A stretch of DNA of 22,025 bases, taken from the IMG/VR virus record IMGVR_UViG_3300048928_000251, positions 1-22,025 of that record, one strand, 5' to 3'. Numbering within the stretch: the stretch's first letter is position 1; each line of letters begins with the position of its first letter. Source of the stretch: a virus. Below the pieces are notes generated by a model, which did not search any database, was not told where the DNA came from, and saw nothing but the letters and a program-made list of their open reading frames with translations. Shown here one piece after another: positions 1 through 22,025 of this stretch. The position numbers and the translations under genes are program-made.

Positions 1-442
1 ACCGCCCATTTTTCAAATCCTTTTTAAATCTCATGACAAACGGCTCATAGCCGTGTTTTGCAAATGCCTTGCGCCAGCCGCTTCGACCGACAAAACAAAC
101 TTCATCAGCGCCGATCTCTCGCGCCCATGCCTCGAACGGGTCAATCATCTGAACTAAGTCAGTGCCTCCATCGCCAGCAAGTTCGCAAAGCATCACTCGC
201 TTACGGCCTGTAAATTCGCTGACAATGATTTCTGATGTAGCAAAAGCCTGGAATTTCTCGTTTTCGTCGAGGATTAGCCAAAGCTGTTGCTCCCCTGATA
301 AGAGTTGATCAGCGATCGTTCGCACTGACAGCTCATCAGGAAACCGCGCCACAAGCTTGTTCATGGCTGCGGTGATTTCGGGCCCGTATTTCTCTAGGCG
401 CTCCAGCGGCCAATCCTGCGTAAGATGAATAGAAAGCGTCAT
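1..442 (-). CDS. GNAT-like phage protein, partial (C-terminus outside window)
   Basis: The frame is open from ATG at 442 to the left edge, giving 147 residues with no stop, so the 3' end is missing. The protein starts MTLSIHLTQDW. Its C-terminal half has the pattern LCELAGDGG, then DPFEAWAREIGADEV, then GRSGWRKAFAKHGYE. That pattern resembles the small acetyltransferase-like proteins encoded among podovirus tail and internal-virion genes. The start codon overlaps the stop of the gp10-like gene as ATGA, so the two are translationally coupled in the late operon. By family and place it may act in virion assembly or modify a protein; no substrate can be inferred. The GNAT assignment rests on remembered resemblance, not on a clear acetyl-CoA-binding motif. 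Confidence 0.65.
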   Translation of the reverse strand, partial: MTLSIHLTQDWPLERLEKYGPEITAAMNKLVARFPDELSVRTIADQLLSGEQQLWLILDENEKFQAFATSEIIVSEFTGRKRVMLCELAGDGGTDLVQMIDPFEAWAREIGADEVCFVGRSGWRKAFAKHGYEPFVMRFKKDLKNGR

Positions 443-1902
443 CGAAACCCCGCCGGAATGAAATCGACGTCAAAGCCTTTTGCGTGGCTCCAAGTTTCCC
501 CGGCTGGTATCCTCATGCGGAACCGATGGAACCGCGCGCGGGATCTCTTGCGCACAAGGCCGGTGTTGTTTGATGGTGTTTGTTCACCCAGCCAATGAAC
601 GGGTTCATACTGGTTTCGCCGCATGCGTATCCCAACACTAACAAACACCTGATCCGTATCCACAACCGGATAAACAGCCTCGGTTTTGTTCAACTGACCG
701 TTGGTGGCCCCGAATTCCTGCGTGGTAATCGTGGCTTCCATATTGGCAGCAGAAAACGAACCAAGCTTCAAATCAGGTGAGAACGCGCCGAGAATTGGCG
801 CGCCGCCCTGCCATGCTTTACTGTCGAGAGAAAACGGCAGTGCATCCACGTCAGTTGAAACAGCATCAAGCCCGTCGAGCGTGTAGCCTTCTGTGTAGAT
901 CGGCATAATCGCACTCGCGCGAATTTCGATCAGGCTCCAGCGCTGCAAGCCCCAATCATACACCAGCATCTCATTGTAAATTCCGGTGCCGTTGTAATCC
1001 ATTGCCCAATAAACGCGGGAATAGAATGGATCGATCACCCCGATCATGTCGGAAATGTTCGATGAATTGAGCTTGGTGAAAATCGATCTATCGACCTTTT
1101 CGAAGCCGATTGGATTGATACCCCCATCAGAGCCAATCTGAAAGAAGCCGCCCTCATCTGCATAGAAGGTGAAAGCGCCACGACTGGCGATTGAATAGGG
1201 AGACTTTGCGCCGCGTTTGTCCTGAATTTTCACGAAGGAGAACACAAACTGAGAGCCGGGAATGAACGTTCCTAGATAGATTGCGTTCTGCATGAAGATT
1301 ATTGGATTGGTCGCCTCGCTTGACCCCTGCACCGTTCCGCCGTCTGGGAATATCTGAATGTCAGAATTACGCTGTCCCGGCGTCCAAAACTCCGCATCGT
1401 TGAGCCCTGACCACTGCACACCATTGGGCAAGTCAGGCATGCACATGAGACAAACAAAGTTATCCCAGATCCGCACAAGACCCGCGCGCGGTGGGTTGCC
1501 GCCAAGATCACGAAATTTCTCGTCCTTGCCTATCTCAAAGACCTGGGGGTTATCGTTCTGGTTGACTGCAATGACAAAATCACCAAATGCAGCAAATGAC
1601 CATCGAGCTTCATTGTCGGCTGAATAGGTCGTGTTTTCCTTGCTAACGTCTGCCCAAGACAAATCAGTTGCATCAAGCCTGTAAAGCTTTGATCCAGTAC
1701 CTGCGAACACAAACACCCCACCATCGAGCGAGCGAAACGCAAACGCGCCTAACGGCTTTTCTGGGAATTCTTGCGTGAAGTCGCTAAAGGCGGGCATCGG
1801 AATGTAACCATCCTGACCGGGAAGAACGTTCAACACGTCATCGGTAAAGGCGGAATTGAGATCAGCAACATCGGGCCGAAACTCTGCAGCGGATATCAGC
1901 AT
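439..1902 (-). CDS. P22 gp10-like packaged-DNA stabilisation / tail hub protein
   Basis: A 487-residue protein beginning MLISAAEFRPDVADLN. I chose ATG at 1902 over a further-upstream ATG because it lies one base after the stop of the adaptor gene (TAAcATG); the longer form would overlap that gene by 86 bases. Length is close to P22 gp10 (about 470 residues), which joins the portal/adaptor ring to the tail needle and keeps DNA in the head. Many short repeated beta-type segments (for example FRSLDGGVFVFAGTG and WSFAAFGDFVIAVNQND) suggest a beta-propeller-like fold, consistent with that role. It sits directly after the head-tail adaptor, the P22 order. Assignment to the gp10 type is from order, size and fold impression; sequence identity to P22 is likely low. 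Confidence 0.7.
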   Translation of the reverse strand: MLISAAEFRPDVADLNSAFTDDVLNVLPGQDGYIPMPAFSDFTQEFPEKPLGAFAFRSLDGGVFVFAGTGSKLYRLDATDLSWADVSKENTTYSADNEARWSFAAFGDFVIAVNQNDNPQVFEIGKDEKFRDLGGNPPRAGLVRIWDNFVCLMCMPDLPNGVQWSGLNDAEFWTPGQRNSDIQIFPDGGTVQGSSEATNPIIFMQNAIYLGTFIPGSQFVFSFVKIQDKRGAKSPYSIASRGAFTFYADEGGFFQIGSDGGINPIGFEKVDRSIFTKLNSSNISDMIGVIDPFYSRVYWAMDYNGTGIYNEMLVYDWGLQRWSLIEIRASAIMPIYTEGYTLDGLDAVSTDVDALPFSLDSKAWQGGAPILGAFSPDLKLGSFSAANMEATITTQEFGATNGQLNKTEAVYPVVDTDQVFVSVGIRMRRNQYEPVHWLGEQTPSNNTGLVRKRSRARFHRFRMRIPAGETWSHAKGFDVDFIPAGFR

Positions 1903-1903
1903 G

Positions 1904-2611
1904 TTAGAACGCAGTCGCTTTGATGCGACCGCTCCCGTTTCGTTTGGATGTTTCGGCTTTGAGCAGGCCATCTTGCTCGCGATAATCATCGAGTGCAGCG
2001 ACGGCTAATTGCTCGTCTTGCAGGTAGTTGCGGTAAAGCTCGAACTTCGCGCGGGCCTTCACCATGTCAAAGGCTTCCGTAAACCACACATTGCTGTCGT
2101 CTGCGGACTGAACCGGTGCAAGACGATACGGGCCAAGCTGGAGCCGGATTGTGTATTCTTGTTCGCCGGGGATGGGATAGAGCCGGATACGCTGCCCGAA
2201 ATACGTGAAGCTATTCGGTTGTCCCTTTGCGGCGGTGCCATAAGAAAGGGTTTCCAGCTCTTCTGGGCTTACGCGAGTTAGCACCCTGCGCTGTGCATCG
2301 CCGTCTTCGCTATAGGCAGCAACAATGCGCACAAGCGAGGCAATATTCGGGTTGTCACGGCTGTCATACCATTCTTGGCCTTCAACCGTTTGGAAGGTGG
2401 TGTCCCGCGTTTCATTGAAATAATACGGCTCACGCTCGCAGACGCGTATGGCTTTAAATATGCAGGTCTGGATCTGATTGAGGTATTCCCCGGTCGTATC
2501 GTCAATCTCGTCCGATATCACCGTCAACATATCGTAGAATGTGCGATCTGCAGGATCGAGTAGTGACGGGATTGTGTTATTTGGTCCGCCGGTTTGAACG
2601 GTAATAGCCAT
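1904..2611 (-). CDS. Phage head-tail adaptor protein (P22 gp4 / SU10 adaptor-like)
   Basis: A 235-residue protein. It contains features common in portal-bound adaptor rings: an N-terminal helical part with NQIQTCIFKAIRVCER, a FNETRDTTFQTVEGQEWYD segment, then a beta-rich part (FTYFGQRIRLYPIPGEQEYTIRLQLG). The C-terminal helical part includes FTEAFDMVKARAKFELYRNY. Such proteins form a 12-fold ring under the portal after packaging and seal the head. The start at 2611 has a good ribosome site (GAGGT seven bases before ATG). It follows a strong hairpin terminator at 2627-2652 and is followed one base later by the gp10-like gene. The family call is from pattern memory and position. Confidence 0.75.
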   Translation of the reverse strand: MAITVQTGGPNNTIPSLLDPADRTFYDMLTVISDEIDDTTGEYLNQIQTCIFKAIRVCEREPYYFNETRDTTFQTVEGQEWYDSRDNPNIASLVRIVAAYSEDGDAQRRVLTRVSPEELETLSYGTAAKGQPNSFTYFGQRIRLYPIPGEQEYTIRLQLGPYRLAPVQSADDSNVWFTEAFDMVKARAKFELYRNYLQDEQLAVAALDDYREQDGLLKAETSKRNGSGRIKATAF

Positions 2612-2626
2612 TGAAATACCTCACAT

Positions 2627-2652
2627 AAAAGAAAAGCGCCCCGTAGGGCGCT
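2627..2652 (-). terminator. Rho-independent terminator inside late operon
   Basis: On the minus strand a perfect 7-bp stem AGCGCCC/GGGCGCT closes a 4-nt loop and is followed by TTTTCTTTT. It lies between the head-fibre gene and the adaptor gene, both leftward, so it would end or reduce transcription from the capsid genes unless read through by antitermination. Confidence 0.8.
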
Positions 2653-2659
2653 CTGTTAA

Positions 2660-2998
2660 TCATGCCATTTGACCGGCTGCTTTTAGCTTCGCCAGCAAGG
2701 CGTTAAAGTCCGTCACTAAGCCCGCAACATCGGTGGCGGTACTGTTCGCCTGCGCTGCCGCCATTTTCACAAAGCCGAGCTTTGAGGCCGTTGCTGCATC
2801 ATGCGTGTGATTGCCTGCTGCAGCTGTTGCAGACGTCGAGCCAATTGTTGGCGGAAAGGTCGAAGGCTTGCCACTGATATCAGTCCAGCTCGCTGACGAA
2901 CTGCCACCGCCGGGCGTGACTTCAACACCATTGACGAAGAGTTTCCCCACCAACATGCGCTGATACTGATAGCGCGAACAGGTTCCGGTTATTTTCAT
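2660..2998 (-). CDS. Head fibre / capsid decoration-type protein
   Basis: A 112-residue protein. The N-terminus (residues about 1-30) contains MLVGKLFVNGVEVTPGGG. The middle is a Gly/Ser/Thr/Ala-rich linker with GNHTHDAATA, a motif frequent in phage fibres. The C-terminal half (GFVKMAAAQANSTATDVAGLV, then DFNALLAKLKAAGQMA) matches the C-terminal domain of phi29-type head fibre proteins (Phage_fiber_2 family), which trimerises and binds the capsid surface. ATG at 2998 is preceded by AAGGAAAT at proper spacing; an internal Met at residue 15 is an alternative start. The gene is enclosed by two intrinsic terminators, which may set its expression level relative to other virion genes. The domain is known from phi29-like and other phages; its role here is inferred. 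Confidence 0.75.
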   Translation of the reverse strand: MKITGTCSRYQYQRMLVGKLFVNGVEVTPGGGSSSASWTDISGKPSTFPPTIGSTSATAAAGNHTHDAATASKLGFVKMAAAQANSTATDVAGLVTDFNALLAKLKAAGQMA

Positions 2999-3011
2999 TC
3001 GGATTTCCTTT

Positions 3012-3039
3012 CAAAAGTAAAGGAGGGCCGAAGCCCTCC
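3012..3039 (-). terminator. Rho-independent terminator with TTCG tetraloop
   Basis: On the minus strand GGAGGGC-TTCG-GCCCTCC forms a perfect 7-bp stem with a stable UUCG loop and is followed by TTTACTTTT. It starts 2 bases after the stop codon of the small virion gene at 3042-3422 and precedes the head-fibre gene. Confidence 0.85.
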
Positions 3040-3041
3040 CC

Positions 3042-3422
3042 TCAATTATCAACCGCGTACTCAATGACGATAATCGCTTCGCCCGCTGTAGCCTCTTCGC
3101 TACGCGTGAAGGTCACAACGGTTTCAATCGGACGATATGCCTCTGCGGCAGAGCCGAAGCCCGTAATGGCAACAGTGCCTAGCGCGATTGCAGCCCCGAA
3201 AGCATCGGGAGCGCCGTTCTCGTCACCGACTTCCATTGTACCAGCTGAGAATGGCGTCACGACATAAACGCGCGCGTTGAGAATAACGGCACGGTCAGGC
3301 AGGACGCCCACTTCGCCCTCAAGGCTGAGGTCATCAAACGACACGCGTTTGCGCAAAATGTGCGAGACCTGTAAATCAAGCTGACGCCCACGCTTTGGCT
3401 GATGTGGATCATTGGTGGCCAT
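3042..3422 (-). CDS. Small virion-associated protein of unknown function
   Basis: A 126-residue protein starting MATNDPHQPKRGRQLDL. ATG at 3422 has a near-ideal AGGAGG eight bases upstream. It lies 13 bases after the major capsid gene and just before a terminator, so it is co-expressed with the capsid protein at high level. The N-terminal 30 residues are basic and polar; the remainder is Ala/Val/Gly-rich and probably beta-strand (ILNARVYVVTPFSAGTMEVG, TVAITGFGSA, EAIIVIEYAVDN). Position and apparent beta fold suggest a capsid decoration or stabilisation protein, but I do not recognise a named family. The product is a real gene with high confidence; function is inference. Confidence 0.75.
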   Translation of the reverse strand: MATNDPHQPKRGRQLDLQVSHILRKRVSFDDLSLEGEVGVLPDRAVILNARVYVVTPFSAGTMEVGDENGAPDAFGAAIALGTVAITGFGSAAEAYRPIETVVTFTRSEEATAGEAIIVIEYAVDN

Positions 3423-3435
3423 GTTCTAAGCCTCC

Positions 3436-4533
3436 TTATTCTGCTGGTTTCGCATAGGTGGAAACAACGATGGTTCCGAAGTCTTCACCATCGAATTTGG
3501 TTTTCTTCATGCCCAGAATGGTCTGCGCAGAAACACCCAACTGACGCTGATAGTCGAACAGCTCTTCGACGCGTTTGAACTTGTCTGGATTGTTCTTCAT
3601 GCCATAGGCGGCAACAGCCGACTGAGCGCCGAGCAGAACAGCACGGCGCACCGTGTCCACCATCTTGCCATTGGTGGCGACACCCGGAACAACGTGTTCA
3701 GCTTCACGCAGAATGACACCGTTATAGAGGCCGAGCGAACCATCAAAGATAGGGTTGTTCTTCCGCGATCCGGTATATGCGGCTTTGGTAATGTCGAGCC
3801 ACTGGCCATCACTGGTGTTGGTGCGCAATGACGTAACCTGCGTTGTATGCAGATACATCACATAGACCTTTTCGCCGTTCACATTGACCGGGCGCAGCTT
3901 TGGATTGGCAAGCTTTGCACGTTCAACAGCCTTGTCGATCAAGGTAAGGTCGAAAATATCGTCTTCCGTCAGTTCTTCGTCGGATGCTTTACCGCCTGCG
4001 CGGATAATGCGGCCCGGCGATGGTACGAGCGGATCATTAAAGCCGTAATGAACTGGCTTGAGGTTGATCAAACGGCCCTCAAATGGAAGCTTCGCCGCTG
4101 TGTAGCCACCCCACTGAATGAAAGCCATCATAGACATGCGGTCCGAGAACCAGTCTGTCAGGCCGTCATTGGCTTCCTGACGCAGATTGAACGGCACGCG
4201 CTGCGCGTCGATGGTATTGCCGTTGTTCTTTACCTTCACAGCATGGGCAAGCTCATTAATCATGAGCGCATCCGAATAGGTGGAAAGACCTTCTTCGTTG
4301 CCTTCCAGCGTTTCATCTTCTGAAACACCATCACCGACGAGCTGCTTACGAAGACCAAAAGTCACCTTATCGCCTGCGGCCTTCTGGGTTTCGTTCTTGA
4401 TCTGAATGATGCTGTTGGTCGAAGTACCCATAAGAGGCGCGATAGCAGTTGCTTTCGAGGTCTCTACACTGAGCTTCTTCGACCACAGCTTGTTAGCCAA
4501 AGCGTCATTGACGCCGAAATTGGTCGTAGCCAT
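3436..4533 (-). CDS. Major capsid protein, N4-gp56 family
   Basis: A 365-residue protein that builds the icosahedral shell. It shows the characteristic N-terminus of the N4 gp56 / TIGR04387 type: an early ANKLWSKKLSVET segment, then GDKVTFGLRKQLVGDGVSED, then EEGLSTYSDALMINELAHAV and the RVPFNLRQEANDGLTDWFSDR helix. Further hallmarks are KVYVMYLHTTQVTSLRTNTS and the C-terminal LFDYQRQLGVSAQTILGMKK. Length is in the usual range. ATG at 4533 has CAGGATAA upstream. The gene follows scaffold after a 144-base spacer containing no gene, which may carry a promoter or leader for strong expression. Pairing of this capsid family with a P22-type portal and gp10-like protein is typical of several proteobacterial podovirus-like prophages. 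Confidence 0.9.
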   Translation of the reverse strand: MATTNFGVNDALANKLWSKKLSVETSKATAIAPLMGTSTNSIIQIKNETQKAAGDKVTFGLRKQLVGDGVSEDETLEGNEEGLSTYSDALMINELAHAVKVKNNGNTIDAQRVPFNLRQEANDGLTDWFSDRMSMMAFIQWGGYTAAKLPFEGRLINLKPVHYGFNDPLVPSPGRIIRAGGKASDEELTEDDIFDLTLIDKAVERAKLANPKLRPVNVNGEKVYVMYLHTTQVTSLRTNTSDGQWLDITKAAYTGSRKNNPIFDGSLGLYNGVILREAEHVVPGVATNGKMVDTVRRAVLLGAQSAVAAYGMKNNPDKFKRVEELFDYQRQLGVSAQTILGMKKTKFDGEDFGTIVVSTYAKPAE

Positions 4534-4677
4534 GTGGAATTATCCTGAATTGTTTGGGTTTTGATGCCGCACATGACGTTGTGAGCGAACGAAGACGATA
4601 ACCGCCGTCACGGTGCTGGTATGACGCTCCAGCAAAACGAAGAGCAGTTTAGGGCCATGCTCCGGGCCTCATGCAGT

Positions 4678-5652
4678 TTAGGCGTTGTCACCGCCCATTA
4701 GTTTGTCGAATAGACGTTCGTTCTTTGGATCGGCCATCCATGCGGTAAACTCGGTTGGTGACATATTGGCGATTGCTTCCGCCGTCAGTGGGTCGCCGGT
4801 ATTTGTCCCGCTCGATGCGCCAAGCGTGCGTGAAGCGCGTTGGGCTTCATCAAGTGCCGCCACCTTATCAAGCGTTTGCTGCTGGATGCTCTGCGGGTCT
4901 GAGGGTGCAGCATGAGGAGCATAACCAAAGCTCTGCGCCATCTGATAGATAAGCTCCGCCGGATCGCGCCCCAACTGCCTAGCCTGCCGCACAATGTCTT
5001 TCAACTCGACATTGATCTGCGCCACACGCCCGCGAACGTCACCAAACTGTGGGTTCACAACCGCCAGCGCTTCGAGCTGCTTTTCCCGCATGTCGGAAAG
5101 GAACTGTGTCGCCTGATCGAAATCAGGTTTAGCCCCCCTTGCCTGAGCAACGGAGTAATCCCACGCGCCCCAGACCTGAGCCTCGGCCCGTTCTGTTTCG
5201 CTCTGCTGCCTTTCCTGATCCTCTTGGGCCTGCCTGCGCTGCATTTCACGGCCCTGCCACATGACATAGCCCAAGAAATCGGCGGCAGGATCGGGCGGGG
5301 TGTCTTCTGCGGGCTTGGTTTCGGCTGTTGGCTGCGTACCACCATTCTGGAGTGAAAGCAGAGTATTCCAGCGGTCATTTAGAACCGCCTGAGTACGCTG
5401 GACTTCATCAAGAATAGCCTTTGTTTTTTTATGCTCCTCACGCTCGGCGTGAAGTGCACCATGCGGGACAGTGCCACCCTTCTTTTCAGGAGCCTCACCG
5501 TCTGGCGTTTCAGGCGTTTCTGGCGCATCGGTATGCGCTGGGTCGGCCTCTGTAACAGCATCACCGCCAAGGCTTGGCGCTATAGTCTCGCCTTCGCTTT
5601 CAAAATAAGCGGCTTCGTCGGCTGTGAAGCCGTTGTCAATTTCTTCGTCCAT
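4678..5652 (-). CDS. Capsid scaffolding protein
   Basis: A 324-residue hydrophilic protein located between portal and major capsid genes, the usual scaffold position. Residues about 1-60 are very acidic and rich in Asp/Glu/Thr/Pro (DAPETPETPDGEAPEKK). The middle, about residues 65-165, is predicted helical coiled coil with many Glu/Gln/Arg (REEHKKTKAILDEVQRTQ and MQRRQAQEDQERQQSETER). The C-terminal part has further helices. Such proteins direct procapsid assembly and are removed before packaging. Start ATG at 5652 has AGGTG close upstream. The call rests on composition and gene order, since scaffold sequences are poorly conserved. Confidence 0.8.
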   Translation of the reverse strand: MDEEIDNGFTADEAAYFESEGETIAPSLGGDAVTEADPAHTDAPETPETPDGEAPEKKGGTVPHGALHAEREEHKKTKAILDEVQRTQAVLNDRWNTLLSLQNGGTQPTAETKPAEDTPPDPAADFLGYVMWQGREMQRRQAQEDQERQQSETERAEAQVWGAWDYSVAQARGAKPDFDQATQFLSDMREKQLEALAVVNPQFGDVRGRVAQINVELKDIVRQARQLGRDPAELIYQMAQSFGYAPHAAPSDPQSIQQQTLDKVAALDEAQRASRTLGASSGTNTGDPLTAEAIANMSPTEFTAWMADPKNERLFDKLMGGDNA

Positions 5653-5667
5653 TGTTCACCTGTTGGG

Positions 5668-7716
5668 TTATCTGCCGCCTGCGGCGCGCGTTACATTCGC
5701 ATCCGCATTTCGTTGGCGGATTGCGTTCTGAGTGGCATCAATCGCCAAGCGTTGCTGTGCGAGCTGGTTTTTAGCCTGCGTTGTTTGCAGATCCATTTGC
5801 GCCTGTTGTTGCTGCACATAGAGCGCGATCTGGCCCGACTGTTGATCGAGCTGGTTCTTGGCCTGCTTGTGCTGCAAATCCGCCTGTTTTTCCGCCACGC
5901 GCATTTGTAATTCCTGCTGACGTGGATCGGGTGGCGGCGGCTGCTGGGCTTGCTCTTGCTGCTTCTGCTGGAGTTCCTTCGTCCACTGATCAACCAATGT
6001 GGCAGGCAGCGGGGAATATTTCAGCATTTGCAACATGACGTCTGGCGTCATTTCGTTTTGCAGCAATGGCATCATCTGTTGAAGAACCGCCCATGTCCGT
6101 TCTTTTTCGTTCGGGCTAGTCGGTGCATCATCCACGATGATTTCATATTCGATGTTCGTTTTGTCTGGACGAACAAGAGGCACATACTCCTGCTTGTCCT
6201 GTCCCACGATACGAATGAGCCGCCCATCAGACAGATAATTCTGAATGAGGTGCAGAATGATTTTTCCCTGCCGCTTACGATATCGCCTAAGACTGTCAAA
6301 CAGCGATGCTAGAAGGTTGAGCGACGACTGTTTGCGGGTCTGCTCGAGAATGCCAGGCTGATCAACTTCGCGCGTTCCGATGAATTCAGCCGATAGGCCA
6401 GTTACATCGTTGATTGCTTCCTTGCTTTCATTGAACAGCTGGAAAAAGCCGGTCGGGAATTGTGCAGTTGGCTTTGGCTGGATCGCATCCGCACTGAGCT
6501 TGCCTTGCTTCGCCCATGTGATGCTGTCAGCTCTCGACCAACTCTCCTCGGCCTGCCGGTCGTCTTCGAATGCTCCCCGCTCTGCAATAATGCCACCTTT
6601 CGACTGGCTGTTAAGCAGATACATTACTTGGCTGAAAAACTTGTTTGACCAGCGCTGCGGGTCCTTCGTTGGACGTACAACCCCGTAGAACTGCTTTTTC
6701 AGTTTATCGCGATAGCCCGTGATGCACTCCCAGCCGAATGTGCCGGCAGGGATCAAAGGCTTGTCAGGGTCGCCAAGAACTTCCCGGCCAATGAAGGCAC
6801 GCTTCACAACCTTGCGCCGTTGTTTCACATGCTTGAAGCCCGGAATATTCTTTGTCAGCAAATCGATCTGCTGCTTTGAGTATTCCCGCATCTGGCCTGT
6901 CTGCATGTCTGGACCGCGATAATAGGTTTCACGCTCCAGCCACCGACATTCCACGATAGTGCAAAGATTGTTCTGGTACTGGTCTGCTATATCGTTTTGA
7001 TCGCCGGTGTAGAAATTGGCCTCGGTCTGATCATACAGGCCTGTTGGGTCATCCATAAGGGACTTCGCCCAACCCGCATGCAGCATTTCCGGCGCGATAT
7101 CCGGGAACATCTCCTGTACTTCAGACAGCGGCTTCTCATCGGCGTAAAAGAGATGCGTCACGTCTTCTAGGTTGGGCTTTACCGCATTCTTGTCCCAGAC
7201 GAATTTAAGCGGATCAAGGCGAGACATGCACGGCGCGCCGTCCGGGTTATCGTCAAAGTCTATGCGCGTGTCAGTCCAGCCCATACCGCAAATCGAAACG
7301 TCTTCGAAAGCGTCAGAGTCAACACTTTCACCGTCCGTCTCGTCGCGGAACCATTCGCCTGCACTGGTTAGAAGCTCATTCGCTTCCGCTGCACCAAGCT
7401 GACGCGGAATAAAACGGACTTCGCGCCGGTTGTTCACCTCTGACCCGCGAACCGCGTTCACCAAAGGCGCAACGCGATTGAACGTCATGACAGGTCTGCC
7501 CTGTTCTTTCAGCGCCTGCTCATCGGCTTGGCTCCACTGGTCGCCGTTATAGAAAGCATAATCCTCGCGGGCTTCCTTTCGCCATTCGTTGGCGTGCGTC
7601 ACGTCCTGCCGATACCACCCCTTTAGCCTGCGCGTCAGGGCTTCACGATCAAGGCGCGACGGGTCGCTTTCGCCAGCCTGTTCGACCGCCGACTTATCGT
7701 CGTCATCATCTGTCAT
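5668..7716 (-). CDS. Phage portal protein, P22 gp1 type
   Basis: A 682-residue protein forming the dodecameric DNA entry ring at one capsid vertex. I place the start at ATG 7716 (MTDDDDDKSAVEQ), which has AAGGAAAA at correct spacing and lies 10 bases after the terminase stop; an in-frame ATG at 7815 would overlap terminase by 89 bases. Recognisable P22-portal traits are WRKEAREDYAFYNGDQWS and LKEQGRPVMTFNRVAPLVNAV near the N-terminus, and a central FGWECITGYRDKLKKQFYGV and SKGGIIAERGAFEDDRQAEE. A later trait is TGLSAEFIGTREVDQPGILE. Length is near P22 portal (725). From about residue 578 the tail is extremely Gln-rich and helical with a repeated QAKNQL(D/A)QQ element, resembling the barrel helix that projects into the head in P22. 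Confidence 0.92.
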   Translation of the reverse strand: MTDDDDDKSAVEQAGESDPSRLDREALTRRLKGWYRQDVTHANEWRKEAREDYAFYNGDQWSQADEQALKEQGRPVMTFNRVAPLVNAVRGSEVNNRREVRFIPRQLGAAEANELLTSAGEWFRDETDGESVDSDAFEDVSICGMGWTDTRIDFDDNPDGAPCMSRLDPLKFVWDKNAVKPNLEDVTHLFYADEKPLSEVQEMFPDIAPEMLHAGWAKSLMDDPTGLYDQTEANFYTGDQNDIADQYQNNLCTIVECRWLERETYYRGPDMQTGQMREYSKQQIDLLTKNIPGFKHVKQRRKVVKRAFIGREVLGDPDKPLIPAGTFGWECITGYRDKLKKQFYGVVRPTKDPQRWSNKFFSQVMYLLNSQSKGGIIAERGAFEDDRQAEESWSRADSITWAKQGKLSADAIQPKPTAQFPTGFFQLFNESKEAINDVTGLSAEFIGTREVDQPGILEQTRKQSSLNLLASLFDSLRRYRKRQGKIILHLIQNYLSDGRLIRIVGQDKQEYVPLVRPDKTNIEYEIIVDDAPTSPNEKERTWAVLQQMMPLLQNEMTPDVMLQMLKYSPLPATLVDQWTKELQQKQQEQAQQPPPPDPRQQELQMRVAEKQADLQHKQAKNQLDQQSGQIALYVQQQQAQMDLQTTQAKNQLAQQRLAIDATQNAIRQRNADANVTRAAGGR

Positions 7717-7726
7717 TGAGTTTTCC

Positions 7727-9064
7727 TTAACCGGCCATCCATGAACGGGAATTGCCGAATGAGCCACGATAGCGGCCCGTTTCCTTCGGTTTGCCCGCAG
7801 GCTGTTCATACGCAACGCACATTAAGCCGAAAGCGTCAGCTCCATGGCTAGACCAATCATGTTCAGGGCCAAGACCAATGTCGCGTTTGTCGTCTTTCTT
7901 CTCGTGATACCAGCCAAGCGCATCGAGACCGCCTTCTGTTGTTTCCTCATCGAACCAGATGGATGGAAACATTCGTCGCGCGGCCTCAATACGCATTCTT
8001 GCTGCGCCTTTGCCCTGATTGGGAATGACAGTCACATCATAGCCAGCATCACGAAACGCGCTTTCAAAGGACACATCATGCACGCGGTCATTGGTTGAGC
8101 CATCATGAGGCAGAATAATATCGGCTCGATCTGGGCCGTAGCCTTTCGAATGCAGCCAAGCCACATGCGTAGCGATTGGCTGGCCTTGTGCCTCATAATA
8201 ATCGCGCGTGCGTATCTCTCTACCAATGAACTGAGCAGGCCATGCTGCAAAAGCATCAGCCTTTGCCCCCGTTCCGCCAAGATCGCAGATAATCTTAACC
8301 CGCATCAGTGGGTCGAAACTAACCCGCCCTATGCGGCGTTCGAGCCGCGCTTCGTTCAAGCACTTCGCATAATACGCGCCAGAGGCAACAGTGACATAAC
8401 CACCTTCCCACACATGCGCATAATCATCAGGCGTCATGCGCAAGCAGTCCTGCCGCTCCTGCTCCAACTCATCGTTAAACCAAGGGTTATCCCGCCAGTT
8501 TGCCTGTACGACGATAGCGCCGTTTGGCTTTTCCTCTCCCCTCAACATCACATCAACGGGGTCGCTTTTCTTTCTGGCGTTCCAGCTCCACCACATTTGT
8601 GCGCCTGAGGTTCGCATTGTCGGGCGAAGCATCTGAATTGATGTTGAGGAGGCAGTTTGTGCTTCTTCCCACCAAGACCGCTTGAAGCCTTCCAGCGATT
8701 TAACGCTATCAGCGGTATAGTCATTCATGCCCTTGAACATGATCAGACCATCGCCGGGCGTGCGGATCACATCGCGATAAACTTTGAACCCGTCGGCCTC
8801 TCCTAGCCGGAATGATGATAGCTTTGCCTCAATCAGCGCCTTTGACGACTGAGCAAGATCTTTCTGGACCTCACGAATGCAAATAGACTTTAAGCCTTCA
8901 CCTGCACTGTTGCCCGGCTCTGCCAGACTGTCCTCTATCATCATTCCGGCGAAGAAATGCGACTTACCGGAACCTCGACCACCCCATGCACCTTTATCGC
9001 GCGCGGGTTCGAGCAGCGGGAGAAATACTCTCGCTGTTGGAATTTCCAATTCTCTGGGCTTCAT
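7727..9064 (-). CDS. terL: Terminase large subunit (packaging ATPase and nuclease)
   Basis: A 445-residue DNA-packaging motor. Residues 28-35 are the Walker A loop GGRGSGKS. Residues 129-135 (RSWWEEA) are the Walker B segment with catalytic Glu. WWSWNAR at 158-164 fits the coupling motif of PBSX/Sf6-type terminases. The C-terminal RNase-H-like nuclease shows Asp261 (IICDLGG), Asp321 (LPHDG) and Asp410 (SSHGADAF), placed as the metal-binding acids. It hydrolyses ATP to pump DNA into the head through the portal and cuts concatemers. Its ATG overlaps the terS stop by one base (TAATG), so the two subunits are translationally coupled. Length is normal for the family. Confidence 0.95.
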   Translation of the reverse strand: MKPRELEIPTARVFLPLLEPARDKGAWGGRGSGKSHFFAGMMIEDSLAEPGNSAGEGLKSICIREVQKDLAQSSKALIEAKLSSFRLGEADGFKVYRDVIRTPGDGLIMFKGMNDYTADSVKSLEGFKRSWWEEAQTASSTSIQMLRPTMRTSGAQMWWSWNARKKSDPVDVMLRGEEKPNGAIVVQANWRDNPWFNDELEQERQDCLRMTPDDYAHVWEGGYVTVASGAYYAKCLNEARLERRIGRVSFDPLMRVKIICDLGGTGAKADAFAAWPAQFIGREIRTRDYYEAQGQPIATHVAWLHSKGYGPDRADIILPHDGSTNDRVHDVSFESAFRDAGYDVTVIPNQGKGAARMRIEAARRMFPSIWFDEETTEGGLDALGWYHEKKDDKRDIGLGPEHDWSSHGADAFGLMCVAYEQPAGKPKETGRYRGSFGNSRSWMAG

Positions 9065-9546
9065 TAATCCGCCTTCGGATCGACAATCACACGTTTGACA
9101 GCCTGAACTTTTATAGCGTCCATATCAGCGTCACCACCGATTGCGAGTTTGTCGCCGTAACGCTTGGGTGCCATTTTTGCCATCAACCACTTGCGAGCAT
9201 CGATCCTAAGCCTTGCCCGCTGGACGTCTTCCTTGTCCTCAAAGTCCGCAATTTCGAGTATGTCCTCAGCCATGGCTTCCATTTGAGCCTCACGCGCACG
9301 GGCGTATTGCTCACGAAAGTCCTTATGTTCTGATAGCCATCTGAAAACTGTTGTCTGGCTGGGAATGCCCGCCTTCCCACAAATAGTGCGCAACGAAAGC
9401 CCTGACGAAATCTCCGTACAGATATGCGCTGCAAGCTGCTCTGTGAACTTGGTAGGTCTACCAATGCCCACCTGCTGGCCTGCTCTGGCTTCTGCCCTGT
9501 CAGCAACAGCCTTTATCTGCTCCGGCGTCGGACCCTTCTCTCTCAT
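9064..9546 (-). CDS. terS: Terminase small subunit (Sf6 gp1-like)
   Basis: A 160-residue protein that recognises phage DNA for packaging. Residues about 28-85 form a resolvase-like helix-turn-helix (GRPTKFTEQLAAHICTEIS, then LSLRTICGKAGIPSQTTVFR, WLSEHKDFREQYARARE). The downstream helical region has ARLRIDARKWLMAKMAPKRY, which is typical of Sf6-type small terminases. ATG at 9546 has AAAGGAT ten bases upstream. It is the first gene of the leftward late operon and overlaps terL by one base. The 96-base upstream gap contains a 13-bp perfect palindrome and separates it from the divergent GHKL gene. Confidence 0.9.
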   Translation of the reverse strand: MREKGPTPEQIKAVADRAEARAGQQVGIGRPTKFTEQLAAHICTEISSGLSLRTICGKAGIPSQTTVFRWLSEHKDFREQYARAREAQMEAMAEDILEIADFEDKEDVQRARLRIDARKWLMAKMAPKRYGDKLAIGGDADMDAIKVQAVKRVIVDPKAD

Positions 9547-9595
9547 GCTGCTGTATCCTTTTGCCGGTTTGAGTGGTTGAAGGCTCTTGCTTCGG

Positions 9596-9608
9596 CGTGA
9601 GACTCACG
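9596..9608. promoter_or_regulatory. 13-bp perfect palindrome between divergent genes
   Basis: CGTGAG-A-CTCACG is a perfect 6-1-6 inverted repeat in the 96-base gap between terS (leftward) and the GHKL ATPase gene (rightward). It may be an operator for one or both genes. No good -35/-10 pair could be fixed next to it by eye. Confidence 0.4.
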
Positions 9609-9642
9609 GTTGTATTCCTACTGGGTATGACAGGGGGGATAA

Positions 9643-10662
9643 ATGAGCGGGGCTCTTATTAGAATACCGGATAGAATGGGGACGGAGTATATTCTCGGTC
9701 TAGCGCGAACCATCGATTACTACGCACGAAGGGACACCATCCGCATAGAATTTAGCGACCCATGTTTCCTTTCGCCATTTTCTTTGCTTTTTATCAGTTC
9801 GAAACTAAGGTCATTGCAGACAGCAAACCCTGATATTGTCCTTGATGTCAGAAATCATGAAGGACTTACTTACGCTGGCCATATGGGATTCTTCCGAATG
9901 TTTGGATGCAAATTCGGTCGAGAGATCGGAGAAGCTCACGGTAGCGAGAACTACCTGCCCATTACATGTCTATCTCGTGAGGATCTCTATCAGGGCCCTA
10001 TGGATCGATTCTCTGAAATGGGCGACCTTATTCAACGAGAATCTGATAAGATTTCTGCGATCATCACCCGTAATAATTCCAACAATCGCCCTCTGTATGA
10101 TGCTTTGACATTCGCAATACGTGAAGTGATGAGAAATGTCTTCGAGCACAGTGAGACAAGCGAAGTCTTCTATTGTGCACAGTATTGGCCGAACAGTGGA
10201 CGGGTCGAGTTCGCCGTTGCTGATTTTGGCATAGGTATCAGAAAAGGCCTAGGGCAAAACCCAAATTTTCGCTTTCCTCGTGATAAAGACGCTATTGAAT
10301 ATGCACTCCTGCCGAGTGTTTCGGGCAAAACGCACCTTCCTCGAAGGTCCGAAACTTGGTTCAACTCGGGATACGGCCTCTATATGACAAACCGCCTTGC
10401 ACGAAACGGAGGAGGAAATTTCCTGATCGCCAGTGGCAATACCGCCATTCAGCTTTCACAAAAGACTAAGCATAACTTTAAAACATCATTTCCAGGAACT
10501 GTTTTGCGCTTCAATTTAAAGCTAAGTGAGATGGACAACGTCCAGGCTCAACTCGCCGAGTTCCGCAAGGACGGATATGAGCTCGCGAAAACCATTAAAG
10601 GTACTCAAAACCGTCCTCCTTCAGCCATGTCGTTGCTCCTTCGGCGAGACTACAAACCGTAA
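9643..10662 (+). CDS. STAS-like + GHKL (HATPase_c) ATP-binding protein, accessory/moron gene
   Basis: A 339-residue soluble protein. Residues about 1-130 look like a STAS-type alpha/beta domain (IRIPDRMGTEYILGLARTID, then IRIEFSDPCFLSPFSLLFIS, DIVLDVRN). Residues about 150-292 form a GHKL ATPase: N-box E161-x3-N165-x3-H169, G1 box D194-F-G-I-G-I, G2 box N241-S-G-Y-G-L, and a closing strand GTVLRFNL at 285-292. There is no histidine-kinase H-box, receiver domain or membrane segment, so it is not a standard sensor kinase; it is closer to anti-sigma-factor-kinase-like ATPases. The start has a very strong AGGGGGGA site. It reads against the late operon and sits between replication and packaging genes, a classic place for cargo genes. 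A defence or regulatory role is inferred; the partner may be the next gene. Confidence 0.85.
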   Translation: MSGALIRIPDRMGTEYILGLARTIDYYARRDTIRIEFSDPCFLSPFSLLFISSKLRSLQTANPDIVLDVRNHEGLTYAGHMGFFRMFGCKFGREIGEAHGSENYLPITCLSREDLYQGPMDRFSEMGDLIQRESDKISAIITRNNSNNRPLYDALTFAIREVMRNVFEHSETSEVFYCAQYWPNSGRVEFAVADFGIGIRKGLGQNPNFRFPRDKDAIEYALLPSVSGKTHLPRRSETWFNSGYGLYMTNRLARNGGGNFLIASGNTAIQLSQKTKHNFKTSFPGTVLRFNLKLSEMDNVQAQLAEFRKDGYELAKTIKGTQNRPPSAMSLLLRRDYKP

Positions 10663-10813
10663 TTGGGCAGCTTTCCAGATATTTGCAGGGGCGTGATCCT
10701 TGCCTTATCGGATGCCTCTGGGCGGTGAAGGGGCTAACTCCTGCTGCTGACCGCGCACTTGATATTCCTGCTATATGATTAAAGGTCGTCTACTCATACC
10801 TCTTGTGGTCACC

Positions 10814-10842
10814 TTGGACCCACGTTTCTATTTGGTTATACT
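10814..10842 (+). promoter_or_regulatory. Sigma70-type promoter for membrane protein gene
   Basis: TTGGAC and TATACT are separated by exactly 17 bases, each 5 of 6 to the consensus. Transcription would start about 10 bases before ATG at 10859, giving a very short leader. It sits in the 196-base gap after the GHKL gene, so the second gene can be expressed alone in a lysogen. Confidence 0.7.
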
Positions 10843-10858
10843 TATCGAAAGAATATAC

Positions 10859-11344
10859 ATGAGCTCAGATATCGTTAGCAGCATAATTCCGGTTGCCACA
10901 GGAGGGCTGCTGGCACTGTTAGGTGTCGCAATGACACCGGTGATTTCACATGTCCTTACAGCTAAATCTGAAAAGAGAAAGCAGCGCATCGCCAAATTTG
11001 AAGAGCTTTTCTCATTAATCAACGCTCATGATCATTGGATAGACGGTGAAGTGAACCGTTACGCACATGGAGAAAATAGCGAGAGGACACCTGCCCCAAT
11101 ATATCGGGCGTCTGCTATCGTCTCTATATATTTTCCAGAATTAAGACAGACCATTTCTGAACTTGACGTCGAAACTACCCGATACTCACTTTGGATGGCT
11201 GGCGCGGCTAAGAAGCGACTTGAAGGAAAGGTAACTCAGGTCAACGATGGCCTCATTGATGCTTTCAGTGTCTATCGGAAACAATATTTGACGACCGTGA
11301 GGAAGCTCTCTGATTATGCTGTCGAGAAAGGCCCCAACTTATAG
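10859..11344 (+). CDS. Single-pass membrane protein with cytoplasmic helical domain, accessory/moron gene
   Basis: A 161-residue protein starting MSSDIVSSIIPVATGG. An ATG at 10775 in the same frame would give 189 residues, but a strong promoter at 10814-10842 lies inside that extension and no ribosome site precedes it, so I choose 10859. Residues about 8-33 form one transmembrane helix (PVATGGLLALLGVAMTPVIS) followed by the basic run KSEKRKQR, which predicts the rest lies in the cytoplasm. The remaining about 125 residues look mostly helical, with FEELFSLINAHDHWIDGEV and YRKQYLTTVRKLSDYAVEK. No family is recognised. It is downstream of the GHKL ATPase gene in the same direction; a functional pair, with this as membrane effector or anchor, is plausible but unproved. 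Confidence 0.7.
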   Translation: MSSDIVSSIIPVATGGLLALLGVAMTPVISHVLTAKSEKRKQRIAKFEELFSLINAHDHWIDGEVNRYAHGENSERTPAPIYRASAIVSIYFPELRQTISELDVETTRYSLWMAGAAKKRLEGKVTQVNDGLIDAFSVYRKQYLTTVRKLSDYAVEKGPNL

Positions 11345-11469
11345 TTTTGATACCGCCGAAAGGGATATTCATTCAACAAAAAACAGCCCGGAATTCGCCC
11401 TGCATATCGGATCGCATTCAAACGCAAATCACCACCATAACTACTTAATCACTCTTTCGGTTTACCGGG

Positions 11470-12009
11470 TCAAGCCCTCCAACTTGTGATTTTTGGTGAA
11501 ATATATCCCCAATGAACGGCCAAGACATCGAGACAGTCGCGCAGGTGATCGGCCGCATAGTTTTTACGCCGCTTGTCGCTGCAAATTCCGTCGAGGCTTA
11601 AGCCTTGCCCTGCAACTTTGCTAACAAGATCATACCCCACAACTCCGAGTAACTCCCTGCACTGCTTAAGCTGCTGCCCTGCTTCAATCTGGCTTTCGCT
11701 TATAGTCGCTCGCACCCCGCCACCGTCTACAGGCTCCCTGCTATAGTCGAAAGACCCGGCACCGGACCCACCCAAACGCTCGTAATAATGGCAAAACCGT
11801 TTTGCTGCCTGAAGCTGGGCCGCATTCAAATGGCCGCGTGCTGCCATTGTGATAATGGCGCTTTCCTTGGCGTTATGCGCAAGTTTGATTTTGCGTCGAT
11901 TGCCGCTTGTTTCAGCTCGCGATGAATTGAAATCAGGATTATCGGCTCGCATGTGGACCACAGCTTGTTGTGGTTGCCACTTTAGCGCAGGTGATTGTTT
12001 CCGTGTCAT
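11470..12009 (-). CDS. DUF6456-like protein in the late-regulator (Q) position
   Basis: A 179-residue protein. The N-terminal 50 residues are basic (RRKIKLAHNAKESAII). The central and C-terminal parts show LNAAQLQAAKRFCHYYERLG, then ISESQIEAGQQLKQCRELLG and VGYDLVSKVAGQGLSLDGIC, a pattern I associate with DUF6456-type proteins of alphaproteobacteria and their phages. ATG at 12009 has AGGA upstream and is 8 bases after the preceding gene. It is the last gene of the leftward replication operon, the position of lambda Q relative to late genes, so a late-gene activator or antiterminator role is a reasonable inference but no biochemical motif proves it. Downstream, instead of late genes, the oppositely oriented GHKL/membrane pair intervenes. 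Confidence 0.65.
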   Translation of the reverse strand: MTRKQSPALKWQPQQAVVHMRADNPDFNSSRAETSGNRRKIKLAHNAKESAIITMAARGHLNAAQLQAAKRFCHYYERLGGSGAGSFDYSREPVDGGGVRATISESQIEAGQQLKQCRELLGVVGYDLVSKVAGQGLSLDGICSDKRRKNYAADHLRDCLDVLAVHWGYISPKITSWRA

Positions 12010-12017
12010 GGCAGATC

Positions 12018-12296
12018 CTATGCGGCAAGTTTGTGTGCAGCTGCTAGAGGCTCAAGCCCTTCCGCCAAGCGCATTTCATCGACAATTGCGATGAGCTTTA
12101 CCCACCCCATGCGCTTCCCCGGCCCTTTCTGGCCTAACTTTCTAAGGGCATAAGTGGTTTGGATGCGCCGCATGTCGTAACCGCGCTCTAAGAAAAAGCG
12201 CTGCAAGGAGTCATATCCAGAAGATGCACCACGCTCGAACCTGCGGACGCCTCTTTTTGCAATATATTCGTCAATCAAAATTGCTTCTGTCTTCAT
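12018..12296 (-). CDS. Small hypothetical phage protein
   Basis: A 92-residue basic protein, predicted mostly helical (MKTEAILIDEYIAKRGVRRF, then SLQRFFLERGYDMRRIQTTY). Its start overlaps the preceding gene's stop as ATGA at 12293-12296, and the next gene starts 8 bases after its stop, so it is part of the replication operon. The RRIQTTYALRKLGQKG segment could be a helix-turn-helix-like recognition region. No family is recognised. Confidence 0.65.
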   Translation of the reverse strand: MKTEAILIDEYIAKRGVRRFERGASSGYDSLQRFFLERGYDMRRIQTTYALRKLGQKGPGKRMGWVKLIAIVDEMRLAEGLEPLAAAHKLAA

Positions 12297-12862
12297 GCTG
12301 CTTTCCCAACTTGCTTAAAATAATCGCTTGGTGAGGACGGGAGCCCGTACAAATCAAATGTCTTACCGTTTGCTTCGGCTAAAGCCTGCAAGCGGCTTAA
12401 GGCTGCATCAAATGTATTGTTTTCAGCATCTTTCTTGCCGGTATCCATAAAGGCGTGGAAATCGGCCATGCGCTCATGTTGACGTTCAAAAAACGCTTCA
12501 TCGCGCTCAAGTTTCGGTGCAGCCAACCGCTTGTTTTCTTCGATCGTTTCTACGCGGACACGTTCCCTCGCAATGTCTTCCGCAACTGCTCTTTGGTTTT
12601 TGTCACAAAGAATGCGAAGGGCTGGCGCTGCCGGTAAAAACTCGCTGCCGTGCGCTCCGCGAATGACCTGTCTTATCGTCTTCGCAAATGCTCCCTTCGA
12701 TACTCCTTCGAGCGCTATCATGTAGATTTGGCGGTCAAAATCAGGCGTATCGCTTCGCTTCGAGGGTAATGATTTTAGCATCGTCAGCCCCGCATCGATC
12801 TCCGCCGGTGTTGCTACCGAATAAAAGCTGTTTGAATTCTGGGCTGATGTCGTCGGTACCAT
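12293..12862 (-). CDS. Possible helicase-loader-like replication protein
   Basis: A 189-residue protein from ATG 12862 (MVPTTSAQNSNSF), which has GGAG ten bases upstream. Residues about 20-95 contain ATPAEIDAGLTMLKSLPSKR, IYMIALEGVSKGAFAKTIRQ and IRGAHGSEFLPAAPALRILC. This pattern of a helical repeat followed by a 'phi-P-x-P-x-x-L' segment resembles phage proteins next to replication initiators, loosely like lambda P. A long basic/acidic coiled coil follows. The start overlaps the DUF1376 gene by 122 bases in another frame; a later Met at 12781 would reduce the overlap to 41 bases. Place after the DUF1376 gene supports a role in loading DnaB on phage DNA, but no Walker motif is present, so it is not DnaC-type. 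Confidence 0.55.
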   Translation of the reverse strand: MVPTTSAQNSNSFYSVATPAEIDAGLTMLKSLPSKRSDTPDFDRQIYMIALEGVSKGAFAKTIRQVIRGAHGSEFLPAAPALRILCDKNQRAVAEDIARERVRVETIEENKRLAAPKLERDEAFFERQHERMADFHAFMDTGKKDAENNTFDAALSRLQALAEANGKTFDLYGLPSSPSDYFKQVGKAA

Positions 12863-13568
12863 TTCGCTGTAACTCCAAATATGCTGCTTCGCCTGCATTT
12901 CTCGGTGTTGCAGGCTTCGGAGGAGGTTCGCTGCGCCGTGGTCTGCGCTCTACGGCTGATCGGCACCAGTTGCGCCACGTTGCGAGCCAATCGAGTTTGA
13001 CGCCACGCTGCCCCGGCTGACCGTGCCAATAATCGCGGAACCTATCCGCCTCACGGCAAGCATCTTGCTCCGAAAGGCCTAGCCGAATGGCTTCCGAGAT
13101 ATCGGCTATGAAATCGGTAGGTAGGCGAGAACCACGTTTGTTTTTTTCAGGCGCTCGCGCCTTAACATCTGAACGTAGTGAAGATGTATTATATATATCT
13201 GTATCTGTATGGTCGAACGTTTGAGATTTTAAGTCTTTGTTTTTATTAGGCCTCGTCCTGTTTTCGGAGAGTTTTTCTGTCAGTTTTCTCGAAGTTTCGA
13301 GCTCGATAACTGCGCGTTTATTCGTCAAAAACTCTCCGGTAATTTCGATCTTACCGATAGAAACAAGCTCATCACGCAGCGCATTCCACTTGCGCATAGT
13401 GCAGCCAAGCAGCCCGGAAATGTATCGGGCGTCATCAGGAAGATTGCCGCCCTGCATGTAAATCAAATCGAGGACAAGCCGATACGCGGCCTTAAGCTCG
13501 AACGGCATTCCTATCGTGCCCTCAATAAAGTCGCGGGGATACGCCTTGTAGTAAGGTAGACCGTTCAT
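12741..13568 (-). CDS. DUF1376 / YdaU-type replication protein
   Basis: A 275-residue protein from ATG 13568 (MNGLPYYKAYPRDF). This start overlaps the VRR-NUC gene stop as ATGA, whereas the 11-residue longer form would not be coupled. The N-terminal about 90 residues are a clear DUF1376 winged-helix-type domain: LPYYKAYPRDFIEGTIGM, LKAAYRLVLDLIYMQGGNLP, ISGLLGCTMRKWNALRDEL and IEITGEFLTNKRA. A polar, low-complexity linker follows. Another conserved block near residues 155-210 (SEQDACREADRFRDYWHGQ and LDWLATWRNWCRSAVER) is typical of the C-terminus of these phage initiator-like proteins. Such proteins are found at the initiator position of lambdoid replication modules; origin binding is presumed from family and position. 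Confidence 0.82.
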   Translation of the reverse strand: MNGLPYYKAYPRDFIEGTIGMPFELKAAYRLVLDLIYMQGGNLPDDARYISGLLGCTMRKWNALRDELVSIGKIEITGEFLTNKRAVIELETSRKLTEKLSENRTRPNKNKDLKSQTFDHTDTDIYNTSSLRSDVKARAPEKNKRGSRLPTDFIADISEAIRLGLSEQDACREADRFRDYWHGQPGQRGVKLDWLATWRNWCRSAVERRPRRSEPPPKPATPRNAGEAAYLELQRNGTDDISPEFKQLLFGSNTGGDRCGADDAKIITLEAKRYA

Positions 13569-13930
13569 GCGACTGCCCTCCCGATCAGCGGAACATTCCA
13601 ATCTGTAAGAACAGACTGGACATCACCGACCGAACGACAAACAGCATAAGGAACGCCGTGAAGCCCGCACCAGTCACGCCATTCCTTTTGCGGCATTGAC
13701 AGGTTGCCGCGTTCGTTCTTGAGTTCGATCAGGGCGCAGGCGCCGCCTTCACGAAGGATAATCCAATCAGGTGCGCCAGCCTTTACACCTTCGCGTTTGA
13801 GCTTCGCACCCGTACGCGCGTCCCGTCTGCCTCCATTCGGTACATGAAATGCTTTGACGCTATTAGGGAGGGCCACGGCGAGAAACTCAGCAACAGCAAT
13901 TTGAATAGCGCTTTCTGTTTGCTTTCTCAT
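13565..13930 (-). CDS. VRR-NUC domain nuclease
   Basis: A 121-residue protein that is almost wholly one VRR-NUC domain, a compact PD-(D/E)XK-type nuclease fold. Visible motifs are an N-terminal Glu in TESAIQIAVAEFLAV, GVKAGAPDWIIL with Asp, ALIELKNERGNLSMPQKEW with the E-x-K catalytic pair, and a C-terminal YAVCRSVGDV strand. These enzymes cut branched DNA; in phages they may resolve recombination intermediates. Start and stop overlap both neighbours as ATGA, so it is tightly coupled in the replication operon. Confidence 0.88.
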   Translation of the reverse strand: MRKQTESAIQIAVAEFLAVALPNSVKAFHVPNGGRRDARTGAKLKREGVKAGAPDWIILREGGACALIELKNERGNLSMPQKEWRDWCGLHGVPYAVCRSVGDVQSVLTDWNVPLIGRAVA

Positions 13931-14145
13931 GCCGCCACGTCCTCGCTATCAACCCGACGAGACATTTCCTTTTCGATCATGAAAAGAACGCACCGTCGAT
14001 AATGAAGGAGACCTTCTTGCTGCATGAACCAGAAGTCAGGACGAGGCGGCTTTTCACGCTTTCCTTTTTCCATCTGATCGATTTTTGAATTGATTTCGCC
14101 GATAGCTTTGTCGTGCATCTGGCGCAATGTCATAAGTTCAATCAT
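13927..14145 (-). CDS. Small hypothetical phage protein
   Basis: A 72-residue protein beginning MIELMTLRQMHDK. I chose ATG 14145 because GAGGA lies 7 bases upstream; an in-frame ATG at 14178 lacks this. The sequence is helical and basic with a coiled-coil-like N-terminus (GEINSKIDQMEKGKREK) and a conserved-looking aromatic segment PDFWFMQQEGLLHYRR. The stop overlaps the VRR-NUC start. No family is recognised. Confidence 0.65.
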   Translation of the reverse strand: MIELMTLRQMHDKAIGEINSKIDQMEKGKREKPPRPDFWFMQQEGLLHYRRCVLFMIEKEMSRRVDSEDVAA

Positions 14146-14199
14146 GCTCAGTCCTCGCGGAGTTCTGGACAGATCCACTCAGCCAGTGCAGCGCAATGG

Positions 14200-14526
14200 T
14201 TAGCGGACCTCTGGAAACGGCGCGCAATCATCAGCCTGAGCCACTGCGGCAAGTGCAGTATCAATTTCTGCAAGCCGCTTGCGAAGGAACTGTTGCTCAC
14301 GTTTGGTTTCCTCTAGCTGTGCCCGTCGAAGGGCGTCTTTCTCTTCACCGTCTATGCGGCGCGCCTTCCCTTCCCAAATGGAACGGATACGGCGTAAAGT
14401 AATTTGTTTAGACACACGGGAAGTAAGGAAGCGAAACGCCTCATATTGAGCGTTCTTTACGCTGCCATACCTTGTCTCAGGGAACGCTTCTTTTATTGCG
14501 TTCATTGAAAATGTCGTGTCACTCAT
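14200..14526 (-). CDS. Hypothetical phage protein with possible DNA-binding N-terminus
   Basis: A 108-residue protein from ATG 14526 (MSDTTFSMNAIKEAF). The longer form from 14571 is less likely because it would run through an inverted repeat and has no ribosome site. Residues about 1-55 are helical with many aromatic and basic residues (FRFLTSRVSKQITLRRIRSI), suggesting a helix-turn-helix. Residues about 60-95 are a strongly charged coiled coil (EEKDALRRAQLEETKREQQF). It is followed by a 54-base gap before the next gene. No family is recognised; a role in replication or transcription control is only suggested by context. Confidence 0.6.
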   Translation of the reverse strand: MSDTTFSMNAIKEAFPETRYGSVKNAQYEAFRFLTSRVSKQITLRRIRSIWEGKARRIDGEEKDALRRAQLEETKREQQFLRKRLAEIDTALAAVAQADDCAPFPEVR

Positions 14527-14536
14527 TGACGTACTC

Positions 14537-14553
14537 TTGTCACGCTTTGACAA
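14537..14553. promoter_or_regulatory. Inverted repeat (operator candidate) between divergent genes
   Basis: TTGTCA-CGCTT-TGACAA is a perfect 6-bp inverted repeat with 5-nt spacing, 11 bases upstream of the leftward gene starting at 14526 and 34 bases upstream of the rightward ORF at 14588. It has the size of a phage repressor site but a different half-site from the TGTGC/GCACA operators. Confidence 0.45.
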
Positions 14554-14587
14554 CACCTTGTCTCTCTCCATCGCTATTGTTGACGCG

Positions 14588-14902
14588 ATGAAAGAGAGAC
14601 TTACGAAATCATCAGAAGACTTTACGCATTACACAAAGGAACCGAGCGCAAACTCGGCTGAAAATACTGAAACAATAATTAGTCTTGGCAATGCAGCTTG
14701 GAGAGTTCTGCAAAACGCTCGCAAAGCCGCGATAGCCCGAAGAAATGACGAGGACGCGGAAAGGCGCGGTCTAGTGTTCAAGGTTCCCGCTAAGAGACCT
14801 GCAACCGCACGTCAGCACGCCGCGCCCTCTGTAGTGGGATTTCGTGCTGAACTTGAAAGAACGCGCGAAAAGCGCCCCACTAATTCCGGAATAGGAGATT
14901 GA
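14588..14902 (+). CDS. Possible small protein, opposite to surrounding operon
   Basis: A 104-residue frame from ATG 14588 (MKERLTKSSEDFTHYTKE) to a stop at 14902. It fills the otherwise empty space between the leftward genes at 14526 and 14940. No clear ribosome site precedes it, and it runs against the replication operon, so transcription from cro would cross it antisense. The middle is helical and basic (AAWRVLQNARKAAIARRNDE) and the end is Arg/Pro/Ala-rich. Composition looks coding rather than random, and no frame on the other strand is a better candidate for this stretch. No family is recognised. Confidence 0.45.
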   Translation: MKERLTKSSEDFTHYTKEPSANSAENTETIISLGNAAWRVLQNARKAAIARRNDEDAERRGLVFKVPAKRPATARQHAAPSVVGFRAELERTREKRPTNSGIGD

Positions 14903-14939
14903 GCGAAAGCCAGACATTGCTGACTTACCTGTCCCCGAC

Positions 14940-15200
14940 TTACTCCATGCCCAACGCCGACATATAAAGGTCAAGCATGGCGTCTTCTTCCTGACGCTCA
15001 TGGTCTTCCTTTTTGCGTAGGCGAATAATTGTTCGGACGACTTTCTTATCGAAGCCACTGCCATCGAGTTCGGCATAGACTTCCTTGATATCGTCACCGA
15101 TGGTTTTCTTTTCATCTTCAAGGCGCTCAATGCGCTCGATGAAGGCGCGAAGCTGGCCGACTGCAATAACTTGGGCGTCGGATGTGATATCGTCGCTCAT
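14940..15200 (-). CDS. gapR: GapR-like nucleoid-associated protein (DUF2312 family)
   Basis: An 86-residue protein covering the full length of the DUF2312/GapR family. Family traits are [58 protein letters not shown] and a C-terminal [11 protein letters not shown]. Chromosomal GapR of alphaproteobacteria forms a clamp of coiled coils around overtwisted DNA and helps replication and topoisomerases. Here it is the second gene of the cro operon; its ATG overlaps the cro stop as ATGA and has GGAA upstream. It is probably expressed very early and may assist phage replication or divert a host function; that role is inference. The family identity is strong, though orthology with host GapR is not proven. 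Confidence 0.9.
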
Positions 15201-15427
15201 TGGGTATTCCTTATATGATTGGAAATTATTATGGCCTCGCTGGAGCTTTTCATCGCATCCCTAGCTAGCCTATCTATGAATGCTCTAGCTGGACCACGCG
15301 CAGGCAAGCCATTTTTCTCCCATCGCCATATTGTCGACAGGTTAACCCCAGCCATGTCCGCAAGTTGGGTCTGGGTAATTTTGAGTGAGCGCCTAATAGA
15401 AGGCAGATTTATATCGTGCTTAACCAT
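15197..15427 (-). CDS. Cro-like HTH transcriptional regulator
   Basis: A 76-residue protein with an XRE-type helix-turn-helix at about residues 9-47 ([36 protein letters not shown]). It is the first gene of the leftward early operon and diverges from the repressor gene, as cro does in lambda. The promoter-operator at 15435-15463 lies directly upstream. No ribosome site precedes ATG 15427, and the predicted transcript starts near the ATG, so a leaderless message is possible. It probably represses the early promoters or the repressor gene during lytic growth. Function is from position and fold. Confidence 0.85.
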
Positions 15428-15434
15428 GACAATT

Positions 15435-15463
15435 TATGTGCCTTATGCACATTTCAATGTCAA
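15435..15463 (-). promoter_or_regulatory. Leftward early promoter with palindromic operator (OR-like)
   Basis: On the minus strand a perfect TTGACA (15463-15458) is followed 6 bases later by TGTGC-ATAAG-GCACA. On the plus strand the palindrome reads ATGTGC-CTTAT-GCACAT (15436-15452). The -10 is weak; CATAAA at 19-base spacing is the best match. The operator fills the promoter spacer, so repressor binding would block RNA polymerase. The same arrangement recurs at 16907. Confidence 0.75.
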
Positions 15464-15471
15464 GGCGAAAC

Positions 15472-15498
15472 GCACATTGAAAGTGTGCATTATTTGGT
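15472..15498 (+). promoter_or_regulatory. Second operator-like site before repressor gene
   Basis: GCACA (15472) and TGTGC (15484) form an outward-facing pair 7 bases apart. Also TGTGCATTAT (15484-15493) repeats the left half of the TGTGCnTTATGCACA operator, with the right half degenerate. It ends one base before the repressor ATG, so it could give autoregulation. CATTAT at 15489 could serve as a -10, though no good -35 matches it. Confidence 0.45.
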
Positions 15499-15499
15499 G

Positions 15500-15853
15500 A
15501 TGAAATATGACGACAGACCCGAACCAGCTAAACGATTAGAGGAAGCGCGGCTTGCCCGTGGGTTTCGCTTTGCGAAAGATGCCTGCACGTTCTTTAGTTG
15601 GAATTATAATTCCTACGCTCAACACGAATCCGGCCAGCGCGGTCTTGGCAGGGTGGCCGCTAAGTATGCAAAGGCATTTCGAGTCAGTGAAGCTTGGCTG
15701 ATTACTGGCGAGGGACGCGGCCCTAGCGGAGACACCTCTCCACCATTCGAAGAAGAGAACGAATTCAACGACCTTCTTTCAAAGGCGACGGCGGAAGATA
15801 AACAAGCTCTTCTTCATCTTCTTCGATCACTCGTTTCCTCAAAAAACTCGTAG
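15500..15853 (+). CDS. CI-like HTH repressor, short form without peptidase domain
   Basis: A 117-residue protein from ATG 15500 (MKYDDRPEPAKRLEEARLAR). The frame is open further upstream, but that part runs through the operator region. Residues about 9-60 form an XRE-type helix-turn-helix (LARGFRFAKDACTFFSWNYN, SYAQHESGQRGLGRVAAKYA), followed by FRVSEAWLITGEGRGP, the usual end of this domain in phage repressors. The C-terminal about 35 residues are acidic and helical. There is no S24 autocleavage domain, so RecA-driven self-cleavage is unlikely and induction would need another route. It is divergent from the Cro-like gene with operator sites between them. Assigned as lysogeny repressor by position. 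Confidence 0.82.
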   Translation: MKYDDRPEPAKRLEEARLARGFRFAKDACTFFSWNYNSYAQHESGQRGLGRVAAKYAKAFRVSEAWLITGEGRGPSGDTSPPFEEENEFNDLLSKATAEDKQALLHLLRSLVSSKNS

Positions 15854-16190
15854 CCTCGGCTCGTAGTTTGTAATCTAGACTTCCCCACAGGCGCCTAATC
15901 TCAAAATCATAATCCAAAACAGCACTCCTCAATATGTGAGGAATGCTGACTCTTTTGTTCGAACAAATCAAGAACATGGTTACAGAGTAGTTAACGCGGT
16001 GGATAAGCCTGTGGACGCGCCACCTGTACGCGTTACATACGCTGTTGTATTAGCAAATCATTGTAATTGTGCAATAAATGGATTTACATCGATTTAATCA
16101 CGAGGTTGTTACGCCTGCACCAAGCCGCTGCCTCGACTCCAAAATGGGAATCTTGAATGCAGTTTTTGATTTCAAAAAAGGAGCCTTAGA
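15854..16190. other. 337-base gene-free region downstream of repressor
   Basis: No convincing gene is visible on either strand. It holds a terminator-like hairpin at 15920-15957 and a DnaA-box-like GGTGGATAA at 15998-16006 (one mismatch to TGTGGATAA). A strong AAGGAG ribosome site lies just before the gene at 16191. The part from about 16050 to 16180 is AT-rich and could hold the promoter for that gene, but no clear -35/-10 pair stands out. Confidence 0.6.
15920..15957 (+). terminator. Probable terminator of the repressor gene
   Basis: CAGCACTCCTCA and TGAGGAATGCTG pair over 12 positions with one mismatch around a 5-nt loop (15920-15948), followed by ACTCTTTTG. It lies 67 bases after the repressor stop. 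The T tract is interrupted, so efficiency is uncertain. Confidence 0.55.
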
Positions 16191-16481
16191 ATGTGGCGTA
16201 AGATTGAAATTAAAGACCATCTCAATCATCTAGCGAAAGAAGCTCAAATTATGGAGTGCTTTTCATCGTGTCTTATGATTGGTAGCGCAAGCGAAGGGCA
16301 TGAAGCCGTAGCAAAATCCGCAATGTATAAGAAGAAAAATGGAAATCACTTAATCTTGTACTTCACACCCGAAACGGTAAAAATTTTTGATGGCAACTTG
16401 TGGGGAATACAGCAATGCGAAATACCTACAGGCGCAGAGCTTCATATTGGCGATCTGAGACATAATCCCGTTAATCTGTAG
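16191..16481 (+). CDS. Small hypothetical protein in the rex-like position
   Basis: A 96-residue protein (MWRKIEIKDHLNHLAKEAQI) with a strong AAGGAG eight bases before ATG. It appears to be a compact alpha/beta protein: an N-terminal helical region with CFSSCLMIGSAS, then KKNGNHLILYFTPETVKIFD and the strand region LWGIQQCEIPTG. No signal peptide or membrane segment is seen. It lies downstream of the repressor in the same direction, as rexA does relative to lambda cI, so expression in the lysogen is plausible. Its 3' end overlaps the convergent gene by 11 bases. No family is recognised. Confidence 0.65.
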   Translation: MWRKIEIKDHLNHLAKEAQIMECFSSCLMIGSASEGHEAVAKSAMYKKKNGNHLILYFTPETVKIFDGNLWGIQQCEIPTGAELHIGDLRHNPVNL

Positions 16482-16767
16482 AGTAATCCGGCATCGGATA
16501 GCCCGGAATTCGTTCATCTACAGCCTCAAGACCATACGCCTGAACGAGACTAAGCATCGTGGGTATTTGATTGATTATAGTGCCGTCCGGGAAGCCTTCC
16601 GTCAGGCCGTTTGCGTACACCTTAAAGACCCTACCATCGTAGCAAATTATTTCGATGGCCGGGCATTCCATTATACGCAGTACATCATCTTTATTGGCTG
16701 ACCTCGAAGAGATGGCTTCCGATAAATTTTTGAGAAATAACTCCTCGTTCGCTTTCTCAGTATTCAT
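16471..16767 (-). CDS. Small hypothetical protein, convergent gene in immunity region
   Basis: A 98-residue protein from ATG 16767 (MNTEKANEELFLKNLSEAIS), preceded by AGGA at nine bases. ATG codons at 16773 and 16785 are in frame but overlap or precede that ribosome site. The product has an N-terminal helical, charged part, a beta section (IEIICYDGRVFKVYANGLTE) and a C-terminal acidic, Pro-rich end. A possible own promoter (TTTGCA, 18 bases, TAGAAT) lies at 16850-16879. It reads toward the gene at 16191-16481 and overlaps it tail to tail. No family is recognised. A rightward terminator lies just upstream of it, so the two genes may interfere by antisense transcription. Confidence 0.6.
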   Translation of the reverse strand: MNTEKANEELFLKNLSEAISSRSANKDDVLRIMECPAIEIICYDGRVFKVYANGLTEGFPDGTIINQIPTMLSLVQAYGLEAVDERIPGYPMPDYSTD

Positions 16768-16788
16768 ATTCATCAATCCTCTCATTAG

Positions 16789-16819
16789 CCCCGCCCTTCA
16801 CCAGAACGGCGGGGTTTTT
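16789..16819 (+). terminator. Rho-independent terminator, rightward
   Basis: CCCCGCC (16789-16795) pairs perfectly with GGCGGGG (16808-16814) and is followed by TTTTT. It would stop rightward transcripts coming from the repressor or from the gene at 16191 before they reach the recombination operon. This places the end of such RNA antisense to the whole leftward gene 16471-16767. Confidence 0.8.
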
Positions 16820-16849
16820 CATACTGCGATGCCCTTTCGGGATATGGCG

Positions 16850-16879
16850 ATTCTAGTCACTGTGAATAACAAATGCAAA
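16850..16879 (-). promoter_or_regulatory. Possible leftward promoter for gene 16471-16767
   Basis: On the minus strand TTTGCA (16879-16874) and TAGAAT (16855-16850) are 18 bases apart, matching the consensus at 4 and 5 of 6. It points to the gene starting at 16767 and lies outside the operator at 16919-16933. Confidence 0.4.
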
Positions 16880-16906
16880 TTAATGTTCGTTTTGCACATT
16901 TAATGG

Positions 16907-16935
16907 TTGACACTTAAGTGTGCGTTATGCACAAT
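16907..16935 (+). promoter_or_regulatory. Rightward early promoter with palindromic operator (OL-like)
   Basis: A perfect TTGACA (16907-16912) is followed 6 bases later by TGTGC-GTTAT-GCACA (16919-16933), the same arrangement as at the cro promoter. CACAAT at 17-base spacing is the best -10 (4 of 6). Additional half-sites GCACA occur at 16894-16898 and 16975-16979. It drives the recombination operon. Confidence 0.75.
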
Positions 16936-16965
16936 ACATCCATTAACGAACGATGGAGCAGGCAA

Positions 16966-17298
16966 GTGAACATTGCACACCGCATTCCTACGAACACAGT
17001 CAATCACATTCTTGACCGGGAAGTCTATCAAGTGGTTTGGCTTGATCATGCTGGTGATATTTCGATTGATGGCGGCGGCAAGTTTACCGACCTGACCCGC
17101 GAAAGCGCTCTTGACGCCTTCCGTGAAGGCAACGTCCTCAAGGTCTTTTGCGTCAACTTTATCGAAGGCACCTGCCGCGATGTAACCGGCGAAGTTGCCG
17201 GTGAAATTGAATACGAGCAAGAGCAGGCAATCATTGCGGGCGAAACATACATTCCGCGCCTGACGCTTCAAGCTAATTCAGCGGGGCGCACCCTCTGA
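16966..17298 (+). CDS. First gene of the recombination operon, hypothetical
   Basis: A 110-residue protein from GTG 16966. Earlier in-frame ATG codons at 16918 and 16927 lie inside the promoter-operator, before the likely RNA start, whereas GTG has GGAG seven bases upstream. The protein contains EVYQVVWLDHAGDISIDGGG and FREGNVLKVFCVNFIEGTCR, then an acidic helix EVAGEIEYEQEQAI. The look is of a small alpha/beta phage accessory protein; no family is recognised. Being the first gene after the OL-like operator it holds the place of lambda N, but no Arg-rich RNA-binding N-terminus is present, so I do not call it an antiterminator. Its stop overlaps the next start by one base. Confidence 0.7.
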   Translation: MNIAHRIPTNTVNHILDREVYQVVWLDHAGDISIDGGGKFTDLTRESALDAFREGNVLKVFCVNFIEGTCRDVTGEVAGEIEYEQEQAIIAGETYIPRLTLQANSAGRTL

Positions 17299-17393
17299 TG
17301 CGTGAACTCTCCGTTTTTGAAGCGATTACCCTTTCAATTTTTGCTTTTGTTTTTCCATTTTTCATTGCGGGCCTTTGGAGTTCATTGACATGA
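17298..17393 (+). CDS. 31-residue single-pass membrane peptide
   Basis: ATG at 17298 overlaps the previous stop (TGATG) and its own stop overlaps the next gene's ATG (ATGA at 17390-17393). The peptide has a polar start MRELSVFEA, then a hydrophobic helix of about 18 residues (ITLSIFAFVFPFFIAGLW), and ends SSLT. Coupling on both sides argues that it is translated. No family is recognised; effects on the host membrane or on a phage or host enzyme are possible. Confidence 0.55.
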   Translation: MRELSVFEAITLSIFAFVFPFFIAGLWSSLT

Positions 17394-17710
17394 CAAGATT
17401 TCGCAAAGGCGATGTTGTGAGCATCGAGTGCGTTGTTCAGTATCAGTATTCTGAGACCGAGCTTAGCATTCTCCAGCCAAACGGATATTCCGCGATCCTC
17501 ATCGATACGGATAAAGTGACGCTCGTGCGGAACGACATTCAGGTCGGAGATCTAATCAAGAACTCATCCGTTCCCGGTGAACCAGAGGGCCGAGTGCTGG
17601 CCATTCAAGGCGATTATGCTTGGCTTGAAACCTCTTGCGGCGATTACTCAACGTGGAAAATTACACGCTGTGAGCGCGTTGAAACTTCGCAAGCGCAGGT
17701 GGCAGCATGA
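17390..17710 (+). CDS. Small hypothetical early protein
   Basis: A 106-residue protein (MTRFRKGDVVSIECVVQYQY). The start is ATG 17390, nine bases after GGAG; an upstream TTG in frame is unlikely. The sequence looks all-beta, with two KGD/VGD turns near residues 6-8 and 52-54 (FRKGDVVSIECV, DIQVGDLIKNSS) and a third strand set GRVLAIQGDYAWLETSCGDY. This suggests two small barrel-like (SH3/KOW-like) repeats, an impression only. Its stop overlaps the Gp157-like gene start as ATGA. Confidence 0.7.
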   Translation: MTRFRKGDVVSIECVVQYQYSETELSILQPNGYSAILIDTDKVTLVRNDIQVGDLIKNSSVPGEPEGRVLAIQGDYAWLETSCGDYSTWKITRCERVETSQAQVAA

Positions 17711-18225
17711 AGAGTATTTCTCATTCGCTTTTGCGTCAGAAAGAAGCCGCCAAGACAATTTTAGCGCAGCTCAAAGAGGCGGGAATCGACGACGAAGAGA
17801 GCTTTGAAATCGCCATAGAAAGCGAAACAAATCTTCTGGAAGTGATCAGTAAAGCACTCGACAAGATTGATGAGGATGACGTCCTCGATGCAGGTTTGAC
17901 GGCTAAAATCGAGGCCTTCATAGAGCGACGGAACGCGATCCGCAAACAGAAGGACTTTCTGCGCACATCAATTGAGCAGGCCATGCTCATCGCAGAGCAG
18001 GAAACTATGCGCTTGCCTACAGCGACCCTGACCTTACGCAAGGTGAAGCCTGGAACAGTCATTGAAACAGAGGCGGAAATACCTTCGAGGTTTTGGACGC
18101 CACAGGAAACACCCGCACCGAAACTCAACAAAAAAATCCTGCTCGAAGCCCTTGAGGCTGGCGAAACAATTCCAGGCGCTCGCCTCGACAATGGCTCAAT
18201 AATCCTGACCGTACGGAGGAAATAA
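17707..18225 (+). CDS. Siphovirus Gp157-family protein
   Basis: A 172-residue protein of the Gp157 family. Typical elements are an N-terminal acidic helical region with SFEIAIESETNLLEVISKAL, a central long helix with IEAFIERRNAIRKQKDFLRT and SIEQAMLIAEQETMRLPTAT, and then the C-terminal LTLRKVKPGTVIETEAEIPS, FWTPQETPAPKLNKKILLEA and NGSIILTVRRK. Members sit next to RecT/Bet and SSB genes and were described in streptococcal phages; the molecular role is not settled. The start overlaps the preceding gene by ATGA, and the stop overlaps the Bet start (TAATG). Confidence 0.88.
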   Translation: MKSISHSLLRQKEAAKTILAQLKEAGIDDEESFEIAIESETNLLEVISKALDKIDEDDVLDAGLTAKIEAFIERRNAIRKQKDFLRTSIEQAMLIAEQETMRLPTATLTLRKVKPGTVIETEAEIPSRFWTPQETPAPKLNKKILLEALEAGETIPGARLDNGSIILTVRRK

Positions 18226-19163
18226 TGGGAACAGTTACCGTTCTTGAACATACCCCTAAGCAGATCGCGCTTGTTAAGCACACGATTGCAAAAGACTGCA
18301 ATGACGACGAATTCAATCTGTTCATGGAAGCGGCCCGCTCGTATGGCCTTGATCCATTCCGCAAGCAGATCATGCCGCTTGTATTCGGCAAGGCAGCGCG
18401 CGACCAGTCTAAGCGCCGCATGTCAATTGTCGTTTCTCGCGACGGACTTCGTGTCATTGCGCAGCGCTGCAAGAACTATCGCCCAGCATCTGAGCCCGCC
18501 GAAGTTATCTTTAACGAGGAAATGAAGGCTCCAACGAACCCGAAAGGCATTGATTACGCACGCGTTTATCTCTGGCAGCAAGATAACAAGGGCGAATGGT
18601 TCAAAGTTGTCGGCGAGGCGTATTGGGATGAATTTGCGCCCCTTAAAGACGAATGGGCAGAAAATCCAGAAACAGGACGCGGCGAGAAAACCGGGCGCCA
18701 AACACTCGATACGTCGGGAAATTGGGCGAAAATGCCTGTCGTTATGATCACCAAATGCGCAGAAGCTCAAGCTTTGCGTGCGGGCTGGCCTGATCAGTTC
18801 AGTGGCATTTACGTTGAGGAAGAACTCGACCGGGCCAAGACGCTTGATTTGACTGCATCTGAAATTGTCGCGCACAACGCGGAGGAAGAACGCGCCAAGC
18901 GCATAGGTGCACATAATGCGATCACCATCACATGGGGCGATGGATGGCAGCTTGAAAATGTGCCCCTTGGTGAATTTGCAGACCGAGCAGCTGACTTCGT
19001 GAAATCATCGTCGGTCGAAATTGTCAGGCGTTGGCACGATGCCAACAAGCAGCCACTGCAGGTGTTCTGGGCAAAATGCCCGCGTGACGCGCTTGAGCTT
19101 AAAAAGATCATTGAAATGAAGCTCGCTGAAAGACCAACTTCTAAGACAGAGGCTGCAGCATAA
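18225..19163 (+). CDS. bet: Bet/RecT-type single-strand annealing protein
   Basis: A 312-residue recombination protein. The N-terminal about 200 residues match the Bet family: [59 protein letters not shown], and [21 protein letters not shown] charged helix ([19 protein letters not shown]) links to a C-terminal extension with [20 protein letters not shown], longer than lambda Bet (261 residues). It anneals complementary DNA strands in phage recombination and repair. The start has GGAGGAAATA directly upstream. It lies between the Gp157-like gene and SSB, both overlapping by one base. No lambda-exo-type partner is in the window. Confidence 0.93.
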
Positions 19164-19618
19164 TGGCCGCATCAGTAAATAAAGTTATTCTAGTTGGCAA
19201 TCTGGGCGCGGATCCAGAAATACGCCGTACCAACAACGGCGACATGATCGCCAACTTACGAATTGCCACGTCAGAAAGCTGGCGTGATAGGAACACTGGA
19301 GAGCGTAAAGACCGCACTGAATGGCATAGCGTGGTCATCTTCAATGAAAATCTTGCAAAGGTTGCCGAGCAATATCTCCGCAAAGGCGCAAAGGTTTATC
19401 TTGAAGGCGCTCTCCAGACCCGGAAATGGCAAGATCAGAACGGCAATGATCGGTATTCGACCGAAGTTGTTTTGCAGAAATTCCGAGGAGAATTGCAGAT
19501 GCTCGATAGCCAAAGCGAGCGATCCGATCAGTCAGACCGGCGACAAGAAACGCTGGCCCAGCCCAACGGTCAATCGGGCGGATTTAGCCGTGACCTTGAC
19601 GACGAAATCCCGTTCTAA
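19163..19618 (+). CDS. ssb: Single-stranded DNA-binding protein
   Basis: A 151-residue SSB. The OB fold covers about residues 4-112 ([20 protein letters not shown], then [57 protein letters not shown]). Trp40, Trp54 and Trp89 correspond to stacking positions in bacterial SSB. A polar linker about 115-143 leads to the acidic tip DLDDEIPF, which recruits replication and repair proteins in bacterial SSB. It overlaps the Bet stop by one base and is probably co-translated with it. It protects single strands during phage replication and annealing. Confidence 0.96.
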
Positions 19619-19626
19619 GATCGGCC

Positions 19627-20028
19627 ATGTCGCAGACAGTAATTCTTCGCGGAGACAGCCAGCGCCACTTTGCAAAGCATCTGATTGAGATTGCACCGAC
19701 TGACGCTGTTGTTTCGATCAGAGAGGCAAACCGTTCGAACGATCAGAACGCGAAAATGTGGGCGATGCTTTCAGATATTTCGCGGGCAAAGCCAGAGGGG
19801 CGCAAGTGGAACCCTGAGACTTGGAAATGCGCTTTTATGCATGTTCTGGGTCATCAAGTGAAATTCTGTGAAGGGCTAGACGCATCCGGCCCTTTTCCTC
19901 TGGGTTTCAAATCCTCACGTCTAACCGTCCGGCAGATGGCCGATCTCATAACCTGTATTCAGGAGTACGGAGACAGGCGCCAGATCCGATGGAGCGACAC
20001 AGATAAATTACCGGGATATTTTTCATGA
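19627..20028 (+). CDS. ninB: NinB/Orf-family recombination mediator
   Basis: A 133-residue protein of the NinB family; lambda Orf (NinB) is 146 residues. Traits are an N-terminal strand VILRGDSQRHFAKHLIEIAP, the conserved helix start NRSNDQNAKMWAMLSDISRA, then KWNPETWKCAFMHVLGHQVK, and the C-terminal SSRLTVRQMADLITCIQEYG. Lambda Orf binds SSB and single-stranded DNA and can stand in for RecFOR. The gene is 8 bases after ssb, fitting this partnership. The ribosome site is weak. The stop overlaps the next start (ATGA). Confidence 0.9.
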   Translation: MSQTVILRGDSQRHFAKHLIEIAPTDAVVSIREANRSNDQNAKMWAMLSDISRAKPEGRKWNPETWKCAFMHVLGHQVKFCEGLDASGPFPLGFKSSRLTVRQMADLITCIQEYGDRRQIRWSDTDKLPGYFS

Positions 20029-20231
20029 TTATTTCATTCATTGCAAAGCTTTTGAATCGCGTTTTGCCTGCCTTTGAAGAGCGCGATTTAGACGCTGAAA
20101 TCAAAGCCAAAGCGGCAGAAATCGAAATCGCAAGACGCCGAAAGAAGGCAAGCAGCCACCTACAAATCGAGCTTGAAACGCTGATGGCAGAAAAGCTGGC
20201 TTATGAGCTTGGCTTCACAACGAGGTGGTAA
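20025..20231 (+). CDS. Small hypothetical protein, N-terminal hydrophobic helix
   Basis: A 68-residue protein: a short hydrophobic N-terminus (MIISFIAKLLNRVLPAF) that may touch the membrane, then a highly charged coiled coil (EERDLDAEIKAKAAEIEIAR, RRRKKASSHLQIELETL). The start overlaps the NinB stop as ATGA, and its stop is directly followed by the HNH gene start. No family is recognised. Confidence 0.65.
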   Translation: MIISFIAKLLNRVLPAFEERDLDAEIKAKAAEIEIARRRKKASSHLQIELETLMAEKLAYELGFTTRW

Positions 20232-20651
20232 ATGAGCCGCACGGTCAACGAATGGGTAGGAAAAAGCGATGACGCCAAAATACCCAACAGCGTTAAGGAC
20301 AGGGTAATTGAGCGACAAGGCGGGATTTGTGCAGTCTCTGGCGTGAGATTTGGACCCGGCGCTAAACCGCAGTTCGACCATAAAACGCCGCTGTGGCTTG
20401 GGGGTAAGCACTGCGAAAGCAACCTTCAAGCAATCACCGACGATGAACACAAGAGCAAGACCAAAGCGGAAGCCACCATTCGCGCCAAAATTAACGGCCA
20501 AAGACGCAAACATACGGGCATCATTGAGCCGAAAGGAAACATCAAAAGCGCCGGTTTTTTGAAGCATGAAAGACAGCCGAAGCGCCTGAAAAAAGAGCTT
20601 CCTGCTCGAAAACGGGACGTCTTTGGACGTCCAGTCAATTACCACCAGTAA
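20232..20651 (+). CDS. HNH endonuclease
   Basis: A 139-residue nuclease of the beta-beta-alpha-metal type. Residues 33-50 (CAVSGVRF to FDH) carry the first His with Asp49-His50, then PLWLGG and Asn64 (CESNLQAI), and His73 (DDEHKSKT), giving the H-N-H triad. The usual zinc-binding second Cys is absent (CAVSG in place of CxxC). The C-terminal part is very basic (KHERQPKRLKKELPARKRD), probably for DNA contact. ATG 20232 starts right after the preceding stop and has GAGGTGG upstream. Encoded with recombination genes rather than with terminase, so its role may be in DNA processing and not packaging; that is inference. Confidence 0.88.
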   Translation: MSRTVNEWVGKSDDAKIPNSVKDRVIERQGGICAVSGVRFGPGAKPQFDHKTPLWLGGKHCESNLQAITDDEHKSKTKAEATIRAKINGQRRKHTGIIEPKGNIKSAGFLKHERQPKRLKKELPARKRDVFGRPVNYHQ

Positions 20652-20748
20652 TTACAAACCAATCTCCAGTTTTGGCCGAACGGAAACGACAATTCGTCGC
20701 TCCGAACGACCAGATTCACCCCAAGACAAACATCTAAAGGAAATCAAC

Positions 20749-21141
20749 ATGCCTGTTTCAGAATTTAATCTCTCCGATATTCTCGGCGCTCTTGCAGACA
20801 AAGAAATCAAGAAAGTCAGAAATAAGGCGTTGCCGGAAGCCCAGATTTGCACCCTCCGCGAAGTGAAGGACCGCTATTTAGTTGGAAATCCTTTCAAGGT
20901 TGGTGACATCATCACACCCCGCAAAGGTGGCGCTTATAATGGTCGCGGTGTTCCGCATATGGTCATTGAAGTAGCTCCAACGCCGCTGAGAAACCTCAAC
21001 GGTTCCACTGGATCATCTGATTTTGGTTCTCGCCTCGATATCCGTGTCATTCGTGTGGACGGCGAACACGTTGTGTCATTCTGGATGGAAAGCTTTCAGC
21101 TTGAACAGTGGAACCCGCAAACGCAAGGCGGCGTGAACTAA
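20749..21141 (+). CDS. Hypothetical phage early protein
   Basis: A 130-residue protein from ATG 20749 (MPVSEFNLSDILGALADKEI), preceded by AAAGGAAATCAAC. The longer in-frame start at 20623 overlaps the HNH gene and lacks such a site. The N-terminal 40 residues are helical, while the rest looks all-beta with a KVGDIITPRKGGAYNGRGVP loop and LDIRVIRVDGEHVVSFWMES. The KVGD turn recalls the VGD turn of the protein at 17390-17710, without clear homology. It ends 18 bases before a strong terminator, so it is the last gene of the main recombination operon. Confidence 0.7.
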   Translation: MPVSEFNLSDILGALADKEIKKVRNKALPEAQICTLREVKDRYLVGNPFKVGDIITPRKGGAYNGRGVPHMVIEVAPTPLRNLNGSTGSSDFGSRLDIRVIRVDGEHVVSFWMESFQLEQWNPQTQGGVN

Positions 21142-21158
21142 ATCCCTAACAGTTTCAA

Positions 21159-21207
21159 CCAATCGGGCGTTGGGCGTGTTCGCTCACGCCCCACCTGATC
21201 GGTTTTT
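21159..21207 (+). terminator. Rho-independent terminator of the recombination operon
   Basis: An inner perfect 7-bp stem GGGCGTG/CACGCCC (21172-21178 and 21185-21191) is extended by CCAATC/GATCGG with one mismatch, followed by TTTTT at 21203-21207. It stops 4 bases before the next ATG, so genes beyond need readthrough or another promoter. Confidence 0.8.
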
Positions 21208-21210
21208 AGG

Positions 21211-21417
21211 ATGAACCAATTTTTTAAGTCTTTCCTCAACCTTCGCCGTTCTGTCGGTGAAAAGCTAGGCAAGCCATTAGAGCATGGCGAACACTTCGCT
21301 CATACAGCTTATCTGGGCGTTGTGAGCATAGCGAAACACGAATACGTCCCGTTTCTTGCTGGTTTCGGCTTCCTAGTGATCGTGCTTCACTTTCTCCTCA
21401 CCGGTTTTGGAGAATAG
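21211..21417 (+). CDS. Small membrane protein
   Basis: A 68-residue protein. The N-terminal half is soluble and basic (MNQFFKSFLNLRRSVGEKLG, then His-rich EHGEHFAHTAY). The C-terminal half has one membrane helix at about residues 47-65 (PFLAGFGFLVIVLHFLLTGF). The ribosome site is poor (AGG touching the ATG), just after the terminator T tract. It is followed 3 bases later by another small membrane protein. No family is recognised; a holin or pinholin is conceivable but nothing specific supports it. Confidence 0.55.
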   Translation: MNQFFKSFLNLRRSVGEKLGKPLEHGEHFAHTAYLGVVSIAKHEYVPFLAGFGFLVIVLHFLLTGFGE

Positions 21418-21420
21418 GGC

Positions 21421-21564
21421 ATGCCACGTTATCACGTACATTTAGCGCTATCCGCCGGAATGATTGCGTCTGTTGCAGCCGCTGTTCTTCTCCCTACAAT
21501 TCCTCAAATCGGGCATGTCATTGCCCTGACTTCAAATCTCGTTTGGCTGTGGGAGGCAGAATAA
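21421..21564 (+). CDS. 47-residue membrane peptide
   Basis: ATG 21421 lies 3 bases after the preceding stop. The peptide has a short polar head (MPRYHVH), a hydrophobic helix at about residues 8-29 (LALSAGMIASVAAAVLLPTI) and a second, less hydrophobic stretch IGHVIALTSNLVWLW near the end. The spacing fits an operon with the previous small membrane gene. No family is recognised. Confidence 0.5.
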   Translation: MPRYHVHLALSAGMIASVAAAVLLPTIPQIGHVIALTSNLVWLWEAE

Positions 21565-21566
21565 TC

Positions 21567-21626
21567 ATGAATAACGCATACAAGTGGCGCCCAAGCATCC
21601 CGCACCATGTTGAGGTGAAATCATGA
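21567..21626 (+). CDS. Possible 19-residue leader peptide before AlpA-like gene
   Basis: ATG 21567 has GGAGG ten bases upstream, and its stop overlaps the AlpA-like ATG as ATGA. The peptide is MNNAYKWRPSIPHHVEVKS. It may be translated to couple ribosomes into the downstream gene; it is very short, so this is tentative. Confidence 0.3.
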   Translation: MNNAYKWRPSIPHHVEVKS

Positions 21627-21823
21627 GCAACCACGATCAGCCGAGACTCATGTCACCAAGGGAAGCATCGCAGGCCACGACCATGTCACGAGTGCTTATA
21701 TCGCTTATGGCAAAAGAGGGTAAATTTCCGCCTCCCGTGAAAATAGGCGTTAAAAGAATCGCGTATGTGAGGGAGGAGGTCGAGAAATGGATTGATGAGC
21801 GCATAGGAGAAAGAGCAGCATAA
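21623..21823 (+). CDS. AlpA-type transcriptional regulator / excisionase-like protein
   Basis: A 66-residue winged-helix protein of the AlpA/MerR-like type: RLMSPREASQATTMSRVLI, then AKEGKFPPPVKIGVKRIAYV and EEVEKWIDERIGERAA. These match the recognition helix, the FPPPVKIG wing and the final helix of AlpA regulators. AlpA-type proteins activate or assist excision of prophages and islands. ATG 21623 has GAGG at 7 bases. It is the last gene before the tRNA attachment site, supporting an excisionase role, although no integrase is next to it. Confidence 0.88.
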   Translation: MSNHDQPRLMSPREASQATTMSRVLISLMAKEGKFPPPVKIGVKRIAYVREEVEKWIDERIGERAA

Positions 21824-21899
21824 TCACGGCACCCTAACAATTATCGCGGTTATGACAAACGATAAAAAAGATCAAAAAATCTAATGAAAACAATAGTCA

Positions 21900-21945
21900 T
21901 GGCGGAGGGGGTGGGATTCGAACCCACGGTACGATCTCTCGCACG
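21900..21945. other. Likely prophage attachment site (3' part of tRNA-Ser)
   Basis: The last recognisable phage gene (AlpA-like) ends 76 bases from the tRNA 3' end and nothing phage-like follows. The 3' half of the tRNA is thus the likely core of the attachment site. The matching repeat should occur at the other prophage end, outside this window, so the exact core cannot be read here. Confidence 0.5.
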
Positions 21946-21989
21946 CCGGTTTTCAAGACCGGTGCCTTAAACCGCTCGGCCACCCCTCC
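21900..21989 (-). tRNA. tRNA-Ser (anticodon TGA)
   Basis: On the minus strand GGAGGGG (5' acceptor) pairs with CCCCTCC, then discriminator G and an encoded CCA at 21902-21900. The anticodon loop is CTTGAAA inside the stem ACCGG/CCGGC region, giving TGA. A long variable arm (GCGAGAGATCGT region) and GGTTCGAATCC T-arm are class II traits of tRNA-Ser. The 3' end faces left to the prophage, as in integration into tRNA 3' ends. Confidence 0.96.
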
Positions 21990-22025
21990 GCATCTGCACG
22001 AAGCAGATGTGAACGCCTCTTTATC

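Follow-up and report, generated by a model that had tools for sequence, protein, structure and literature searches.

The 22,025-base stretch of viral DNA analyzed here (the window) carries what is, in our judgment, with high probability the immunity region of a lambda-type temperate phage, in which the protein encoded at 15500-15853 would be the CI repressor, acting at both PR and PL through operators that the two promoters share. By all the sequence features that we tested, the region belongs with the lambda-type switches and would be expected to work like one. The switch nevertheless looks unusual in two respects: its cro gene appears to be leaderless, and its repressor is a short protein with no LexA-like protease domain, unlike those of most of the relatives examined.

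Operators and promoters in the window

The first-pass annotation of this DNA had placed the composite motif TTGACA-N6-TGTGC-N5-GCACA upstream of cro on the minus strand and upstream of the recombination operon on the plus strand. Both copies are exact and there is none besides them in the window: the minus-strand copy spans 15463-15437 (TTGACA at 15463-15458, six nucleotides, palindrome at 15451-15437) and the plus-strand copy 16907-16933 (TTGACA at 16907-16912, six nucleotides, palindrome at 16919-16933), so that OR1 and OL1 lie 1.48 kb apart (Table 1). Allowing up to three mismatches in the composite motif still returned the same two copies (0.21 expected), and the palindrome TGTGCN5GCACA on its own was observed twice where shuffled sequences gave an expectation of 0.02. 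The third, half-degenerate copy that had been reported just before the repressor start is also real (TGTGCATTATTTGGT), but the tally of sites was incomplete in that OR2 and OL2 had been missed. With these included, the left region reads as a three-operator OR and the right region as a two-operator OL.

Two other elements of the original description had to be narrowed or widened. The half-sites of the consensus TGTGCnTTATGCACA stand, whereas its fixed centre is too narrow a definition, the conserved part of the operator being two 5-base half-sites around a 5-base centre that varies (TGTGCATAAGGCACA in the window, TGTGCCTAATGCACA and others in relatives). Similarly, the palindrome was said to fill the spacer between the -35 and -10 boxes, but it is not confined to those 17 nt, because the final four bases of each perfect palindrome (CACA) are the opening four of the -10 hexamer. 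A further match at 16965-16979, with two mismatches and lying over the start of the first PL gene, was rejected as an operator; at two mismatches the window holds 11 matches against 12.4 expected.

The repressor and Cro-like HTH genes diverge from a common operator region, in which several similar operators (OR1-OR3) cover PR and a putative PRM, and the operator is repeated past the repressor gene at the second early promoter, PL. The operator centres are 22 bp (OR3-OR2) and 25 bp (OR2-OR1) apart, in an order that is the same in relatives, where OR3 is more symmetric than it is in the window. Within OR3 is the hexamer CATTAT (15488-15493), six bases upstream of the repressor ATG, which is a candidate for the -10 box of the repressor promoter. 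The matching -35 of this putative promoter would fall within OR2, and for this reason activation from OR2 in the style of lambda is not evident.

Table 1. Operators, promoter boxes and genes of the putative immunity region and its flanks.
Feature	Positions	Strand	Basis and remarks
GapR-like (PF10073, DUF2312) gene, overlaps cro stop	14940..15200	-	E 1.9e-32
Cro-like HTH protein, 76 aa, gene 1 of PR operon	15197..15427	-	HTH_3 PF01381, E 1.7e-5
PR -10-like hexamer CACATA	15435..15440	-	Sequence; 7 nt before cro ATG (15427)
OR1 TGTGCATAAGGCACA (minus-strand letters)	15437..15451	-	Perfect 5-5-5 palindrome between PR -35 and -10; place conserved in relatives
PR (cro promoter) -35 TTGACA	15458..15463	-	Sequence; TTGAC at same place in 48 of 53 non-redundant loci
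OR2 TGTGCGTTTCGCCTT (minus-strand letters)	15462..15476	-	One half-site intact, other overlapping -35; position same in relatives
OR3 TGTGCATTATTTGGT	15484..15498	+	One half-site intact; ends 1 nt before repressor ATG (15500)
CI-like short repressor, 117 aa; HTH and C-terminal helical hairpin, no S24 domain	15500..15853	+	PHROG transcriptional repressor matches
Stem-loop, 12 pairs, T-rich tail	15920..15948		Scan assigns it to minus strand; by eye, both sides T-rich
OL2 TGTTCGTTTTGCACA	16884..16898	+	35 bp upstream of OL1; at least two downstream sites in 53 of 61 loci
PL -35 TTGACA	16907..16912	+	Sequence
OL1 TGTGCGTTATGCACA	16919..16933	+	Perfect 5-5-5 palindrome between PL -35 and -10
PL -10 CACAAT	16930..16935	+	Sequence; 17-nt spacer
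First gene of PL operon	16966..17298	+	ORF list; probable GTG start at 16966 behind GGAGCAGG
Gp157-like gene, PL operon	17707..18225	+	Family match
RecT-family annealing protein, PL operon	18225..19163	+	Family match
SSB, PL operon	19163..19618	+	Identified by reading the protein sequence
NinB, PL operon	19627..20028	+	Family match

The stem-loop that follows the repressor gene is likely a terminator and, given its T-rich tail, the repressor transcript probably stops before PL. Further genes on the minus strand include a P22-like portal and a terminase. We found no close relative of the window Cro in phage records. DUF2312 genes are also present in the cro operons of Microcystis phage Mwe-JY08 and Rhizobium phage RHph_TM3_3_3. 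Two orphan genes without a family match, at 16191-16481 (plus strand) and 16471-16785 (minus strand), lie between the repressor and PL; in other relatives with a short repressor about 0.6 kb is all that separates OL from the start of the repressor gene, too little space for these two genes. Elsewhere in the window, a gene on the opposite strand (9643-10662, plus), with structural genes to one side and replication genes to the other, has a 339-aa product that contains a histidine-kinase-like ATPase domain (HATPase_c_2, E 4e-5, just under the Pfam cut-off), and is possibly a cargo or defence gene; the next protein, at 10775-11344, has no family match.

Relatives collected by their repressors

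A scan of viral contigs for the motif alone gave 21 loci, several of which (L006, L012, L014, L018 and L019), having no visible HTH pair, were chance matches. Relatives were therefore gathered through the HTH domain of the repressor and not through the motif, the query alignment itself having been assembled from the window together with loci that bear the motif. This search yielded 38 loci, comprising 29 viral contigs and nine genome loci (Rhizobium, Pseudochrobactrum, Martelella, Falsochrobactrum, Bartonella, Jiella and a Rhizobiaceae MAG). A TGTGC-type OR1 (up to one mismatch) is present 60-70 bp before the repressor start, and pointing away from it, in 26 of the 38, and in all 26 the site recurs once or twice downstream, 0.57-3.2 kb past the repressor start, mostly paired 32-35 bp apart and sometimes 23. 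The remaining 12 loci, together with more distant loci that were added via two broader alignments, retain the same frame, that is, TTGAC, six bases, a 5-5-5 palindrome and an ATG about nine bases on, with other half-sites in it: TATGC/GATGC, TTTGC, TACTC, TGTGA, TTGGC/CTGGC, AATGC, AGTGC and AATAC. For the distant relatives OR1 was chosen by a score that favours palindromes, and about nine distant loci that were incomplete or had no clear OR1 were excluded. Scanning relatives had been suggested along with the motif, and in nearly every relative collected by protein OR and OL proved to carry one and the same half-site.

Among five repressors from TGTGC loci scanned for Peptidase_S24, four matched (L011, L003 and L020 above the Pfam cut-off, L005 just below it) and a short form (L007) did not; since all five share the same sites, the site pattern is independent of the C-terminal half of the repressor. 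The distance from palindrome to cro ATG was mostly 8-10 nt in 53 loci (shorter gaps arose where the script took an earlier ATG), and no SD-like motif was found upstream of cro in any of the 53. From these two features, the cro mRNA is probably leaderless.

Several individual loci are worth recording. The densest case is a 28-kb contig (L004/L140) with five exact copies of TGTGCN5GCACA in two clusters 1.8 kb apart. In the AATGC class (L118-L130) OR2 is often a full palindrome whose final TT is shared with the -35 TTGACA (AATGCGATAGGCATTGACA), whereas in the TGTGC class OR2 is half-degenerate. Two phages whose recorded hosts are Microcystis (Mwe-JY08, PP395640.1) and Synechococcus (PP438430.1) carry repressors of this alphaproteobacterial family, that of Mwe-JY08, the phage with a DUF2312 gene mentioned above, having 48% identity to the repressor of L011; the true hosts of both may be associated Alphaproteobacteria. 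Judged by its relatives, the host of the window prophage would be a Rhizobium-like bacterium.

OR and OL letters change together

If one protein reads both operator regions, then a prophage whose OR has other letters should have those same letters at OL. When each locus was searched with the letters of its own OR1, a second copy was found 250-3500 bp downstream in 59 of 61 loci and at least two copies in 53, with TTGAC at the proper distance in 37. The density of own-letter copies in that interval was 0.68 per kb, compared to 0.054 per kb in the remainder of those loci. In a swap control, in which labels were permuted 5000 times over 53 non-redundant loci, there were 51 own-letter matches with up to one mismatch against a permuted mean of 29.6 and a maximum of 40, and exact copies were present in 36 of the 53 against a mean of 9.9 and a maximum of 20. 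The 23 loci without a TGTGC half-site make the same point: 17 had an exact copy in their own letters and none had an exact copy of TGTGC. That the letters at OR and OL change together would most simply mean that a single DNA-binding specificity acts at both ends. The earlier proposal of one repressor for both early operons, in a mirror-image lambda layout, thus gains support from the half-site that OR and OL share and from its co-variation across classes, and very probably a single repressor shuts both early promoters. The sites, promoter boxes and geometry, as well as this concerted change across prophages, are read directly from the DNA; from them we infer protein binding, repression, an order of occupancy and a role for Cro, as follows.

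A dimer of the 117-aa protein, as the lysogenic (CI) repressor, would read two TGTGC half-sites five bases apart. Bound at OR1 it would block RNA polymerase at PR, and hence cro and gapR, and bound at OL1 it would do the same at PL, which leads to recT, ssb and ninB, in both cases between and on the -35 and -10 boxes. OR2, OR3 and OL2 would be weaker sites that add to occupancy. OR3 would also cover the putative repressor promoter, and because it touches the repressor start and holds the -10-like CATTAT, either repressor or Cro bound there should lower repressor synthesis. Cro would bind the same sites during the lytic state.

The repressor and its specificity

The only PDB entries matched in sequence by the repressor profile were those of the 434 repressor (E 0.016). 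Co-crystals have established the contacts between the recognition helix of the 434 repressor and its operator. Across 39 close loci, residues 40 and 37 of the repressor showed the strongest association with half-site class of all columns, by a statistic that ignores shared ancestry, and these two align with Glu32 and Gln29 of that recognition helix. Residue 40 as the sole specificity switch was ruled out by distant AATGC loci, which have A, S, T or V there under the same letters, so that residues 37 and 40 do not set specificity alone and further residues must contribute.

An AlphaFold2 model of the window repressor (mean pLDDT 86.9) has the five-helix HTH DNA-binding domain of the 434/P22 type (XRE fold), with the HTH pair formed by helices 25-32 and 36-43, and a C-terminal hairpin at 84-116. 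Its fold matches included P22 c2 (Z 9.6, 2.0 A over 64 residues) and the 434 repressor (2or1; Z 9.2, 1.8 A over 63 residues). We found no Pfam family for the window repressor and, in either it or the short form of L007, no match to the C-terminal Peptidase_S24 of self-cleaving LexA/CI repressors. The short form without S24 is conserved in at least six further prophages and has its own conserved C-terminal helices. As neither the window repressor nor this conserved short family has the S24 domain, self-cleavage of the LexA kind, going by the protein sequence, cannot induce the window prophage. An antirepressor is the likeliest substitute; in the ORF list of one relative with a short repressor (L062), none was recognised near the repressor.

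Could the sites have been kept mainly by Cro, with the 15500-15853 protein now a minor or defunct regulator that has lost its protease and oligomerisation domain? The lack of Peptidase_S24, which is present in most relatives examined, and the Cro-like gene that adjoins OR1 in nearly all loci are what such a history would lead one to expect, and Cro could contribute to conservation of the operators. We nevertheless consider it improbable that Cro is the main reason, because the conservation of the short form with its C-terminal helices is not that of fresh decay, because half-site letters are associated with the recognition helix of the repressor, and because two Cro subtypes (VNLSTVWRWE and VDRSSVSRME) both occur at loci with the same TGTGC sites.

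Motif copies in host genomes

The virus record has no host sequence, and the genomes of four related hosts (4.5-6.7 Mb) were used to stand in for that of the window's own host. Many copies elsewhere in the host genome had been named as an outcome that would count against the motif, and this outcome was not seen in the four genomes, which had 3, 6, 14 and 2 exact copies, with 2, 3, 0 and 1 for reversed-pattern controls. In Rhizobium daejeonense all three copies are the OR1 and OL pair of its prophage, and nearly all of the 14 copies in Pseudochrobactrum (control 0) have unlike centres. In Rhizobium sp. Root1203, the two extra copies that were inspected (C12:531427 and C45:60959) were rejected as chance, being without a TTGACA or HTH context.

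These counts bear on a second alternative, that the palindromes bind a host regulator by which the two phage promoters are coordinated. The site is indeed common to both, and host CtrA has been reported to control phage genes in Alphaproteobacteria (PMC9437464). However, related-host genomes hold few copies, the two Root1203 extras lack such a promoter context, and the letters vary among prophages, even within Rhizobiales hosts, yet agree between OR and OL within a prophage, making a host regulator very improbable. Still harder to credit is that the palindromes are RNA hairpins (attenuators or terminators) or incidental promoter sequence, since, although a simple scan reports weak stems near OR2 and OR3, OR1 and OL1 end upstream of the inferred transcription start and would thus lie outside transcripts from their own promoters, and conservation is limited to the two 5-base arms, at a fixed distance to the -35 box and in promoter orientation, while the 5 bases of the centre are free to vary.

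Comparison with known systems

In lambda the repressor and Cro genes are divergent, OR has three sites spaced about 23 bp apart, a separate OL precedes the recombination operon, and the operator is 17 bp. The window shares with lambda the divergent genes, the three-site OR, the separate OL before a recombination operon, operators that overlap the -35 and -10 boxes, and a repressor gene transcribed towards PL. It differs in that its map is flipped, its operator is 15 bp in total (TGTGC half-sites with a 5-bp gap), its OL has two clear sites 35 bp apart, its cro looks leaderless, the putative -35 of its repressor promoter is overlain by OR2, so that activation in the manner of lambda is not obvious, and its 117-aa repressor has no self-cleaving domain. 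The 434 repressor is the sole PDB sequence match, with the same HTH fold and the specificity-associated residues at recognition-helix positions, but identity is 24%, its operator has other letters and another length, and the window repressor is without a peptidase domain.

Other counterparts are the S24/LexA-like CI proteins of Rhizobiales prophages, for example those of L011, L046 and L055, whose HTH is about 70% identical over 72 residues and whose operators and OR/OL geometry are the same. Members of this group scanned for Peptidase_S24 have it, and SOS induction is expected for them, unlike the window repressor, which lacks the domain. By its description, the LexA-like CI of the rhizoviticin locus (PMC10811719) groups with these; for that Allorhizobium tailocin locus a LexA-like CI repressor was proposed, without operator sites. 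Among isolated phages, Caulobacter phage DMCA and Rhizobium phage RHph_TM3_3_3 also have a 5-5-5 palindrome before a cro-like gene and, about 2.3-2.4 kb away, two sites with similar letters at a spacing of 26 bp, but their half-sites differ (AATGC/AGTGC; CGTAC) and their repressors are only distantly related. Two papers on other temperate phages of rhizobia and Brucella (PMC4729917, PMC12429752) did not find operators in them, and our search of the open-access literature found no earlier report of the operator sequence.

Implications for a possible phage family

We lean towards a view in which these loci represent an alphaproteobacterial phage family with a fixed frame (TTGAC-N6-5-5-5 and a leaderless cro ATG), within which at least eight immunity classes have diversified together with the recognition helix, and of which one S24-less branch, including the window, is induced otherwise than by RecA-stimulated cleavage, for instance by an antirepressor. 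The frame gives a simple rule by which OR and OL may be located in this phage group and prophages that share immunity predicted, and the short, protease-less branch poses the question of by which route such prophages are induced. The paired sites and repressors are a natural data set on the joint change of an HTH repressor and its operators and, if at least eight classes have indeed changed in step with the recognition helix, they would form a natural specificity series.
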